Origin: Actinoallomurus soli
Lineage (GTDB): Bacteria > Actinomycetota > Actinomycetes > Streptosporangiales > Streptosporangiaceae
Assembly (NCBI RefSeq): GCF_024055715.1
Contig: NZ_JAMXMV010000006.1
Coordinates: forward strand, 124,001 to 188,000
Length of the DNA stretch: 64,000 nt
Direction of reading: 5' to 3'
Within the stretch, counting starts at the first letter, position 1. Every line of letters begins with the position of its first letter. The notes under the pieces are model-generated. The model was not told the origin of the DNA, searched no databases, and saw nothing but the letters and a program-made list of their open reading frames with translations. This document shows, piece after piece, positions 1 to 64,000 of the stretch. Made by a program: the position numbers and the translations under genes.

Positions 1-503
1 CGGCGCCCGCATCCATCCACCGCTACCTGCTGCCGCACGAGCATCAAGTGATCACGGTTCGGCGCCACCCCGCGGTGCTGATGACCCCGATCGGCTTCGT
101 GCTCGGCGGCCTGATCGTCGCCGGAGTGCTCAGCAACCTGCTGGCCAAGCAGGGCGGAGCGATCGTCAGCTGGATCTGGTGGGCCTGGCTGGTGCTGCTC
201 GCCTGGTTCGTCTGGAAGGTCGCCGAGTGGTCCGTCGACTACTTCGTGATAACGAACCAGCGCATGCTCCTGACCACGGGCCTACTGACCCGTAAGGTGG
301 CGATGATGCCGCTGTCCAAGGTCACGGACATGAGCTTCCAGCGGTCCATCACCGGGCGCATGCTCGGCTACGGGGAGTTCGTTCTGGAGTCGGCGGGCCA
401 GGACCAGGCGTTCCGCGTCGTCAGCTTCCTGCCGTACCCCGAACAGCTCTACCTCGAGGTCTGCAGCATGATCTTTCCGAGCAAGGACGACGCTGACGAC
501 TGA
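1..503 (+). CDS. PH-domain (bPH2/YdbS-like) membrane protein, 5' end outside window
   Basis: The reading frame is open from base 3, so the true start lies upstream. Visible residues begin with a block around RYLLPHEHQV, typical of the region just before the first helix in actinobacterial bacterial-PH proteins. Two hydrophobic helices follow (about residues 9-30 and 40-56 counted from the GTG at 48), then a PH-like beta domain with the motif DYFVITNQRMLL. Such proteins are inner-membrane proteins of unknown biochemical role; relatives of YdbS are linked to membrane stress. The C-terminus is charged and ends normally. The GTG at 48 is probably internal. Family assignment is good; function is unknown. 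Confidence 0.8.
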   Translation, partial: APASIHRYLLPHEHQVITVRRHPAVLMTPIGFVLGGLIVAGVLSNLLAKQGGAIVSWIWWAWLVLLAWFVWKVAEWSVDYFVITNQRMLLTTGLLTRKVAMMPLSKVTDMSFQRSITGRMLGYGEFVLESAGQDQAFRVVSFLPYPEQLYLEVCSMIFPSKDDADD

Positions 504-636
504 TTCGACCCACGACTTGACCAAAACTTATCCATGTTGTCCTTGTTGTTTGGGTTACTCTCCATGTGTGAGGTAGTGCACCCTACGAACAAGACGTAAC
601 CCTTTACGGGTGAAGCCCTTCGGTAAGTGAGTCGAG
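504..636 (+). promoter_or_regulatory. AT-richer promoter region of the HTH-TPR gene
   Basis: This 133-bp gap is visibly richer in A/T than its surroundings and carries TTGACC near 516-521 and several TTG-rich runs, so it likely holds the promoter of the downstream regulator. I cannot fix the -10 box. TAAGTG about 8 nt before the ATG at 637 could be a leaderless -10, or part of a weak ribosome binding site. Confidence 0.45.
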
Positions 637-1968
637 ATGCCGGGTCAAGGAAGCGTCGGTGAGCGAGTCCGTAACCTACGCCTGAGTAAACATCTGTCTC
701 AGGCGCAGCTTGCCGGGACTGAGCTGTCCGACAGTTACATCTCATTGATCGAGTCGGGGAAGCGCACCCCGACGCCCGCGGTGGTCCGGCTGCTCGCTAG
801 CCGACTGGGCTGCCTCCCCGAGTACCTGTCCGAGGGCATCGAGCCGGAGGAGCGCCTCCATCTGCAGGTGCGCGTCCGCCACGCGGAGCTCGCCCTGCTG
901 GCCGGCGACGCCGACCAGGCCCTCAGCCTGTTCACGGACATCCTTTCCGCCATCGACAACGACCCCGAGCTCGCCAAGCGCGCCCGCTGGGGACAGGCAC
1001 GCGCGCTCGAAGCACGCGGCGACGGGGAAGAGGCGATCAGGGCGCTGGAGGAGCTGCGCGAAGAGGCCACGCGCGACCGCGGCCGCGCGGGCTGGCTCCC
1101 GGTGCTCGTCGTGCTCGCCCGCTGCTATCGCGCCGCCGGGGACCTCGGCCGTACGATCGCGCTCGGCGAGTCCGCGCTCGAGCGCCTCGCGGAGCTGGGC
1201 CTGCTCGGCGGCGAGGAGGCGGCGGAGGTCGGCCGCACGCTCATCGCCACCTACCTCGATCGCGGGGACACCGCGCAGGCGCGGACGCTCTCCGAGCGCC
1301 TCCTCGCCGCGTCGGAGTCCGCCCCCGCCGCGATGATCACCGCGTACCGCAAGGCCAGCCAGCGGGCGCTGGAGGAGGGCGCGGGCGGAGAGTCCCTCTA
1401 CCTCGCCGACCAGGCGCTCGCGCTGCACGCGGGCGAGACCCTGGCCAGGGCGCAGGCCCGGCTCCGGGTGGCGTCGGCGCGCAGCCTCCTGCCCGGCGAC
1501 GCCTCGGCGGAGTCCGCCACCAAGGCCCTGGAGCTGCTGCGCGCGGCCGAGGAGTCGCTGAGCGGGGTCGACGCCGCCGAGTGCCTCATCGAGACGGCCC
1601 GGTCCAAGATGGTGCTCGGCGAGCCCGGTGCCGCCGTCGCGATCGCCCAGCGGGTCCTGACCGAGCTGAGCTCCCACCCCGGCGGTTCGGTGACCGCCAT
1701 CCGGGCCCGGCTCATGCTCGCCCAGGCGCTCGTGGCCACCGGTGAGCGCGAGGAGGCGCTGACCGCGCTGCGCGCCACCGGAGACCAGCTCGGCATGCTC
1801 CCCCCGTCGCGCGCCACCGCGCGGGTGTGGCGGGAGCTCGGCGACCTGTTCGGCGCCGCGGGCGACAGCGAGGCGATGATGGACGCCTACCGGAAGGCGC
1901 TGGAGTCCGCCGGGCTGCGGTCCAGCCCGCAGCACTCCAGCATCGTCGCCAACCTCGGCGGCCGCTGA
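637..1968 (+). CDS. XRE-family HTH protein with TPR-like C-terminus
   Basis: This 443-residue protein starts with a Cro/C1-type helix-turn-helix (about residues 7-62; QAQLAG, SDSYISLIESG, RTPTPAVVRLLASRLG). It continues with about 350 residues of Ala/Leu/Glu-rich paired helices of tetratricopeptide type (repeats such as AELALLAGDADQALSLF and ARCYRAAGDLGRTIALGESAL). In this family the TPR part senses a peptide or protein partner and controls DNA binding by the N-terminus. The ATG at 637 places the HTH at the usual distance. The gene is monocistronic, and a long hairpin follows the stop. The target genes are unknown; the PH-domain gene upstream is on the same strand but separated by a promoter-like gap. 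Confidence 0.85.
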   Translation: MPGQGSVGERVRNLRLSKHLSQAQLAGTELSDSYISLIESGKRTPTPAVVRLLASRLGCLPEYLSEGIEPEERLHLQVRVRHAELALLAGDADQALSLFTDILSAIDNDPELAKRARWGQARALEARGDGEEAIRALEELREEATRDRGRAGWLPVLVVLARCYRAAGDLGRTIALGESALERLAELGLLGGEEAAEVGRTLIATYLDRGDTAQARTLSERLLAASESAPAAMITAYRKASQRALEEGAGGESLYLADQALALHAGETLARAQARLRVASARSLLPGDASAESATKALELLRAAEESLSGVDAAECLIETARSKMVLGEPGAAVAIAQRVLTELSSHPGGSVTAIRARLMLAQALVATGEREEALTALRATGDQLGMLPPSRATARVWRELGDLFGAAGDSEAMMDAYRKALESAGLRSSPQHSSIVANLGGR

Positions 1969-1972
1969 CCCG

Positions 1973-2009
1973 GCGTGCCGGACCGGCCGCGCAGGCCGGC
2001 CCGGCACGC
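1973..2009. terminator. Long GC hairpin between convergent genes
   Basis: A 16-bp stem (1973-1988 with 1994-2009, one mismatch) and a 5-nt loop directly follow the HTH-TPR stop codon. There is no T-run, as is common in actinomycetes. It sits between convergent genes and may act in both directions. Confidence 0.6.
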
Positions 2010-2117
2010 TCCGGCCCGCTCGCGGTCGGGCGTGCCGACCGCCCGTCGGGTGCCCGGTTCGCTCCCGCCCACCCGGAGTCCGGCGCGCGTGATCCGGCGC
2101 GCTCTCGCGGCTCGTTC

Positions 2118-2951
2118 TCAGCCGGTCGTGACGAGGCCGACGCCGACGACCGCGATGAGGAGACCGACGCGCTGTACCGGCCGCAGCCGCTCCCCGTACA
2201 CGAGGCGGGCGAGCAGCACGGTGCTGGCCGGGTAGAGCGAGCTGAGGACGCCCGCCACGCTGAGCACGCCGGCCCGTGCGGCGAGGACGTACAGCGTGTT
2301 GCCGAGCATGTCGAGGCTGCCGGCCAGCAGCGCGATGCCGAACGTCGCGCGGTCCCGGACCAGCGCAAGGGGGCCACGGCGCTTCGCCAGGGCGACGACG
2401 ACCACGACCGCCAGTCCCGACACCTTCGAGGCGGCCAGCGGCCACAGCGTGCCGTCGTCGCCCAGTTTGAGGATCACGAAGAAGAGGCCGAAGGACGTCC
2501 CGGCGAGGGCGGCGAGCACCGGCCCGCCGGTCAGCCGGACCGGCCCGGACCCGCGCTCGATGCTGACGAAGCAGATGGCGATCAGGCACAGGACGATCCC
2601 GGCGGCCATCGTGAGGCTCAGCCGGTCGCCGCGGGCGATGCCGACGGCCGCGGGCACGACCGCGGCCATCAGCCCGGACACCGGCGCGACGACGCTCATG
2701 GGTCCCATCGCCAGCGCCCGGTAGAAGACCAGCAGCCCACCGCCGCCGGCGAGCCCGGCGATCGCGCCCCAGGCGAGCTGCGCGGCGTGCCAGTGCCCGG
2801 TGAAGACGGCCACGGGCAGCAGCAGGCACAGCCCGGCGGGCAGGCTGGCCAGCAGCACCTTGAGGTCGTCGGAGCGCCGTGTCGCCGCGCCTCCGCAGAA
2901 GTCACCGGCGCCGAACGCGATCGCGGAGGCGAGGGCCAGGATGATCGTCAC
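2118..2951 (-). CDS. EamA/DMT-family transporter
   Basis: This 277-residue integral membrane protein has ten hydrophobic segments in two EamA halves (drug/metabolite transporter superfamily). Motifs include the glycine-rich AIAFGAGDFCGG near the N-terminus and SSLYPASTVLLARLVYGERL in the last repeat, a DMT signature. The start is the GTG at 2951-2949, which overlaps the stop of the upstream B3/B4 gene by 4 nt; a longer open frame upstream is non-coding shadow. The translational coupling and the divergent XRE-cupin regulator suggest a small export system handled with the B3/B4 protein. The substrate cannot be told from sequence. An amino acid or related metabolite is plausible but is inference. 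Confidence 0.85.
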   Translation of the reverse strand: MTIILALASAIAFGAGDFCGGAATRRSDDLKVLLASLPAGLCLLLPVAVFTGHWHAAQLAWGAIAGLAGGGGLLVFYRALAMGPMSVVAPVSGLMAAVVPAAVGIARGDRLSLTMAAGIVLCLIAICFVSIERGSGPVRLTGGPVLAALAGTSFGLFFVILKLGDDGTLWPLAASKVSGLAVVVVVALAKRRGPLALVRDRATFGIALLAGSLDMLGNTLYVLAARAGVLSVAGVLSSLYPASTVLLARLVYGERLRPVQRVGLLIAVVGVGLVTTG

Positions 2952-3595
2952 GGTTCGAGCAGGCGGGTACGGATGACGACGTCCGGGGAGATCTCGGTGA
3001 GCATCCCGGCCAGCGCATCGCCCGCCGCGCGCAGCCGGTCCAGCGGGTGCGGCTCCAGCCGTTCCAGGATGAACAGGGCGTTCTTCGTCTGTTCGGTGAT
3101 GCGGGTGCGGGTGCACTGGCGCCAGTTCCAGCGGCGGCAGGTCACTCCGGTGCCGTCCCGCCAGATGACCTCGCCGGGCTCGGGGTGCTCGACGACGGCC
3201 TCGCCGTTCTTCACCGTGTCGAAGGGCTCGTCCCCCGCGGCGCGGACGAGCCGGGCGGGCCCATCGTACGCGTCGAGGTCCTCTCCGCCGATCGGAAGCT
3301 CGAACCGGACGCTGACCACGTTGTAGGCGTCCACGACCCGGTTGATCTCCGGCAGGTCGCCTCGGCGCAGCAGCGCGTCCACCGACGGCCGGGCCCGCTT
3401 GGGGTTGACGCCGAAGCCGCGGTAGGCCTCGCGCCACGCCTCCACGTGGCCGCCGTCCACGCCCTCGGAAGGCGTGACGTCACCGGTACGGCCGTCAGAG
3501 GACCCGTTCGCGAGTCCCTCCGCGGTCATCAGCAGGACCGCGAAATCGGGACGCAGGGCCTGAACCGCCTCATCGATGACGATCTGGTCGAGCAT
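2948..3595 (-). CDS. B3/B4 tRNA-binding-domain protein (COG3382 type)
   Basis: The 215-residue protein resembles the B3/B4 domain of phenylalanyl-tRNA synthetase beta subunit: WREAYRGFGVNPKRARPSVDALLRR, then VVDAYNVVSVRFELPIGGEDLDAYDG and a WNWRQCTRTRITEQT block near the C-terminus. Stand-alone members are thought to bind or edit aminoacyl compounds, but their role is unproven. The ATG at 3595 has a purine-rich GAGGGAG upstream. It is the first gene of a two-gene unit with the EamA transporter (4-nt overlap) and is divergent from the XRE-cupin regulator 76 bp away. Confidence 0.8.
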   Translation of the reverse strand: MLDQIVIDEAVQALRPDFAVLLMTAEGLANGSSDGRTGDVTPSEGVDGGHVEAWREAYRGFGVNPKRARPSVDALLRRGDLPEINRVVDAYNVVSVRFELPIGGEDLDAYDGPARLVRAAGDEPFDTVKNGEAVVEHPEPGEVIWRDGTGVTCRRWNWRQCTRTRITEQTKNALFILERLEPHPLDRLRAAGDALAGMLTEISPDVVIRTRLLEP

Positions 3596-3652
3596 CGGAC
3601 ATCTCCCTCTCGACTTCGGTCGTTACAGCATACCGAGCGGTGCAATGGAATG

Positions 3653-3671
3653 ACCCTCTAGGGTGTCCTGC
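3653..3671 (+). promoter_or_regulatory. Leaderless -10 box inside an inverted repeat
   Basis: TAGGGT (3659-3664) lies 7 nt before the GTG at 3672. It is also the right half of a 12-bp inverted repeat, ACCCT-CT-AGGGT (3653-3664). This arrangement fits a leaderless promoter with a repressor site laid over the -10 element, probably for autoregulation by the XRE-cupin protein. Confidence 0.5.
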
Positions 3672-4229
3672 GTGACGGACAAGGTCGGCGACGCGGTCGC
3701 CCGCACCGTACGCTCCCTGCGCGCGGCCCACGGCTGGAGCCTCGACCAGCTCGCCGCGCGGGCGGGGGTGAGCAAGGGCGTCCTCGTCGCGCTGGAGCAG
3801 GCGCGCGGCAATCCCAACCTCGGCACGCTCATCCGGGTGTCCGAGGCGCTCGGGGTCCCCCTCACCCGGCTCGTCCAGGTCGAGGAGGAGCCGCCGATCC
3901 AGTTCTTCCCCGCGGGCCGTCAGGTCGTCCTGTGGCACGGGCCGTCCGGTGGCACCGGCACGCTCCTCGGCGGCAGCGACCCGCGTCCCTCGGTCGAGCT
4001 CTGGCGCTGGGTGCTGCGCCCGGGCGAGAGCCGCGACAGCGAGGCGCACACTCCCGGCACCCGCGAGATCGTCACGGTGGACTCCGGACGGCTCTCCCTC
4101 ACGGTCGGCGCCAGCCGTACGGAGATCGGCGCGGGCGACGCGGCCGTCTTCCACGGCGACCGGCCGCACTCGTACGCCAACGAAGGGGAGGAGGACGTCC
4201 TGTTCGTCCTCGCCGTCATGGACCTGTGA
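3672..4229 (+). CDS. XRE-family regulator with C-terminal cupin
   Basis: The N-terminal HTH (about residues 8-62; WSLDQLAARAGVSKGVLVALEQARGNPNLGTLIRVSEALG) is followed by a single cupin barrel (about residues 95-182; PGESRDSEAHTPGTREIVTV, then GDAAVFHGDRPHSY). The family uses the cupin to bind a small ligand and controls adjacent metabolic or transport genes. I chose the GTG at 3672, giving 185 aa, because a TANNNT box sits 7 nt upstream; a GTG at 3663 is the alternative. Divergent orientation to the B3/B4-EamA pair suggests that it regulates that pair. The ligand is unknown. Confidence 0.85.
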   Translation: MTDKVGDAVARTVRSLRAAHGWSLDQLAARAGVSKGVLVALEQARGNPNLGTLIRVSEALGVPLTRLVQVEEEPPIQFFPAGRQVVLWHGPSGGTGTLLGGSDPRPSVELWRWVLRPGESRDSEAHTPGTREIVTVDSGRLSLTVGASRTEIGAGDAAVFHGDRPHSYANEGEEDVLFVLAVMDL

Positions 4230-4253
4230 CGTACCCGGCGGAGCCACGGGTCG

Positions 4254-4328
4254 GCGGTGGCCACCGGCCGGCGGGGGCGCGGCTCCGATCGCGCCTCAGC
4301 GGTGGCCGCCGGCCGGCGGGGGCGCGGC
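4254..4328. repeat. 30-bp direct repeat at the 3' end of the AKR gene
   Basis: Two 30-bp copies (4254-4283 and 4299-4328, one mismatch) flank the aldo/keto reductase stop codon. The right copy encodes the protein's last residues and the left lies in the convergent gap. It looks like a local slippage or duplication product. Confidence 0.7.
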
Positions 4329-5207
4329 GTCGAGTTCCGCCAGGTCGTCCTCGGTGAGGTCCACGCCGGCCGCCCGCGTGTGCTCATACAGGTGACTCTG
4401 CCGCGTGGTCCCCGGAACGGGGATGACGTGGCCGCCCTGGGCGAGCGTCCAGGCGATCGCGATCTGCGCGGGGGTCACCGCGTGCCGCTCGGCGACCTTC
4501 CGCACGACGTCGGCGACGCCCGGGTTCCCCCGGCCGAGCGGAGCGTACGACACGAACGCCGCGCCCTTCGCCGCGCACCACCCGACGACGTTCCCCCGCA
4601 CGTCGCCGTCCCCCTGTCCGTCCGCGTTCCGTCGGCCGTCCGCGCCTCTTCGGGCGTCGGTGCCGAGCGGGTCGCGGGTCCAGAGCGACAGTTCCGACCG
4701 GATCGCCGCCACGGGATGGATGCGGTGCGCCTCCTCGGCCTGCGCGACGGTCACCTGCGACAGGCCGAGGTGCCGGACCTTGCCCTCGGCGACCAGTTCG
4801 GCCATGGCGCCCCACGTCTCGGCCAGCGGCACCTCCGGGTCGACGCGGTGCAGGTAGTACAGGTCGACGGTCTCGGTCTCCAGGCGCCGCAGGCTCGCCT
4901 CCACGGCCCCGCGCACGTACGCGGGCGTGCCGTCGCGGCGGATCCGCCCGGTCTCCGGATCCGCGACGAGACCGGCCCCGGTGCCCACGACGACGAGGTC
5001 CCGGATCCCGCGCAGGGCCCGGCCGACGAGCGTCTCGTCGTGGCCGGCGCCGTACGCGTCACCGGTGTCCAGGAACGTCACGCCCAGGTCCACGGCCTCC
5101 CTGATCAGGGCGACCGACCGGCGGTCGTTCCGGTCGGATTCGGCGCGGCTCATCCCCGTGCAGCCGAGCCCGACCGCGCCCACGTGGCGGTCCGCGAATC
5201 TCCTCAT
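4296..5207 (-). CDS. Aldo/keto reductase with substituted catalytic Lys
   Basis: This 303-residue TIM-barrel protein of the AKR superfamily has the order D47, Y52 (FLDTGDAYG), H120 (LYYLHRVD), and late cofactor-binding motifs (IAIAWTLAQG, IPVPGTTR). At the position of the catalytic lysine (normally ATK in strand 3) it reads GTG, so Gly77 replaces Lys; the codon is clearly GGG. A charged low-complexity insert (about residues 185-205, rich in R, D and G) is also unusual. Known AKRs reduce carbonyls with NADPH. Without the Lys this copy may be impaired or have a different role. The gene is monocistronic with purine-rich AGGAAGGG before the ATG. Confidence 0.8.
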   Translation of the reverse strand: MRRFADRHVGAVGLGCTGMSRAESDRNDRRSVALIREAVDLGVTFLDTGDAYGAGHDETLVGRALRGIRDLVVVGTGAGLVADPETGRIRRDGTPAYVRGAVEASLRRLETETVDLYYLHRVDPEVPLAETWGAMAELVAEGKVRHLGLSQVTVAQAEEAHRIHPVAAIRSELSLWTRDPLGTDARRGADGRRNADGQGDGDVRGNVVGWCAAKGAAFVSYAPLGRGNPGVADVVRKVAERHAVTPAQIAIAWTLAQGGHVIPVPGTTRQSHLYEHTRAAGVDLTEDDLAELDAAPPPAGGHR

Positions 5208-5345
5208 CCCGGGTCCCTTCCTGGGCTCAGGCCACGGCTCCCGCGCGGGACGGCCGCGTCGGGCGAGGGAGTCTCGGTATACCCGGGGCGCGCTGATTCG
5301 ACGCCGGGAGGCGCCCGGCGACGAAGACCGGCCGCAGGCGGGCCC

Positions 5346-5364
5346 GATTACCTCACACGTAATC
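5346..5364. promoter_or_regulatory. Inverted repeat GATTAC-N7-GTAATC
   Basis: A perfect 6-bp inverted repeat with a 7-bp spacer lies in the divergent gap between the AKR and NTF2-like genes, about 85 bp before the latter's start. It may be an operator. No regulator gene is adjacent. Confidence 0.35.
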
Positions 5365-5447
5365 GATCTTGCGCCGGATCAGCGGCATCGTGAGGGCATC
5401 GGATCACCGCGCCGGACCTTCCGGCCGGGTCTACAGGGAGGAACGTC

Positions 5448-5813
5448 ATGAGCGACGTCAACGAGCTGGTCGGCCGGTACATCGACACCTGGAACGAGAA
5501 GGACCCCGCTGCCCGCCGCGCCGCGGTCCAGGCCCTCTGGGCGGAGGACGGCACGTACGTGGACCCGCTGGCGGACGTGCGGGGGCACGACGGCATCGAC
5601 GCGGTCATCGGCGCGGTGCAGGGTCAGTTCCCCGACTTCGTCTTCCGGCTCGGCACGCCGGTCGACGCCCACCACGACCTGGCGCGCTTCACCTGGGAGC
5701 TCGGCCCGGAGGGCGGCGAGGCGCTCGTGGTCGGCTTCGACGTGGTGGTGCTCGCCGAGGACGGCCGGATCCAGCACGTCCACGGCTTCCTGGACAAGGT
5801 TCCCGCGGCCTGA
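5448..5813 (+). CDS. SnoaL/NTF2-like protein
   Basis: The 121-residue protein has the cone-shaped NTF2/SnoaL fold signature: an N-terminal helix (LVGRYIDTWNEKDPAARR), LWAEDGTYVDPLADVRGHDGI, and C-terminal strands with ALVVGFDVVVLAEDGRIQHVHGFLDK. Members are small enzymes (isomerases, hydrolases) or ligand binders; the substrate is not predictable. The ATG at 5448 has a strong ribosome binding site (AGGGAGGAAC). It stands alone between the AKR and the epimerase, on the same strand as the latter. Confidence 0.8.
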   Translation: MSDVNELVGRYIDTWNEKDPAARRAAVQALWAEDGTYVDPLADVRGHDGIDAVIGAVQGQFPDFVFRLGTPVDAHHDLARFTWELGPEGGEALVVGFDVVVLAEDGRIQHVHGFLDKVPAA

Positions 5814-5876
5814 GCGGCGTCATGCCGGTGCCGCCGGGTGCCGACGCACCCGGGCGACGGCGCGAGGACGCGCCAC

Positions 5877-5882
5877 TACGCT
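5877..5882 (+). promoter_or_regulatory. Probable leaderless -10 box of the epimerase gene
   Basis: TACGCT lies 8 nt before the ATG at 5891, and no Shine-Dalgarno sequence is visible between them. Confidence 0.45.
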
Positions 5883-5890
5883 TGCCGAAC

Positions 5891-6829
5891 ATGCGCATCC
5901 TCGTGACCGGCGGCGCCGGCTTCATCGGCTCCCACCTGGTGGACGCCTTCCTCGACAACGGCGACGAGGTCGCCGTTCTGGACGACCTGTCCCGGGGCCG
6001 GGCGGGGCGTCTCGACCCTTCGATCGTCGTCCACAAGGCGAGCATCACGGATGTCCCCGCGCTGAACGCGGTCGTCGAACAGGTACGGCCCGAGCTGATC
6101 TGCCACCTCGCCGCGCAGATCGACGTACGGGTCTCGGTGGAGTCCCCGGCCGAGGACGCCGCCGTCAACGTCGTCGGCACCGTCAACGTGCTGGAGGCCG
6201 CCCGCGCGGTCGGCGCCCGGGTGCTGTTCGCCGGCACCGGCGGCGCGATCTACGGCGTGGACGCGCCGGTGCCGACGCCCGAGGACGTCCTGCCGGGGCC
6301 GGAGGCGCCGTACGGCACGGCGAAGTACTGCGCCGAGCAGTACCTCGGCCTGTACAACCGGCTGTACGGCACCCGGCACGCGGCCCTGCGGCTCGCGAAC
6401 GTCTACGGCCCCCGCCAGGACCCGGCGGGCGAGGCGGGGGTGGTCGGCATCTTCTGCGGGCGCGCGTTCCGCGGAGAGCGGCCGACGGTCTTCGGCGACG
6501 GCCACCAGACCCGCGACTACGTGTACGTCGGCGACGTCGCCGAGGCGTTCGTCGCGGCCGCCCGTACGGACCGGCCGGGCGTGTGGAACATCGGGACGGG
6601 CCACGAGACGAGCGTTCGCGAGCTGCTCGACCTGCTCGGCCGCGCCTCGGGCCGGGCGCTGGACCCGGAGTTCGCACCGGCCCGCCCCGGCGAGCTGCAG
6701 CGCAGCGCGCTGGCGAACGACAGCGCGGCGCGCGACCTGGGCTGGACGCCCCGCACCACGGTCGCCGACGGGATCACGGCGGTCTACCGCTGGGTGGCGG
6801 ACGGCTCCCCGGACCGCGCCGGCCGCTGA
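5891..6829 (+). CDS. NAD-dependent sugar epimerase/dehydratase (UDP-glucose 4-epimerase type)
   Basis: The 312-residue extended short-chain dehydrogenase starts with the NAD-binding motif TGGAGFIGSH. It carries the catalytic YGTAK (Y-x3-K) preceded by GTGGAIYG, the NVYGPRQDP block that contacts the nucleotide sugar, and DYVYVGDVAEAF near the C-terminus. These are typical of GalE/RmlB-like enzymes acting on nucleotide sugars in the cytoplasm. The substrate cannot be fixed from sequence. The ATG at 5891 starts directly at the Rossmann strand, and the TACGCT box upstream predicts a leaderless mRNA. Upstream in-frame sequence has no homology. Confidence 0.85.
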   Translation: MRILVTGGAGFIGSHLVDAFLDNGDEVAVLDDLSRGRAGRLDPSIVVHKASITDVPALNAVVEQVRPELICHLAAQIDVRVSVESPAEDAAVNVVGTVNVLEAARAVGARVLFAGTGGAIYGVDAPVPTPEDVLPGPEAPYGTAKYCAEQYLGLYNRLYGTRHAALRLANVYGPRQDPAGEAGVVGIFCGRAFRGERPTVFGDGHQTRDYVYVGDVAEAFVAAARTDRPGVWNIGTGHETSVRELLDLLGRASGRALDPEFAPARPGELQRSALANDSAARDLGWTPRTTVADGITAVYRWVADGSPDRAGR

Positions 6830-6971
6830 CGGGCCAGGACGGCATCGATTAAACCGCCTAATAGTTGAATTACAAACTCGATCTTGTTCCGTCGCACACG
6901 AAACGCCATGCTCATCTGGCGAGCATGACGTACGCAGAGGCGAACCCGAAAACATTCCGGGAAGGAACTCG

Positions 6972-7442
6972 ATGAAGATAACCAAGCTCTTTCGAAACCG
7001 CCTGTCTCACGTCGCGGTGGGCACCGCCGCGGTGATGACCGTCCTCTTCTCCGGCGTCGGCACCGCACAGGCCGATTCCATCCACGTCCTCAGGAACTAC
7101 CACACCGGTCGCTGCATCGACGACAGCGTCGAGTACGGCCTGCGGGCATTCACGTGCAACGGGATGGATTACCAGCAATGGCGCGCCCACTGGCTCAACG
7201 GCCTCACGGCGACTCTGCAGAACGTGCACACGGGGCGCTGCATCGACTGGAGCGAGGCCTTCGGCCTACGGCCGTTCACGTGCAATGGCCTCGATTACCA
7301 GCAGTGGAATATGGGATCCGGAGACGACATCTACAGCCGCCGCAATGGCATAAACCTCGATGACAGTTTCGAGTACGGCCTGCGGGCGTTTCCGCGCAAC
7401 AACCTCGACTACCAGCGCTGGCACTGGATGAATCCCGCATGA
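6972..7442 (+). CDS. Secreted three-repeat ricin-B-like (beta-trefoil) lectin
   Basis: A Sec signal peptide (basic MKITKLFRNRL, hydrophobic core, AQA cleavage near residue 34) precedes three repeats of about 40 residues. The first two read HTGRCID-S-GLR-FTCNG-DYQQW; the third is divergent (NGINLDDS, FPRNN, DYQRW) and has lost both cysteines. One QxW per repeat marks a single beta-trefoil, the ricin-B fold that binds sugars. The mature protein is about 122 aa and has no attached enzyme domain, so it would be a free extracellular lectin. The ribosome binding site GGAAGGAA precedes the ATG. Codon use is less GC-biased than neighbouring genes, which hints at transfer. Confidence 0.8.
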   Translation: MKITKLFRNRLSHVAVGTAAVMTVLFSGVGTAQADSIHVLRNYHTGRCIDDSVEYGLRAFTCNGMDYQQWRAHWLNGLTATLQNVHTGRCIDWSEAFGLRPFTCNGLDYQQWNMGSGDDIYSRRNGINLDDSFEYGLRAFPRNNLDYQRWHWMNPA

Positions 7443-7573
7443 CGCCGGCCACGGGGACGAGAGGCACGTAGGAACGGACATCGCGGCGACAGGGCGCGGA
7501 CCTGCGGTGGCGAACAGCCTGGCCGTCATACGGGATTCCCACCCGGCGGCTCTCGCCCTCGCCTCTCACGAGT

Positions 7574-7606
7574 ACGGGTGCTCCCCCGCACGCGGGGAGC
7601 ACCCGT
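7574..7606. terminator. 13-bp perfect hairpin between convergent lectin and LysR genes
   Basis: Arms 7574-7586 and 7594-7606 pair perfectly around a 7-nt loop. The right arm touches the LysR stop codon. It probably terminates transcription from both sides. Confidence 0.7.
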
Positions 7607-8601
7607 CACCGCTCGACCGGCTGCTCGCCGGTCGCTCCCTTCCCCGTCGCGGCCGATCGGCTCTCGTCGCGGTGCCTGAAGCCGGTGGCGAACTCGGCGA
7701 AGACCCGGACGGCGGGGTTGTCGTCGCCGGCCGACCACAGGGGAACGATGGCCATGGGCGGCATGTCCGTGACCGGAATGACCGTCAAGTCCGGGAACGG
7801 CAATTGCTGAAGCAGGGACACCACGGTCAGGTGAATGCCGCGACCGCGGGCGACCAGTGTGATCACGTCATCTGCGAGGATGTCCCGTTTGCCGGTCATG
7901 GTCATCAGGTTCTGGGCGGTGCGGCGGAGGGGACGGCCCGAGGGCGTGAACCGCGGGATCCACAGGTCGTATATCTCCGGCGTCGTCACCGTTTCATGAG
8001 GCCAGAGGAGCTCGTAGTCGGCCAGGTCTTCCAGACTCACTTCACTGCGGCCGCTCAACGGGTGTCCGATGGGCACGAGCACGCCGCGCGGTACGGTGCC
8101 GAGTACGGCTCCGGCCGTCGGTTTCAGCCCGCGCAGCGCGGCAGCATCACCACCGGGTGACCAGATCAAAAGGACGTCGATGTCCTCATTCTCCAGTGCG
8201 ATGTCCGGCTGAAGTATCCTGATCGCATTCAAAGTGGTGGAATGCCCAGGATGTCGGGCCTCGAAGTCGTTCGCCACCCGAGCGGCGAATCCGGCACCGA
8301 TCGTCGCCGCGTATCCGATACGAACCAGGCCGCGGCTCACACGGGCACTCGCCTGACATTCCTGAAGTGTTCGCACGAGCGTTTCGTAGCCCTCGCCGAC
8401 GCCTCGCAGGAAACGCCGGCCGAGGGGGGTCAGCCGCACCTGCCGGCTCGTGCGTTCGAACAACTCGCCGCCGACCTCCCGCTCGAGCGCCCGTATCGTC
8501 TGACTGACCCGCCCCTGCGTCACCATCATGCGCCGAGCCGTCCGCCCGAAGTGCAGTTCCTCGGCCAGCGTCAAGAACGTCCGTATGTCACGCAGTTCCA
8601 T
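7606..8601 (-). CDS. LysR-family transcriptional regulator
   Basis: The 331-residue protein has an N-terminal winged HTH (ELRDIRTFLTLAEELHFGRTARRM, VSQTIRALEREVGGELFER; about residues 1-60). A type-2 periplasmic-binding-like effector domain follows (about 90-300, beginning LVRIGYAATIGAGFAARV). LysR regulators bind a metabolite and usually control a divergent gene, but here the upstream neighbour is the arginase-GNAT gene on the same strand, 127 bp away. The last about 25 residues are charged and probably disordered. It could regulate itself and the arginase-GNAT gene; that is inference. Confidence 0.88.
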   Translation of the reverse strand: MELRDIRTFLTLAEELHFGRTARRMMVTQGRVSQTIRALEREVGGELFERTSRQVRLTPLGRRFLRGVGEGYETLVRTLQECQASARVSRGLVRIGYAATIGAGFAARVANDFEARHPGHSTTLNAIRILQPDIALENEDIDVLLIWSPGGDAAALRGLKPTAGAVLGTVPRGVLVPIGHPLSGRSEVSLEDLADYELLWPHETVTTPEIYDLWIPRFTPSGRPLRRTAQNLMTMTGKRDILADDVITLVARGRGIHLTVVSLLQQLPFPDLTVIPVTDMPPMAIVPLWSAGDDNPAVRVFAEFATGFRHRDESRSAATGKGATGEQPVER

Positions 8602-8728
8602 AACGACATCCGCGCAGCGATTCTCCGCCGCGCTTCGTCATGCACCCCTCACCGAGTGTCGATCACCGTCATCCGGCCCATACGACGGACCGGGCCCGCG
8701 GATGGTTCCGCTTTCAGGCAGTCCCGAG

Positions 8729-10270
8729 CTAGGGCGCGATGCGGTAGTGGTAGCCGTACGACCGGGTGAAGCCGGCCTTCTCGTACAGCCGCCAGGCCGC
8801 GTCGTTGCCCGCCTCGACCTGGAGGTACATCCGGTGCGCGCCCTGGCGGGCGGCCCAGCGGGCGCCCGCGCCGAGGAGGGCGGCGCCGATCCCCTGACGT
8901 CGGCGCTCCGGCCGTACGGCCATGCAGAAGACGCCGGCCCAACCGGTGTCCGCCACGAACAGGCCGATGCCCTCGGGCATCCCGTCCAGGGTCGCCGTCG
9001 CGAATCCGGTCGGCGCGGCGATCCGGGAGATCACCTGCGAACCGACCGCTTCGGAGTCGGTGTAGGCACTGAGCTCGCCGAAGGCCGGGAGCCACGCCGC
9101 GGGGCCCGCCTCGATCCCGACCTGGGCCGTGGCGTTCTCCGTCGCGGCCGCCACGTCCTCGGTGAACGCCGTGAGCACGGTCGTCGGCGCCTCGAATCGG
9201 TAGCCGCGCCGGTCCAGTAGCGCGTCGAGGTCGCCGGCGCCGTCGAGGCCGTCGACGACCTGCACGATGACCGGCCGGGAACGTTCCCGATAGAAGCGCT
9301 CGACGTCGCGGACGGCCTTCTCGGCACCGGCCGGAGGGGCAACGGCCGAGTTCGAGCGGCGTCGCCGGACACCCGTGGTGTGCCGTAGCAGCCAGCCCTC
9401 GTGCTCCTCGGTGAACTCGGCGGGCCAGGCGGCGCGGGCCCGGGGTTCGACCAGGCCGGCGACGGAGGAACGGCAGGCGTCCACGATCGGGCGGACCAGG
9501 CCGGCGAGGAGGTCCTGGTCCTCCGGTCGCGCGGGCTCGTACTCGGTGATGCCGAGACCGGCCACCTCGAGCCGCCGGGCGATGGCGGTCACCATCGCGA
9601 GCAGCCGGTCCGCGGTCAGCCCCCGGGGCGTGGGCATGCCGACGGAGCGGAAGACCGACGGGTCGAGGACGTCGAGGTCGATGTGGACGTACACCGCCGA
9701 CGCGTCACCGACCGCCTCGACGAGCGCCTCCGGGTCACCGACGGTGGGAATGCCGGCGGCGGCCGCGTACTCGTGTTCGGCCGGGTCCAGGTCCCGTACG
9801 CCGGCGAGCACCACCTGGCTCGGTTTCAGCGGGCGGTCCGGCACCAGCTCGGCCGGTCCGTCACCCAGCAGGGTGCGCAGCACCATGCCGTGGAAGGCGC
9901 CGGAGGGCGAGGAGACTGGGGTGTTCAGGTCGCCGTGCGCGTCGAACCAGACGACCGCGAGCCGGTCGCCGTACCGGCGCGCCGCCGCGGCGATCGGCTC
10001 GAGCTCGACGCCGCAGTCGCCGCCGATCGTGACGGTGAACCGGCCGCCGGCGTGGTCCAGGGCGGTGCGGATCCGCCGCGCGTTGGCGACGAGCGCCGCC
10101 GCGCCGGCCTGGTCCGCGACGCCGACGGTTCTCCGGTCGGCGGCGGGCAGGAGACCGGCCAGAAGACGCGCGCCGGCGCGGAGCCGGTGCGCCGTCGCCG
10201 AGGACGACCCCTGCCACTGCGGCACCTCGATGACCGTGACATCGGGCCGCTTCGGCGCGTCGTTGTCCAT
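8729..10270 (-). CDS. Fusion: arginase-like ureohydrolase + GNAT acetyltransferase (cg3035/Rv0428c type)
   Basis: Residues 1 to about 280 are an arginase/agmatinase-like domain. The metal sites are WFDAHGD (D110, H112, D114) and HIDLDVLDP (D198, D200), with E243 in ITEYEPARPED. The first motif is GGDCG, with Cys86 where classical arginases have His. Residues about 285-513 match the GNAT subfamily of Rv0428c: GWLLR, RRRSNS, then acetyl-CoA motif A with RPERRRQGIG and the C-terminal LYEKAGF. Both halves lie in one unbroken frame of 513 aa. The ATG at 10270 has AGGA 8 nt upstream; an ATG at 10279 is an alternative. Linking a guanidine or amide hydrolase to an acetyltransferase suggests sequential action on one substrate. 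That is inference. Confidence 0.85.
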   Translation of the reverse strand: MDNDAPKRPDVTVIEVPQWQGSSSATAHRLRAGARLLAGLLPAADRRTVGVADQAGAAALVANARRIRTALDHAGGRFTVTIGGDCGVELEPIAAAARRYGDRLAVVWFDAHGDLNTPVSSPSGAFHGMVLRTLLGDGPAELVPDRPLKPSQVVLAGVRDLDPAEHEYAAAAGIPTVGDPEALVEAVGDASAVYVHIDLDVLDPSVFRSVGMPTPRGLTADRLLAMVTAIARRLEVAGLGITEYEPARPEDQDLLAGLVRPIVDACRSSVAGLVEPRARAAWPAEFTEEHEGWLLRHTTGVRRRRSNSAVAPPAGAEKAVRDVERFYRERSRPVIVQVVDGLDGAGDLDALLDRRGYRFEAPTTVLTAFTEDVAAATENATAQVGIEAGPAAWLPAFGELSAYTDSEAVGSQVISRIAAPTGFATATLDGMPEGIGLFVADTGWAGVFCMAVRPERRRQGIGAALLGAGARWAARQGAHRMYLQVEAGNDAAWRLYEKAGFTRSYGYHYRIAP

Positions 10271-10386
10271 CGGAGCCATCCTAGAGAGCCGACCGGCCGC
10301 GGCCGACCCGGTTTCCCTCTTCGGCATCCTCATTGGCCCGATCATTTGGCGCTCGATTGGTCCTTACGGTCGGCCATTGGGCTTCC

Positions 10387-10392
10387 TACGCT
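10387..10392 (+). promoter_or_regulatory. Probable leaderless -10 box
   Basis: TACGCT lies 6 nt before the GTG at 10399. The 128-bp divergent gap also holds four ATTGG or TTTGG motifs (10332-10379), whose meaning is unclear. Confidence 0.5.
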
Positions 10393-10398
10393 GGCGGC

Positions 10399-11016
10399 GT
10401 GATCGAAGCTGAGATGTGGTTCGACCCCAAGTGCCCGTGGGCGTGGATCGCCTCCCGCTGGCTGCTCGAAGTCGAGAAGGTCCGCGACGTCCGCGTGCGC
10501 TTCCACGTCATGAGCCTGGCGATGCTCAACGACGGCCGCGAGGGCCTCGACGAGTGGTACGCGGAGTGGCTGCGGGACACGTGGGGCCCGGTGCGCGTCG
10601 CGATCGCGGCCCGGCAGAAGTACGGCGACGAGGTGCTGCGCGACCTGTACACGGCGCTCGGCACGCGGATCCACCACGACAAGGCGCCGATCGGGCGCCC
10701 GCTGTACCTCGACGCGCTGGCCGAGGTGGGCCTGCCCGCGGAGCTCGCCGACGCGGCCGACGTGACCGACTACGACGAGGCCCTGCGCGAGAGCCAGCAC
10801 GCGGGGCTGGACCCGGTCGGGGAGGACCTCGGCACTCCGGCGATCCACGTGCCCGGCCCGGACGGCGAGCGGATCGCCTTCTTCGGGCCGGTGGTCAGCC
10901 CCATCCCGCGCGGTGAGGACGCCGGGCGGCTGTGGGACGGCGTGCTCCTGGTCGCGGGGACCGACGGATTCTTCGAGCTGAAGCGCGCGCGGACCCGCCG
11001 CCCGATCACCTCATGA
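10399..11016 (+). CDS. DsbA-like oxidoreductase of the Rv2466c (mycothiol-dependent nitroreductase) family
   Basis: This 205-residue thioredoxin-fold protein starts with [17 protein letters not shown], the family signature just after strand 1. The motif is CPWA, so a single active-site cysteine remains where Rv2466c has CPWC. Further family blocks are [17 protein letters not shown] and [12 protein letters not shown] (the cis-Pro loop), then [15 protein letters not shown]. Relatives use mycothiol to reduce disulphides or nitro compounds in the cytoplasm. The GTG at 10399 is supported by a TANNNT box 6 nt upstream. An upstream TTG would add 22 unrelated residues. Confidence 0.85.
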
Positions 11017-11091
11017 CGGAGGCCGCCCGGCGCGGAGGCGCTCCGATCACCCGATGACGGGAGCCGGGCTCGCCCGGCGCGGAGGCGCTCC
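11002..11091. repeat. Imperfect tandem duplication at a convergent gene boundary
   Basis: Units 11002-11044 and 11043-11091 share their starts and an identical 20-nt end. Each unit contains the 3' end of one of the two convergent genes, so a small duplication appears to have shaped both C-termini. Confidence 0.6.
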
Positions 11092-13065
11092 CCGGACGCG
11101 GCGATGTCCGGCGAACTCCGACAGCAGCACCCCCTCGCCCCGGGTCAGCCCCGGCAGCCGCCGCCCGAGTTCCTGCACCCGGCCGAGGGGGAGCACGCCC
11201 GTCACGTACGCGATGTCGGATCGAACGGCCATGTCGTGCGGAGCGCCCGCCAGCTCCGCGAGTACGCCCAGTACGCCGTTGACGAGGTCGGACGGCACCT
11301 CCAGGTCCGCGCGGACGACCGGCTCGTACACGTGGGTCCCGGCCTGACGCAGCGCCCGCTCCACCAGCCGGGGCGTCAGCGTGCGGAAGTCACCGGCGGT
11401 GGTGACCGGGCTCGCGTAGCCCGAATGCGTCAGCGTGACGACGCAGTCGGTGACCTCCCAGCCGTACGGCCCGCGCAGCAGGGCGGTGCGCACGCTGTCC
11501 TCGATCGCCGCGTGGAACGCCGCGGGCAGCGAGCCGGGCTCGACCTCCAGGCGGTACCGCACGCCGGTGCCCGCCGGGGCGGGCTCGATCCGGAGACCCG
11601 CGGTGGCGCACACCTCGTGGTCACCGTGCCGGTCGATCTCATGGAACGCCGCACCGACGCCGGCCGGCCGTTCGAGGTACACGATCCGCGTCTCAGCGAA
11701 GGCGACGGCAATGCCGTCCTCCTCCAACTGGGCCTTGAGCACCTCCTTCTGCACCTCTCCGTACAGCAGCACGGAGATCTCCCGCCCCCGGTCGTCGACG
11801 CGTATGTCGATCAGCGGGTCCTGCTCGGCGAGTCGCTGGAGCGCGGCGTGCAGCAGCGGTGCGTCGGACGGGCGCACGCTGCGCACGACGGTCTCGAGCG
11901 CGGGCGGCGCGAACTGCGGTTCGTCCGTCCCGTCACCGGACCCGCCGAGCCGGTCCTCCCCCGACCCGTCACCGGACCCGCCGACTCGGCCGGCATCCGG
12001 CCCGGTGCCGGGGCGGCCGAGCCGGTCTCCGATCCTGGCGTCCTTGAGCCCCGAGAGGAGGACGATGTCGCCCGCCCCCGCCCGGTCCGCCGGCACCGCC
12101 CCGCCCTGCTCGAAGACGCGCAGCGACGTGATCTTTCCGGTGTGCTCCTCCCACCCGGCACGGTCCCACCGTCCGCCGGCGCGGCGACGTACGGTGACGT
12201 GCTCCCGGACAGCGACGGACCCGGTCCGCAGCCGCGCGTACACGGCCTTCCGGCCTGAGGAGTCGCGCTCGATCTTGAAGATGGTTCCCGACAGCGGCTC
12301 CTCCTGGCCGCCCCCGGCCGGCGGGAGGAACACACGGATGCCGCCGACCAGGTCGGCGACGCCCACCCCCGTCGCGGCCGACCCGAAGAACACCGGATGC
12401 GCCGCCGCCAGGCCCGTCCGCTCGATCAGCCGCCGGCGACAGTCCTGCGCGTCGGCCCGCCCGTCGGCTTGGACATAGGCCGCCAGGAACGAGTCGTCAC
12501 CGTCGGCCAGCACCTCCGCCACCCGATCGAGGTGCCGCGGATCATCGACGGCGTACGGCCGGACGGCGGCGTCGCGGGTGCCCAGGCCCGTGACCGCGCT
12601 CATCGGCACGGCCGCGGGTGTCAGCCGGCGAGTGATCTCCACCAGCAGGTCGCCGTACCTGGCCCCGGTCCGGTCGATCTTGTTGACGAAGATCAGCGTG
12701 GGGATGCGCAGCCTGGTCAGCACGCGCATGAGGATCCTCGTCTGCACCTGAACGCCCTCGACCGCGGACAGGACCAGCACCGCGCCGTCCAGGACCCGTA
12801 CCGCGCGTTCGACCTCGGAGATGAAGTCGGAGTGGCCGGGCGTGTCGATCAGGTTGACCTTCAGGTCGTCGATGGTGAACGAGACCACCGCCGACCGGAT
12901 GGTGATCCCACGCCGCCGCTCCAGCTCCATGGAGTCGGTCTGCGTCGTGCCCCGGTCGACGCTGCCGGGCTCGTCGATGACGCCGGCGTGGAACAGCAGC
13001 CGCTCGGTGAGCGTCGTCTTGCCCGCGTCAACGTGCGCGAGCACCCCCAGGTTCAGGGTCGTCAT
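11047..13065 (-). CDS. TetM/Otr(A)-type ribosomal protection protein (EF-G-like GTPase)
   Basis: The 672-residue protein begins with the G1 motif AHVDAGKTT, then RGITIRSAVVSF (switch I), DTPGHSDF (G3), NKIDRTG (G4) and SAVTG (G5). EF-G-like domains II-V follow. Length and the missing EF-G G-prime region fit the tetracycline resistance ribosomal protection group, which removes tetracyclines from the ribosome. A Gly/Ser/Asp-rich insert with an internal repeat lies at about residues 375-410. The ATG at 13065 has GAGGAC upstream; longer upstream frame is unlikely. Actinomycete genomes carry several such paralogues, and actual drug resistance is not shown by sequence alone. Confidence 0.85.
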   Translation of the reverse strand: MTTLNLGVLAHVDAGKTTLTERLLFHAGVIDEPGSVDRGTTQTDSMELERRRGITIRSAVVSFTIDDLKVNLIDTPGHSDFISEVERAVRVLDGAVLVLSAVEGVQVQTRILMRVLTRLRIPTLIFVNKIDRTGARYGDLLVEITRRLTPAAVPMSAVTGLGTRDAAVRPYAVDDPRHLDRVAEVLADGDDSFLAAYVQADGRADAQDCRRRLIERTGLAAAHPVFFGSAATGVGVADLVGGIRVFLPPAGGGQEEPLSGTIFKIERDSSGRKAVYARLRTGSVAVREHVTVRRRAGGRWDRAGWEEHTGKITSLRVFEQGGAVPADRAGAGDIVLLSGLKDARIGDRLGRPGTGPDAGRVGGSGDGSGEDRLGGSGDGTDEPQFAPPALETVVRSVRPSDAPLLHAALQRLAEQDPLIDIRVDDRGREISVLLYGEVQKEVLKAQLEEDGIAVAFAETRIVYLERPAGVGAAFHEIDRHGDHEVCATAGLRIEPAPAGTGVRYRLEVEPGSLPAAFHAAIEDSVRTALLRGPYGWEVTDCVVTLTHSGYASPVTTAGDFRTLTPRLVERALRQAGTHVYEPVVRADLEVPSDLVNGVLGVLAELAGAPHDMAVRSDIAYVTGVLPLGRVQELGRRLPGLTRGEGVLLSEFAGHRRVRGAPPRRASPAPVIG

Positions 13066-13251
13066 GAAGTGTCGTCCTCGATGCCGCCGAGTGATCTTCC
13101 GTCGTGATGACCTCTGACCACTGGCGCATCGCAAGCCCCCTGGCTCGTACGGACGACGGCGCCCTGACCGACGCCGATGCGGCGGACCCTAACAACGGGG
13201 GCGGGAAACGGCACCTCATTTTCGGGTGCGTACGATCACGGCGGGGCCCGT

Positions 13252-13277
13252 CCCGGAGGATCTGCAGCTCCTCCGGG
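13252..13277. terminator. 9-bp hairpin upstream of the TetM-type gene
   Basis: CCCGGAGGA (13252-13260) and TCCTCCGGG (13269-13277) form a perfect stem just beyond the end of the TipA-like MerR gene. It probably ends that transcript, or attenuates readthrough into the TetM-type gene. Confidence 0.5.
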
Positions 13278-13296
13278 CGGCCGGCGGGGCCGGCCG

Positions 13297-14055
13297 TCAG
13301 CTCAGCCGGGCGCGGGCGTACGCGGCCATCGCGTCACGCTGGAACTCGGCCAGACCTTCGGTGATCTTCTCGTAGTTCTCGCGGAACCTCGGGTCGTTCA
13401 CGTACATCTCCCCGAGCTTGGTGTACGCGCACGCGTCCGGCTTCCAGAACCGGCTCACCGAGCGGTAGTTCCAGTCCACCTCGTCCAGAACGACCGGGTC
13501 GTCGGGCGCCGCGCCCGCGACCTTCAGCTCGGCCATCCGGACCATGTGCGCGGTCACGTCCCGCTGCCAGGTCTCCATCTGCTCCGGTGTGATACCCGCC
13601 TGGGCCTGCGCGGCCTGGGCGTACTGCTCCGGCCAGCGCTCGCGCGCCTCGTCCTCGTACTGCGAGGAGTCCAGGCCCGCGAAGAGGTTCTCCGGCCGAT
13701 TGATCTTCGGGGTCACGGTGTCACCACCTTCTTCGAGTTCGGCGATGGTGCGGGCCACGGTCTCGACGAGCACTCCGAGCCGCTCGCGCTCGGCCAGCAG
13801 CCGGGCGTGGTGGCGGCGCAGCGCCGCGACCGTGCTCGGCTCCGAGTCGATCGCCTCGGCGATCTCGGCCAGCCCCACTCCCAGCTCCCGCAGCACGAGG
13901 ATCTGCTGGAGCCGCAGCAGCTGCTCCTCCTCGTAGTAGCGGTAGCCGTTGTCCCCGACGTACGCCGGGGTGAGCAGGCCGATCTCGTCGTAGTGCCGGA
14001 GCGTCCGCGAGGTGACCCCCGACATCCGGGCCACCTGAGCGATCGACCAGGTCAT
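13297..14055 (-). CDS. MerR-family regulator with TipAS-type ligand domain
   Basis: Residues 2-70 are a MerR HTH (SIAQVARMSGVTSRTLRHYDEIGLLTPAYVGDNGYRYY) followed by a dimerisation coiled coil (about 75-110). Residues about 125-252 match the TipAS/SkgA antibiotic-binding fold, with LGEMYVNDPRFRENYEKI near the end. Cys in the ACAYTKLGEMY stretch may correspond to the cysteine that traps thiopeptides in TipA. The 252-aa length matches TipAL. The promoter has the MerR-type 19-bp spacer with a perfect palindrome (14103-14133), so autoregulation is likely. It lies upstream of the TetM-type gene on the same strand and could help control an antibiotic response. Confidence 0.85.
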   Translation of the reverse strand: MTWSIAQVARMSGVTSRTLRHYDEIGLLTPAYVGDNGYRYYEEEQLLRLQQILVLRELGVGLAEIAEAIDSEPSTVAALRRHHARLLAERERLGVLVETVARTIAELEEGGDTVTPKINRPENLFAGLDSSQYEDEARERWPEQYAQAAQAQAGITPEQMETWQRDVTAHMVRMAELKVAGAAPDDPVVLDEVDWNYRSVSRFWKPDACAYTKLGEMYVNDPRFRENYEKITEGLAEFQRDAMAAYARARLS

Positions 14056-14098
14056 GACCGTCCCATCCACCGGTGCGGCCGGGCGTTCCGGCCACGAC

Positions 14099-14545
14099 TC
14101 AGACGATAGGAGTTGACGTAACGTCAAGGTCAACCGCGCGGGCGCCCGCCTCAGGCACGGCCGTCTCCCAGACCGGGTCGGCCGCGACCCGGGAGAGCCG
14201 CCAGCCGTCAGGGGTGCGGGCCGCCTCCAGCCGGTACCGCTCACCGAGGATCCGCCGCTGCGCCGGACCCGCGAAGACGACGAGCAGGTTGGCGTCGATG
14301 GTGGCGCGGTCGCCGTCCACGGCGATGAGGGGATTGGTGATGAAGTGCTGGGTCGCCACCTCGGGCGGGTGCGAGCGCCGGGCCTGCGCGGCAAGCGCGT
14401 CGATCCCGCGCACCGAGCCGCCCGCCGTGTCGGCCGTCGCGTCCTCGGTGAAGACCGTACGCGCCTCGTCGAACCGTTTCTCGTCCAGCCACAGCCCCAG
14501 GCGGTTGACCAGGTCGGAGAGCAGGGCGTGGTCGCTACGTCCCAT
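14099..14545 (-). CDS. SnoaL/NTF2-like protein
   Basis: The 148-residue protein has an NTF2-like pattern: an N-terminal helix pair (LLSDLVNRLGLWLDEKRFDEA), VFTEDATADTAGGSVRGIDAL, and strands FITNPLIAVDGDRATIDANLLVVFA and GERYRLEAARTPDGWRLSRV. Function is unknown; related proteins are small isomerases or hydrolases. The ATG at 14545 has AAGAGA upstream. It is divergent from a MarR gene across an 88-bp gap full of half-sites, so it is the probable MarR target. Its 3' end carries the promoter of the downstream TipA-like MerR gene. Confidence 0.75.
   Translation of the reverse strand: MGRSDHALLSDLVNRLGLWLDEKRFDEARTVFTEDATADTAGGSVRGIDALAAQARRSHPPEVATQHFITNPLIAVDGDRATIDANLLVVFAGPAQRRILGERYRLEAARTPDGWRLSRVAADPVWETAVPEAGARAVDLDVTSTPIV
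14103..14133 (-). promoter_or_regulatory. MerR-type promoter, 19-bp spacer with perfect palindrome
   Basis: On the minus strand, TTGACC (14133-14128) and TATCGT (14108-14103) are separated by exactly 19 bp. The spacer contains the perfect 15-bp palindrome TTGACGT-T-ACGTCAA (14113-14127). The long spacer and palindrome are hallmarks of MerR-controlled promoters. It drives the TipA-like gene starting at 14055. Confidence 0.75.
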
Positions 14546-14560
14546 GAGACATCTCTTTTC

Positions 14561-14627
14561 ATTGGCGATTCCAACATTGGCTTCGCCAACGATAGCGCCC
14601 TTCGTGGGCCGTGCCAACGATTAGACT
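14561..14627. promoter_or_regulatory. MarR operator array and leaderless -10 box
   Basis: GCCAACGAT occurs at 14585-14593 and 14613-14621, and its inverse ATTGGC at 14561 and 14576. TTGGC-TTC-GCCAA (14577-14589) is a perfect inverted repeat. TAGACT (14622-14627) lies 6 nt before the MarR ATG. The second GCCAACGAT abuts this -10 box, so binding there would shut off the MarR gene. Confidence 0.65.
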
Positions 14628-14633
14628 GCGGCC

Positions 14634-15086
14634 ATGACGGCCGACGACACGGTGCCCGCGCTCCTCAAGGAGACCCCGACCTGGCTGATCGGCCAGGCGG
14701 CGATGCACAGCCATCGAATCCTGACCGAGCGCTTCTCCGCCGCGGACGCCCGCGGGTACCACTATCGGCTGCTCGCCGCCCTCAAGGAGTTCGGCCCGGC
14801 CAGTCAGGCGGCGCTCGGCCGCCGCACCGGGATCGACCGCAGCGACGTGGTCGCGGCGCTCAACGAACTCGCCGGCAAGGGGCTGATCGAACGCTCACCC
14901 GACCCCGCCGACCGGCGGCGCAACATCATCACGATCACTCCGGCCGGTGTCGACCACCTCGACTGCCTGACCGACGTGCTCGGCGAGATCCAGGACGCTC
15001 TGCTCACCCCGCTCTCGGCCGCCGAACGCGACCAGCTGACGCGCCTCCTCACCCGCGTCGTCGACCACCACACCACCCGCCGCTGA
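14634..15086 (+). CDS. MarR-family transcriptional regulator
   Basis: This 150-residue winged-HTH protein has the MarR DNA-binding core: GPASQAALGRRTGIDRSDVVAALNELAGKGLIERSPDPADRRRNIITITPAG (about residues 60-112). Helical dimerisation ends flank it. Members are usually ligand-released repressors of a divergent gene, here the NTF2-like gene. Repeated GCCAACGAT half-sites fill the shared gap. The ATG at 14634 is preceded 6 nt away by TAGACT and no ribosome binding site, so translation is probably leaderless. Confidence 0.88.
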   Translation: MTADDTVPALLKETPTWLIGQAAMHSHRILTERFSAADARGYHYRLLAALKEFGPASQAALGRRTGIDRSDVVAALNELAGKGLIERSPDPADRRRNIITITPAGVDHLDCLTDVLGEIQDALLTPLSAAERDQLTRLLTRVVDHHTTRR

Positions 15087-15090
15087 CCGC

Positions 15091-15858
15091 TCACCCACTC
15101 CCGACGGCAGAGGCCTCGGGCGAGACGGGACGGCCGGACTTCCAGAGATCCGTGACGTGGCAGGCGAAGCGGTCGTAGAGTCCGTCGTCCTGGCAGCGCC
15201 GGATGTGCAGCATCGGTGAGTCGTGTCCGACGAGCCGCGCCAGATGGGGAGTGACGAGCATCTCCTCGTCGAAGACGAAAACGCTCATGGCGATGTGCTC
15301 ATCACTGAACCGAGCCTCGACGCCCGAGGTTCCGGACAGCTTGGACAGTTCGTCGAGTGTGACCCTTATTCGTGTGCCGACCGTCAAGGGAACGGCCTCG
15401 ATCTCTTCACGGCGCCGGGTCACCTCGCTGTCCGGGTCCCCGATCAAGAACCGGACCGAGCACCCGCGCTCGGCCTTGCGCCGGAGAACGTTCCGCAGGC
15501 TCGGATGTTCCAACCAGAGGAAGTAGTTCGTGTAACCCGCGAAGATCAACTGATCAGTGGCCTTAGCGATCAGGCTCCGCCATACGGATTTCGGACACCC
15601 GGCTCGGAATGGATAAACACTGACTATTTCTCGGTCCGGTCCGGTCTTCACTGCGTTTCGGATGGCATCCGGCCAGATCATGGACTCATCAACTCCAAGG
15701 GCGTCGCATGCGGCCCAGCGATGACGGGGGTGGGGTGTACGACCCTCCTGACATACCCACCGATTCACCGTCTTCACGTCCACTCGGCATATCGCGGCCA
15801 AGTCCGATTCTGTCATCTTGGCTTCGGACATGGCTCGGCGAAGCGCGTCATTCGGCAT
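15091..15858 (-). CDS. HTH regulator with PLD-like (DUF5919-type) C-terminal domain
   Basis: The 255-residue protein has an XRE-like HTH (about residues 4-62; DLAAICRVDVKTVNRWVCQEGRTPHPRHRWAACDALG). A domain of about 165 residues follows, resembling the non-catalytic phospholipase-D-like module seen in many actinobacterial XRE proteins (YPFRAGCPKSVWRSLIAKATDQLIFAGYTNYFL, RGCSVRFLIGDPDS, DEHIAMSVFVFDEEMLV). The HKD lysine is not present (H-x-A-M), so no lipase activity is expected. I chose the ATG at 15858 (AGGTG upstream) over the GTG at 15867. It faces two small unknown genes across 165 bp, probably its partners. Recognition is by pattern only. Confidence 0.75.
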   Translation of the reverse strand: MPNDALRRAMSEAKMTESDLAAICRVDVKTVNRWVCQEGRTPHPRHRWAACDALGVDESMIWPDAIRNAVKTGPDREIVSVYPFRAGCPKSVWRSLIAKATDQLIFAGYTNYFLWLEHPSLRNVLRRKAERGCSVRFLIGDPDSEVTRRREEIEAVPLTVGTRIRVTLDELSKLSGTSGVEARFSDEHIAMSVFVFDEEMLVTPHLARLVGHDSPMLHIRRCQDDGLYDRFACHVTDLWKSGRPVSPEASAVGSG

Positions 15859-16023
15859 GAGCGTCACCTACGGCATGTGGGACGGCTGGGACATGTCTGA
15901 AGCGTATCCGGTAAACGTCCCCTCCGTCCCGCGAACGCAGTTCCCGCGTCACGCATAGTGATCGATTCTGAGGATCGCAAGGTCGCCACGGCGACGCGGA
16001 ACCGAGGCTCACGGGGAATTCTC

Positions 16024-16314
16024 ATGGGGAACGAAACTCCGGCCGGGACGATGATCCGCTTACTCCAGAACCTCCAGCGGCGCGCGGAAGAGAACGGATT
16101 GGCCGGGCGCGTCGTCCAGACCTCTCGAGCACATCCACCGGTCCTCGTTCTGATTAATCCTGACATCCATCAACTCTCGGAAGAGATCAGTTGCAAGGAG
16201 GTGAATCCCGGCGACTGGTGGCTCTACTGGTCCTGGGGCGGCCAGATCGGGCGAGCGACCGATGTCACCGGCGCGGTCGCGGCCATTCGGCGAGTTCTGG
16301 GAACGCGTCCATGA
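16024..16314 (+). CDS. Small hypothetical protein, pair member 1
   Basis: I do not recognise this 96-residue protein. It has an amphipathic N-terminal helix (GTMIRLLQNLQRRAEENGLAG), a short strand pair (VLVLINPDIHQLSEEISCKE) and aromatic-rich DWWLYWSWGGQIG before a C-terminal helix. The ATG at 16024 has GGGGA upstream. Its stop overlaps the start of the next gene by 4 nt, so the two are coupled. The divergent HTH-PLD-like gene suggests a three-gene module common in actinomycetes. Function is unknown. Confidence 0.65.
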   Translation: MGNETPAGTMIRLLQNLQRRAEENGLAGRVVQTSRAHPPVLVLINPDIHQLSEEISCKEVNPGDWWLYWSWGGQIGRATDVTGAVAAIRRVLGTRP

Positions 16315-16625
16315 CGGCCAGGCGCAGGCCCCAGGGCACGCCTCCCGTACGCCCGGAGGGCGACGCTCCTCAGATCGCTCGTGACCTGGAGCGACGATGC
16401 CCGGGGTGGGTCGTCATCTGGTCGGCTTGGCGACGCACTTTCACCGCCTTCTCGGCCGTGACCGCGGAGGGCCTGGTGATCGATGACCCGTCGGCGTACC
16501 GGCTCCTCCAGCGGATCGGCGACGTTCATCGGGCGGCCGTTCTCGGGGCGCGGACAGGCGGACGACCGCCCCTGCGGTCCTACGACCCGCCGGCACATTT
16601 CCGCCCTGACGTCCCGGCCCGCTGA
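16311..16625 (+). CDS. Small hypothetical protein, pair member 2
   Basis: The 104-residue protein starts at an ATG overlapping the previous stop (ATGA). Its core (IARDLERRCPGWVVIWSAWRRTFTAFSAV) echoes the WWLYWSW region of its neighbour: both have an N-terminal helix followed by a Trp-rich strand, so they may be distant paralogues. The C-terminus is basic and Pro-rich, probably disordered. No known family is recognised. Coupling implies that the two proteins are made together, perhaps as a complex. Confidence 0.6.
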   Translation: MTARRRPQGTPPVRPEGDAPQIARDLERRCPGWVVIWSAWRRTFTAFSAVTAEGLVIDDPSAYRLLQRIGDVHRAAVLGARTGGRPPLRSYDPPAHFRPDVPAR

Positions 16626-16636
16626 GGCCGTGGCGC

Positions 16637-16682
16637 GGGGTCGCCGGGGGCAGGAGGTGAGGGACCTGCGCCCGGCGGCCCC
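16637..16682. terminator. Hairpin between convergent genes
   Basis: A 12-bp stem (16637-16648 with 16671-16682, one G-U pair) encloses a second inner stem. It lies directly before the TPR-like gene's stop on the other strand. Confidence 0.55.
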
Positions 16683-16683
16683 G

Positions 16684-17328
16684 TCAGGCGAGGGCGGTGA
16701 TCGCTCGGCCGAGCGCCTCCTGGTCCTCCTCGGGCAGCCCACGGGCGGCGTGGACCATGTGGAGGGCGGTCGCGAGGCGGGTCCGGTCGTCGTCCGTGCC
16801 GAGGTCGCCCAGGTAGGCGGGAAGGATGAGGCCGAGCGTCTCGAGGTCGCGGCGGGCGCACAGGCCGGAGAGCAGGTCCGCCAGGAGGTCGTCGACGGGA
16901 CGGGGGCCCAGGCCGCCGGTCGAGCGCAGGCCCTCGGCGATGGCGAACCGGTTCCAGTCGCCGTACTGCCCCTGAGGCAGGGCGTCGACGCATGCGGCGG
17001 CGCGCTGGAAGTGCTCGCGTGCCTCGTCGAGCCGGCCCAGGTCGCGGCAGGCCTTGGCGATGTTCAGGTGCAGGGACGGGTAGAAGGCGCGGACGCGTTC
17101 GTCGCCGACCCGGTCGGCGCGGGCGAGGCATTCGCGGTTCCAGTGGAGGGTGTCCTCGGGGGTCGGCTGGTGCCGGGCCACGTAGTGCGCCGCGACGCAT
17201 GCCTCGTAATCGTCGGTGGCCGTCTCCCACGCTCGCCGGAAGAGGTCGCGCGCGTCGTTCTGCCTGGCCTCGGCCTCCGCACGCATGCCCTCGCTGCACA
17301 GCCGTACGACCGGGTTGTCGGGGTTCAT
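16684..17328 (-). CDS. TPR-like helical protein coupled to the MerR-clamp gene
   Basis: The 214-residue, wholly alpha-helical protein has at least four TPR-like helix pairs (ARQNDARDLFRRAWETATDDYEACVAAHYVARH, SLHLNIAKACRDLGRLDEAREHFQRAAACVDAL, and others). Proteins of this type bind other proteins. Its start overlaps the stop of the MerR-beta-clamp gene by 4 nt, so the two are co-translated and probably act together. No signal peptide or enzyme motif is visible. The family appears to be actinobacterial and uncharacterised. Confidence 0.75.
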   Translation of the reverse strand: MNPDNPVVRLCSEGMRAEAEARQNDARDLFRRAWETATDDYEACVAAHYVARHQPTPEDTLHWNRECLARADRVGDERVRAFYPSLHLNIAKACRDLGRLDEAREHFQRAAACVDALPQGQYGDWNRFAIAEGLRSTGGLGPRPVDDLLADLLSGLCARRDLETLGLILPAYLGDLGTDDDRTRLATALHMVHAARGLPEEDQEALGRAITALA

Positions 17329-18392
17329 CGCTCTTCTTCCTGGAGGACCGGCATGACGAGGGTGGTGAAACTGCCCTGGTCTGCGGAGCGGACGACGACC
17401 GGGCGGAGCGTGGAGGAGATCTCCAGCAGCACGTCGGGGCCCACGCTCGCCTCGACGGCCGGCAGGAGCACGCCCGGGTCGAACGCGATCCGCAGCGGAG
17501 GACCCGTGCAGATCGACGGGACCTCGGCCGCTGCCCGGCCCAGGACGAGACGATCGCGCTCGTCGGTCCGGAGGAGGACCGGGCCGTCGTCGTGGTCGGC
17601 GAGGGCCGTACGGAGGGCGTCGCGGTCAACGATGAGGCGGTGCCGGGCGGCCGGGAGGTCGTCCAGGACGATCCGGTAGTCGGGGAACGTCCCATCGACG
17701 GCGGGGAGCGGCCGCTCCTCGCCGTCGCCGTGGACGCGGGCGCCCCGGCCGTCGACCTCGATCGCGACCTCCGGCAGGCGCATCGCCCAGGAGGCGATCT
17801 CCTTCATCGTTCCGGCGTCGGCCAGGAGGCCGTGCGCACCCCCGGTGACGGCACTGGGGCGCAGGGCCCGTACGGCGAGCCGGTAGCGGTCGGTGGCCAC
17901 CAGGCGCACCTCCTGGCCGGTGAGCTCGACGAGCACGCAACCGAGCACGGGGAACTCCTCCCGCACCGCGCCGCGGGCCGCCGACGGCGCCACCTGGCGT
18001 ACCGCGCCGGCCAGTTCCGCGCCGCCGACGCGGGCCATCGCCGCGTTCCCGGCGCCGGAGAGGTCCCGGAGCAGGCCGTCGATCGCCGCCTGGGCGGCCG
18101 CGGCGGTGTCCCGGGTACGGCGCGCGTGCGCCGTCAGCACCGCGCGGGCCTCCTCCCGGTCGCCGTCGAGCACCACCGACGCGTCGACCAGCGGCAGCCC
18201 GGTCTCGCGGAGCCGCCGTACGAGGACGGCGCGCGGCTCCTGGTCGGGGGCGTAGTAGCGGTACCCGGTCGCGGCGTCCACGCGGGCGGGCCGCAGGACG
18301 CCGCAGTCGTCGTAGAACCGCAGGGCGCTCGGCGTCAGCCCCACCCGGCGGGCGAAGGTCCCGATGCTGACCAGCGCTTCGGCGTCGTTCAT
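17325..18392 (-). CDS. Fusion: MerR HTH + DNA polymerase III beta-clamp-like domain
   Basis: Residues about 8-75 are a MerR HTH (SIGTFARRVGLTPSALRFYDDCGVLRPARVDAATGYRYY), followed by a coiled coil (to about 125). Residues about 140-355 resemble two domains of the DnaN sliding clamp: VLVELTGQEVRLVATDRYRLAVRAL, FPDYRIVL, VDRDALRTAL, and a typical clamp ending SFTTLVMPV. It has only two of the three clamp domains per chain, so it is not dnaN. I chose the ATG at 18392 because an ATG at 18401 would lie inside the -10 box; this makes the mRNA leaderless. The clamp domain may be a ligand- or peptide-sensing module. The biological role is unknown. Confidence 0.85.
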   Translation of the reverse strand: MNDAEALVSIGTFARRVGLTPSALRFYDDCGVLRPARVDAATGYRYYAPDQEPRAVLVRRLRETGLPLVDASVVLDGDREEARAVLTAHARRTRDTAAAAQAAIDGLLRDLSGAGNAAMARVGGAELAGAVRQVAPSAARGAVREEFPVLGCVLVELTGQEVRLVATDRYRLAVRALRPSAVTGGAHGLLADAGTMKEIASWAMRLPEVAIEVDGRGARVHGDGEERPLPAVDGTFPDYRIVLDDLPAARHRLIVDRDALRTALADHDDGPVLLRTDERDRLVLGRAAAEVPSICTGPPLRIAFDPGVLLPAVEASVGPDVLLEISSTLRPVVVRSADQGSFTTLVMPVLQEEER

Positions 18393-18399
18393 GCCGGAC

Positions 18400-18430
18400 A
18401 TCGTGAGCCTTCGAGCGGCTCGAAGGTCAA
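18400..18430 (-). promoter_or_regulatory. MerR-type promoter, 19-bp spacer and 19-bp palindrome
   Basis: On the minus strand, TTGACC (18430-18425) and CACGAT (18405-18400) have a 19-bp spacer. The perfect palindrome CCTTCGAG-CGG-CTCGAAGG covers 18408-18426. The -10 ends 7 nt before the ATG at 18392. Autoregulation by the MerR-clamp protein is the simplest reading. Confidence 0.75.
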
Positions 18431-18437
18431 CTCCGGC

Positions 18438-18914
18438 TCAGTCGGCGGAGCCGGCCAGGCGCTCGTACGTCTCGATCGTCCGGACGAACGTCGCGCGCTC
18501 CTCCGGGGACAGGGGGTCGAACGCCGCACGCCAGGCCTTCGCCCCGTTGGCGAGCCAGCTCTCGATCGCCGAGCGGGTCTCCGCGTCCTCGGTGAGGTCG
18601 ACGATCGTCCGCCGGGCGTCTCCCGGGTCCGAGCGCCGTACCAGGACGCCCTGCCGGGCGAGGTCGCTGACCATCAGGCTCACGGTGGTCGGGGCGACCT
18701 GCAGCCGGGAGGCCAGCTCGCCGACCGCCATCGGCCCGTCGAACAGCAGGTACGACAGCAGCGACAGGTGCCTGGGCGCCAGGTTGAAGGAGCGGAGCCG
18801 TTCGGGGATCGGCGTCCGCTTGAGCCGTGCGGCCAGCCGCGGCATCAGCGACAGCATGGCCCGGACCGCCTCGTCCGCGCGCAGGCCGGGCTCTGGCGTC
18901 TGCTCCGTTGACAT
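18438..18914 (-). CDS. MarR-family transcriptional regulator
   Basis: The 158-residue winged-HTH protein has the MarR core: NLAPRHLSLLSYLLFDGPMAVGELASRLQVAPTTVSLMVSDLARQGVLVRRSDPGDARRTIVDLTED (about residues 43-110). It is divergent from the F420-nitroreductase/hemerythrin gene. The shared 106-bp gap has a perfect 19-bp inverted repeat, so it probably represses that gene and itself and is released by a ligand, possibly a quinone or redox-active compound (inference from the target). The ATG at 18914 is the first plausible start. Confidence 0.88.
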   Translation of the reverse strand: MSTEQTPEPGLRADEAVRAMLSLMPRLAARLKRTPIPERLRSFNLAPRHLSLLSYLLFDGPMAVGELASRLQVAPTTVSLMVSDLARQGVLVRRSDPGDARRTIVDLTEDAETRSAIESWLANGAKAWRAAFDPLSPEERATFVRTIETYERLAGSAD

Positions 18915-18951
18915 CCCCGCGATCATCCCTATACGTTTGCGATCAAAGCTT

Positions 18952-18970
18952 ATTTGTTTGCAAAACAAAT
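18952..18970. promoter_or_regulatory. Perfect inverted repeat ATTTGTTT-GCA-AAACAAAT, MarR operator
   Basis: Two 8-bp arms around a 3-bp centre stand out as the only A/T-rich stretch in a GC-rich area, between the divergent MarR and nitroreductase-hemerythrin genes. Size and location fit a MarR dimer site. Confidence 0.7.
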
Positions 18971-19020
18971 TGGTACGGCGTCCACACCGTACCGGACCCT
19001 CTCCGGCGGAGGTCTCGCCC

Positions 19021-19935
19021 ATGAACGCAACGCCCGTGGCACCGAACCCGAACGACCCGGTCATCGGTGAGTTCCGCGCGAACAACGGCAAGGTCGGCGG
19101 GGTCTTCGACGGCGTTCCGCTGCTCCTGCTGACCACGGCCGGCCGCAGGACCGGCCGGCCGCACACCACGCCCGTCGTCCACCTCCGCGACGGCGGCCGG
19201 TACCTCGTGTTCGCCTCCAACGCCGGGCGGCCGGAGCACCCCGACTGGTACGAGAACCTGCTCGCCGGCTCGCAGGCGACGATCGAGGTCGGCACCGAGG
19301 AGGGCCGCGTACGCCCGTTCGCCGCCCGCGCCGTGGTCCTCGACGGCGACGAACGGGACCACTGGTACGAACGCCAGTGCGCCCTCAACCCAGCGTTCCG
19401 CCGGTACCAGGAGCAGACCACCCGGAGGATCCCGGTGGTCGCCCTGCACCCCCTGGACCTGGCCGCCGACGCCGCGCGCGCCCGGATGATCGGTGAGCAG
19501 CTCGTCCGCCACCACGAGGAGCTCCGCGCCGACCTACGCGACGTACGGGCGCGGATCGACGACCTCCTCGCCGGCGGGCCGGGCCGTACGGATCCCACCC
19601 CTCCGGCGGACCTGACCGCCCAGCTGCGCCGGCACTGCCTGACCTTCTGCTACGGCCTGCACATGCACCACACTCGCGAGAACGGCGCGTTCTCCGCGTT
19701 CGAGGACGAGTTCCCGCACCTGGTCCCGGTCATCGAGCGGCTGCGCGCCGAGCACCACGTGATGGAGAAGGCCCTGCGGGACTTCGAAGCGCTGCTGCGG
19801 GAAGGGCCGTCCGGCGACGACGTGACGCGGTTCCGCGCCGAACTGGACCGCGTGGTCACCGGCCTGGAGGACCACTTCGCGTACGAGGAGGCGAACCTCC
19901 TTCCGGCGGTGGGCGCCACGCCTCCGCGGCGGTGA
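19021..19935 (+). CDS. Fusion: F420-type (Ddn-like) nitroreductase + hemerythrin HHE domain
   Basis: Residues 1 to about 150 match the deazaflavin-dependent nitroreductase/quinone reductase family (GVPLLLLTTAGRRTGRPHTTPVVHLRDGGRYLVFASNAGRPEHPDWYENLLA). Residues about 160-300 are a four-helix hemerythrin-like domain with metal-ligand candidates HHEEL, HMHHTRENGAFSAFE, HHVMEK and HFAYEE. The first domain binds F420 and reduces quinones or nitro compounds; the second holds a di-iron centre sensing or reducing O2 or NO. The ATG at 19021 follows the MarR operator. The 3' end overlaps a convergent membrane gene by 80 bp. Confidence 0.87.
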   Translation: MNATPVAPNPNDPVIGEFRANNGKVGGVFDGVPLLLLTTAGRRTGRPHTTPVVHLRDGGRYLVFASNAGRPEHPDWYENLLAGSQATIEVGTEEGRVRPFAARAVVLDGDERDHWYERQCALNPAFRRYQEQTTRRIPVVALHPLDLAADAARARMIGEQLVRHHEELRADLRDVRARIDDLLAGGPGRTDPTPPADLTAQLRRHCLTFCYGLHMHHTRENGAFSAFEDEFPHLVPVIERLRAEHHVMEKALRDFEALLREGPSGDDVTRFRAELDRVVTGLEDHFAYEEANLLPAVGATPPRR

Positions 19936-20605
19936 GCCCGCCCCGGCCGTGCCATGGACGCTCAGGCGAGCTCGGTCCTCCCCGGACGGCGGTGACGGCC
20001 ATACCGGCGGTGAACACCAGGCCGGCACAGACGACGGCGCCGACGTCGTACGGCGGACGGGCCGGCCAGGCCCACGGCGTGGTCACCGCCGGGCCGTGCC
20101 ACAGGGTGTACTGCGCGTACATCGCGATCACCAGGTAGCCCGTCGGACCCGTCCAGGCGAGACCGGCGCCGAGCGTGGCGGCGCAGAGCAGGCCGATACC
20201 GGTCGAGCCGGCGACGTTGCGGACCACGCCCGCGGTGCCGCCGGCGAGGTGCAGACCGGTTCCCGCGATGACGAGCGCCCCCATGGCGATGGCGATCAGC
20301 ACCGAGGTGCCGCCCAGCCGCAGAACATGGCGCCGCGGACCGGTCGCGCTCTCCGGATCACCGAACGGGCTTCCCACCGTGGCGGCGATGACCGTCGCGG
20401 CAGCCGTCTCGAACAGCAGCGGCATCTGGAGCGCGCCGTAGGTGTTCCACCTCCAGTGGAGCGCGACCCGCGTTCCGGCGGCGCAGGTCAGCAGGATCAG
20501 CAGGGCGAGAGGCAGCCTGCGGCTGGTCGCGTACAGCCGCACGAGGCGCAGTCCGGCCCGACACGGGGTGCGCGCCCGCGGCATGCGGGCCGACGCAGCG
20601 CTCAC
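19856..20605 (-). CDS. Multi-pass membrane protein, last gene of sigma-ABC operon
   Basis: The 249-residue protein has about five hydrophobic segments (for example LPLALLILLTCAAGTRVAL, SVLIAIAMGALVIAGTGLHLA, VGAVVCAGLVFTAGMAVTAV) and a charged, Pro-rich C-terminal tail. No family is recognised, but its layout suits a second permease-like subunit. Its ATG overlaps the stop of the preceding permease gene by 4 nt. The last 80 bp run into the convergent nitroreductase-hemerythrin gene, so the tail could be an artefact of a lost earlier stop; the membrane part is credible. Confidence 0.7.
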   Translation of the reverse strand: MSAASARMPRARTPCRAGLRLVRLYATSRRLPLALLILLTCAAGTRVALHWRWNTYGALQMPLLFETAAATVIAATVGSPFGDPESATGPRRHVLRLGGTSVLIAIAMGALVIAGTGLHLAGGTAGVVRNVAGSTGIGLLCAATLGAGLAWTGPTGYLVIAMYAQYTLWHGPAVTTPWAWPARPPYDVGAVVCAGLVFTAGMAVTAVRGGPSSPERPWHGRGGLTAAEAWRPPPEGGSPPRTRSGPPGR

Positions 20606-22074
20606 GGCAGGTCTCGCAGCGTGAGGCGGCCTGCCCGCAGCGCGGCCGCGTGCGCGACCAGCCAGGCATGCCGGGTCGAGAACGGAAGTGCGGCGAACCG
20701 CCGGGCCGCGTCGAACTCCGGGCTCCCGGGGCTCGGCAGCCCGTTCTCGGCGGGACGCGCGGCCATCCGGCCCCCGTCGATCCCGGCCACCGTGAGCAGC
20801 GCCATCGTGACCGCCCGCTGTGCCGGGCCGGGGTGGGGAGTGCGACCGACGACAGTGGAGATCAGATCAAGGCCGGCGGAGGACGCGACCGCCCTCGTGA
20901 ACTCCGCGGTCGTCATGCCGTACTCGCCGGGCAGCGTGTCCGGAACGACCAGGCCGATCTCGGGACGGCCGCCGACGGTGCGCGGGCCTCCGCCGCCGAC
21001 GACGACGTCGTCGCCCCGCTGCCGGAACACCGGAGCGGTCTCCTCCACGGTGAGAGGCGCGCCCGGTACGCCGGCGAGCTCGCTCAGCACGGGTCCGAGC
21101 GCGTCCGTCACAACGGGCAGGTACGCCGCGTGCGCCGGGTGCACGCAGACCCGGATCGCGGTCCGGCCGCAGACCGGCGTGTACGGGACCGGCCGATCGT
21201 CGGCGGAGTCGTGCAGCGCCGGGATGAGCGTCATCCCGTGCCCGTCCGGCCGGGACGTGCCGACCAGCAGCACGCTCGTCGCGGCCGAGGCGATGCCGAC
21301 CGCACCGAGACAGACGGCGACCCGGCGCGGCCACCGCCCTGCGCCGGGCAGGCCGACGACGCCGAGCAGAGCGGCGGTGAGCCCGATCAGGAAGATGACC
21401 TGGGCGATCGGCAGGTCGGGACGGTAGGGGTAGAAGGTCGCCACGGAGGCGTTGGGCGGGGCCCACAGCGGGTCGACCTGCCAGTACGACGGCGTCGTGT
21501 GGATGGGGTAGAGGCCGAACCCGAGCCCGAAGAACACGGCGAGGATCGTCAGCGGGACGGTGAACCGGTGGGGCAGGAACACGCCGACGACGAACCCGAG
21601 CGCGGAGATCGCCGGGATGCCGACGGCGCCGACGGCGGCCGGCCACCACAGCGGGCCGCCCCACGGGGCCTGCCCCGCGGTGACCCCGTACAGCACGCCC
21701 ACGCAGCCGAGATAGGCCGCCTCGGCCCAGCACGTACAGGCGGCCCAGGCGACCAGCCGGCGGGTCCAGCCCGATCGTGGGGTGCCGGCGATCAGATCGC
21801 CCATCCGGTGACGGCCCTCGCGCGACCCCAGCCACGCGGCGGCGCCCACCACCGGGGGGACGAAGTCCAGCAGGATCGACTGCTGCATGGCCATCGCCCG
21901 CAGGTTCCACAACGGCGGAAGCGCCATGCTCTCGCGGAAGGCGTTGTACCAGAACAGGCCGGCGACGACCGGCAGCATCCAGACCATCGTGCTGCGGCGC
22001 AGCTCCAGGCTCACCAGCCGCGTCACGGAGCGGCCCGGCGGACGCGGGCCGCGGCGCGCGACGGCGAGGGTCAT
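20602..22074 (-). CDS. ABC-transporter-associated membrane protein (permease-like)
   Basis: This 490-residue protein has roughly seven transmembrane segments in its first 270 residues (VWMLPVVAGLFWYNAF, LDFVPPVVGAAAWLGS, IPAISALGFVVGVFL and others). A soluble, probably extracytoplasmic region with two cysteines follows (VCGRTAIRVCVHPAHAAYLPVV), then a C-terminal region. It is encoded between the ATPase and a second membrane protein with 4-nt overlaps on both sides, so it is very likely the ABC-2-like permease of this exporter. The large C-terminal domain is unusual and unassigned. Confidence 0.75.
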   Translation of the reverse strand: MTLAVARRGPRPPGRSVTRLVSLELRRSTMVWMLPVVAGLFWYNAFRESMALPPLWNLRAMAMQQSILLDFVPPVVGAAAWLGSREGRHRMGDLIAGTPRSGWTRRLVAWAACTCWAEAAYLGCVGVLYGVTAGQAPWGGPLWWPAAVGAVGIPAISALGFVVGVFLPHRFTVPLTILAVFFGLGFGLYPIHTTPSYWQVDPLWAPPNASVATFYPYRPDLPIAQVIFLIGLTAALLGVVGLPGAGRWPRRVAVCLGAVGIASAATSVLLVGTSRPDGHGMTLIPALHDSADDRPVPYTPVCGRTAIRVCVHPAHAAYLPVVTDALGPVLSELAGVPGAPLTVEETAPVFRQRGDDVVVGGGGPRTVGGRPEIGLVVPDTLPGEYGMTTAEFTRAVASSAGLDLISTVVGRTPHPGPAQRAVTMALLTVAGIDGGRMAARPAENGLPSPGSPEFDAARRFAALPFSTRHAWLVAHAAALRAGRLTLRDLP

Positions 22075-22814
22075 GACCGCACCTGAGCCAGCACCGCGGT
22101 GTACCCGCGCTCCAACGGCGCGTCGCCGACGCCGCGGTCATCCCCCTGAGCCGCCAGCTCGTCCGGCGTGCCGTGGAAGACGACCCTCCCCCGGTCCATC
22201 AACGCCACCGCACCGCACGCGGCGCCGACGTCCTCCACCAGGTGCGTGCTGACCACGACGGTGGCGCGCGTGCCGATCTCACGCAGCAGGGCACGCAACG
22301 CGACCCGCTGCTCGGGGTCCAGCCCGGCGGTCGGCTCGTCCAGGAGCAGCAGCTCCGGGTCGTTCACGATCGCCTGCGCGATCCCCACCCGCCGCAGCAT
22401 CCCGCCGGACAGCGTCCGCAGCTTCGCCTTCGCCTTCTCCCCCAGACCGACCCGTTCCACGGCGACGGCGACGGCGCGGGGGACCCGGGCCGCGGGCATC
22501 TCCTTCAGCAGCGCGAAATACTCCACGAACTCCACCACGGTGAAGCCCGGGTAGTAGCCCAGGCTCTGCGGGAGGTACCCCAGCCGGCGTCGAAGCTCCC
22601 GGCGCTCACCGTGAACGCTCGGATCACGACCCAGCAGCCGCAGCCGCCCCGACGTCGGTTCGATCACCGTCGCCATCATCCGCAGCAACGACGTCTTCCC
22701 CGCGCCGTTGGGGCCCAGGAGCCCCAGGACGCCCGGCCCCGCCCGTAGATCCACCCCGGCCACCGCCTCCGTCCGGCCGAACCGGCGGGTCACCTCCGTG
22801 ATCTCGATGGTCAC
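22071..22814 (-). CDS. ABC transporter ATP-binding protein
   Basis: The 247-residue ATPase has Walker A GPNGAGKTS, Q-loop LPQSLGYYPGFT, signature LSGGMLRR, Walker B LLLLDEPTAGLDP and switch STHLVEDV. It belongs to the ABC-2 exporter group (DrrA/CcmA-like). The GTG at 22814 overlaps the previous stop by 4 nt (GTGA), and its own stop overlaps the permease start. It should energise export or membrane remodelling by the following membrane proteins. The co-transcribed ECF sigma factor points to stress- or antibiotic-induced expression. Confidence 0.9.
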   Translation of the reverse strand: MTIEITEVTRRFGRTEAVAGVDLRAGPGVLGLLGPNGAGKTSLLRMMATVIEPTSGRLRLLGRDPSVHGERRELRRRLGYLPQSLGYYPGFTVVEFVEYFALLKEMPAARVPRAVAVAVERVGLGEKAKAKLRTLSGGMLRRVGIAQAIVNDPELLLLDEPTAGLDPEQRVALRALLREIGTRATVVVSTHLVEDVGAACGAVALMDRGRVVFHGTPDELAAQGDDRGVGDAPLERGYTAVLAQVRS

Positions 22815-23530
22815 GACGATCCTTTCGGCATCCGGGTGGTGAACAGGACGATCGCCGTGCAGGAGGCGGTCACCACCAGGTACGGAACGACCAAGGAGGA
22901 GTCGGTGACGACGGCGGCGAGGCGTCCCTCGGCGGTGCGCGCGTACAGGACCGTGCCGGCCCAGGCCGCCGATCCCGCGACGGTGCCGACGAGCGCCGAC
23001 CGTGTCACCGTGGCGGTCGCCAGCGCCAGTGCCGACACGGCCGTCATCGGGATCAGCCAGCCGAACGTCACGCCGACCGTGGCGCCCGACGCCGCCGAGC
23101 CGGCCAGCCCGAACACCGTGTCGACCGCGAGCACGCCGAACGCCCGCACCAGCAGCACCATCCGCACACCGACGGCCGCACTGCACGACAGCTCCCACGC
23201 CGGATCGATCCCGGGACCGTACGCGTAGGCGATGCCCGCCGCGGCCACGGCCGGCGCCACGAGGCTCACCAGAGGCCGTCCGCTGGCCGCCGTCGCCACC
23301 GTCCCCGCCCCGAGCACGACCGTGCTGGCGAGTAACCAGGGCACGAGCAGCGATGGAGTGGTGAGCAGCGCCCGCGCCAGGCCCGGCGAACGCAGCAACC
23401 GCCCGATGGTCCGCTCCGGCCACCGCACGTCGCGGCGCCACAGCCCGGTGGCGATCCCGGTCCATACCCGGTCCAGGTCCACGTCCTCCGGCACGTTCGC
23501 GTGGGCCGGCCGCGCATCCGAATCGCTCAT
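22811..23530 (-). CDS. Membrane protein coupled to ECF sigma gene (possible anti-sigma role)
   Basis: The 239-residue protein has a soluble N-terminus of about 55 residues (EDVDLDRVWTGIATGLWRRDVRW) and then about six hydrophobic helices. It overlaps the sigma gene's stop by 4 nt (ATGA) and precedes the ATPase. Membrane proteins in this place often hold the ECF sigma factor inactive, but I see no zinc-binding HxxxCxxC motif typical of ZAS anti-sigmas. It could instead be a transporter subunit. Both readings are inference; the membrane character is seen. Confidence 0.7.
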   Translation of the reverse strand: MSDSDARPAHANVPEDVDLDRVWTGIATGLWRRDVRWPERTIGRLLRSPGLARALLTTPSLLVPWLLASTVVLGAGTVATAASGRPLVSLVAPAVAAAGIAYAYGPGIDPAWELSCSAAVGVRMVLLVRAFGVLAVDTVFGLAGSAASGATVGVTFGWLIPMTAVSALALATATVTRSALVGTVAGSAAWAGTVLYARTAEGRLAAVVTDSSLVVPYLVVTASCTAIVLFTTRMPKGSS

Positions 23531-24093
23531 CCCGCGCCTCCTTCCTCGGCCCGGCGGCCGCCCTCTCCGGTGACGCGCAGCGCCGCGCGCAGCCGGTGCC
23601 GCACCCGGTACGCCCGGCTCTTGACCGTTCCCGCGGGAACCCCCATGAGCCGCGCCACCTCGGCGACCGGGCGGTCCTCCACGTACAGCAGTCGCCACAC
23701 CTCCGGATCCGGGTCGCCCGGCGGGCCCAGTACCGCGACCGCTCCGTCGAGATCGGCCCGCGACGATGCCGCCTCCGCCGGATCCTCCGGGTCCGGCCAG
23801 TCCTCCAGTACGACGGACGGCAGCAGGTGCGCAGGCCGCCGGCGGCGCAGGACGAGAGCGGCCTGGCGCCGGGCGATGCCCCACAGCCAGCCGCCCGCCG
23901 CGCCGGTGGGGCGATAGCCGGCCGCACCGCGCCAGGCGGCGAGGAACGTCTCCTGCAGGACGTCCTCCACCTCGGCCGCGGGCAACAGCGCCCGGAGCCG
24001 CGTCGCCAGCCAGGGCGCATGCCGTAAGAACAACTCCCGCGTCGCCGCGTCGTCGCCGGCGGCCATGGCCGCGATCAGCCCGTCGTCATCCAT
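23527..24093 (-). CDS. ECF RNA polymerase sigma factor
   Basis: The 188-residue protein has region 2 (ATRELFLRHAPWLATRLRAL, EVEDVLQETFLAAWRGAAGY) and region 4 (YVEDRPVAEVARLMGVPAGTVKSRAYRVRHRLRAAL), with no extra C-terminal domain. It opens a five-gene unit (sigma, membrane protein, ATPase, permease, membrane protein) in which every junction is a 4-nt overlap. Such sigma factors usually transcribe their own operon on an envelope signal. The ATG at 24093 lies 55 bp after the NTPase gene, so the promoter must lie in or near that gene's 3' end. Confidence 0.9.
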   Translation of the reverse strand: MDDDGLIAAMAAGDDAATRELFLRHAPWLATRLRALLPAAEVEDVLQETFLAAWRGAAGYRPTGAAGGWLWGIARRQAALVLRRRRPAHLLPSVVLEDWPDPEDPAEAASSRADLDGAVAVLGPPGDPDPEVWRLLYVEDRPVAEVARLMGVPAGTVKSRAYRVRHRLRAALRVTGEGGRRAEEGGAG

Positions 24094-24148
24094 CGCATCC
24101 CTATTGCGCCAGGACCGCGATCGGTTCACGACCATCGCCGGGATCTTC

Positions 24149-26083
24149 TCAGTGGCCGCTTCCGCCGGACACCGACCGGCCGATCCTCTCCTCCGCCCGG
24201 GCGAGCCGCCAGGCCGCTTCGCTGGGATGGACGGCCAGTGCGGCCTTCGCCCCGGCGAGCAGCTCCGCGTGGCGCAGGAACTCACCCGAGCGGATGCCGG
24301 CCGTCCACTCCTCGGAGGTGCGGGGAGCGGAGTAGTACTCGCTGATCGCCGTGGCGATGTCGAGGAACGCCTCGAGCGACGCCTCCAGGCCGTCGTCACC
24401 GGGCTCCTGCGGATTCCGTACGGCCAGCTGCCGGTGCGGGGGTTCGGCGTCGTCCTCCAGGAGCCTCCGCAGTGCCAGGAGATCCTCGATCCGCGACCCG
24501 GGCCCACCGTCCTGGCGACGCCGGACGGCCGCGTCGATCACCTCGGTGACATCTCGGCGGATGATCGTGTGGACGAGGTCGGCCACGGCGATCGGCGCGT
24601 TCGCATGAGCCTGCGCCGTGATGCACGCCCTGGCGGTCCGGACGAGGTCGCGCGGCAGGCCGCCCGACCACGCGTGACAGAACAGCGCGGCCGGGTACGG
24701 GAACCGGCGGGCTCTCTGCCGCAGGAGCTCGTACGACTCCTCGGCGCGGAGCCGGCCGACCTCGATCACGGTATCGAAGGCGGTGTCGAACGCGTCCCGC
24801 ACCGGGATGCCCCGGGCGGCGAACCGCCGCAGGGCGTCATCGGAGACCGACACCACGAAGTGCACGCCTTCGATGTGGAAGAGGTCCTTGATCCCGTTGA
24901 TCACCTCGATCGCCTTCTCGGAGTCGGCGACCTTGTCCAGTTCGTCGACGGCGATGAGGATCGGAGCGCCGCCACGGACCCGGTGCCCGCGGACGAAGCC
25001 GCGGAAGTCCTCGACCCAGTCGGCACGGCTCAGGTCCCGCTCGGTCCAGGTGACCTGGCCCGAAAGCTCGGCCGACACCCCCCACCGGGCGAGGCCGCCC
25101 TTCCGCACCCACTGCCGGGACCGGCTCCCGGTGATGCCGTCCAGCGTGGCCAGGGCCCAGTCGACGTCGCTGTTCGATCGGCGGCGGACGCGGACCCGGC
25201 CGCGCTCGGGAAGAGGAACACCACGGCGGAGGATGACGGCCCGGACGACCGCACCGTAGATGACCTTGACGAACTCCGATTCCTTCGGGTTCATCGGAGC
25301 GGGCAGGTACACGCCGATCCACTCCGGCCGCCACAGGTCGGGGTCCCCCTCGCACAGCAGCCGCAGCAAGGTCGTCTTGCCCGCGCCGCGCGACCCGGCG
25401 ACGCCGACCGCCGAGGTGACGTGCCCGGCGATCAGGGCCTGCACCTCTTCGAAGCTTCCCGACCGGACCACCGCCGTCGACCCGAACTCCACCAGGCTGG
25501 GAGCCCGCATCTGGTGCAGGAGCGCGCCGCGCAGGCGCTCGTCGTCGCGATGGAGGATCTCGTCGACCATCGCGGCGATCTCCTCGGTGAGATCACCCGT
25601 GATCAGTTTTCGGTAGGTCCGCGTTCTCCGCCGGTCGATCCGGTGCTGAGCCGCCCAGGTGAGGCGGCGGACCGGCACCGCCAGGAACAAGAGACCTCCC
25701 GCGACCGCCCCCGCGACCCACATTCCGAGAGAGATGCGCTCGTGCCTTGACCAGGAGGACGCCACCGAGCCGCCGACGGCGAACAGGGTCAGACCCGCGG
25801 CTCCCATAACGACACCGCAGGTCCACTCCACAACGCGCCAGGTGGACTCCTCGGCATCGGCGTCCGCCTCTTCACGCCGGTATTCGTCGAGCCCGTCTTC
25901 GAAGCGCTCCGCGAGTTCCTCTCGACGAGCCCAGACCTCCTCGTACACGGTGGCGGTGGCGATTCCCGCGGGCCGGGCGGCCCTCGCCAGCGCCTGGCGA
26001 ACGAAGAACGCAAGACGCATGGGCGTGACCGGATACAGGGGGTTGTCGGCGTCGACCGCCGATTCGAGAAAGGCCAGTGTCAC
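24149..26083 (-). CDS. Membrane-anchored KAP-like P-loop NTPase
   Basis: The 644-residue protein starts at a GTG and has a helical N-terminus of about 85 residues. Two adjacent transmembrane helices follow (VVEWTCGVVMGAAGLTLFAVGG and ISLGMWVAGAVAGGLLFLAVPV, about 85-140), then a STAND/KAP-type NTPase with Walker A GSRGAGKTT (about 240) and Walker B ILIAVDELDKVAD (about 375). A sensor-like SVSDDALRRFAARG and a helical C-terminal half follow. KAP NTPases are membrane-associated ATPases, some linked to phage defence. No effector domain is visible here, so function is open. It is upstream of the sigma operon on the same strand. Confidence 0.75.
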   Translation of the reverse strand: MTLAFLESAVDADNPLYPVTPMRLAFFVRQALARAARPAGIATATVYEEVWARREELAERFEDGLDEYRREEADADAEESTWRVVEWTCGVVMGAAGLTLFAVGGSVASSWSRHERISLGMWVAGAVAGGLLFLAVPVRRLTWAAQHRIDRRRTRTYRKLITGDLTEEIAAMVDEILHRDDERLRGALLHQMRAPSLVEFGSTAVVRSGSFEEVQALIAGHVTSAVGVAGSRGAGKTTLLRLLCEGDPDLWRPEWIGVYLPAPMNPKESEFVKVIYGAVVRAVILRRGVPLPERGRVRVRRRSNSDVDWALATLDGITGSRSRQWVRKGGLARWGVSAELSGQVTWTERDLSRADWVEDFRGFVRGHRVRGGAPILIAVDELDKVADSEKAIEVINGIKDLFHIEGVHFVVSVSDDALRRFAARGIPVRDAFDTAFDTVIEVGRLRAEESYELLRQRARRFPYPAALFCHAWSGGLPRDLVRTARACITAQAHANAPIAVADLVHTIIRRDVTEVIDAAVRRRQDGGPGSRIEDLLALRRLLEDDAEPPHRQLAVRNPQEPGDDGLEASLEAFLDIATAISEYYSAPRTSEEWTAGIRSGEFLRHAELLAGAKAALAVHPSEAAWRLARAEERIGRSVSGGSGH

Positions 26084-26185
26084 GCGTCCACCACCGTGTC
26101 GGAGATCCCGCCATATCCGACCACAGAACGCTCCCGGCCCGCGAGAGGGCGTAAGCGGGGTACGCGGGTGACGGGGAGACTGATC

Positions 26186-26902
26186 CTATTCGCCGGAGGG
26201 CGCTTCGCCCCTGGTGTGGAGGACCTCGCGGGCCTGGTCGGCGGCGCGGATGATGCTCTCGGTGACGAAGTCGAGGAAGCGGGCGATGTTCTGGAGGCGG
26301 GCGGCGGCCGGGCTGTCGGGGCCGAGGACGGCGACGCCCTGCCGTGCGGTCTCGGCGACCTGGGCGGTGCCGCGGGCGCTGGCGATCATCGATTGGTACA
26401 AGACGTCGTCGTCGACGACGTAGCGCTCGCGGCGGCCTTCGTCGCGTTCCCGGCGGACGAGGCCCTGCTCCTCAAGGAAGGCGACCGCTTTGGAAATGGA
26501 GGCCGGGCTGACCTGGAGGCGCTGGACGAGCTCGGACGCGGTGAGGCTGCCCGTGTCGCTGCAGAGGAGGCGGGCCAGCACCCGGGCCATCATCGCGGGC
26601 GTGCCCGACTGCATGAAGACGGTGGTGAGCGTCTCTTCGTACTCACGCACGGCCTCGTCGTCGCGTCCGTGAGCCTGCAGCCCGGGGGGCGCGGCCTGCC
26701 TGCGCCGGTGGGCGCGGCGTTCGGTCGCGCGGTGGGCCAGGTCGGCGCGGTAGCCCGTGGGGCCGCCGTTGCGCATCACCTCACGCGTGATCGTCGAGGT
26801 CGGGCGGTCGAGGCGTCTGGCTATCTCCGCATAAGCGAGCCCGTCCGCCAGCCCTGAGGCGATCCGCTGGCGGTCCTGCTGGGTGAGCCTGCCTCCCGGC
26901 AT
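26186..26902 (-). CDS. GbsR/MarR-type regulator with IS30-like HTH at the N-terminus
   Basis: The 238-residue protein opens with an HTH of the type found in IS30 transposases (LTQQDRQRIASGLADGLAYAEIARRLDRPTSTITREVMRNGG; residues 5-48). After a linker comes a GbsR-like winged helix (about 75-150; SLTASELVQRLQVSPASISKAVAFLEEQGLVRRERDEGRRERYVVDDDV) and a helical dimer region. Two DNA-binding modules in one regulator are notable. The ATG at 26902 has an excellent GGAGGAGG site. It is divergent from the DUF4097-DrrAB operon across 223 bp with three perfect inverted repeats and probably represses it. Confidence 0.85.
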   Translation of the reverse strand: MPGGRLTQQDRQRIASGLADGLAYAEIARRLDRPTSTITREVMRNGGPTGYRADLAHRATERRAHRRRQAAPPGLQAHGRDDEAVREYEETLTTVFMQSGTPAMMARVLARLLCSDTGSLTASELVQRLQVSPASISKAVAFLEEQGLVRRERDEGRRERYVVDDDVLYQSMIASARGTAQVAETARQGVAVLGPDSPAAARLQNIARFLDFVTESIIRAADQAREVLHTRGEAPSGE

Positions 26903-26998
26903 CACAACCTCCTCCGTGCTTCCCGATGCCTCCAGCATAGCGTTCACTGCCAACTCATCGCAACGAACACCTGCTCCAGTGTTGCATTAAACTCAACC

Positions 26999-27107
26999 TC
27001 ATTGCAATGAATTACAGCTTGTGAGCTGCTCTGATGTTCAAGCGTCGCAACGAGCTCGTTGAAGAGAACAGAAAAGCAACGTAGCGTTTGCGTTGTTCGA
27101 AACAACG
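26999..27107. promoter_or_regulatory. Three inverted repeats in the GbsR / DUF4097-DrrAB divergent region
   Basis: Site 1 is TCATTGCAATGA (26999-27010). Site 2 is CAACGAGCTCGTTG (27048-27061). Site 3 is CGTTGTT-CGA-AACAACG (27091-27107), ending 18 bp before the DUF4097 start. Sites 2 and 3 share CAACG and CGTTG half-sites in opposite order, and ATCGCAACGA at 26958-26967 is a further half-site. The gap is far richer in A/T than the genes. Confidence 0.65.
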
Positions 27108-27125
27108 AGCCGCACGGAGCGCACG

Positions 27126-27788
27126 ATGCAGAAGTTCACCACCCCCGCCCCGATCACCGCCGTCGTCGACATCCCCGCCGGACGCGTGCAGGTCATCGCC
27201 GCCGACCGCACCGACACCACCGTCGACGTCCGCCCCGCCAACCCCTCCAAGAACCGCGACGTCAAAGCCGCCGAGCAGACCACGGTCGAATACGCCGACG
27301 GCACCCTGCGGATCCACGTCCCCACGGGCAACCAGATCCTCGGTCCCTCCGGATCCATCGAGGTCACGATCCAGCTGCCCGCCGGCTCCCGCGTCGAGGG
27401 CAAGGCCGCCGCCACCGAACTGCGGACCGTCGGCCGCCTCGGCGACGTCACCTTCGACGGCGCCTACCGCCACATCAAACTGGATGAGGCCGCGAGCCTG
27501 CGCCTGACCGCGACCGACGGCGACGTCGAGGTCGGCCGCCTGGGCGGCCCCGCCGACATCAGCACCGCCAGGGGCGACATCCAGATCACCGAAGCCACCG
27601 GCGGCAAGGTCGTGCTCAGCACCCAGTCCGGCGACATCACCATCGGCGCCGCCACCGGAGTCTCCGCCGCCCTCGACGCCGGCACCCCCAACGGCCGCAT
27701 CACCAACGCCCTCAAGAACGACGGCATCACCGAACTCGACCTCCACGCCACCACCTCCAACGGCGACATCACCGCCCGCAGCCTCTGA
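27126..27788 (+). CDS. DUF4097 beta-strand-repeat protein
   Basis: The 220-residue protein consists of short strands with repeated S/T-x-x-G-D-I/V motifs (DISTARGDIQITEATGGKVVLSTQSGDITIGAATG, TSNGDITARSL). This is the right-handed parallel beta-helix pattern of DUF4097, also found in putative adhesins. There is no signal peptide, so it is likely cytoplasmic. The ATG at 27126 has GGAG 6 nt upstream; an upstream ATG would place site 3 of the operator array in the coding region. It is the first gene of an operon with a DrrAB-type exporter, an association common in actinomycetes; its role there is unknown. Confidence 0.82.
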   Translation: MQKFTTPAPITAVVDIPAGRVQVIAADRTDTTVDVRPANPSKNRDVKAAEQTTVEYADGTLRIHVPTGNQILGPSGSIEVTIQLPAGSRVEGKAAATELRTVGRLGDVTFDGAYRHIKLDEAASLRLTATDGDVEVGRLGGPADISTARGDIQITEATGGKVVLSTQSGDITIGAATGVSAALDAGTPNGRITNALKNDGITELDLHATTSNGDITARSL

Positions 27789-27813
27789 TCAGCAGCCTCC
27801 AAGGAGCAGCGTC

Positions 27814-28752
27814 ATGACGAACCTGGCCATCGCGGCGAACGGGCTGCGCAAGTCCTACGGCGACAAGGTCGTGCTCGACGGCGTCGACCTGGCCGTCCCC
27901 GAAGGAACGATCTTCTCCCTGCTCGGCCCGAACGGCGCCGGCAAGACCACCACCGTCCAGATCCTGTCCACCCTGATCCGGGCCGACGGCGGCACCGTCC
28001 AGGTCGCCGGCCACGACCTGGCCCGCAGGCCGGACGACGTACGCGGCGCGATCGGCGTCACCGGCCAGTACTCGGCCGTCGACAAGCTGCTCACCGGCGA
28101 GGAGAACCTGCTCCTCATGGCCGACCTCAAGCACCTGTCCCGCAGGGACGGCAAGCGCAAGGCCGCCGAGCTGCTCGACCGCTTCGACCTGGTCGACGCG
28201 GCGCGCAAACCGGCCTCGACCTACTCCGGCGGCATGCAACGCCGGCTCGACCTGGCGATGACCCTGGTCGGCGACCCGCGACTGATCTTCCTGGACGAGC
28301 CCACCACCGGCCTCGACCCGCGCAGCCGCCGCTCCATGTGGCAGATCGTGCGCGAACTCGTCACCGCCGGCGTCACCATCTTCCTCACCACCCAGTACCT
28401 GGAGGAGGCCGACGAGCTCGCCGACCGCATCGCCCTCCTCGACCACGGACGGCTGATCGCCGAGGGCACCGCCGAAGAGCTCAAGCGGCTCATCCCCGGC
28501 GGCCACATCGAGCTCACCTTCGCCGGCACGCACCTGCTCGAGGCGGCCCGTCACCTCGTCGAGGCCGGAGTCCCCGACCCCGAGGCGCTCACCCTGCAGG
28601 TGCCGAGCGACGGCAGCGTCCGCTCGATCCGCGAACTGCTCGCCCTCCTGGACGACCACTCGATCGACGTCGCCGAAATGAGCGTCCACACCCCCGATCT
28701 CGACGACGTCTTCCTCACCCTCACCGGCCAGCAGAAGGAGACCGTCCGATGA
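27814..28752 (+). CDS. DrrA-type ABC exporter ATP-binding protein
   Basis: The 312-residue ATPase has Walker A GPNGAGKTTT, Q-loop GVTGQYSAVDKLLTGEENL, signature YSGGMQRRLDLA, Walker B LIFLDEPTTGLDPRSR and the DrrA C-terminal extension (about residues 225-312; VHTPDLDDVFLTLTG). DrrA proteins power export of hydrophobic drugs such as anthracyclines. It follows the DUF4097 gene by 25 bp and overlaps the permease by 4 nt. The exported compound is unknown; GbsR control suggests an inducible pump. Confidence 0.92.
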   Translation: MTNLAIAANGLRKSYGDKVVLDGVDLAVPEGTIFSLLGPNGAGKTTTVQILSTLIRADGGTVQVAGHDLARRPDDVRGAIGVTGQYSAVDKLLTGEENLLLMADLKHLSRRDGKRKAAELLDRFDLVDAARKPASTYSGGMQRRLDLAMTLVGDPRLIFLDEPTTGLDPRSRRSMWQIVRELVTAGVTIFLTTQYLEEADELADRIALLDHGRLIAEGTAEELKRLIPGGHIELTFAGTHLLEAARHLVEAGVPDPEALTLQVPSDGSVRSIRELLALLDDHSIDVAEMSVHTPDLDDVFLTLTGQQKETVR

Positions 28753-29522
28753 GCACCCTCGCCCTCGCCATGCGCGACTCCTCCACCATGGTCCGGCGCC
28801 AGCTCAAGCGCCTGATCCGCTACCCGTCCATGACCGTGCAGCTGATCATCACGCCCGTCATCCTCCTGCTGCTGTTCGTCTACGTCTTCGGCGGCACCCT
28901 CGGCGCCGGCCTCGGCGGTGGCCGCCACGTCTACGTCAACTACGTCGTCCCCGGCATCCTGCTCATGGCGGCGGCCACGGCCGCGACCGGAACCGCCGTC
29001 ATGGTCGCCACCGACATGACCGAGGGCATCATCGCCCGCTTCCGCACCATGCGGATCTCCCGGGCCTCCGTCCTGACCGGCCACGTCGTCGGCAGCGTCG
29101 TCCAGCAGCTCGTCGGCATGGCGGTCCTCATCGGCATCGCCCTGGCGATCGGCTTCCGCCCGAACGCCACCGCCGTCGAATGGCTGGCCGCCATCGGAAT
29201 GCTCACCCTGTTCGTCGTGGCCATCACCTGGCTCGCGGTCGCCCTCGGCCTGAAGTCCTCGACCCCCGAGGCCGCCAGCAACGCCCCGATGCCCTTGGTC
29301 GTGCTGCCCTTCCTCGGCAGCGGCTTCGTCCCCACCGACTCCATGCCCACGGCCATCCGCTGGTTCGCCGAGTACCAGCCCTTCACCCCGATCATGGAGA
29401 CCGTCCGGGGCCTCCTCCTCGGCACCCCGATCGGTCACAGCGCCGCCATCGCGGCCGCCTGGTGCGTCGGCATCGCCGCCGTGTCCTACCTCTGGGCCAA
29501 GAAGACCTTCAACAAGGCCTGA
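28749..29522 (+). CDS. DrrB-type ABC-2 permease
   Basis: The 257-residue permease has six transmembrane segments: VQLIITPVILLLLFVYVFGG, VPGILLMAAATAATGTAVMVA, VVQQLVGMAVLIGIALAIGF, IGMLTLFVVAITWLAVALGL, a reentrant-type segment with PLVVLPFLGSGFVPTDSMP, and a last helix. The ATDMTEGIIARFRTMRISR block is the ABC-2 signature loop after TM2. It pairs with the DrrA-like ATPase (ATGA overlap) to form an exporter in the plasma membrane. A strong terminator follows. Confidence 0.9.
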   Translation: MSTLALAMRDSSTMVRRQLKRLIRYPSMTVQLIITPVILLLLFVYVFGGTLGAGLGGGRHVYVNYVVPGILLMAAATAATGTAVMVATDMTEGIIARFRTMRISRASVLTGHVVGSVVQQLVGMAVLIGIALAIGFRPNATAVEWLAAIGMLTLFVVAITWLAVALGLKSSTPEAASNAPMPLVVLPFLGSGFVPTDSMPTAIRWFAEYQPFTPIMETVRGLLLGTPIGHSAAIAAAWCVGIAAVSYLWAKKTFNKA

Positions 29523-29538
29523 CCGTGGACCGGCCGAA

Positions 29539-29582
29539 CAGGGCCGTCAGACCAACGGGTCTGACGGCCCTGAGGCTTTTTT
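29539..29582. terminator. Rho-independent terminator, 15-bp stem plus T6
   Basis: A perfect 15-bp stem (29539-29553 with 29558-29572), AACG tetraloop, then six T at 29577-29582. It ends the DUF4097-DrrAB operon and faces the convergent dnaB stop. Confidence 0.9.
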
Positions 29583-29586
29583 CGGG

Positions 29587-30939
29587 TCAGTGGGCCATGT
29601 CGACGAAGCGGCTGTAGTGACCCTGGAAGGCGACCGTCACCGTGGCGGTGGGGCCGTTACGGTGCTTGGCCACAATGAGGTCGGCCTCACCCGCCCGCGG
29701 GGACTCCTTCTCGTACGCGTCCTCGCGGTGCAGCAGGATGACCATGTCCGCGTCCTGCTCGATCGACCCACTCTCGCGCAGGTCGGACACCATGGGCTTC
29801 TTGTCCGTTCGCTGCTCCGGGCCACGGTTGAGCTGGGAGAGCGCGATGACCGGGACCTCCAGCTCCTTCGCGAGGAGCTTGAGCGACCGGGAGAACTCCG
29901 AAACCTCGACCTGGCGGCTCTCCACCCGCTTGCCGGACTGCATGAGCTGCAGGTAGTCGATGATGACCAGGCGCAGGTCGTGCTGCTGCTTCAGCCGCCG
30001 GCACTTGGCGCGGATCTCCATCATCGACATGTTCGGCGAGTCGTCGATGAACAGCGGGGCCTCGGCGACCTCACTCATCCGCCGGGCCAGCCGCGTCCAG
30101 TCCTCGTCGTTCATCGTGCCGGACCGCATGGCATGCAGGGCGACCCGCGCCTCGGCCGACAGCAGGCGCATCGTGATCTCGTTGCGCCCCATCTCCAGCG
30201 AGAAGACCACGGTCGCCAGCTGGTGCTTGATCGCCGCCGCCCGCGCGAAGTCCAGAGCAAGGGTACTTTTCCCAATGGCCGGCCTTGCGGCGACAATAAT
30301 CATTTGTCCGGAATGGAGGCCGTTGGTCAAGGCATCCAGATCCGTGAAGCCGGTGGGGACGCCGACCATCTGGCCGCCGCGGCTGCCGATCGCCTCGATC
30401 TCGTCCAGGGCGCCGGGCATGATGTCGCTGAGCGGCGAGTAGTCCTCGCCGGAACGCTTGTCGGCGATGGCGTAGACCTCGGCCTGGGCCCGGTCGAGGA
30501 GGGCGTCGGCGTCGGCGCCGTCGGTGCTGTAGCCGAGCTGGGCGATGCGGGTGCCGACCTCGACCAGCCGTCGCAGGACGGCCTTCTCCTGGACGATCTT
30601 CGCGTAGTAGCCGGCGTTGGCCGCCGTCGGGACCGACGCGACCAGGGTGTGCAGGTAGGGCGCGTCGCCGATGCGGCTGAGCTCACCGCGCTTGAGCAGC
30701 TCGTCCTTCACCGTGATGGCGTCGACCGGGTCGCCCCGGCCGTACAGGTCGAGGATCCGCTCGAAGACGGTCTGATGGGCCGGACGGTAGAAGTCTCGGC
30801 TCTGGACCATCTCGATGACCTCGGCGATCGCGGTCTGGGACAGCAGCATGCTGCCCAGGACGCACTGCTCGGCGGCGAGGTCGTGCGGCGGGGTTCGCTC
30901 GAACTCCCGCTCGTGTGACGGCATCTCGGTGACGCTCAT
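29587..30939 (-). CDS. dnaB: Replicative DNA helicase DnaB
   Basis: The 450-residue helicase has the N-terminal DnaB domain (PPHDLAAEQCVLGSMLL; about 18-120) and a RecA-like helicase domain with Walker A AARPAIGKST, VVFSLEMG (motif 1a), Walker B LVIIDYLQLM, SREVSEFSRSLKxLAKEL-like motif 3 and DLRESGSIEQDAD (motif 4). It unwinds DNA at the fork as a hexamer. No intein is present. The ATG at 30939 has GGGGGTG upstream. It is separated from the rplI operon by an inserted MATE gene, a gene remnant and an amidase gene. DnaA boxes lie directly upstream. Confidence 0.97.
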   Translation of the reverse strand: MSVTEMPSHEREFERTPPHDLAAEQCVLGSMLLSQTAIAEVIEMVQSRDFYRPAHQTVFERILDLYGRGDPVDAITVKDELLKRGELSRIGDAPYLHTLVASVPTAANAGYYAKIVQEKAVLRRLVEVGTRIAQLGYSTDGADADALLDRAQAEVYAIADKRSGEDYSPLSDIMPGALDEIEAIGSRGGQMVGVPTGFTDLDALTNGLHSGQMIIVAARPAIGKSTLALDFARAAAIKHQLATVVFSLEMGRNEITMRLLSAEARVALHAMRSGTMNDEDWTRLARRMSEVAEAPLFIDDSPNMSMMEIRAKCRRLKQQHDLRLVIIDYLQLMQSGKRVESRQVEVSEFSRSLKLLAKELEVPVIALSQLNRGPEQRTDKKPMVSDLRESGSIEQDADMVILLHREDAYEKESPRAGEADLIVAKHRNGPTATVTVAFQGHYSRFVDMAH

Positions 30940-31036
30940 TTCGGCACCCCCAACCGCCTCAAACGCTCACGTCTCCCACGTCTATCCCATGGGACTGACA
31001 GTCTGCGGCCGGTCCGGGATCGAAGGCAAAACGATC

Positions 31037-31205
31037 TGTGGAGGGCGCTGTGGACCACCTGTGCATACACGCCGATCCGGCTGTGCACATCGCCTGTGGA
31101 CAACCTGTGGATACTCGAATCGCCTCGCCGAATAACGGCCGTGACCTGCGAAGACTCCATCCACCCCTTGTGGGCGGAAGAAAGTGGGGGCGATGGTCAT
31201 CCACA
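31037..31205. promoter_or_regulatory. DnaA-box cluster upstream of dnaB
   Basis: Five 9-mers resemble DnaA boxes: TGTGGAGGG (31037), TGTGGACCA (31049), TGTGGACAA (31095; the inverse of TTGTCCACA, the streptomycete-type consensus), TGTGGATAC (31106) and TCATCCACA (31197). They lie in the 325-bp gap between divergent dnaB and MATE genes, which contains no gene. It may be a DnaA-controlled promoter or a DnaA-titrating locus. Confidence 0.65.
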
Positions 31206-31264
31206 GGGTCGCCCACAGGATCAAGTAATCGTTAACTCACCTTTGCCGGTTACAGTGGCACATC

Positions 31265-32581
31265 ATGACGTTCCGGCACCCGTACGACCGAGAGATCCTC
31301 CGCCTCGCGGTCCCGGCGTTCGGCGCGCTCGTGGCCGAGCCGCTGTTCCTCCTCACCGACTCGGCGATCGTCGGTCACCTGGGCACGGTCTCCCTGGGTG
31401 CGCTCGGAGTCGCCGGGCAGATCCTCGGCACGCTCGTCAACCTGTGCATCTTCCTCGCCTACGGGACGACCGCCTCCGTCTCCCGCCAGGTGGGCGCCGG
31501 CAACCACCGTGCCGCCGTACGCCAAGGCGTCGACGGCATCTGGCTCGCCGCCCTCATCGGGGTCGCGCTGATCGTGGTCGGGCGCCCGCTCGTCCCCATG
31601 GTCGTGCGCGCGTTCGGCGCGTCGGCGGTCGTCGCGCCGCAGGCGGAGACGTACGTGCACGTCAGCCTCCTCGGCGTCCCGGGCATGCTGATCGTGCTGG
31701 CCGGCACCGGCGTGCTGCGCGGGTTGCAGGACACGAGGACGCCGCTGATCGTGTCGGTGGGGATGTTCGCCGTGAACGCGGGGCTGAACGCGCTGTTCGT
31801 GCTGGCGCTCGGGTTCGGCATCGCAGGTTCGGCATGGGGCACCGTCCTCGCACAGACCGGCGGGGCCGTCGCGTACGTGGTCATGGTCCTGCGCGGCGCG
31901 CGGAGCCACGGCGCGCCGCTCCGCCCGGATCTGAGCGGATTGCGGGCGTCCGCGACGGCCGGCGTCGGCCTCCTGATCCGCACGCTCAGCCTGCGCGTCG
32001 TCCTCGTCGTCGCGACGATGGTCGCCGCCCGCCTCGGGGACGCCCAGATCGCCGCGCACCAGATCGCGGCGAACGTCTGGACGCTCACGGCGTTCGCCCT
32101 CGACGCGATCGCGATCGCCGGGCAGGCCATCACCGGCCGTCAGCTCGGTGCGGGCGACGTCGCGGCCGCCCGCGCCGCCACCCGCCGGATGGTCGAGTGG
32201 GGCGTCGCGTGCGGAGTGGTGTTCGCGCTGGTGCTGTTCGCCGTACGGCCCTGGCTGCCGAACGCGTTCACCGCCGACGCCGCCGTACGGTCCCAGCTCC
32301 TTGACGCGCTGGTGATCGTCGCACTGTTGCAGCCGATCGCGGGAGTGGTCTTCGTCCTCGACGGGGTGCTGATCGGTGCCGGTGACATGACCTACCTCGC
32401 GGTGGCGGGCGTGATCCAGACGGCGGCGTTCCTGCCGGTGGCGTGGCTCGCGTACGCGCTGGGCGGCGGCCTGGTGTCGCTGTGGCTGGCGATGGGGGTC
32501 TGGATGGCCGCCCGACTGGTCACGCTCGGCCTGCGCGCCCGTACCGACGCCTGGTCGGTCGCGGGCGCCGTACGCGGCTAA
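31265..32581 (+). CDS. MATE-family efflux transporter (DinF-like)
   Basis: The 438-residue membrane protein has twelve helices in two MATE halves (LLTDSAIVGHLGTVSLGALGVAGQ in the first, QIAAHQIAANVWTLTAFALDAIAIAGQAITG in the second). MATE proteins export organic cations or drugs using Na+ or H+. It is placed beside dnaB, where other actinobacteria also carry a MATE gene in the rplI-dnaB interval. The start at 31265 has no clear ribosome binding site. Its last codons are part of a short direct repeat (32550-32565 and 32589-32604). Confidence 0.9.
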   Translation: MTFRHPYDREILRLAVPAFGALVAEPLFLLTDSAIVGHLGTVSLGALGVAGQILGTLVNLCIFLAYGTTASVSRQVGAGNHRAAVRQGVDGIWLAALIGVALIVVGRPLVPMVVRAFGASAVVAPQAETYVHVSLLGVPGMLIVLAGTGVLRGLQDTRTPLIVSVGMFAVNAGLNALFVLALGFGIAGSAWGTVLAQTGGAVAYVVMVLRGARSHGAPLRPDLSGLRASATAGVGLLIRTLSLRVVLVVATMVAARLGDAQIAAHQIAANVWTLTAFALDAIAIAGQAITGRQLGAGDVAAARAATRRMVEWGVACGVVFALVLFAVRPWLPNAFTADAAVRSQLLDALVIVALLQPIAGVVFVLDGVLIGAGDMTYLAVAGVIQTAAFLPVAWLAYALGGGLVSLWLAMGVWMAARLVTLGLRARTDAWSVAGAVRG

Positions 32582-32745
32582 TCCTCCGCCTGGTCGGTCG
32601 CGGAGGGTGTGCGCGGCCGGTCCTCGCGGTCGGTCGCCGGCGGCGGGTCCTCGTGGCCCGGGTGCGTCTCTCTCGCGGCCGTCACGTGGGTGCGCATGCC
32701 GTCCAGCATCCGCTGCAGGCCGTACTCGAACGGAAGCTCGCCGCC
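32578..32745 (-). pseudogene. Remnant of a TetR regulator C-terminus
   Basis: On the minus strand, residues FEYGLQRMLDGMRTHVTAA match the end of many TetR/AcrR regulators (FEFGLxRxLDGIEALV-type). No HTH part is present: upstream, the sequence switches abruptly to another gene remnant on the opposite strand near 32733. The tail after the match is partly a duplicate of the MATE gene's end. It appears to be a broken relic, not a functional gene. Confidence 0.45.
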
Positions 32746-33271
32746 GAGGTGTCCGGGTGGGCCCCGGACGGCCTGCTCGACACCTACACGACCGAAAGGC
32801 GTCCGGCGGCGGCGCGCGTCCTGCACAACACGCGGGCGCAGGTGGCGCTGCTGGCTCCCGGCCCGCGGGTCGACGCGCTGCGGGAGATCTTCACCGCCCT
32901 CGCCGAGACCGAGGAGGCCAACCGCCTGCTCACCGACCTCATGGGCGATCTCGATCTGCGGTACGACGTGGCCGTCGACCATCCGCTCGCCGGCCGCTAC
33001 TGCCCGGACCTGGGCCTGACCGTGTCCGGCACGGCGACGAGCGTGGCCCGCCTGTCGCGGAGCGGGCGCCCGCTGCTGCTCGACCTCGGCGGCCGATCCA
33101 CCGTGCGGGAAGCGGCGCGGCCGTGGGCCGATCGCGTCGAGGTCGTTGCCGGACGACGCTCCGGCGGCCGCCGTGCTCGCACGGCCCGACGGGTACGTGG
33201 CCTGGGCCGGTGAGGATGTCGGTGGCCTGCGAGAGGCTTGCGCCCGCTGGTTCGGAGCACCCCGTGAGTAA
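32734..33271 (+). pseudogene. Remnant of an FAD-dependent monooxygenase C-terminus, frameshifted
   Basis: From 32734 the plus strand reads KLAAEVSGWAPDGLLDTYTTERRPAAARVL, the typical region after the FAD domain of aromatic-ring hydroxylases (Rox/PheA-TfdB type). It goes on to the thioredoxin-like C-terminal domain (LSRSGRPLLLDLGGRS, WADRVEVVA). Near 33150 the frame shifts; the right ending (LARPDGYVAWAGED, ARWFGAPRE) is found in another frame, stopping at 33271. The whole FAD-binding N-terminus is missing. It is a truncated, frameshifted pseudogene, abutting the TetR remnant. Confidence 0.75.
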
Positions 33272-33312
33272 TCAGTAGGGCGGAAATCCACGCTCGTGTC
33301 GGTCGGGGACGC

Positions 33313-33318
33313 TAGACT
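33313..33318 (+). promoter_or_regulatory. Leaderless -10 box TAGACT
   Basis: TAGACT lies 6 nt before the ATG at 33325, the same arrangement as at the MarR gene at 14634. Confidence 0.5.
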
Positions 33319-33324
33319 TCGAAC

Positions 33325-33513
33325 ATGTGTTCTACACAAGGGGAGCGCCTGGCTCGCCTCACCCGAGCGATCGACGACCTGGCGGCCGAGGGCCTCGGCG
33401 GCCTTCCGCCGGACGCGTGGGCGGAGCGGGTGGCCGGCATCTGGGCCCTCGTCGAGGGCATCGATCCCGAGCTCGCCCGCCGTCGCGCCTGCTATTCGAC
33501 TCTGGAGTCCTGA
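33325..33513 (+). CDS. Small helical hypothetical protein
   Basis: The 62-residue protein (MCSTQGERLARLTRAIDDLAAEGLGGL, then DAWAERVAGIWALVEGIDPELARRR) is wholly helical and resembles the first helices of DUF222/HNH-type proteins, without the nuclease. A TANNNT box 6 nt upstream supports real, leaderless expression. It may be a short independent protein or a surviving N-terminal fragment of a DUF222 protein. No partner gene is near. Confidence 0.5.
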   Translation: MCSTQGERLARLTRAIDDLAAEGLGGLPPDAWAERVAGIWALVEGIDPELARRRACYSTLES

Positions 33514-33562
33514 ACGACGCCCGCGTGCGGACGCCACCGCCCCGGCGTCCGCACGCGTAGGC

Positions 33563-33613
33563 CCCGGCGGCCTACTCCAGGGCCCGGCGACCTACCTCCA
33601 GGGCCCGGCGGCC
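33563..33613. repeat. Short tandem repeat, about 20-bp period
   Basis: About 2.5 copies of a unit CCCGGCGxCCTAC(C)TCCAGGG. It lies in the 216-bp gap between the small helical gene and the amidase gene; nothing else is recognisable in this gap. Confidence 0.65.
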
Positions 33614-33729
33614 GGGCATCCGGCCCAGCCCCGGGCGCCCTGGCGCCCTACTCCCGAAGCCCGCAGCGCGGCCGGGCGCCGGGCTCCGAAACCCGGTAGC
33701 CGTCCCGGCCCGGCGGGCCGGCCGGGGGC

Positions 33730-34512
33730 CTACTTTCCGTGGGGGCGCAACCGGCGGTGGTGGTGGGACGTGAGGCGGCGGCGTTCGTCGGACGGCGGGT
33801 CGGCGTCCGGTCCGGCGGGCGGTCCGGCGGGCGGCTCGGTGCGATGCGCGTCGTCCAGGGCCCGCCCCACCTCCGCCCGCAGGCGCGGCAGCCGGCGGTA
33901 GAGCACGTCACCCGGGCAGTCCGTGTCGTTGTAGTCGCGGTGACCGACGATCGCCTCGCCCGGGTCGAGCCGGTAGGCCGTGCACAGCCACGCGCAGACG
34001 TCGACCAGGGAGGCCCACAACCTGCCGGGCACGTCGTCCTCGAGATACGTGCCCTCGTTCTCGATGCCGATCGTGTGGTTGTTGTGGTGCAGCGACTGGG
34101 CGCCGACGACGAGCCGTCCCTGCTGGATCGCGGGCAGGGAGGCCGCCCGGCCCTCCATGACGTATCCGCCGCGGCTGATCGTCAGCTGCTCTCCGATGTC
34201 GTCCCAGCCCTGGTTCTTCATGTGGTAGCGCTGGATCTGCCGTGACAGCGCAAATGCGTGCGCACGGGACATATCGGTCACGTTGGGCGAGGCGGTGTGG
34301 TGAACGATGATGTGGTCCGGCGGGCGGTCGAGCACCCGCGGCGGCCGTCTCGGCGGCACCGCGCCCCATTCCCTGCGCGTGTACACCCTCGGCATCACAT
34401 CGGCGTCCGCCCACCTCATCGCACCGGCCATCATGACATCTGCGGCCACGACACCCAGCATCCCCCGCAGCACATCCCGGCGCAGCGTCCCCTTACGCAC
34501 GATCGCGGCCAC
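33730..34512 (-). CDS. N-acetylmuramoyl-L-alanine amidase (PGRP/Amidase_2)
   Basis: The 260-residue protein has a basic N-terminus and hydrophobic segment (RKGTLRRDVLRGMLGVVAADVMMAGAM), likely an export signal. A type-2 amidase domain follows, with zinc-ligand motifs IIVHHTAS, HHNNHTIGIENEG and VGHRDYNDTDCPGD (His, His, Cys). The family cleaves the amide between muramic acid and the peptide stem, or recognises peptidoglycan. The Pro/Arg/His-rich tail after about residue 220 is low-complexity. The start is a GTG at 34512 with GGGGG upstream. It sits alone between the rplI terminator and the small helical gene. Confidence 0.85.
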   Translation of the reverse strand: MAAIVRKGTLRRDVLRGMLGVVAADVMMAGAMRWADADVMPRVYTRREWGAVPPRRPPRVLDRPPDHIIVHHTASPNVTDMSRAHAFALSRQIQRYHMKNQGWDDIGEQLTISRGGYVMEGRAASLPAIQQGRLVVGAQSLHHNNHTIGIENEGTYLEDDVPGRLWASLVDVCAWLCTAYRLDPGEAIVGHRDYNDTDCPGDVLYRRLPRLRAEVGRALDDAHRTEPPAGPPAGPDADPPSDERRRLTSHHHRRLRPHGK

Positions 34513-34579
34513 CCCCCGTGGACGACTGATCGCTTAGCGTAGTGATCGCGACGCGGAATGCGAGGAGGCCGGATTGGGT

Positions 34580-34593
34580 GTTTCACGTGGAAC
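34580..34593. promoter_or_regulatory. parS-like ParB binding site
   Basis: GTTTCACGTGGAAC; its inverse GTTCCACGTGAAAC equals the inner 14 bp of the classical Bacillus parS and differs by one base from the actinobacterial consensus GTTTCACGTGAAAC. It lies in a gap between genes, beside an origin-proximal ribosomal protein operon, as expected for a chromosome-partition site. Confidence 0.8.
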
Positions 34594-34606
34594 GCCCCTC
34601 TGAGGT

Positions 34607-34650
34607 ACGCGAAAGGGCCGGGCCCCAGGGGGGACCCGGCCCTTTCGCGT
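34607..34650 (-). terminator. Terminator of the rpsF-ssb-rpsR-rplI operon
   Basis: A perfect 16-bp stem (34607-34622 with 34635-34650) with further C/G pairs in the loop lies 15 bp after the rplI stop. Confidence 0.85.
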
Positions 34651-34664
34651 GCGCTGAACTCAGG

Positions 34665-35111
34665 TCAGCCGGCGAGGACCTCGAGTGAGATCTTCGCGCT
34701 CACCTCGGGGTGGAGGCGGACCGCGACCTCGTGAGAACCGACCGTCTTGATCGGGTTCTTCACCTCGATGCGGCGCTTGTCCAGCTCCGGGCCACCGGAC
34801 GCCTTCACGGCGCCGGCGATGTCGGCCGGGGTGACCGCACCGAACAGCCGGCCGCTCTCACCGGCGCGCGTCCGCAGCCGGACCTTGAGCTTCTGCAGGT
34901 CGGTGCGCACGGCCTCGGCCTGCTCGACACTGGCGATCTCGCGGGCCGCGCGGGCCTTGCGGATCGAGTCGATCTGCTTCTCCGCGCCGCGCGTCCACTG
35001 GATCGCGAAGCCGCGCGGGACCAGGTAGTTACGGCCGTAGCCGTCCTTGACCTCGACGACCTCACCGGGCGCGCCGAGACCGGAGACCTGCTGAGTCAGG
35101 ATGAGCTTCAT
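34665..35111 (-). CDS. rplI: 50S ribosomal protein L9
   Basis: The 148-residue protein has the N-terminal L9 domain ([37 protein letters not shown]), the long connecting helix, and the C-terminal RNA-binding domain ([33 protein letters not shown]). It binds 23S rRNA near the L1 stalk. It is the last gene of the rpsF-ssb-rpsR-rplI operon, 17 bp after rpsR, and is followed by a strong hairpin. The ribosome binding site AAAGGAG precedes the ATG. Confidence 0.98.
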
Positions 35112-35128
35112 GAAGAGTGACTCCTTTC

Positions 35129-35365
35129 TCAGCGAGCCGTGCTGGTGTACGGCAGCAGCGCCATCTCGCGGGCGTTCTTGATCGCGGTGGCGACGTCACG
35201 CTGGTGCTGGGTGCAGTTGCCCGTCACCCGGCGCGCGCGGATCTTGCCGCGGTCGGAGATGAACTTGCGCAGCAGCGCCGTGTCCTTGTAGTCGACGTAG
35301 GAGAGCTTCTCCTGGCAGAACAGGCAAACCTTCTTCTTCGGCTTGCGTGGTGCCGGTTTCGCCAT
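35129..35365 (-). CDS. rpsR: 30S ribosomal protein S18 (CxxC, zinc-type)
   Basis: The 78-residue protein has [41 protein letters not shown], the S18 core. The CxxC pair and a third Cys identify the zinc-binding form; actinobacteria often have a second, Cys-free copy controlled by Zur, not seen here. S18 pairs with S6 on the 30S platform. The ribosome binding site AAGGAG precedes the ATG. Confidence 0.98.
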
Positions 35366-35440
35366 CGTGGTGCTCCTTAGGAAGAGAGCCCCGCTCGCGC
35401 GGGAATGGTCGGTCGGATGATGAGTGGTGCCCGTAGGGGC

Positions 35441-36034
35441 TTAGAACGGCGGGTCGTCGGAGAAACCGCCGCCCCCGGTCGCCCAGGGGTCGTCGGCCGG
35501 CGCGTTGCCGCCTCCGCCGAAGCCGCCGCCGCCCGGTCCGCCCTGACCGCCACCGAAGCCGCCGCCCTGACCGCCACCGCCGTAGCCGCCCTGGCCACCG
35601 CCACCGCCGCCGTAGCCGCCGCCGCCGCCTCCACCGAAGCCGCCTCCGCCGCCGCCGCCGCCGGAACGCTGCGACTTGTTGACCTTGGCGGTGGCGTTCC
35701 GCAGGGACGGGCCGACCTCGTCGGCCTCGAGCTCGAAGACGGTGCGCTTCTCACCCTCGCGGGTCTCGTACGACCGCTGCTTGAGGCGGCCCTGGACGAT
35801 GACCCGCATGCCGCGCTGGAGGCTCTCGGCGACGTTCTCGGCCGCCTGCCGCCAGACGTTGCAGGTGAGGAAGAGGCTCTCGCCGTCCTTCCACTCGCCG
35901 GACTGCTGGTCGCGGAAGCGAGGGGTGGAGGCCACGCGGAAGGTCGCGACCGGCTGCCCGTTCGGGGTGAAGCGGAGCTCGGGATCGGCGACCAGGTTGC
36001 CGACGATCGTGATCTGGGTGTCGCCTGCTGCCAT
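35441..36034 (-). CDS. ssb: Single-stranded DNA-binding protein
   Basis: The 197-residue protein has the OB fold (residues 1 to about 112; [74 protein letters not shown]). A Gly-rich flexible linker with YGGGG and FGGGG repeats follows (about 120-180), then the acidic tip DDPPF, which recruits partner proteins. It lies between rpsF and rpsR, as in most bacteria. The Gly-rich linker is long but normal for actinomycetes. Confidence 0.98.
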
Positions 36035-36085
36035 GCGGCTCTCCGGTTACAGATCGGTACGTGTCGTGGGCTGACCGGGGAACGG

Positions 36086-36376
36086 TCAGTGGGCCTCGGG
36101 GCGGATGACCTTGGTGCGCAGGATGGACTCCTGCAGGTTCAGCTGCCGGTCGAGCTCTTTGACCGTGGCGGGCTCGGCCGTCAGGTCGATGACCGCGTAG
36201 ATGCCTTCGGACTTCTTGGCGATGTCGTACGACAGGCGCCGGCGGCCCCAGACGTCGACCTTCTCCACGCTGCCACCGCCGTCCTTCACCACGGTGAGGA
36301 ACTGGTCGAGCGACGGCTGGACCGTGCGCTCCTCGGTGTTCGGGTCGAGGATGACCATGACTTCGTAACGACGCAT
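36086..36376 (-). CDS. rpsF: 30S ribosomal protein S6
   Basis: The 96-residue protein starts [16 protein letters not shown] and contains [26 protein letters not shown], the S6 signature, and the C-terminal [12 protein letters not shown]. First gene of the operon. AAAGGAGG lies before the ATG and can pair with a complementary stretch in the leader, suggesting autoregulation by S6:S18. Confidence 0.98.
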
Positions 36377-36387
36377 GCTGGTCCCAA

Positions 36388-36431
36388 CCTCCTTTGGACT
36401 GGTGCGGTCACGGTCTCTCCGTGACAGGAGG
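36388..36431 (-). promoter_or_regulatory. rpsF: rpsF leader hairpin masking the ribosome binding site (S6:S18-type candidate)
   Basis: On the transcript, CCTCCT (36431-36426) can pair with the Shine-Dalgarno AGGAGG (36393-36388). Inside lies a perfect 7-bp hairpin, GTCACGG-agaga-CCGTGAC (36425-36407). A nested stem before rpsF fits the architecture of the S6:S18-binding leader known in many bacteria. Confidence 0.5.
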
Positions 36432-36516
36432 GCTCTTGCGTCGTCCCGCGTCTCGGATGCGCGGGACCGACAAAGGCTATCAACAACCGGCAGCTCAATC
36501 GGCCGGAAGCGGGGAC

Positions 36517-36660
36517 TCAGCGGCCCCGGCGGCGGTCGAGCTCGGACATGATGTCGGCCATCCGCGACCGCATGCGGGCCGTCTGGGTCGTCAGCATGGA
36601 CAACTCCTCGATCAGCTCGGCGTCGTCGATGCCGGCCAGGTCACGAGTGATCATCGTCAT
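36517..36660 (-). CDS. Small conserved-looking helical protein, 47 aa
   Basis: The frame reads [20 protein letters not shown], then [27 protein letters not shown] and a stop. It is a single amphipathic, probably coiled-coil helix. The ATG at 36660 has a strong site (CGGAGG, 5 nt spacing) and codon use matches neighbours, so it is likely real although short. It lies upstream of rpsF on the same strand, with its own gap of 140 bp before rpsF. No family is recognised; it could bind a larger partner. Confidence 0.65.
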
Positions 36661-36812
36661 GGCATCCTCCGTTCGAAACCACGTTCGACACTACCGCCTG
36701 GGACCGACAGTACGCTCGTCACCCCGGAGACCCCGGCGACGCACTTGACCAGCACCGCGGCGGGGAACGACTCTGAGAGAGACTCGTCCCTCGGAGGAGG
36801 TGACCGACCGTT

Positions 36813-37100
36813 ATGTCACCACTCGCCATCCCGCGTCGGCTCATGGCACGGCAGACGCACCCCTTGGAGAACTCCCTCGCCCTCGTCACCGTGGTCGCCG
36901 GCCTCGCGACCTTCGTCCTCGGCGCCGTCCACACGACGCACTTCGTCGCCGTGTGCCTCGGAATCGTGACGTTCCTCTTCGGCCTGTACTCCCAACTCGT
37001 CTCCGCGACCACCGCCGAGCGCTGGCTCAACATCCTGGGCATCGGCATGGCCTTCGTCGGGCTCGGCCTGGGTCTGTCCCATGGCGGCTTCACGGTCTGA
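36813..37100 (+). CDS. Small integral membrane protein
   Basis: The 95-residue protein has three hydrophobic segments (SLALVTVVAGLATFVLGAV, FVAVCLGIVTFLFGLYSQLV, WLNILGIGMAFVGLGLGLS) and a basic N-terminus. A GGAGGAGGTGA site lies about 10 nt before the ATG. It is a small membrane protein of unknown role, kept next to rpsF in related genomes as far as I recall. Divergent from the 47-aa gene. Confidence 0.75.
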   Translation: MSPLAIPRRLMARQTHPLENSLALVTVVAGLATFVLGAVHTTHFVAVCLGIVTFLFGLYSQLVSATTAERWLNILGIGMAFVGLGLGLSHGGFTV

Positions 37101-37145
37101 CCCGCGGAGCGGTACGACCCCGGCCGCCGACGCCGCACGGCGGCC

Positions 37146-37235
37146 GGACCGGTCCGCCCCGGTCACCGGCGCGTCGGCCCCCGGCGGGGTGGGGCGGGCG
37201 GACCGGTCCGGCCCGGTCGCCGGCGCGTCGGCCCC
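37146..37235. repeat. 36-bp direct repeat between membrane protein and nfo genes
   Basis: Copies at 37146-37181 and 37200-37235 differ at two positions and are rich in CCGG motifs. They lie in a 200-bp non-coding gap. Origin by local duplication is likely. Confidence 0.7.
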
Positions 37236-37287
37236 AGCGCGGTGGACGGACCGGTGCGGACATGGCTCTCTCGTCCGACCGCGCGCG

Positions 37288-37293
37288 TAGGCT
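37288..37293 (+). promoter_or_regulatory. Leaderless -10 box TAGGCT
   Basis: TAGGCT lies 7 nt before the ATG at 37301, with no ribosome binding site. Confidence 0.5.
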
Positions 37294-37300
37294 CGTCGCC

Positions 37301-38059
37301 ATGCTGCGAATCGGAGCCCACGTCGACCGCACGGACCCGCTCGCCGCCGCGGCGGCGAAGAAGGCCGAGGCGGTCCAGTTCTTCCTCGGGGACCCGCAGG
37401 GCTGGAAGGCCCCCGTCCTGCCCGAGGGCTACGAGGCGATCCGCGACTCCGACGTCGACGTGTACATCCACGCGCCGTACGTCGTGAACGTCGCGACGTC
37501 CAACAACCGCATCCGGATCCCGAGCCGCAAGATCCTCACCCAGCAGCTCGAGGGCGCCGCGAAGATCGGCGCGAAGGGTCTGATCGTGCACGGCGGGCAC
37601 GTGCTGAAGAACGACGATCCGCAGACCGGCTTCGACAACTGGCGCAAGGTGTTCGAGCGGATGGAGGAGTGCCCGGTCCCCGTGTTCATCGAGAACACCG
37701 CGGGCGGTGACAACGCCATGGCCCGCAGGCTGGAGCGGATCGCCCGGCTGTGGGAGGCCCTCGACGGCTTCGACGTCGGGTTCTGCCTGGACACCTGCCA
37801 CGCGCACGCGGCGGGTGAGGACCTCGTCGAGGTGGTCGAGCGCGTCAAGGCCATCACCGGCCGGATCGACCTCGTGCACTGCAACGACAGCCGCGACGCG
37901 TTCGGTTCCGGCGCGGACCGGCACGCCAACCTCGGCGACGGCCATATCGACCCGGAGCAGATCCTGGCGGTCGTACGGGCGGCCGGGGCACCGGTGATCG
38001 TGGAGACGCCCGGCGACGGGCAGGCCGCCGACATCGCCTGGCTCCGCGAGCACCTCTGA
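37301..38059 (+). CDS. nfo: Endonuclease IV (AP endonuclease)
   Basis: The 252-residue TIM-barrel protein has the AP-endonuclease family 2 motifs: RIGAHVD at the start, IHAPYVVNVATSN, LIVHGGHVLKNDD (metal-binding His), IENTAGGDNAM (Glu), VGFCLDTCHAHAAG (signature 2), HCNDSRDAFGSGADRHANLGDG (signature 3) and IVETPG at the end. It cuts DNA at abasic sites in base-excision repair. The ATG at 37301 lies 7 nt after a TANNNT box, so it is probably leaderless. DnaA boxes follow the stop. Confidence 0.95.
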   Translation: MLRIGAHVDRTDPLAAAAAKKAEAVQFFLGDPQGWKAPVLPEGYEAIRDSDVDVYIHAPYVVNVATSNNRIRIPSRKILTQQLEGAAKIGAKGLIVHGGHVLKNDDPQTGFDNWRKVFERMEECPVPVFIENTAGGDNAMARRLERIARLWEALDGFDVGFCLDTCHAHAAGEDLVEVVERVKAITGRIDLVHCNDSRDAFGSGADRHANLGDGHIDPEQILAVVRAAGAPVIVETPGDGQAADIAWLREHL

Positions 38060-38067
38060 TCCAAGAG

Positions 38068-38156
38068 TTATCCACAAGCTGTGGACGACCCATGCCGTGG
38101 TGAGCCAGGGATTCCAGCGGGAAGCGGCTCCCCGGATGTCCACAGCCTGTGGAAAG
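38068..38156. promoter_or_regulatory. DnaA-box cluster after nfo
   Basis: TTATCCACA (38068-38076) is the perfect E. coli-type consensus. TGTGGACGA (38080), ATGTCCACA (38136) and TGTGGAAAG (38148) are related 9-mers. They form two convergent pairs in the 110-bp gap between nfo and barstar-like gene ends, where no promoter is required, so a titration or replication-control role is more likely than gene control. Confidence 0.7.
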
Positions 38157-38169
38157 CGGCGGACGCGGC

Positions 38170-38619
38170 TCAGACGTCCGGGAGCCCCACGGGCCCGTGC
38201 TCCCGGTCCTCCTCCGTCATGAGGATGAGGACGGACAGCGGCGTCGTGGTGTCCCGCCAGTGCTCGACCGCGGCGGTGAACACCTCCAGCAGCGTGTGGT
38301 GGGTGGCGGGGTCGGCGCCGGCCAGGTCCCGCCAGTGCTCGTACAGGACCAGATAGCCGCAGTTCGCCGGCGCCCAGGACAGATCACGCAGGCTGTCCTG
38401 GAGGGCGTCCCAGTTGTGCCCGAAGTACGACGGCAGGACGAACTCATCGGCGCACCGCGCGAGAAGCCCCCGCTTGTCGCGCACGTCGTGGACGTCGAGC
38501 CAGAACACCCGCCGGCCGGCGCGCTCGGCCTCGGCGGCGCCGCGCGCCGCCTCCTTCCGGTCGACGGGCCAGGTGTAGACGCCCGGCGGCCGGCGCCCGG
38601 TCAGGATCTCCGCGATCAT
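38170..38619 (-). CDS. Barstar-family protein
   Basis: The 149-residue protein has the barstar pattern: WLDVHDVRDKRGLLARCADEFVLPSYFGHNWDALQDSLRDLSW in the centre. Barstars bind and block barnase-type ribonucleases in the cytoplasm. I see no barnase or other toxin gene beside it. It may protect against a toxin encoded elsewhere or imported. The ATG at 38619 gives an N-terminal extension of about 25 residues. Convergent with nfo. Confidence 0.85.
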   Translation of the reverse strand: MIAEILTGRRPPGVYTWPVDRKEAARGAAEAERAGRRVFWLDVHDVRDKRGLLARCADEFVLPSYFGHNWDALQDSLRDLSWAPANCGYLVLYEHWRDLAGADPATHHTLLEVFTAAVEHWRDTTTPLSVLILMTEEDREHGPVGLPDV

Positions 38620-38695
38620 TCGTCACCCTCGTCCCGCAGGTCCGTCTGTCGCTCGCTGTTCTACCTTCGAGGATCCCGCCTACACCCGTCCGGCC

Positions 38696-39871
38696 TCAGC
38701 CCGCCCAACCTCCGGAGTTGTAGGTCACCACCTCGGCGACCATCAGCGGGATGAAGAGGGCGAGCAGGAAGAGGTACGCGGGCCGCCGGCTCCGGCCGAT
38801 CGCCAGCCACAGCGGCCACCACAGCAGCGTCGCCCGGCCGATCGACAGGTAGTACGCCGAGGTCAGCAGCGAGAGCAACGGCAGCCCGACGTACACGCTC
38901 TCCGCCCACTGCCGTCGCCACAGCAGCCAGCAGGTCAGCACCACGCCGACGGCGGCCGCGATCAGCTCGACGCGGAAGGCCGTCGTGAACTGGTCGTGCG
39001 TGCCGAAGGCCGCGTGCCACGTCGTCTCGAAGGACTTCCACGGCCAGACGGTCGAGCGGCCCCAGCCCGCCTCCTGCGCGTGCTGCCACGCCGACCAGTC
39101 GCCCGTGCGCCGCCACAGGTACAGGATGTAGCCCAGCACCGGCAGGAACGGCACGGCCAGCCACGGCGCCGACCGCCACCGCCGGTCCGCCGTCAGGAAC
39201 TCCACGATCAGCGCGACGGCGAGGAACAGCCCGGTGACCCGCACGCAGGACGCGCCCGCGGCGCACAGGGCGGCGGCCTCCCACCGCCGCTGCCGGGCCA
39301 GCAGCCAGGCCGGCAGCGCGAACGCCAGGAACAGGCTCTCGGAGTAGCCGGCGAACAGGAACACGGCGTACGGGCTGACGAGCAGCGCGAGCACCGCGCG
39401 CGGTCCCACGGCGCCGGTGATCCCGTGCGCGCCGAGCCTCGGGTGGCTGGCGTGCGCGCCGGGCGCCGTGCCCGCGGGCTCATCGCCGAGCCGGGCCAGC
39501 GCGACCATCGCCACCGCGCCGGCCACGAGGCTGACCAGCAGCGCCGACAACTGCCAGTTCGGGATCAGCGGATGGAGGATCCGGAGCGCGAGGGGCAGGC
39601 CGGGGAAGAACGCCGGCAGGCCGGGGTCCGGCGGGTGGGAGGGATCGCCGCGGTAGCCGTACCGGGCGATCTCCACGAAGTGGTCGACGTCCCACTGGGT
39701 CCAGCGGTTCAGGAAGGAGTCGTGCAGGTCACCGTACGACCACAGCGCCGAGGCGAGGAGCGAGATCGCCAGCACGGCCGCCCGCGTGCCGAACCAGGCG
39801 CCCAGCGCGAGCCGGTCGCCGGGGCGGAGCCGCTCCGCGCCGACGCCGTCCGAGTGATCTTCCGTGGCCAT
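38696..39871 (-). CDS. Membrane mannosyltransferase-like protein (PIG-V/GT-C type)
   Basis: The 391-residue protein has about nine transmembrane helices and the motif WTQWDVDHFVEIARYGYRG (about residues 56-74), which carries the acidic residues of GT-C glycosyltransferases of the PIG-V/mannosyltransferase group. LVSPYAVFLFAGYSESLFLAFALPAWLLA is another family block. Such enzymes transfer sugars from polyprenyl-phosphate donors outside the membrane. It follows the GT87 gene by 3 bp, so both are co-transcribed and likely work in cell-wall glycan or lipoglycan assembly. Confidence 0.82.
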   Translation of the reverse strand: MATEDHSDGVGAERLRPGDRLALGAWFGTRAAVLAISLLASALWSYGDLHDSFLNRWTQWDVDHFVEIARYGYRGDPSHPPDPGLPAFFPGLPLALRILHPLIPNWQLSALLVSLVAGAVAMVALARLGDEPAGTAPGAHASHPRLGAHGITGAVGPRAVLALLVSPYAVFLFAGYSESLFLAFALPAWLLARQRRWEAAALCAAGASCVRVTGLFLAVALIVEFLTADRRWRSAPWLAVPFLPVLGYILYLWRRTGDWSAWQHAQEAGWGRSTVWPWKSFETTWHAAFGTHDQFTTAFRVELIAAAVGVVLTCWLLWRRQWAESVYVGLPLLSLLTSAYYLSIGRATLLWWPLWLAIGRSRRPAYLFLLALFIPLMVAEVVTYNSGGWAG

Positions 39872-39874
39872 GGC

Positions 39875-41296
39875 TCACGCGGGCCGCGGCGCGCGGCGGC
39901 GCACCAGGACGAAACGGTCTTCTGCATCGTCGAGGACGCCGCCGGCCGGGTCGTCGGCGCCGTCGGCCCGTACGGCGTCGAGCCGGGGCACGAGGATGTC
40001 GACCACGACGAGCACGGCCAGCAGCAGCACCGTCAGGAAGCGGGCCAGCAGGGCGATGAAGTACACGCCGTCGCTGATGCCCGCGGCGGGGGCGTGCCCG
40101 GCGAAGATCGCGGACAGGGTGGCGGACAGCCCCACACCGGGGTGCTGCTTGGCACCGGCCATGAGGTACCACCAGATGCCGAAGAAGTAGACGATCTCCC
40201 CTGCCTGCCACAGCAGGAAGGCCGGCAGCTTCGGCCGGGCGAGCGCCGCCAGGGGCAGCAGCCACAGGACGTACTGCGGCGACCAGACCTTGTTGGTCAG
40301 CAGGAAGGCCGCGAGCGTCAGGAACAGCACCTGCGGCAGCCGCGGCCGGCGCGGGGCGAGCAGCACGAGCAGCGCGATGCCCAGTGCGAGGATCACGAAT
40401 CCGCTCTCGCCCATGAGGTTCAGGGTGGGCACCTTGTCGACGGACGACAGGCCCTTGCGCTCGGCCAGGAAGAAGATCGAGCCCCAGTCGACCGGGCGTT
40501 CCTGGTTGAACGTGTAGAACCGGCTCCAGCTGTCCCACGCGGCCAGCGCGATCGGCACGTTGACGACCAGCCAGGCGACGACGGTGCCGGCCAGCAGCCG
40601 GCCGAACTCCCGCCACCGGCCCGTGCGCAGGCACAGCAGGAAAAGCGGGCCGAGGAAGACGAGGGGGTAGAACTTCGCCGCGACCGCGAGGCCGAGCAGG
40701 GCGCCCGCCACGCCGGGGCGGCGGCGGGCCCACGCCGCGAGCGCCAGCGCGGACAGGGCGACGGCGAGCAGGTCCCAGTTGATGTACGCGGTGAGGAGCA
40801 GCGCGGGCGACGCCGCGACCATCATCCCGACCCGGCGGCTCTGTCCCCCGGCGACGAGCGCCGTCGCCAGCACGGTGACCGCCGCGCAGAGCACGAGGAC
40901 CACGGCGGTCAGGTTGAAGAACCACATGCCGCGCGAGATGGCGTCATTACCGCCGAACCAGCGCGCCGCCGTCGCGGCGACCTGCATGAAGCCACCGGTG
41001 AGCACGGGGTACTCGACCGGTTCGGGAATCTTGTCGAGGTACGGGACCTTGCCGTCGGCCAGGCCCCGCCCGAAGTACAGCGGATAGATGTCGGTGTAAC
41101 AGGCGTTGCGCACGGTGGGGATGAAGTCGAACCCCACCTGCTTGCACGGGACCTTCTCCAGGTAGCCCAGGACCGAGACCGCCGCGGTCGTGGACACGAG
41201 CAGCGGCAGCAGCTGCCGGAGGCCCATGAGGGCACCGGCGGGGCCGGGGGAGTCCGCGACTCCCCCGGCCCCATCGATCATCTGTGACTCCGGCAT
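39875..41296 (-). CDS. Polyprenyl-phosphate mannosyltransferase-like (GT87) membrane protein
   Basis: The 473-residue protein has about twelve helices and GT87 features: GFDFIPTVRNACYTDIYPLYFGRG early (acidic loop), PVEYPVLTGGFM, AVAAKFYPLVFLGPLFLL, and LTNKVWSPQYVLWLLPLAAL in the C-terminal half. GT87 enzymes extend mannans on polyprenyl donors. It occupies the place of Rv0051, next to the class A PBP gene (9-bp gap). The tail is charged and cytoplasmic. It probably acts in envelope polysaccharide synthesis. Confidence 0.85.
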   Translation of the reverse strand: MPESQMIDGAGGVADSPGPAGALMGLRQLLPLLVSTTAAVSVLGYLEKVPCKQVGFDFIPTVRNACYTDIYPLYFGRGLADGKVPYLDKIPEPVEYPVLTGGFMQVAATAARWFGGNDAISRGMWFFNLTAVVLVLCAAVTVLATALVAGGQSRRVGMMVAASPALLLTAYINWDLLAVALSALALAAWARRRPGVAGALLGLAVAAKFYPLVFLGPLFLLCLRTGRWREFGRLLAGTVVAWLVVNVPIALAAWDSWSRFYTFNQERPVDWGSIFFLAERKGLSSVDKVPTLNLMGESGFVILALGIALLVLLAPRRPRLPQVLFLTLAAFLLTNKVWSPQYVLWLLPLAALARPKLPAFLLWQAGEIVYFFGIWWYLMAGAKQHPGVGLSATLSAIFAGHAPAAGISDGVYFIALLARFLTVLLLAVLVVVDILVPRLDAVRADGADDPAGGVLDDAEDRFVLVRRRAPRPA

Positions 41297-41305
41297 GTCG
41301 GCAGG

Positions 41306-43852
41306 CTATTCCTTCAGCGGCCGTGCGGCCTGATCCTGCACGCCCGGGCCGGTGTTGCCGTTGCCGTGCTTACCGGGAGGACCGCCCGGGTCCGTCGACG
41401 GCGAATCGCAGTTGAAGGTGATCGGCGGCCTGCACGAGGTGGTCGGATTCGAGCTGGGCGAATGGTTGTGACAGTGCGGGAGGCCCGGCTGGCACTGCCC
41501 CGTGTTGCCCGGGTTCGGCGTCTTGCCCGGCTTGCAGTGGTCGATCGCCGGGATCTCGCCCTCCTGGCACGTCGGCGTCGGCGATGCCGACGGCGTCGTC
41601 ATGGTCGGGCTCGGCGTCGCGAACTTCTGAGTGTTGCCCCCGTAGACCGGCCCTTCGAAGTGCGTGACCGGCTTGTTCGCGAGGGCCGTGCTCATGAAGT
41701 CGTGCCAGATCTCGGCCGGGAAGTCACCACCGTTGACGTGCCCCAGGCCGCCGATGTTCTGCAGCGGGAGGAACTTGTGCTGCTTGTCGCGGTACCGCCA
41801 CATGGCGACCGACGTGACGTACTGCTTCGGGGTGAACCCGACGAACCAGGCCGCCATGTTCTTGCTGGTCGTACCGGTCTTGCCGGCGACCTCCCGGCCC
41901 GGCAGCGCCGCGCGGTAGCCCGTACCCGGGTACTTCACGACCGACTGCATGGCGTACTGCGTGTCCCGGGCGACGTCCTTGGAGAACGCCTCGTGCTTGG
42001 TGACGTAGTGCTCCCACTTCTCCGGCTTGTAGGGAGCGTTCTTTGAATCGAGCACCTTCTTGATGATGTGCGGCCGGATGTACTCGCCGTCGTTGGCGAT
42101 CGTCGCGTAGCCGCCGGCTTGGGCCAGCGGGCTCATGTCGGCCTGGCCGAGGAAGAAACCACCCTGGCCGAGCTGTTGTTTCATGCTGTCGCCGGGGAGC
42201 CCGGCCTTCTCCGCGAGGTCGAACACCTTCTGCGAACCCGCCTTGAAACCGAGGGGCACGTACACGGTGTTGTACGACATCTGCGTCGCCTTGATGAGGT
42301 CGACGACCTCGTTGGTGTTGCCCTCGTCGTTCACGACGGTCATCGCGCCCGATGTGCCCTTGGGGACGCTCTCACCGTCGGTCGTGAAGTACTGCGGCGC
42401 CCGGGCGTCGAACATGCTCTTCAGCCCGATGCCGTTGTCGAGGGCGGTCGCGAGAACGTACGGCTTGAAGGAGGAGCCCACCTGGACGGTCGAGTAGAAC
42501 GCGTCGTCCTGCTGCCGTTTCAGGTAGTCCTTGCCGCCGTACGCCGCCAGGACCTCCCCGTTGTTCGGATCGATGGTCACCAGGCCGACGCGTGTGTCAC
42601 TGGGCAGGCCCTTGAGCTTGGGCTCGACGGCCGCCACGGCCTTGTCCTGTAGATCCTTGCGCCAGGTGGTGTAGATCTTCAGGCCCTTGGTGTTGAGCTC
42701 CGTGTCGGTGAAGCCCATGGAGTTCCGCAGGACGTTGGTGATCCGCTGCAGGAGGTAGCCGTTCTGACCGCGGTAGGAACTGCTCTTGGATTTCTTCACC
42801 TTGGGCAGGTGGTTCTGGTACTTGGCCAGGTCGGCGTCGGACAGGTTGCCCATCGTGTGCATGCCCTGGAGCACCCAGTTGTAGCGCTCCATGGTGTCGG
42901 TCCGCTCCTGCCCCTTGCTCGCGGGCGTGTAGTACCCGGGCTGCTTGATGTTGGAGGCGAGGATCGCGGCCTCGGGGACGGTGAGCTCTGCCGCGCTGTG
43001 GCCGAACCAGATGCGCGCCGCCGTCTCGACGCTGTACGCGCCGGTCATGTCCTTCGTCGGCGCGCCGAAGTAGATGGTGTTCAGGTAGTTCAGCAGGATC
43101 TCGTCCTTGCTGGTCTGCTTGTTGACCTTGACCGCAATGAAGATCTCTTTGAACTTCCTGGTGAACGTGCGGTTCTGCGACAGGTAGGCGTTCTTGACGT
43201 ACTGCTGAGTGATCGTCGAGCCGCCCTGCGTGTCGCCGCCCTTCACGTCGTTGTAGAACGCGCGGGCGATGCCCGTCGGAGAGATCGCCGCCTCGTGGTA
43301 GAACTTGCGGTCCTCGGCGGCCAGCACGGCCGCCTGCATCGGCTTGCTCACCTTCGACAGGCTGGGCAGGATCTGACGCGATGCGCCGATCCGGCCGAGG
43401 ACCTCGGGGTTCTTCGCGCTCCCACCCCAGTAGATCGTGGTGCCCTGCTCCTGAACGTCCGAGTTGATCTTCGGCACCTTGACCATCGCGTACGCGACGC
43501 CGACCCCGCAGATGGTCGCGAGCGTGCCGATGCCGAAGACGCCGACCCACAGCTTCCACGACAGGAGACGCCGCCAGCCCTTCCGCTTCGCCTTCTTGCC
43601 GGAGCCGCGCCGCGTGCCGTCACCGTCGCCGGGCCGTCGGCGACCCGGTCCGCCACCGCCACCCGAGCCTCCGGGGCCACCGGGACCTCCTGGGCCGCCC
43701 GGACGACCGGGACCACCGGGGCCACCGGGATGGGGCCGGGTGGGGAGCGCAGGGAGGTGAGACCCGTCGACCTGCGGCTGCGGCCGGGTCGGGGCAGGTC
43801 CGGCAGACCCCGATCGACCGTACTCTGGCCCGTAATCGCTGCTGTAACTCAC
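41306..43852 (-). CDS. Class A penicillin-binding protein (transglycosylase/transpeptidase)
   Basis: The 848-residue protein has a cytoplasmic Pro/Gly-rich and then basic N-terminus (1-100), one transmembrane helix (102-122), a GT51 transglycosylase domain (E180 in EDRKFYHE, GGSTITQQYVKN) and a penicillin-binding transpeptidase (Ser460 in SSFK, SYN at 526-528, KTG at 658-660). The C-terminal tail (about 755-848) is Pro/Thr-rich with six spaced cysteines. It polymerises and cross-links peptidoglycan and corresponds to PonA1 in gene order. The tail has no recognised function. First gene of the PBP-GT87-mannosyltransferase run. Confidence 0.95.
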   Translation of the reverse strand: MSYSSDYGPEYGRSGSAGPAPTRPQPQVDGSHLPALPTRPHPGGPGGPGRPGGPGGPGGPGGSGGGGGPGRRRPGDGDGTRRGSGKKAKRKGWRRLLSWKLWVGVFGIGTLATICGVGVAYAMVKVPKINSDVQEQGTTIYWGGSAKNPEVLGRIGASRQILPSLSKVSKPMQAAVLAAEDRKFYHEAAISPTGIARAFYNDVKGGDTQGGSTITQQYVKNAYLSQNRTFTRKFKEIFIAVKVNKQTSKDEILLNYLNTIYFGAPTKDMTGAYSVETAARIWFGHSAAELTVPEAAILASNIKQPGYYTPASKGQERTDTMERYNWVLQGMHTMGNLSDADLAKYQNHLPKVKKSKSSSYRGQNGYLLQRITNVLRNSMGFTDTELNTKGLKIYTTWRKDLQDKAVAAVEPKLKGLPSDTRVGLVTIDPNNGEVLAAYGGKDYLKRQQDDAFYSTVQVGSSFKPYVLATALDNGIGLKSMFDARAPQYFTTDGESVPKGTSGAMTVVNDEGNTNEVVDLIKATQMSYNTVYVPLGFKAGSQKVFDLAEKAGLPGDSMKQQLGQGGFFLGQADMSPLAQAGGYATIANDGEYIRPHIIKKVLDSKNAPYKPEKWEHYVTKHEAFSKDVARDTQYAMQSVVKYPGTGYRAALPGREVAGKTGTTSKNMAAWFVGFTPKQYVTSVAMWRYRDKQHKFLPLQNIGGLGHVNGGDFPAEIWHDFMSTALANKPVTHFEGPVYGGNTQKFATPSPTMTTPSASPTPTCQEGEIPAIDHCKPGKTPNPGNTGQCQPGLPHCHNHSPSSNPTTSCRPPITFNCDSPSTDPGGPPGKHGNGNTGPGVQDQAARPLKE

Positions 43853-43953
43853 GCGACCTCGTTCACTCGGGTACGGCTTTTCAATCCGTCCGACAGTACT
43901 GTGTAGGCAAGTGAGCGGGGACCGCCTGCCGGGTACACCGTGCTCGCGCGCGG

Positions 43954-44352
43954 CTACTCTCGGACGCTACGGCCCTGGTCAGGAGCTGTTTCTCCGTAGC
44001 CAAGGACGTAGGACAGCGTCAGGTAGTTCCAGGAACAACCTTGACACACTTCCACCACATAGACCCGGAATTCACCGAATTCCCGGGCCATCTCCTGGAG
44101 TTCGTCCGTCGCCTTGACCCGTCCGGCGTACCGGCCCAGCTCGTCGCCGTACACGTACGTGACATGCGTGAGCCGCTCCTTCCGGCAGACGGGGCAGGGC
44201 TGGTCGGTGGGCTCGCCATGATACTTCGCGGCTCGCAGCAGGTACGGGTGTGCGTCGCAGGCGTCCGCGACGGTCAGGCCGCCGGATGACAGCTCGGCCA
44301 ACGTGGCCCGCCGGGCGAGCCCGTAGTCGACGACCAGTCGCTGGGACCACAT
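43954..44352 (-). CDS. DUF5318 family protein (Rv0049-like)
   Basis: The 132-residue protein has RLVVDYGLARRATLAELSSG, VADACDAHPYLLRAAKYHGEPTDQPCPVCRKERLTHVTYVYGDELG and VYVVEVCQGCSWNYLTLSYVLG. Two CxxC pairs (CPVC, CQGC) suggest a zinc site. Family DUF5318 is found next to ino1 and ponA1 across actinobacteria, as here. Its job is unknown; the conserved place suggests envelope or inositol metabolism. It lies 101 bp upstream of the PBP gene on the same strand. Confidence 0.9.
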   Translation of the reverse strand: MWSQRLVVDYGLARRATLAELSSGGLTVADACDAHPYLLRAAKYHGEPTDQPCPVCRKERLTHVTYVYGDELGRYAGRVKATDELQEMAREFGEFRVYVVEVCQGCSWNYLTLSYVLGYGETAPDQGRSVRE

Positions 44353-44505
44353 GTCTGCAGACTACGACGACCCGCAATCCTCGATTCGTGACATTCCAGG
44401 CACCCTGCGTGCGCCCTTCCTGAACACGGCCTGAACCCGGCCGTCTTTTCACGGTCCTTTCACGCCCCGGCTTGCCATGCGGGGAGGGAGGACCGTATCT
44501 TCCTG

Positions 44506-44524
44506 ATGTATCGAGTCGATACAT
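44506..44524. promoter_or_regulatory. 19-bp perfect palindrome, PadR operator
   Basis: ATGTATCGA-G-TCGATACAT is perfect over 19 bp. GATACATCGAG follows at 44531-44541 as a second partial site. It lies 41 bp before the PadR start, suggesting autoregulation and control of the downstream ino1 gene. Confidence 0.8.
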
Positions 44525-44564
44525 TCGAGCGATACATCGAGTCGAGCGGTCGAGGGGAGGGACC

Positions 44565-45137
44565 ATGAGGAGCAAGGCCGGCGTGCTGGAGCTCGCCGTA
44601 CTCGGGCTGCTCCACGAGTCCCCCATGCACGGGTACGAGCTGCGCAAGCGGCTGAACGCCCTGCTCGGCATGTTCCGCGCGTTCTCCTACGGATCGCTCT
44701 ACCCCTGCCTCAAGGACCTCCTCGAGCATGGGTTGATCACGGAGGACGACCAGGAGCCCGTCGCGGCACGCCCGGCGGGCACCCGGCGCTCGAAGATCGT
44801 CTACAAGCTCACGGCCGAGGGGAAGGAGCGCCTCCAGGAGCTCCTCTCCGAGGCCGGACCCGCGTCCTGGGAGGACGAAGGGTTCGGAGTACATTTCGCC
44901 TTCTTCGCCCACACCCGCGCCGACGTACGGCTGCGGATCCTCGAAGGCCGGCGCAGCCGGCTCGAGGAGCGGCTGGAGGGCGTGCGCGCCGCACTGGCCC
45001 GCACGCGCGAGCGTGTCGACAACTACACGCTCGAGCTCCAGCAGCACGGGTTGGAGTCGGTCGAGCGCGAGGTCCGGTGGCTCAACGAGCTCATCGGGCG
45101 CGAACGCGCGCAGCAAGCAGATGAGAACAACGGCTGA
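44565..45137 (+). CDS. PadR-family transcriptional regulator
   Basis: The 190-residue protein has the PadR winged helix (VLELAVLGLLHESPMHGYELRKRLNALLG, FSYGSLYPCLKDLLEHGLI; residues 6-75) and a long C-terminal coiled coil (about 120-185). The ATG at 44565 has GGGGAGGG upstream; a longer upstream frame would cover the operator. It precedes ino1 by 45 bp on the same strand, as its counterpart does in M. tuberculosis (Rv0047c-Rv0046c), so it probably regulates inositol synthesis together with itself. The signal is unknown. Confidence 0.9.
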   Translation: MRSKAGVLELAVLGLLHESPMHGYELRKRLNALLGMFRAFSYGSLYPCLKDLLEHGLITEDDQEPVAARPAGTRRSKIVYKLTAEGKERLQELLSEAGPASWEDEGFGVHFAFFAHTRADVRLRILEGRRSRLEERLEGVRAALARTRERVDNYTLELQQHGLESVEREVRWLNELIGRERAQQADENNG

Positions 45138-45182
45138 GGGCGCAAGGCGTCCCCCCGCACAACACGGCAAAGGAGCATCCGG

Positions 45183-46262
45183 ATGGGTTCAGTGCGCGTA
45201 GCCATCGTCGGAGTCGGCAACTGCGCGAGCTCGCTCGTCCAGGGAGTCGAGTACTACAAGGACGCCTCGCCCGAAACTCGTGTCCCTGGTCTCATGCACG
45301 TTCAGTTCGGCGAATACCACGTCGGTGACCTCGAGTTCGTGGCCGCCTTCGACGTCGACGCCAAGAAGGTCGGCCGCGACCTGTCCGAGGCGATCGTCGC
45401 CAGCGAGAACAACACCATCAAGATCTGCGACGTGCCGCCGTCCGGCGTCACCGTGCAGCGCGGCCACACCTTCGACGGTCTCGGCGAGTACTACCGGGAG
45501 ATCATCGAGGAGTCGGACGAGCAGCCGGTCGACGTCGTCCAGGTGCTCAAGGACACCCAGGCCGACGTCCTCGTCTCCTACCTGCCGGTGGGCTCGGAGG
45601 AGGCGGACCGCTTCTACGCCCAGTGCGCCATCGACGCCGGCGTGGCCTTCGTGAACGCCCTGCCGGTCTTCATCGCCAGCGACCCGGAGTGGGCGCAGAA
45701 GTTCACCGACGCCGGTGTCCCGATCGTCGGTGACGACATCAAGTCCCAGGTCGGCGCCACCATCACCCACCGCGTGATGGCCAAGCTGTTCGAGGACCGC
45801 GGGGTCGAGCTGCTGCGCACGTACCAGCTCAACTTCGGCGGCAACATGGACTTCATGAACATGCTGGAGCGCAAGCGCCTCCAGTCGAAGAAGATCTCCA
45901 AGACGCAGTCGGTCACCTCGCAGATCCCGCACGAGATGGCGAAGGCCGACGTCCACATCGGCCCGTCCGACCACGTGCCGTGGCTCGACGACCGCAAGTG
46001 GGCCTACGTCCGCCTGGAGGGCCGTTCCTTCGGCGACACCCCGCTGAACCTCGAGTACAAGCTCGAGGTCTGGGACTCCCCGAACTCCGCCGGCGTCATC
46101 ATCGACGCGGTCCGCGCCGCCAAGATCGCCAAGGACCGCGGCATCGGCGGCCCGATCCTGTCGGCGAGCTCCTACTTCATGAAGTCCCCGCCGGTGCAGT
46201 ACAGCGACGACCAGGCCCGCGAGGCCGTGGAGTCCTTCATCCGCGGTGACGTGGAGCGCTGA
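45183..46262 (+). CDS. ino1: Inositol-3-phosphate synthase
   Basis: The 359-residue enzyme has the NAD-binding start [75 protein letters not shown] and the C-terminal [29 protein letters not shown]. It turns glucose-6-phosphate into inositol-1-phosphate, the first step to phosphatidylinositol and mycothiol. Directly follows PadR with AAAGGAG before the ATG. The last codons form the start of an 89-bp tandem repeat. Confidence 0.97.
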
Positions 46263-46443
46263 GCTGAGGAGTGAGCGGAGTGGCGGGTGAGGAACGAGCC
46301 CGCTGCGGAGCGAACGACGAGGCTGACGCGACCATCGAGCAGGAGCGCTGAGCTGAGGAGTGAGCGGAGTGGCGGGTGAGGAACGAGCCCGCTGCGGAGC
46401 GAACGACGAGGCTGACGCGACCATCGAGCAGGAGCGCTGAGCC
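46253..46443. repeat. 89-bp perfect tandem duplication at the ino1 stop codon
   Basis: Two identical 89-bp units (46253-46341, 46342-46430) and 12 bp of a third follow without gap. Each unit begins GGAGCGCTGAG and so contains the last codons and stop of ino1. The unit is rich in GAGCGGA and GAACGA motifs, resembling intergenic repeat families seen in some actinomycete genomes. No gene is encoded. Confidence 0.9.
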
Positions 46444-46488
46444 AGACGCACCGTAAAGCTCACGTGATGCGGTGAGCCAACGGGTGTC

Positions 46489-46533
46489 AGGTGAGGGGTC
46501 CGTGCGCTGCGGCGCGCGGACCCCTCACCTTTT
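46489..46533 (+). terminator. Strong terminator after ino1
   Basis: A 19-bp stem with one G-U pair (46489-46507 with 46512-46530) and a TGCG loop, followed by TTTT. Confidence 0.9.
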
Positions 46534-46960
46534 GGCCTGCTCAGAGCGAGGCCCCGGATTTCGTCGTGGTTACGGTAAGCACATACTGTTACGTCGGCTC
46601 GGTCATGTGCCGCGGGGACTCCCCGGTGCGAGGCTGGGTTGCAGGCGGACGAAAGGCCCCCGCCCAGGGCCGGTCGGGTCGCCTCCGGCGAGGGAAAAGG
46701 AAGAGATCACGAGTGGCGGGAAGGTGACGCCGGCTGGGCTTCCCGGGATACGTGCCGCGATGCCCGTATCACACCTAGTGAGGGTCTCATCACGAGGTTG
46801 TCTCACCTACTGCACAGTTAAGTAACTCGTCCGAATCTTTACCGATCTGAGCTGGACAGCGACCAGGACGCGAAGGTGTTCTCCCACGGGGACGTGTCGA
46901 GAACCCGACACGCCTGCGAACAAACGCATCACAACTAGCGCAACACGGCCGTGAGGCCGG
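46534..46960 (+). promoter_or_regulatory. Long leader/promoter region of the peptide ABC operon
   Basis: A 427-bp stretch without a gene. It includes direct GTTACG motifs at 46569 and 46590, an A/T-richer patch with TTAAGTAAC (46815-46830), a perfect 7-bp hairpin (46893-46899 with 46906-46912) about 50 bp before the gene, and TATCACAC (46768), repeated before oppD (48840). No known riboswitch is recognised. Confidence 0.5.
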
Positions 46961-48763
46961 ATGGAGGGCGTTCATGTCAGTCGAGAAGACGGGTTGAAGG
47001 CAGCGGCCGCCATCGGCACGCTCGCCGTCGCCCTCGCCGCCTGCGGCGGTGGAGGCAAGGGCGGTAGCTCCGATGAGGGAACGCCCCAAAAGGGCGGGAC
47101 CCTGAAGATCGCGGGTTCGTCGGTGCCGGACCACATCGACCCCGCGAGCGCCTACAGCACGGTCAACCAGGGCTTCTCCCGGAACTGGGCGCTCACGCTC
47201 TTCACGAACAAGGCCTCGAACAACTTCAACGAGACCATCCCGAACTACCCGGACGCCGCGGCCGAGCTCCCCACCAAGGAGAACGGCGGCATCAGCGCGG
47301 ACGGCAAGACCTACACGATCAAGCTGCGTGACGGTCTGAAGTGGAACACGAACCCGGCCCGCCCGGTCACGGCGGCCGACTTCGTGCGCGGTCTGAAGCG
47401 GACGTGCAACCCGGCGAGCCCCGCCGGCGCGCCGTACTACACGGACCTCATCGTCGGCATGGCCGACTTCTGCAAGGGCTACGGCAAGGTCGATGCCAAG
47501 TCCGCCAGCGCGATGGGGAACTACCAGGAGAGCCACGACATCCCCGGCTACACGGCCAAGGATGACAAGACCCTGGTCGTCAAGCTGAAGCAGCCGGCCG
47601 GTGACTTCCTGAACATCATCGGCATGTCCTTCGCGTCCGCCGCGCCGAAGGAGTACGACAACTACATCCCGGACAGCCCGGAGTTCCGTTCGCACACGGT
47701 CTCCGACGGTCCGTACCAGATGACGTCGTACAGCGACAAGAAGTTCATCCTGGACCGCAACCCGAACTGGGACGCCGCCTCGGACAAGCTTCGCAAGGCG
47801 TACGTCGACCGCATCGAGGTCGACCTCGGTCAGGACTCCCCGGACCAGGTCGAGCAGCAGCTGGAGCAGGGCACGGCGGACCTCGCGTGGGACCAGCCGG
47901 TGCCGACCTCCGCGATCCCGCGCCTCGCGCAGTCCAAGGACAAGCGGTTCCGTCTGCAGGACAACCCGGGCGTCAACCCGTACATCGTCTTCAACACCCT
48001 GAGCCCCAACAACAAGGGCGCGCTGGGTAAGAAGGCCGTCCGGCAGGCGATCGAGTACGCGATCGACAAGGTCGCGATCGCCAAGAACTACGGCGGCGTC
48101 AACGTGGCCCAGCCGGTGCGTTCCGCGGTCGCCCCGGGCAACGTCGGCTACGACCCGAACTACAACCCGTACCCGACCAACAACGACTCGGGTGACCCGG
48201 CCAAGTGCAAGCAGATGCTCTCGGCCGCCGGCTACTCGAACGGGCTCACGCTGAAGTTCCCGTACCGGACCAACAGCAACCACCCGCGCAACGCGCAGTC
48301 GATCCAGGCGAACCTGCAGGCCTGCGGGATCACCGTCCAGATGTCGCCGGACACCAACGGCAACTTCTACGGCACCACCCTGGTCACGCCGGCGGACGCC
48401 AAGGCCGGTAAGTGGGACATCGCCGCTCCGGGCTGGGGTCCGGACTGGTACGGCAACAACGGCCGTTCCGGCCTGCAGCCGCTGTTCGACGGCCGCCAGT
48501 ACGGCCCGAACTCCCCGGACTACGGCGGTTACAACAACGACCAGGTCAACAAGCTGATCGACCAGGCCAACCAGGCGCAGACCCAGGCCGACGCGCAGAC
48601 CGCGTGGGCGCAGGTCAACAAGCTGGTCATGGACGACGCCGCCATCGTTCCGCTGATCACGCAGAAGTACTCGACCTACCAGTCGGCGCGGGTCCGCAAC
48701 ACGCTGTTCCTGCCCGCCTTCCAGACCTACGACTACAGCCTGGTCTGGCTGGCCAAGAAGTAA
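46961..48763 (+). CDS. Peptide/solute-binding lipoprotein (SBP family 5)
   Basis: The 600-residue protein has a lipoprotein signal with lipobox LAAC (Cys about residue 28) followed by a Gly/Ser linker and the family-5 fold (KGGTLKIAGSSVPDHIDPASAYS, VSDGPYQMTSYSDKKFILDRNPNWD). It captures peptides outside the membrane for the following ABC genes. The start is uncertain: in frame, the ATG at 46961 gives an odd acidic n-region, while the ideal ribosome binding site (GGAGGG) serves an ATG at 46974 one frame off that stops after seven codons. A one-base indel near 46990 would join them. Confidence 0.88.
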   Translation: MEGVHVSREDGLKAAAAIGTLAVALAACGGGGKGGSSDEGTPQKGGTLKIAGSSVPDHIDPASAYSTVNQGFSRNWALTLFTNKASNNFNETIPNYPDAAAELPTKENGGISADGKTYTIKLRDGLKWNTNPARPVTAADFVRGLKRTCNPASPAGAPYYTDLIVGMADFCKGYGKVDAKSASAMGNYQESHDIPGYTAKDDKTLVVKLKQPAGDFLNIIGMSFASAAPKEYDNYIPDSPEFRSHTVSDGPYQMTSYSDKKFILDRNPNWDAASDKLRKAYVDRIEVDLGQDSPDQVEQQLEQGTADLAWDQPVPTSAIPRLAQSKDKRFRLQDNPGVNPYIVFNTLSPNNKGALGKKAVRQAIEYAIDKVAIAKNYGGVNVAQPVRSAVAPGNVGYDPNYNPYPTNNDSGDPAKCKQMLSAAGYSNGLTLKFPYRTNSNHPRNAQSIQANLQACGITVQMSPDTNGNFYGTTLVTPADAKAGKWDIAAPGWGPDWYGNNGRSGLQPLFDGRQYGPNSPDYGGYNNDQVNKLIDQANQAQTQADAQTAWAQVNKLVMDDAAIVPLITQKYSTYQSARVRNTLFLPAFQTYDYSLVWLAKK

Positions 48764-48778
48764 CCCAAACCCCAATGA

Positions 48779-48818
48779 GACGGCCGGGTGCGCCCCGCAC
48801 GAGGCGTGCCCGGCCGTC
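48779..48818 (+). terminator. Intra-operon hairpin between SBP and oppD
   Basis: A 10-bp perfect outer stem (48779-48788 with 48809-48818) plus inner pairs, with no T-run. It may lower downstream expression or protect the abundant SBP mRNA. Confidence 0.5.
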
Positions 48819-48920
48819 ATCATGCCGGGACGATGTCCCTATCACACACTCACCCTGGGTAATCTTCGATGGAACTCGCCCTGGCGCGTAACCCCTAACT
48901 CAGTTCTCGAAGGGGAGGAC

Positions 48921-49958
48921 ATGAGCCTTCTCGAGGTCACAGACCTAAAGGTCTCCTTCAACACCTCGGACGGCGTCGTACAAGCGGTTCGCGGAATGAC
49001 CTTCAGCATCGACCGCGGCAAGACGCTCGGCATCGTCGGCGAATCCGGCTCCGGCAAGAGCGTCAGCACCCAGACCCTCATGGGCCTCACTCCGGGTGCG
49101 AAGGTCAGCGGCCAGGCCCTCTTCGAAGGCCAGGACCTGCTCACGATGAACCCCGACCAGCTCCGCCGGATCCGCGGCCCGCAGATCTCCATGATCTTCC
49201 AGGACCCGCTGTCCAGCCTGCACCCCCTGTACAAGGTGGGCTGGCAGATCGTCGAGATGATCCGCGCGCACGAGCCGAACGTCTCCAAGGCCGACGCGCG
49301 CAAGCGCGCGGTCGAACTCCTCGGCATGGTCGGCATCCCGCAGCCGGACCGGCGGGTGGACGACTACCCCCACCAGTTCTCCGGCGGCATGCGCCAGCGC
49401 GCGATGATCGCCATGGCGCTCGCGCTGAACCCGAAGCTCATCATCGCCGACGAGCCGACCACCGCCCTCGACGCGACCGTGCAGGCCCAGATCCTGGACC
49501 TCATGCTGCGCCTGCAGCGCGAGTTCGACACCGCTCTCATCATGATCACGCACGACCTCGGGGTCATCGCCGACCTGGCCGACGACGTCCTCGTGATGTA
49601 CGCCGGCAAGCCGGTCGAGCACACCGACCGCCGGTCGCTGTACTACGGGTCGCACCACCCGTACAGCGCCGGTCTGCTCCGCTCGATCCCGAGCGGCGCC
49701 GGTGGCCGCGGCGGCCGGCTGATCCCCATCGCCGGGCAGCCGCCGAGCCTCATCAGTCCGCCACCGGGGTGTTCGTTCCATCCTCGTTGCCCGTACGCCA
49801 TGGACACGTGCCGGGTGAACGAGCCACCGTTGCGAGAGGTGGCCGCGGGCCACGGGTCCGCCTGCTGGCTTCCCAAGGAGGCGCGCGGCCTCGGCCCCGA
49901 GGCCGAGCAGCTGCGCGAGAACGCCGTGGCAGAGGGCCGTACGGAGGTGGGCGCGTGA
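48921..49958 (+). CDS. Oligopeptide/dipeptide ABC transporter ATPase (OppD/DppD type)
   Basis: The 345-residue ATPase has Walker A GESGSGKSVS, Q-loop FQDPLSSLHPLYKVGWQ, signature FSGGMRQRAMIAMAL, Walker B LIIADEPTTALDATVQ and the C-terminal oligopeptide-type extension with three cysteines (PGCSFHPRCPYAMDTC), which may hold an Fe-S cluster. Works as a heterodimer with the next ATPase. ATG at 48921 with AGGGGAGG upstream; the preceding frame is not coding. Confidence 0.93.
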   Translation: MSLLEVTDLKVSFNTSDGVVQAVRGMTFSIDRGKTLGIVGESGSGKSVSTQTLMGLTPGAKVSGQALFEGQDLLTMNPDQLRRIRGPQISMIFQDPLSSLHPLYKVGWQIVEMIRAHEPNVSKADARKRAVELLGMVGIPQPDRRVDDYPHQFSGGMRQRAMIAMALALNPKLIIADEPTTALDATVQAQILDLMLRLQREFDTALIMITHDLGVIADLADDVLVMYAGKPVEHTDRRSLYYGSHHPYSAGLLRSIPSGAGGRGGRLIPIAGQPPSLISPPPGCSFHPRCPYAMDTCRVNEPPLREVAAGHGSACWLPKEARGLGPEAEQLRENAVAEGRTEVGA

Positions 49959-51022
49959 GCGACGTCAGTGGAGACGTCCTCGTCAAGGTCGAGGACGCCT
50001 ACAAGCACTTCCCCATCAAGCAGGGGATCATCTTCAAGCACGAGGTGGCGCGGGTCCACGCCGTCGACGGCGTCAACCTCGAGGTACGCCGCGGCGAGAC
50101 CCTCGGCATCGTCGGGGAGAGCGGCTGCGGCAAGTCGACGCTGGCCCGCTGCATCACCGGTCTGCACCCGCTGACGAAGGGGCGCATCCTCTTCGAGGGC
50201 AAGGAGATCGGCTCGTCGCCGGACAAGGCGTTCCGGCGTGACGTGCAGATGATCTTCCAGGACCCGTACGGCTCGCTGAACCCGCGCCGCCGGGTCGGGG
50301 CGATCATCGGCGACCCGTTCGACATCCACGGCATTGCGGACGGCGCCGAGCGCAAGCGGCGCGTCCAGGAGCTGATGGAGCTCGTCGGCCTCAACCCCGA
50401 GCACTACAACCGGTTCCCGGCGGAGTTCTCCGGCGGTCAGCGGCAGCGCATCGGCGTCGCACGTGCCCTCGCGCTCAAGCCGAAGCTGATCGTCTGCGAC
50501 GAGCCCGTCTCGGCGCTGGACGTGTCCATCCAGGCGCAGGTGATCAACCTGCTGAAGGACCTGCAGGACGAGCTCGGGCTCACCTACATCTTCATCGCGC
50601 ACGACCTGTCGGTGGTGGAGTACGTCTCCGACCGGGTCGCGGTCATGTACCTCGGCAAGATCACCGAGAACGCCGAGTCCGAGGAGCTGTACGCCAAGCC
50701 CCGCCACCCGTACACCAACGCCCTGCTGTCGGCGGCCTCCGTCGCCGACCCGGACGAGGCGGCGAAGCGCGAACGGATCATCCTGACCGGTGACGTCCCG
50801 TCGCCGATCAAGCCGCCGTCCGCGTGCCGGTTCCACCCGCGCTGCCCGAAGGCGCAGCCGATCTGCTCCACCGAGGAGCCGGAGCTGATCGTGCGTGAGG
50901 GCGACGACGCCGACCATCTGACCGCGTGCCACTTCCCCGTGCAGCTCGGTGAGCACCTCGCCAGGGCGCGGGCCGGCATCGCCCAGGAGTCCACCGAGCC
51001 CACTCTGGGGGTGTCCGAATGA
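49955..51022 (+). CDS. Oligopeptide/dipeptide ABC transporter ATPase (OppF/DppF type)
   Basis: The 355-residue ATPase has Walker A GESGCGKSTL, Q-loop FQDPYGSLNPRRRVG, signature FSGGQRQRIGVARAL, Walker B LIVCDEPVSALDVSIQ and a Cys-rich C-terminal part (ACRFHPRCPKAQPIC). GTG at 49955 overlaps the oppD stop by 4 nt (GTGA) and has CGGAGG upstream. Partner of the OppD-like ATPase in the same importer. Confidence 0.93.
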   Translation: MSDVSGDVLVKVEDAYKHFPIKQGIIFKHEVARVHAVDGVNLEVRRGETLGIVGESGCGKSTLARCITGLHPLTKGRILFEGKEIGSSPDKAFRRDVQMIFQDPYGSLNPRRRVGAIIGDPFDIHGIADGAERKRRVQELMELVGLNPEHYNRFPAEFSGGQRQRIGVARALALKPKLIVCDEPVSALDVSIQAQVINLLKDLQDELGLTYIFIAHDLSVVEYVSDRVAVMYLGKITENAESEELYAKPRHPYTNALLSAASVADPDEAAKRERIILTGDVPSPIKPPSACRFHPRCPKAQPICSTEEPELIVREGDDADHLTACHFPVQLGEHLARARAGIAQESTEPTLGVSE

Positions 51023-51981
51023 GTCTCACGGAGCTCGCCGCCGACGCCATTCCGGCCGACGAGGAGCCCAGCGGCCGGAAGATCCAGGGGCGCAGCCCGT
51101 TCCGGCTCGCCATGGCGCGGCTGATGCACGACAAGATGGCGGTCGCGTCCGTCGTCGTGCTCGTCCTGATCATCCTCTTCGCGATCGGCGCGCCGCTGTT
51201 CGCCTCGTGGACGGGCCACCCGTACGGAGCGCAGTACCCCGACCTCGCCCGCGACTCCTGGGGCCTGCCCAAGGGGCCGAGCAAGGACTTCTGGCTCGGC
51301 GCCGACCCGCTCGGCCGTGACGTGCTCGTCCGGGCGGCGTACGGCGCGCGGATCTCGCTGTTCGTCGGGATCGCGGCGTCCATCCTCGCCACCGTCATCG
51401 GGGTGACGGTCGGCGTCCTCGCCGGCTACATCGGCGGAGCCGTGGACGCCATCCTGGCGCGGTTCATGGACGTCGTGCTGTCCTTCCCGTACCTGCTGGT
51501 CGCGATCGTCATCGCCACGACGTTCCGACCGCACTCCACCTGGCTCAGCCTGCTGCTGACCATCACCGTGATCGCGATCTTCTCGTTCGCCGCGATGGCC
51601 CGCATCGTCCGCGGCCAGGTCATCTCGCTGAAGGAGAAGGAGTTCATCGAGGCGGCCCGGTCCCTGGGCGCCGGCCGAGTGCGGATCATGTTCGTGGACA
51701 TCCTGCCGAACCTCGTCGCGCCGGTCACGGTGCTCGCCTCGCTGCTCGTTCCGACCTCCATCGTGTTCGAGGCGACGCTGTCCTTCCTCGGGGTCGGCAT
51801 CCAGCCGCCGATGCCCAGCTGGGGGAGCATGCTCAACGACGCCGACTACCGGAGCTCGCTGTGGCTCCTGTTCGTGCCCGGTGGCCTGTTGCTCCTGACG
51901 ACCCTGGCGTTCAACCTGCTCGGCGACGGCATCCGCGACGCGTTCGATCCGCGCAGCGAGCGACTCATCACCCGAAAGTAG
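51019..51981 (+). CDS. ABC importer permease (OppC/DppC type)
   Basis: The 320-residue permease has six helices (VASVVVLVLIILFAIGAPLFA first, then IAASILATVIGVTVGVLAGYIG) and the EAA loop EAARSLGAGRVRIMFVDILPN that contacts the ATPases. The long N-terminus is typical of OppC. Start ATG overlaps the previous stop by 4 nt. It pairs with the OppB-type protein that follows. Confidence 0.93.
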   Translation: MSLTELAADAIPADEEPSGRKIQGRSPFRLAMARLMHDKMAVASVVVLVLIILFAIGAPLFASWTGHPYGAQYPDLARDSWGLPKGPSKDFWLGADPLGRDVLVRAAYGARISLFVGIAASILATVIGVTVGVLAGYIGGAVDAILARFMDVVLSFPYLLVAIVIATTFRPHSTWLSLLLTITVIAIFSFAAMARIVRGQVISLKEKEFIEAARSLGAGRVRIMFVDILPNLVAPVTVLASLLVPTSIVFEATLSFLGVGIQPPMPSWGSMLNDADYRSSLWLLFVPGGLLLLTTLAFNLLGDGIRDAFDPRSERLITRK

Positions 51982-51990
51982 GACCTGACG

Positions 51991-52941
51991 ATGTTTCGAT
52001 TCATCATCCGGCGGCTGCTCTTCGGGATCCTCGTCCTGTGGCTGGTGACGACGTCCGTCTTCTGCCTGCTGCACATCTCCCCGACCCCGGTCGAGAAGAT
52101 GATCGCAGGACCGCGGGCGTCCGCCGCCACGGTCGCCCTGATCCGGCACAACCTCGGTCTGGACCGGCCGTTCCTCGTCCAGTACTGGAGCTTCCTGAAG
52201 GACACCTTCACCGGTGACCTGGGCTACTCCTACGTCACCCAGGCGAAGGTCTCCTCGATCATCGCGGATCGGCTGCCCGCCACCCTCTGGCTGGTCGGCG
52301 GCGCGGCGGTCCTCTGGTTCGTCGGAGGCGTCACGACCGGCGTGCTCAGCGCCACCAGGGCCCGCAGCCTGCTGGACCGCTCCTCGACGGGGTTCGTCCT
52401 GCTGGGCCTGTCCATCCCGCCGTTCCTGATGGCGCTGCTCCTGCCGTTCCTGTTCATCCACGAGATCGGCATCACCTGGTTCCAGACGGGACAGTACGTC
52501 TCGCCGTTCGACGACCCGAACCTGTTCCTGCAGCGAATGATCCTGCCGTGGCTCGGGCTCGCGTTCATGCTGGTGGCGACGTACACGCGGCTCACCCGCG
52601 GCTCGATGATGGACGTCCTCGGTGAGGACTACATCCGCACCGCGCGGGCCAAGGGCCTGTCCGAGCGGCGGGTCATCTACCGCCACGGCCTGCGGGCGGC
52701 GCTGACGCCGATCGTCACCCAGTTCGGCGTCGACATCGGCGCGCTGATCGGGTCCACGATCGTCACCGAGAAGGTGTTCGGTCTGCAGGGCATCGGGCAG
52801 CTCGTCTACAACTCGATCGTCAAGGGCGACACCCCGGTCATCCTGGGCGTGACGCTGCTGACGGCGCTGTTCGTGGTCGTCGCGAACCTGATCGTCGACA
52901 TCGGCTACTCCTTCCTCGACCCGCGCGTCCGGGTCGACTGA
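51991..52941 (+). CDS. ABC importer permease (OppB/DppB type)
   Basis: The 316-residue permease starts FRFIIRRLLFGILVLWLVTTSVFCLLHISP, the OppB N-terminus, then LGLDRPFLVQYW and the EAA loop RTARAKGLSERRVIYRHGLRAALTPIVTQFG. The C-terminal LVDIGYSFLDPRVR is typical. Order SBP-D-F-C-B reverses the common SBP-B-C-D-F order. A hairpin terminator follows. Confidence 0.93.
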   Translation: MFRFIIRRLLFGILVLWLVTTSVFCLLHISPTPVEKMIAGPRASAATVALIRHNLGLDRPFLVQYWSFLKDTFTGDLGYSYVTQAKVSSIIADRLPATLWLVGGAAVLWFVGGVTTGVLSATRARSLLDRSSTGFVLLGLSIPPFLMALLLPFLFIHEIGITWFQTGQYVSPFDDPNLFLQRMILPWLGLAFMLVATYTRLTRGSMMDVLGEDYIRTARAKGLSERRVIYRHGLRAALTPIVTQFGVDIGALIGSTIVTEKVFGLQGIGQLVYNSIVKGDTPVILGVTLLTALFVVVANLIVDIGYSFLDPRVRVD

Positions 52942-52959
52942 CGGAGCTCCGGCGGTCCG

Positions 52960-52996
52960 AACGGCCGGTCGTCCCCCGGGGGCGGCCGGCCGTTTT
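52960..52996 (+). terminator. Terminator of the peptide ABC operon
   Basis: A 9-bp perfect stem (52960-52968 with 52986-52994) extended inward by further pairs, then TTTT (52993-52996). Confidence 0.8.
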
Positions 52997-53004
52997 CGCT
53001 GTCC

Positions 53005-53010
53005 TACGCT
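53005..53010 (+). promoter_or_regulatory. Leaderless -10 box TACGCT
   Basis: TACGCT lies 6 nt before the GTG at 53017. Confidence 0.5.
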
Positions 53011-53016
53011 TGGGCG

Positions 53017-54321
53017 GTGTCCTACGCCGCCGACCTCCGCCTGGTCATCCGGGGTCAGGACTTCCGGCGCCTGTTCGCGACACGGGTCGTCTCGGCCCTG
53101 TCCGACGGCGTGTTCCAGGTCGGCCTCGCGGGCTACGTCCTGTTCTCCCCCGAGCAGCAGGCCACCGCCACGGAGGCCGCCGCCACGGCCGCGGTGCTGC
53201 TGCTGCCGTACTCCGTGCTCGGCCCGTTCGCCGGCGTCTTCATCGACCGGTGGCGGCGCCGGCAGATCCTCGTCCACGCCCCGCTGATCCGGGCCGTCGC
53301 CGTCGCCGTGACCGCGCTGCTGCTGGCCCGCGGGAACGACGGCATCCCGTTCTTCCTCGCCGCGCTCGCCGTGTTCGCGGTGAACCGCTTCTTCCTGTCC
53401 GCGCTGTCGGCGGCGCTGCCCCGTGTGGTCGGGGCGGAGGAGCTCATCACCGCGAACGCCGTGTCGGTCACCTCCGGGACGATGATGACCTTCGCCGGCG
53501 CCGGCGTCGGGTACGTCCTGCGGGTCCTGTTCGGCGCGGGCCACTCCGGCACCGCCGCCGTCCTGTCCGCCTCCGCCGTCCTCTACGTCGCCACCGCGCT
53601 CATCGCCACGCGCATGGGCCGCGACCTGCTCGGCCCGGACCGCGGCGAGGTGCGGGCCGACACCCGCGAGGCGCTCGGGCAGGTGCTGCACGGCCTGCTC
53701 GACGGCGCCCGGCACATCCGGGACCGGCGGCCGGCCGCGGCGGCGCTCGGCGCGATCGGCGCCCACCGGTTCCTGTACGGCATCACCACGATCATGACGG
53801 TGCTGCTGTTCCGCAACTACTTCGCCGGCAGCGCGGAGGCCGGCCTCGGCGGCTTCGCGGTCGTCCTCGTCGTGTCCGGGATCGGGTACTTCCTGGCGGC
53901 CGTGACCACCCCGCTCGTCACCGAGCGGATCCGCAAGGAGGCGTGGATCACGATCCAGCTGGCGTTCGCCGCCGTCGCCGAGGTGGTCCTCGCAGCACCG
54001 TTCTCGCCGGTGCCGTTCATCCTGGGCGCCTTCGTGCTCGGCCTCGTCGCACAGGGCGTGAAGCTCTGCGTGGACACGATCGTCCAGACCACCGTGGCCG
54101 ACGCCTTCCGTGGCAGGGTCTTCGCCCTCTACGACATGATCTTCAACGGGATGTACGTGGCCGGATTCGCCGTCGCCGCCGCCCTCCTCCCCGCCGACGG
54201 CAAGTCCTACGGCGTCCTCGCCCTCATCGGCATCGGCTACGCCCTGTCGGCCCTGTGCTATCGCCTGTCGGCGGGCACCCCTTCGAGCGTCACCGACCCC
54301 GTCAGGGGTTCCAGCGCGTGA
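53017..54321 (+). CDS. MFS transporter (Rv0037c-like)
   Basis: The 434-residue protein has twelve helices and MFS features (RVVSALSDGVFQVGLAGYVLF, FAGVFIDRWRRRQIL as loop 2-3 motif, ALSAALPRVVGAEELITANAVSVTSG). It belongs to the enterobactin-exporter/EntS-like branch of permeases; the substrate is unknown. The GTG at 53017 lies 6 nt after TACGCT, so it is probably leaderless. An MFS gene near ino1 also occurs in M. tuberculosis. Confidence 0.88.
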   Translation: MSYAADLRLVIRGQDFRRLFATRVVSALSDGVFQVGLAGYVLFSPEQQATATEAAATAAVLLLPYSVLGPFAGVFIDRWRRRQILVHAPLIRAVAVAVTALLLARGNDGIPFFLAALAVFAVNRFFLSALSAALPRVVGAEELITANAVSVTSGTMMTFAGAGVGYVLRVLFGAGHSGTAAVLSASAVLYVATALIATRMGRDLLGPDRGEVRADTREALGQVLHGLLDGARHIRDRRPAAAALGAIGAHRFLYGITTIMTVLLFRNYFAGSAEAGLGGFAVVLVVSGIGYFLAAVTTPLVTERIRKEAWITIQLAFAAVAEVVLAAPFSPVPFILGAFVLGLVAQGVKLCVDTIVQTTVADAFRGRVFALYDMIFNGMYVAGFAVAAALLPADGKSYGVLALIGIGYALSALCYRLSAGTPSSVTDPVRGSSA

Positions 54322-54446
54322 GACGGCGGCAGTGCGGTGCCGTGGCGTGAGTCCCCCGTAGAGCTTGATCGCTGGCGGATGCCGCACCCTATCGACAGTG
54401 CTCGCCAGGGATCAACGCGCTCGGTGCGGATACCGCCGGCCGTCTC

Positions 54447-55205
54447 CTAGCGCGTGAGGTGGCGGCCGCCGGCGACGGAGAGCACCTCGCCGTTGATGTG
54501 GCCGTTCGCGGCCGAGCCGAGGTAGGCGACCGCTGAGGCGACATCCTCCGGTGTGCAGATGCGGCCGGTGGGCGTCTTGGCGGCCTCGGCGTCGACCACC
54601 TCCTGTCCGAAGCCGGGGTAGGTCAAGGCCCGCTCGGTCAGCGTGAACCCGGGTCGTACGACGTTCGTCAGGATGCCGTGCCGGGCCTCACGGGCGGCGA
54701 ACACGGTGGCGGCCGTCTCCAGCCCGCCCTTGGCTGCGGGGTAGGTCACCGCGGCGGGCATGGGCTGGTCGACGACGTCCGAGGAGATCAGGACCAGTCG
54801 GCCCCAGCCGCCGCTCCGCATGGCGGGCAGCACGGCGTCGATCAGCGCGACGGCGCCGATGACGTTCGCGGTGAATCCGTCCGTCATCGTCTCCCAGGTG
54901 TCCGGGGTCCTCGACGGCCAGGCGACGGCGTTCGCGACCAGGACGGCGATGTCGCCGAGTTCCTGCTGGACCGCGCGCACCGCCGCGTCGATCGAGGCGG
55001 GGTCGCGCTGATCGATGCGCACCGTCATGCCCCGGCCGCCCATCTCCGCGACCGAGTCGACGAGGTCGTGTGCCCGCTTCTCGTTTCCGTGCCAGGCGGC
55101 GGCGACCAGGGCGCCCTCGGCCGCGTACGCCCGGGTGATCGCGCCGCCGATGTCGCCGGACGCTCCCGTGACCAGGACGACGCGGCCGGTGAGTCCGAGA
55201 TCCAT
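54447..55205 (-). CDS. SDR-family oxidoreductase
   Basis: The 252-residue enzyme has the NAD(P)-binding TGASGDIGGAI, VLVANAVAWP (NNAG-type motif, changed to ANAV), Ser in LVLISSDVV and catalytic YPAAK. The end GHINGEVLSVAGGRHL is typical of 3-oxoacyl-ACP reductase-like proteins. It probably reduces a ketone or oxidises an alcohol, with unknown substrate. It is divergent from a MarR gene whose perfect operator lies in the 54-bp gap, so it is the likely target. Confidence 0.88.
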   Translation of the reverse strand: MDLGLTGRVVLVTGASGDIGGAITRAYAAEGALVAAAWHGNEKRAHDLVDSVAEMGGRGMTVRIDQRDPASIDAAVRAVQQELGDIAVLVANAVAWPSRTPDTWETMTDGFTANVIGAVALIDAVLPAMRSGGWGRLVLISSDVVDQPMPAAVTYPAAKGGLETAATVFAAREARHGILTNVVRPGFTLTERALTYPGFGQEVVDAEAAKTPTGRICTPEDVASAVAYLGSAANGHINGEVLSVAGGRHLTR

Positions 55206-55222
55206 CAGTACCCCTAGTTACT

Positions 55223-55247
55223 TAGTCGGCTATCTATTAGCCGACTA
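55223..55247. promoter_or_regulatory. MarR operator: 10-bp perfect arms, 5-bp spacer
   Basis: TAGTCGGCTA (55223-55232) and TAGCCGACTA (55238-55247) form a perfect inverted repeat in the 54-bp gap between SDR and MarR genes. It would cover both promoters. Confidence 0.8.
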
Positions 55248-55259
55248 TACATTCGTAGG

Positions 55260-55736
55260 ATGGTCCTCGTGGAATCCGGCGAGGCGATGCGCGTCAACCG
55301 CGCGCTGAACAAGCTCAGCAAGCTGTACCGCGCTGCCAAGGCCCACAAGCTCGCGGCGCTCGGCCTGCATCCCGGCCAGGACGTCCTGCTGTGGATCCTG
55401 GCGCAGGAGCGCGACGGCATCACCGTTTCCCAGCTCGCCGCCCGGCTCGGCATCGAGCCGCCCACCGTCACCCGTAGCCTCGCCCGGCTCGAGGGCGGCG
55501 GCTGGTTCAGGCGAGAGCCCGTACCCGCCGACCGCCGGCAGGTCCGCATCGTAGTGACGGACGCCGGTCACCGGCTCGTACCGGCGATCGAGCGAGCCTG
55601 GGCCGAGCTCGCCGAGGAGACACTGGGCCCGGTGGACGATGAGGAGCGTGACATCCTGCTCACCGCGCTCGAACGGGCCAGTGATCGGCTCCGCGGCCTC
55701 GTCGAGGACTCCGAGAGGGTCCTGGCCGAGGAGTGA
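55260..55736 (+). CDS. MarR-family transcriptional regulator
   Basis: The 158-residue protein has the MarR core: ALGLHPGQDVLLWILAQERDGITVSQLAARLGIEPPTVTRSLARLEGGGWFRREPVPADRRQVRIVVTDAG (about 40-110). The start ATG at 55260 is the furthest possible one after the operator; GTG 55269 and ATG 55287 are alternatives. It probably represses itself and the divergent SDR gene and is released by the SDR substrate or product. Confidence 0.88.
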   Translation: MVLVESGEAMRVNRALNKLSKLYRAAKAHKLAALGLHPGQDVLLWILAQERDGITVSQLAARLGIEPPTVTRSLARLEGGGWFRREPVPADRRQVRIVVTDAGHRLVPAIERAWAELAEETLGPVDDEERDILLTALERASDRLRGLVEDSERVLAEE

Positions 55737-55743
55737 CGGTCGG

Positions 55744-56910
55744 TCAGCGGGGCGTGAAGACCGGGGTCCAGGAGCCGGACCGGTCCGAGTGCTGATAGCC
55801 GGTGAGGGGCGTGATCTTCTTGCCGTCGACGGTCACGAGGACCAGCCGGCTGTGGAACTCGCCCTTGCCCATGCATCCCTTCGGCTCGCAGGCCAGCGCG
55901 ATCAGGTGGCCGTCGTCGGCCCAGGCGCGCAGCTGCTCGACGGGCTGGAGGCCGGCCGTACGCCCGGTCGTGACGTCCTTCACGGTGGTGAGGGGGCCGG
56001 GGCCGGAGCCGGGGTTGCCCATGGCGATGTACCGGCCGTCCGGCGACAGCCCGGCCTCCTCGTTGCTGTCCGCCTCGTGCGGCGGTGCCGTCTGCGGCCT
56101 CCCCTGCAGGTCGTAGAAGGTCCTGGTGGGCACCATGCCGGTCGGCGACCAGATCAGCGCGCCCGTCCGGCTCCAGCCGAGATCCTGCCGGGTGTTGAAG
56201 TTGTCCGCGTCCGGCGGCAGAGGGCGGAAGGGGCCCGGACGGCCGGTCTTCGCGTCGACGACGTAGAAGCCGGTCCGTGTGCTGGTCCTCGGGCCGGTGG
56301 GCAGGTCGGGGTTCTGGACGTAGGCCGTCACGAGGAGCCGCCGCCCGTCCGCTGACCAGGACAGGCCGCCGGCCCGGCGGTCGAGCGGGATCCAGCGGGT
56401 CACCTTCCGCGTACGCGTGTCCAGCAGCCCGACCCGCGCGGCCGGCAGCGGGCCTTCGAGCACGGCCGCCTGCCGCAGGCCCGGTGCGACGGCCAGGTAC
56501 GCCCACGGTGTCACCCGGTACCCGCCGGACGCCGGGTCGTACAGGTACCACCTGCGTTGCGGCGCGGCCCCCAGGCCGGTCCGGTGCGTCACATAGTAGG
56601 CGGACATCGCGATCCGGCCGGCGGCGACGAGCCGTACGGGCGGGGAGTGCGCCGGGTCGGCGTGCAGGCCGGTGTCCGCCGGCGTCGGCCGGGTCGCCGG
56701 TCGCGGCGCCGACGGTGACGCGGGGTTCCGTTCGAGGTCGGCCGTCACCGCGACCGCCGCGACCAGTGCCGCCGCGCCGGTCGCGAGCGCGACCGTGCGG
56801 ACGCGCCGCCGGATGCGGCGGCGCAGCGCCCGCTCGGCCAGCCCGGCCGGCACCGTGGCCTCGGCCGACCATTCGGTCAGGGACCGCCGGATCAGCGTCT
56901 CGAGTTTCAC
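55744..56910 (-). CDS. Membrane-anchored beta-propeller (TolB-like) protein, sigma-associated
   Basis: The 388-residue protein has a short cytoplasmic N-terminus (LIRRSLTEWSAEATVPAGLAERALRRRIRRR), one transmembrane helix (about 38-57) and a large extracytoplasmic domain with repeated propeller blades (GGLSWSADGRRLLVTAY, AGLSPDGRYIAMGN, LRAWADDGHLIALACE). GTG at 56910 overlaps the sigma pseudogene's stop by 4 nt. Genes in this place after SigE-family sigma factors often encode anti-sigma or sensor proteins. Here the sigma partner is broken, so it may be an orphan. Confidence 0.8.
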   Translation of the reverse strand: MKLETLIRRSLTEWSAEATVPAGLAERALRRRIRRRVRTVALATGAAALVAAVAVTADLERNPASPSAPRPATRPTPADTGLHADPAHSPPVRLVAAGRIAMSAYYVTHRTGLGAAPQRRWYLYDPASGGYRVTPWAYLAVAPGLRQAAVLEGPLPAARVGLLDTRTRKVTRWIPLDRRAGGLSWSADGRRLLVTAYVQNPDLPTGPRTSTRTGFYVVDAKTGRPGPFRPLPPDADNFNTRQDLGWSRTGALIWSPTGMVPTRTFYDLQGRPQTAPPHEADSNEEAGLSPDGRYIAMGNPGSGPGPLTTVKDVTTGRTAGLQPVEQLRAWADDGHLIALACEPKGCMGKGEFHSRLVLVTVDGKKITPLTGYQHSDRSGSWTPVFTPR

Positions 56911-57210
56911 TGGTTGACCTCCGTCATGGTGTCGGCCGTGGCCAGTTCGGGGGCGAGCCGGCGCAGGCGGGCCAGGGACCGGTGCGTCGTACTGCGCACG
57001 GTGCCGACGCTGCAGTCGAGGATCCGGGCCACCTCGGACTCGGACAGGTCCTCGAAGAAGCGGAGGATGAGGACCGCGCGCTGCCGGGCGGTGAGCCGCG
57101 CCATCGCCCGCCGTACGGTGAGCCTCAGGTCGATGGCGGCGGTGTCGTCGTCCCGTGCGGTCTCGCGCCACCACGAACTCGTGGAAACGTCGCTCCGCTG
57201 CGGCGTCCAT
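56907..57210 (-). pseudogene. SigE-family sigma factor with region 2 deleted
   Basis: The ATG at 57210 (GGAGGTGACG upstream) starts MDAAAERRFHEFVVAR, the usual SigE-family beginning. Near 57165-57181 the text changes frame to TSSWWRETARDDD, the family's linker, and runs through intact region 4 (LTARQRAVLILRFFEDLSESEVARILDCSVGTVRSTTHRSLARL). About 70 residues, all of region 2, are missing. The junction bases read EFVV in one frame and SSWW in the other, so the deletion likely occurred at a microhomology. A 65-residue region-4 peptide from an internal ATG (57104) could still be made. Confidence 0.75.
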
Positions 57211-57213
57211 CGT

Positions 57214-57266
57214 CACCTCCGAAGTGCGTCGATCTCCTTAGACGCCTCTGGGGGGCGGCGGCTATG
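57214..57266 (-). promoter_or_regulatory. Three-block promoter/leader element, copy A
   Basis: On the minus strand: CATAGCCG, 10 nt, GAGGCGTCT, 8 nt, CGACGCACTTCGGAGGTG. The CGTCT core fits ECF -10 elements and the last block ends in the ribosome binding site. The same blocks with identical spacing occur at 57506-57558. Confidence 0.7.
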
Positions 57267-57304
57267 TCCCGCCGGGCGAAATCGGCATCGGAGAAGATCG
57301 GCGC

Positions 57305-57502
57305 TCAGAGGCCGTCGGGTTCGTCCTCCTCGTCGAGGGCGTGCCCGTCGTCGCCGGAGTGCAGGTCGGGCTCGCGGCCGAGGCCCACCGTGATCAGGTC
57401 GAGGAGACCACGAAGGATCCCGGGCCGGTCGGGCTCCGCCCCGGTGGGGTTCGATGCGTCTGGGCGCGGCCCGTCCTGGGCAGCGGGGGTCACGGCGACC
57501 AT
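57305..57502 (-). CDS. Small acidic/Pro-rich hypothetical protein under a sigma-type promoter
   Basis: The 65-residue protein (MVAVTPAAQDGPRPDASNPTG, then GILRGLLDLITVGLG and an acidic tail HALDEEDEPDGL) has a Pro-rich first half, one amphipathic helix and a strongly acidic end. I do not recognise a family. It starts 4 nt after a leader identical in block layout to that of the neighbouring sigma pseudogene, with the GGAGGTG ribosome site, so it is very likely expressed with the same regulation. It could be a small effector or modulator of that regulon. Confidence 0.65.
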   Translation of the reverse strand: MVAVTPAAQDGPRPDASNPTGAEPDRPGILRGLLDLITVGLGREPDLHSGDDGHALDEEDEPDGL

Positions 57503-57505
57503 GTC

Positions 57506-57558
57506 CACCTCCGAAGTGCGTCGTCCTCGTAAGACGCCTCCGGGCGTTCGCGGCTATG
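57506..57558 (-). promoter_or_regulatory. Three-block promoter/leader element, copy B
   Basis: The same 53-bp arrangement as copy A (blocks of 8, 9 and 18 bp identical; spacers of 10 and 8 bp different). It drives the 65-aa gene. Conserved blocks with diverged spacers suggest selection for shared sigma recognition. Confidence 0.7.
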
Positions 57559-57579
57559 CCACCGCGGCGCCGTTGATGA

Positions 57580-58866
57580 TCAACGGGTGGCCGCGCGCGC
57601 TCCGGCGAGCATGGCGCGGGTGATCCGGTCGACGTCGTCGGGCGCGCAGACGTACGGCGGCATCGTGTAGATCAGGTTGCGGAACGGCCGGAGCCACACG
57701 CCCTCCGCCATGACGGCGTCCTGCACGGTGCCGATGTCGACGGGGTCGGCCAGCTCGATCACGCCGATCGCGCCGAGCACCCGGACGTCGACGACTCCGG
57801 GCAGGTCCCAGGCCGGCTGCAGACCGGCCGTGAGCAGTTTTTGAATCCCGGCCACCTCGGCCCGCCAGTCGCGCTCCCGCAGCAGTTCGATGGAGGCGAT
57901 GGCGACGGCACACGCGAGCGGGTTGGCCATGTACGTCGGGCCGTGCATCAGCACGCCGGCCTCGCCGTCACTGATGCCGCGGGCCACCCGGTCGGTGCAC
58001 AGAGTGGCGGCCATGGTCAGGTAGCCGCCGGTGAGCGCCTTGCCCACGCACATGATGTCCGGGCTGATCCCGGCCCGCTCGCAGGCGAACAGCGTGCCGG
58101 TGCGGCCGAACCCGGTGGCGATCTCATCGAGGATCAGCAGCACGTCGTGCCGGTCGGCGAGCTCGCGCAGCAGGCGGACGTACGCCGGGTCGTAGAACCG
58201 CATGCCGCCCGCCCCCTGGACGACCGGTTCGACGATGATGGCGGCCAGTTCGTGGGCGTGGGCGGCGACGAGGCCCTCCAGCTCCGCGGCGTACGTGGCC
58301 GTGTACGCGGTCTCGTACGGGGCCGGGGGCATGGGCGCGAAGACGTGCGCGGGCAGCAGGTCCGTGAACAGGTGGTGCATGCCGCCGACCGGGTCGCAGA
58401 CGGCCATCGCGCCGAAGGTGTCGCCGTGGTACCCGCCGCGCACGGTGCACAGCCGGGTCTTGCCCGTACGGCCCCGCGACCGCTGGTACTGCAGGGCCAT
58501 CTTGATCGCGACCTCGACGGACACCGAGCCGGAGTCCGCGAAGAACACCTTCGTCAGCGGGTCCGGCGTGCAGTCGACCAGCAGCTCCGCGAGGCGTACG
58601 GCCGGAGGGTGGGTGAGGCCGCCGAACATCACGTGGGCCATCGCACCGAGCTGCCGGGTGAGGGCCGCGTCGAGGACGGGGTGGGCGTACCCGTGGATCG
58701 CCGCCCACCACGACGACATCCCGTCGACCAGCTCGCGGCCGTCCGCGAGGGTCAGCCGGACGCCCTTCGCCGCGACGACCGGATGCACCGGCGTGGTCGC
58801 CGGCATCGGGGCGTACGGATGCCAGATGTGCTCCCGGTCGTACGCGAGCAGCTCCTCAGGGCCCAT
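57580..58866 (-). CDS. bioA: Adenosylmethionine-8-amino-7-oxononanoate aminotransferase
   Basis: The 428-residue PLP enzyme has the BioA start [77 protein letters not shown] and the PLP lysine in [15 protein letters not shown]. It transfers an amino group from SAM in biotin synthesis. No other bio gene is in the window. Start at 58866 (no strong ribosome binding site). Probably monocistronic; it precedes the sigma-related genes on the same strand. Confidence 0.95.
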
Positions 58867-58918
58867 GCGACCCCATGATGGCAGCCGGACCGGCCCGGCG
58901 CGGGGAACCGCGGGGAAC

Positions 58919-60349
58919 TCAGCCCTGCTCGCGGGCCCACGCGCGGAGCGCCTCGGCGGCGGCCTCCTTGCCGATCGGGCCCCGGTCGAGCCGCAGGTCG
59001 AGCAGGAACTTGTACGCCTTGCCGACGGCCGGGCCGGGTCCGATGCCGAGGATCTCCTGGATCTCGTTGCCGTCCAGCTCGGGCCGGATCTTGGAGAGCT
59101 CCTCCTCCTGCTGCAGCCGGGCGATCCGTTCTTCGAGCTGGTCGTACGTGCGGGCCAGCGCGGCGGCCTTGCGCCGGTTGCGGGTCGTGCAGTCGGCGCG
59201 GGTGAGCTTGTGCAGCCGCGGCAGCAGGTGCCCGGCGTCGCGTACGTAGCGGCGCACCGCCGAGTCGGTCCACTCGCCGGTGCCGTACCCGTGGAAGCGC
59301 AGGTGCAGCTCGACGAGGCGGGAGACGTCGGCGACGACGTCCTTGGGGTAGCGCAGCGCGGTGAGGCGGCTCTTGGCCATCGCCGCGCCCACGACCTCGT
59401 GGTGGTGGAAGGTCACGCGGCCGCCGTCGACGAAGGAGCGCGTCTTCGGCTTGCCGATGTCGTGCAGCACCGCGGCGAGCCGCAGCACGAGGTCCGGGCC
59501 GTCCTCCTCCTGGGCGATCGCCTGTTCGAGCACGATCAGGGAGTGCTCGTAGACGTCCTTGTGCCGGTGGTGCTCGTCGATCTCCAGCCGGAGCTTGGGG
59601 AGCTCGGGCAGCACCCGCTCGGCCAGCCCGGTGTCGACCAGGAGCGTGAGGCCGGCGCGCGGGTGGGCGCCGAGCAGCAGCTTGGACAGCTCGTCGCGGA
59701 CGCGCTCGGCCGAGACGATCTCGATGCGGTCGGCCATCGCCTTCATCGCGGCGACGGTCTCGGGCGCGACGGTGAAGCCGAGCTGGGCGGCGAACCGCGC
59801 GGCGCGCATCATCCGCAGCGGGTCGTCGTCGAAGGAGTCCTCGGGGCGCCCGGGGGTCTGGATGACCTTCTGCCGCAGGTCGCGCAGGCCGCCGAAGAGG
59901 TCCACGAACTCGTGTCCCGGCAGCCGGGCGGCCATGGCGTTCACCGCGAAGTCGCGGCGGGCGAGGTCGCCTTCGAGGGAGGTGCCGTACGTCACCTCGG
60001 GCTTGCGCGAGTCGTGGTCGTAGGACTCGCTGCGGTAGGTGGTGATCTCGAGTTGGAGGTCGCCCTTGCGCAGGCCGATCGTGCCGTACTCGATGCCGAT
60101 GGTCCAGACGGCGTCCGCCCAGCCCTCGACGATCCGCAGGACCTTGTCGGGGTGGGCGTCCGTGGCGAAGTCGAGGTCGTTGACCGGGCGCCCGAGCAGG
60201 GCGTCGCGCACGGGACCACCGACGAGGGCGAGTTGGTGGCCCGCGTCCGCGAAGCGCCGGCCGAGGGCGTCGGCGAGAGGCGTCACGCGCCGCAGCAGCT
60301 CGCTGACTGCCGCGTGCTGGTCGGAGGTCACGTCATGGTCGTTCGGCAC
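58919..60349 (-). CDS. CCA tRNA nucleotidyltransferase / PcnA-type
   Basis: The 476-residue protein has the nucleotidyltransferase head ([23 protein letters not shown]), [34 protein letters not shown] and an HD domain ([33 protein letters not shown]). It adds or repairs the CCA end of tRNA. I chose GTG 60349: on the minus strand TAGGCT lies 8 nt upstream, and extension to 60397 lacks similarity. It is divergent from the YbaK and NUDIX genes, as in M. tuberculosis Rv3907c/Rv3908. Confidence 0.93.
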
Positions 60350-60357
60350 GGCAATCG

Positions 60358-60363
60358 AGCCTA
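60358..60363 (-). promoter_or_regulatory. Leaderless -10 box TAGGCT of the cca-type gene
   Basis: On the minus strand TAGGCT (60363-60358) lies 8 nt before the GTG at 60349. Confidence 0.5.
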
Positions 60364-60462
60364 GGTCCTCGCAGGTGCCGGGCAAAACGCGAATCACCGC
60401 GCGGGTGATCCGCTAAGAGCCCGAAATGGGGGTAAATCACCTGAACGAGCACGGAGACCACG

Positions 60463-60993
60463 ATGAAGGACGCACTCTCCATCCATCGGCTCCTGCTGGA
60501 GCACCAGACGGAACACGAGATCGTACGCCTGCCGAGACACATCAGCTGCGCGGACGATCTCCCCGAGGTGCTCGGACTCCCGGCGTTCCGCTGCCTGTCC
60601 ACCCGGATCTACCTGCCGTACGAACCCGGCCGGCTGTACACCGAGCACCATCCCCTCATCGCGGTGATCGTCCCCGCGGGGATCCGGCCCGCGCCGTCCG
60701 CCGTCGCCGACCTCGTCGGAGTTCCGGAGATACGCCCGGCGCCCGTCGACCTGGTGAACGAGATCACCGACTACGCGGCGGACCTGGTGGCGCCGCTCCT
60801 GCTGCCCGCCGAGGTCACCATGCTCGTGGACCAGCGGACGACGTACGGCGACGAGGTCGTCTACACGCCCACGGGAGAGGCGTGGACGGCTCTGGGGATC
60901 CACACGCTCGACCTGTTCGCGCTCTGCGACGCGAAACCGACGCCGATCCCCTGCACGGGCGTCCGGGACGCCCCCCGTCCTACCGATCATTGA
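60463..60993 (+). CDS. YbaK/aminoacyl-tRNA-deacylase-like protein
   Basis: The 176-residue protein has the YbaK/ProX fold pattern: [66 protein letters not shown], and C-terminal [23 protein letters not shown]. Relatives hydrolyse mischarged aminoacyl-tRNAs (such as Cys-tRNA-Pro). The usual catalytic Lys is not obvious, so activity is uncertain. CGGAGA precedes the ATG. It lies between the divergent cca gene and the NUDIX gene; in M. tuberculosis this slot is empty. Confidence 0.8.
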
Positions 60994-61015
60994 CCGAGGA
61001 CGCACGTACGGCTAC

Positions 61016-61021
61016 TACGAT
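61016..61021 (+). promoter_or_regulatory. Leaderless -10 box TACGAT
   Basis: TACGAT lies 7 nt before the GTG at 61029. Confidence 0.5.
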
Positions 61022-61028
61022 TGCGGCC

Positions 61029-61505
61029 GTGTCCCGCCCGCGCAGACCCAGACGCCGGCCCGCCGCCCCATCGGGCCGTCACCGCGAGGAGACGTCGGCG
61101 GGTGGGCTGGTCGTCGACACGGCAGGCACCCCGCGCGCCGCGTTGATCGCCAGGTACGACCGAGACGGCAGGCTCCTGTGGTCGCTGCCGAAAGGGCATC
61201 TCGAGGCCGACGAGACGATCGAGGAGGCGGCCGTGCGCGAGGTCGAGGAGGAGACCGGCATCCGTGGCCGGATCCTCGCCCCACTCGGCAGCGTGGACTA
61301 CTGGTTCTCCGCCGACCGGAGACGGGTGCACAAGACCGTGCACCATCATCTGCTGATCGCCGTGGGAGGCGTCCTCTCCGACGGCGACGCGGAGGTCGCC
61401 GAGGTCGCCTGGGTGCCGCTGGACGAGGTCCGCGACCGTCTCGCCTACGCCGACGAGCGAGCCCTCGTCGCCAAGGTGCCCGAGCTCCTCGCGGGCACCG
61501 CATGA
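61029..61505 (+). CDS. NUDIX hydrolase (MutT4/Rv3908-like)
   Basis: The 158-residue protein has a basic, Pro/Arg-rich N-terminus (1-20), [10 protein letters not shown], and the full Nudix box [23 protein letters not shown] (G-x5-E-x7-REVxEExGI). Nudix enzymes cleave nucleoside diphosphates linked to other moieties; the M. tuberculosis counterpart next to murJ is MutT4. GTG at 61029 lies 7 nt after TACGAT. The stop overlaps the DUF6049 start by 4 nt. Confidence 0.93.
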
Positions 61506-63625
61506 AGCGGCTGCTCGCCCTCGTCGTCCCGCTGGTGCTGACCGGAGGCCCGGCACTCGCCGCCACCACGCCTCCCCGCCCCGGCACCACCCACACCACG
61601 CACAGCGGCCGCGCCACCACCCGCGCCACCACCCGCGCCGCGACCCCCGAGCGGGCCTCCCGCGAGACGCAGCCCGCGACCAAGTCGCCGGTCAGCGTCA
61701 TCATCGACGCGGTGTCCCCGAGCTATCTGACGCAGCCCTCCCAGACCCTGAGGCTGAGAGGGCAGGTGCAGAACCAGTCCGACAACGCCTACCAGCGGCT
61801 CACCGTGCGCCTCGTCTACTCCACGCAGCCCGAGCGGACCCGTGGGGCGCTCCAGGCGTACGCCGACGGGAAGGGCAGCGATCCGTTCACGGCCGGGCCC
61901 TCCCAGCCGCTGACGGCGGCCACGCAGCCGGGCGGCAAGCAGCCGTGGGCCCTCAAGCTGCCCGTCAGCCGGATGCACCTGCCCGGGTTCGGCGTCTATC
62001 CGCTCGCCGTCGAGGTGCTGAACTCCGTCGACCAGGTCGTCGCCCGGCAGCGCACGTTCGTCACCTACTTCCCGAAGACCACGTTCGCCATGAAGACCAA
62101 GGTCTCGTGGGTCTGGCCGGTGATCGACCAGCCGCACCGCGCCGACGACTCGACGTTCACGGACGACCGTCTGGAGCGCGCGCTGGGCACCGGAGGACGG
62201 CTGAACGACCTCGTCGCGGCCGCGGCCCCGTACAAGTGGGTCAGCTGGCTCCTCGACCCCGCGCTGGCGGACGACGCCGCGAAGATGACGGACAAGGACG
62301 GCTACAGCGTCAAGGGCGCGCACAAGCCGAAGAACGCCACCGCCGCCGCCTGGCTGAACACCCTGCGCACCGCCCTCGCCGGCAAGACCGCCATCGCGAC
62401 GCCGTACGCCGACCCGGACGTCATGGCGCTGTCGCGCGCCGGCCTGGGACAGGACGTCAAGACGGCCGTGGGCGCGGTGGGGACCGCCCTCGGCCGGGCC
62501 AACCTGCCCCTGGAGAACACCTCGGTGGCGGTGCCGCCGGACGGCCCCGCCGACCAGCGGACCCTCACCGACCTCGTGAAGGCCGGAGCGAGCACCATCC
62601 TGCTCAACAGCACCGTCCTGCCGAACCTCCAGGCGCAGAGTTACACCGCCGACCCCACGACGCAAAAAGAGATCAGCGGGAAGAACGTCCGGCTCATCGC
62701 GTACGACGACACGCTCAGCAAGGTCCTCGCCGCGGAGGCCGACGAGCCGGGGGGAGCGGCGCTCACCGAGCAGCGGTTCCTCGCCGAGACCGCCATGATC
62801 ACCAATGAGCAGCCGGCCAACCCGCGGAGCGTGGTCATCGTGCCGCCGCGCCGCTGGAACCCGGGGCCGGCCCTCGCCAGGGACCTGCTGAAGTTCACCG
62901 CGCACGCGCCCTGGATGCGGCCGACACAGCTCGGCACCGTCGCGAAGCAGCGCAAGCCGGAGCCGCGCACCTTCCTGCCGCAGAAGGGCTCGACCGGCCT
63001 GTCGAAGCACTACCTCAAGCCGGTGAAGGACCTCAGGCGTGAGGCCTGGCGGTTCGACATGATCTTCCAGCCCCCGGCGAGCGGGTTCAGCCTCGGCGTC
63101 CTGCGGGTCGAGTCATCGGCCTGGGGCGACCAGACCCGGACCGGGCTGACGCTGAGACAGACGCTGGAGAACCGGCTCCGCGCCGACCAGGGCGAGATCA
63201 AGGTGCTCAACGACCACTTCGACCTCGCGGGCAAGTCCGGCCAGGTGCCGATCACGGTCTTCAACCACCTCGAGCACGGCACCGTCAAGGTCAAACTGCG
63301 CGCCGTCTCGCAGAACAACACGCGGCTCCACGTCGAGGGCCCCGGAGCGAAGCAGAGCGAGATCACTCTCGAGCCCGGCCACAAGGAGACGGTCAACCTC
63401 TACATGAAGGCCGTGGCCAACGGCCCCGCCTACGTCTACCTCCAACTGCTCGGCCCGGACGGGCAGCCGTTCACGACGACCAGGGTGCTGCAGGTGCGCG
63501 CGACGGCGTACGGGCGAACCGCGCTGCTCATCACGGGCATCTCACTTGCCGTACTCTTCGTCGGCGTCGGATATCGCGTGATACGGCGCCGAGGTGACGA
63601 AGCGGAGGGCACGACCGGTGACTGA
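61502..63625 (+). CDS. DUF6049 secreted/membrane protein (Rv3909-like)
   Basis: The 707-residue protein has a signal peptide ([21 protein letters not shown]), a Thr/Arg-rich linker (25-60), a large extracytoplasmic region with beta-rich ends ([27 protein letters not shown]) and a C-terminal transmembrane helix (about 678-698) with a basic tail. It is always found between the NUDIX and murJ genes in actinobacteria and is thought to help cell-wall synthesis, but its function is unknown. ATG overlaps the NUDIX stop, and its 3' end overlaps murJ by 8 bp. Confidence 0.9.
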
Positions 63626-64000
63626 GGCACAACCAGGCCCCGAGGCCGCGGTGACCCGGGTCGATCTCCCGGCGATCTCCCCCGAGGAGCCCGGCGAGGA
63701 GCCGGGGCGCCGCGGCGGCGTCAGCGGACTGCTCAAGTCCAGCGCCGTCATGGCCCTGGGCACGATCGCGTCCCGGCTCACCGGCTTCGTCCGCACGGCC
63801 GTGCTCGTCATCGCGATCGGCACCGGGCCGCTCGGCGACGTCTACAACACGGCGAACACCTTCCCCAACCAGATCTACGACCTGCTCCTCGGCGGCGTGC
63901 TCACGGCCGTGCACGTCCCCATGCTGGTGCGCGCGCTGGAGAAGGACCGCAAGTACGGCGAGGAGTACGAGTCGCGACTGCTGACGCTCGTGCTCGGCGC
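63618..64000 (+). CDS. murJ: Lipid II flippase MurJ, 3' end outside window
   Basis: The first 127 residues are visible. After an acidic cytoplasmic N-terminus comes SGLLKSSAVMALGTIASRLTGFVRTAVLVIAIGTGPLGDVYNTANTFPNQIYDLLLGGVL, the MurJ/MviN signature. MurJ flips lipid II across the membrane. In actinobacteria the C-terminus adds a pseudokinase and extracytoplasmic domain, not visible here. GTG at 63618 overlaps DUF6049 by 8 bp, with GGAGGG upstream. Position near oriC agrees with the window's synteny. Confidence 0.93.
   Translation, partial: MTEAQPGPEAAVTRVDLPAISPEEPGEEPGRRGGVSGLLKSSAVMALGTIASRLTGFVRTAVLVIAIGTGPLGDVYNTANTFPNQIYDLLLGGVLTAVHVPMLVRALEKDRKYGEEYESRLLTLVLG

Follow-up and report, generated by a model that had tools for sequence, protein, structure and literature searches.

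In the window, as we call the 64,000-nucleotide stretch of Actinoallomurus soli DNA analysed here, a gene on the minus strand (17325..18392) encodes a MerR-type DNA-binding head fused to a fragment of the sliding clamp, DnaN. In the clamp part, evolution appears to have dropped much of the conserved basic chemistry and to have retained the pocket by which the clamp binds its partners. Because the pocket is kept and many DNA-gripping features are lost, what the switch senses is probably a molecule that binds the clamp or attacks it. In our view there is an even chance that the fusion is a sensor of the one-component type that amplifies itself and responds to toxic peptides which bind the clamp, similar in its logic to TipA and AlbA.

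The fusion protein and its clamp part

Read from its probable start, the fusion protein has 355 residues. The MerR winged helix-turn-helix (18165..18368, minus strand) matches PF13411 at residues 12-79 of a longer, 358-residue reading (E 1.2e-12). It is followed by a long helix (18057..18158, minus strand; helix 79-112 of the AlphaFold model), by which the protein is expected from the model to dimerise as a coiled coil. The central clamp domain, domain II (17679..18020, minus strand), is recognized both by PF02767 (residues 128-241, E 7e-8, above the cut-off) and by its fold. The C-terminal domain, domain III (17346..17648, minus strand), is below threshold by sequence (PF02768, 17.7 versus 27 bits), and its fold is clear in the model. 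The whole model has a pLDDT of 92.3, and its best PDB match in Foldseek is 5agv, the M. tuberculosis clamp with a natural product (E 7.4e-19); clamp structures with a bound natural product are among its top matches. The first-pass annotation, made from the letters alone, had proposed a MerR head joined to two clamp-like domains and a structural comparison with DnaN as a check. The matches to PF13411 and PF02767, the model and Foldseek all bear this out, and the comparison gave the strong clamp match just mentioned.

Clamp domain I is required for the normal ring. It is missing from the window protein, in which Pfam, TIGR and Foldseek matched domains II and III only; TIGR00663 gave 44.7 bits against a cut-off of 137.65. 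The MerR helix-turn-helix is N-terminal in all 56 aligned relatives, the window protein included. Seven of these 56 also matched the N-terminal clamp Pfam model, which presumably reflects the mutual similarity of clamp domains. Domain III ends in RSADQGSFTTLVMPV, a C-terminal segment almost invariant among close relatives, the first part of which is lacking in DnaN. Residues that are near-invariant and specific to the fusions are W202, R252 and R335-T344.

The residues of the E. coli clamp pocket, as listed in the accessible text of PMC11139829, were mapped onto the fusions through the E. coli alignment. In the window protein they fall in the motifs ATDRYRL (17877..17897, minus strand; E. coli 171-177) and FPDYR (17673..17687, minus strand; E. 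coli 241-245) and in the L-V-M-P-V of domain III (E. coli 360-364). Over 73 non-redundant fusions, mean conservation is 0.81 in the pocket columns versus 0.63 in the other clamp columns. For a test of retention, we took the 105 columns that are at least 80% conserved in 31 DnaN proteins and counted a column as kept when at least half of the sequences in each of three fusion clades retain it. The clades were labelled from search origin and score bands (A, 86 members; B, 12; C, 33), and the bands are not exact clades. By this count, all three clades keep nine of the 15 pocket columns but only 11 of the other 90 (Fisher p 1.4e-4). Twelve of these 90 are lysine or arginine columns outside the pocket, and a single one of the twelve is kept. 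In clamp domains II and III, the basic residues have a DNA-facing role.

The retention within the pocket is uneven. The equivalents of M362, P363, R176, T172, L155 and P242 are 82-100% conserved in every fusion clade, and subsite I is largely intact, with the positions of R152, R246 and V247 as the exceptions. Subsite II differs in clades A and B: N320 is replaced by D or E, Y323 by V or T, and R365 is often lost, so that canonical partner motifs may bind poorly there. In clade C, subsite II is nearer to that of DnaN (N320 in 82%, R365 in 85%), Y323 being mostly F and M364 mostly I. The fusions thus resemble DnaN in the fold of domains II and III, in most of the subsite I pocket residues and in M362 and P363, and they share its partner-binding pocket in part (nine of 15 conserved columns, with subsite II changed in clades A and B). 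They are unlike DnaN in having no domain I, in the loss of most basic residues, in being fused to a DNA-binding regulator and in their separate place in the tree from the 31 DnaN sampled.

In that tree, built on the clamp part, all 131 fusions stand apart from the 31 DnaN with a support of 1.0, the DnaN set consisting of the window genome's own protein and its 30 best matches, without second DnaN paralogues. Given this split, a single fusion event is the simplest reading. As to placement, loci L020-L022 go with clade B and L024 with clade C, and L174 stands apart.

Promoter, operator and the TPR gene

Upstream of the fusion gene and on the same minus strand, the sequence contains a -35 element, TTGACC (18425..18430), a 19-bp spacer (18406..18424) and a predicted -10 element, CACGAT (18400..18405), which in relatives is mostly SASAAT. 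The putative operator is a perfect 19-bp palindrome of 9-1-9 form, CCTTCGAGC-C-GCTCGAAGG (18408..18426, minus strand), that overlaps the -35 element and fills most of the spacer. According to the accessible text of PMC9909328, a palindrome within a 19-20 bp spacer of the target promoter marks the MerR family, and with its 19 bp the fusion promoter has this layout. The ATG from which the longer, 358-residue frame was listed (18401) sits within the predicted -10 element; therefore, the likely start is the ATG at 18390..18392 (minus strand), residue 4 of the longer reading and 38 nt from the first base of the -35 element.

We compared this arrangement with that of the best 80 of 86 confirmed relatives, which come from several genera and are called named relatives below. 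TTGACC[CT]T is found within 130 nt upstream of the fusion in 78 of them. The operator pattern, which was derived from the very sites then counted, is upstream of the fusion in 77 of the 80 versus none of 3731 random windows from the same loci. The relatives have a common dyad centre, at which 68% of the nine column pairs are complementary over 83 distinct sites, other centres reaching at most 40%; clade C has a distinct palindrome of its own. From the -35 element to the start, the distance is 38 nt in 71 named relatives, 37 or 39 nt in six and 32 nt in one, where the script chose an earlier in-frame ATG, and in the remaining two no promoter was found. It is 37 nt (nine loci) or 38 nt (three) in all 12 loci of clade B, and among the 33 loci of clade C it is 38 nt in 27, 37 nt in three and 32 nt in two, no site being found in one locus. 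Since the spacing is fixed, the start codon falls at the expected transcription start, and the fusion mRNA is predicted to be leaderless or nearly so. The 19-bp spacer with its perfect palindrome and the leaderless type of start had both been pointed out beforehand; the former is confirmed in the window and by the operator in 77 of the 80 relatives, and the latter agrees, as a prediction, with the 38-nt geometry in 71.

The operator is also rare. In the 9.4-Mb genome that contains the window, its pattern has one exact match, the fusion promoter, and one match with a single mismatch. Among 15 other fusion-bearing genomes, sites were found in 14, ten with one site and four with two, against a background of two of the same 15 genomes, once each, for a reversed control pattern. 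Some of the second sites look unrelated. In genome G103, neither match is the fusion's own, divergent promoter, and genome G136 has none. With one or two sites per genome, the regulator seems to serve its own operon alone or very few sites. As far as sequence goes, the fusion would control its own gene from a genome-rare operator.

The next gene (16684..17328, minus strand) overlaps the fusion gene by 4 nt (ATGA) and encodes an all-helical TPR protein of 214 residues (model pLDDT 95.8). In 60 of the 80 named loci, the gene immediately after the fusion is a TPR homologue, and when the neighbours at the 80 loci were clustered, it was the only one to exceed 21 loci (42 as called by a simple gene script). 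The gap between the two genes ranges from -11 to +146 nt across relatives, by the script's choice of starts. The conserved trait is therefore the adjacency of fusion and TPR gene and not the 4-nt overlap. Thus, of the overlapping pair described in the first-pass annotation, both overlap and pairing are present in the window, the length of the overlap is not conserved, and the pair itself, far from being confined to this strain, is retained across several genera. In clade C, a TPR match is absent in 33 of 33 loci. There, in calls from a simple script, the fusion is followed by a gene on the opposite strand in 20 loci, by one on the same strand at a distance of at least 155 nt in seven and by one within 100 nt in six, so that in many cases its promoter seems to have the fusion as its only product.

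The TPR protein was also considered as an exclusive partner of the fusion, and this was rejected: the wider TPR family is present in 72 of 394 genomes versus 34 of 394 for the fusion. None of 20 unlinked TPR genes fetched carries the operator in the 330 nt upstream. The sole TPR match in G103 (locus L164) is 610 kb away from the fusion and has an exact operator 98 nt upstream of its start; the encoded protein is 33% identical to the window's TPR protein over 140 residues. The G103 operator is suggestive of the TPR gene being a true target of the fusion. No clamp-binding motif QLxLF was seen by eye in the part of the TPR alignment inspected. Among the 20 fetched loci with unlinked TPR homologues, three (L214, L216 and L231) have the homologue beside a gene for NAD-dependent DNA ligase (ligA, by Pfam) and five (L219, L227, L228, L232 and L233) beside an apparent uracil-DNA glycosylase gene (ung), the latter read by eye and Pfam-checked in two of the five.

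Potential function of the fusion

Comparison with known MerR regulators and with known spare clamps may provide some clues. TipA and AlbA are MerR regulators in which a drug-binding domain controls the regulator's own gene and the product traps the drug, as set out in the accessible text of PMC7762955 and PMC10189885. The latter describes AlbA as a 'self-regulatory sponge', the palindrome of whose 19-bp spacer is found nowhere else in its genome. As far as these texts describe the class, the fusion shares with it the MerR head, the coiled coil, a C-terminal ligand domain (drug-binding in TipA and AlbA) and putative autoregulation, and with AlbA it shares the 19-bp spacer with a palindrome and an operator that occurs once in the genome. 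By the same texts, the TipA or AlbA product can itself be a resistance factor, and we propose the same logic for the fusion. It is unlike them in that its ligand domain is a sliding-clamp fragment instead of TipAS (PF07739) and in that it has a TPR partner gene. Pfam finds MerR and clamp domains only, and no TipAS, in the fusion, which is therefore not a TipA member. A short second product of the TipAS kind was considered and rejected, as a start conserved inside the gene appears to be absent (27 of 86 by a loose criterion).

Natural peptides that bind the clamp pocket exist, and spare clamp genes, griR and mypR, accompany the pathways for griselimycin and mycoplanecin; for such a pathway-borne DnaN gene, a role in self-resistance has been proposed (accessible part of PMC10817943). 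Like GriR and MypR, the fusion would be a second clamp-derived protein proposed to meet clamp-targeting peptides. Unlike these, which by that description are DnaN genes with a biosynthetic pathway, it consists of a shortened clamp attached to a regulator that has a promoter of its own. No recurring biosynthetic cluster was found within 6 kb of the module at the 80 named loci, where only the fusion and the TPR gene exceed 21 loci; this and the lack of a conserved internal start count against the sensor proposed below.

In the mechanism that we propose, a MerR dimer would bind its own promoter at the palindrome, within the unusually long spacer. Having lost domain I and most of the conserved basic residues, the truncated clamp would no longer encircle or grip DNA, and its retained pocket could take clamp-targeting peptide antibiotics, for example of the griselimycin type. 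Once the pocket is occupied, the MerR head would distort the promoter and turn on its own operon, the output being more clamp decoy and the TPR helper, or an exporter in rare relatives. The decoy may perhaps also soak up the ligand. The apparently selective retention of the pocket lends support to the early suggestion of a clamp part that could sense a replication-related peptide or some other ligand. A more specific version, to be held tentatively and somewhat short of an even chance, is that of a target-mimic receptor: an antibiotic's target, the clamp, would have been trimmed and joined to a MerR switch, and the result would be a mobile, self-amplifying decoy that both senses and sequesters natural products aimed at the clamp, the TPR protein serving as an accessory factor in immunity.

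Three sets of output genes were seen, namely the fusion alone, the fusion with the TPR gene (the 60 of 80 above) and the fusion coupled to an MFS transporter. The last is found in two divergent loci, L174 and L180, where the fusion is translationally coupled (ATGA) to the transporter in place of the TPR gene, and these transporters have weak similarity to the Mef/Tap/EntS exporters. However, such coupling occurs in only two of 65 loci inspected downstream, and the pocket motif of L174 is degenerate (ATNRHWL); both observations count against the toxic-peptide sensor.

The main rival to the toxic-peptide sensor is an endogenous replication signal, which we regard as unlikely. Free clamp-binding proteins or peptides would fill the pocket at stalled forks, and the operon would be a replication-stress response. 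The retained pocket is the site for endogenous partners in the accessible text of PMC11139829, and subsite II of clade C, with the N320 and R365 frequencies given above, is much as in DnaN. In addition, a dnaB-type gene lies within 6 kb upstream of the fusion in 21 of the 80 named loci (Pfam-checked in one); in the window, dnaB (29590-30939) is about 11 kb away. A little is also gained from the unlinked TPR homologues beside ligA (3/20) and ung (5/20), which together with the proximity of dnaB would also suit a housekeeping replication signal. In contrast, a toxin or drug signal is better matched by the patchy spread (34 of 394 genomes), by the plasmid copy found between transposases, by the one or two operator sites per genome, which make no regulon, and by the exporter coupling in two members.

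The clamp fold could also be a mere scaffold, whose hydrophobic cleft takes an unrelated small molecule in the manner of the GyrI-like domain in BmrR. The changes of subsite II in clades A and B and the near-invariant residues W202, R252 and R335-T344, specific to the fusions, would agree with this. However, the clades, which have little else in common, retain the pocket residues much more strongly than the remainder of the domain, and we consider a scaffold distinctly improbable. Least probable of all is a role against invaders, in which the fusion would detect or oppose, for instance, a protein from a phage or plasmid that hijacks the clamp: its distribution is patchy and it is plasmid-borne, once between transposases, but PADLOC has no match for the TPR protein and only a weak one (mad1, E 3e-4) in the HTH region of the fusion, and a search of viral contigs with the TPR protein found no TPR relative.

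If the toxic-peptide sensor is real, a drug or stress receptor would have been built from the target itself, and its retained pocket would predict candidate ligands. MerR-clamp switches would then reveal a resistance route to clamp-targeting antibiotics, and they could act as reporters for the discovery of new ones. With an endogenous ligand, the fusion would instead report free clamp-binding proteins directly at the level of transcription.

Distribution and genomic setting

In the class to which the window belongs, 34 of 394 genomes match the fusion profile, four of them only in part. In its family, 27 of 297 genomes matched a search with the whole protein: 16 of these have full or nearly full fusions (one, in G115, cut short), one has a fragment and the rest are MerR-only. 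Nine plasmid records carry the fusion, eight of them typed as non-mobilizable. On a Streptomyces plasmid, the fusion and TPR genes form a two-gene cassette flanked by two transposase genes. The annotation of seven of these nine goes no further than 'MerR family transcriptional regulator', and the other two have none. A MerR-clamp regulator seems not to have been described before; titles and abstract openings, which are weak evidence as the subscription literature lay mostly outside the search, contain no apparent description of one, and the term 'MerR' is absent from the accessible part of PMC10817943.

Several other features of these loci deserve mention. Plasmid pADI95-16b (L152) carries a divergent fusion and its TPR gene at a distance of a few kb from the plasmid's dnaE (DNA polymerase III alpha) and a Ku gene. 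In Actinoallomurus purpureus (L043 and L009, 80% identity), the fusion frame is about 35 residues short, stopping ahead of the conserved C-terminal segment, and no TPR gene follows; from its sequence, the module looks decayed in this species. In the window, a gene for a MarR-type regulator (18441-18911, minus strand) ends a few nt before the -35 element of the fusion, and a similar MarR-type protein, read by eye, precedes the fusion in L043. Finally, about 3 kb away there is a second MerR regulator gene (13300-14088, minus strand), which encodes a TipAS antibiotic-recognition domain (PF07739, E 2e-25). Its promoter-like site (14103-14133, minus strand) has a TTGACC and a palindromic spacer, with two mismatches to the operator pattern of the fusion.
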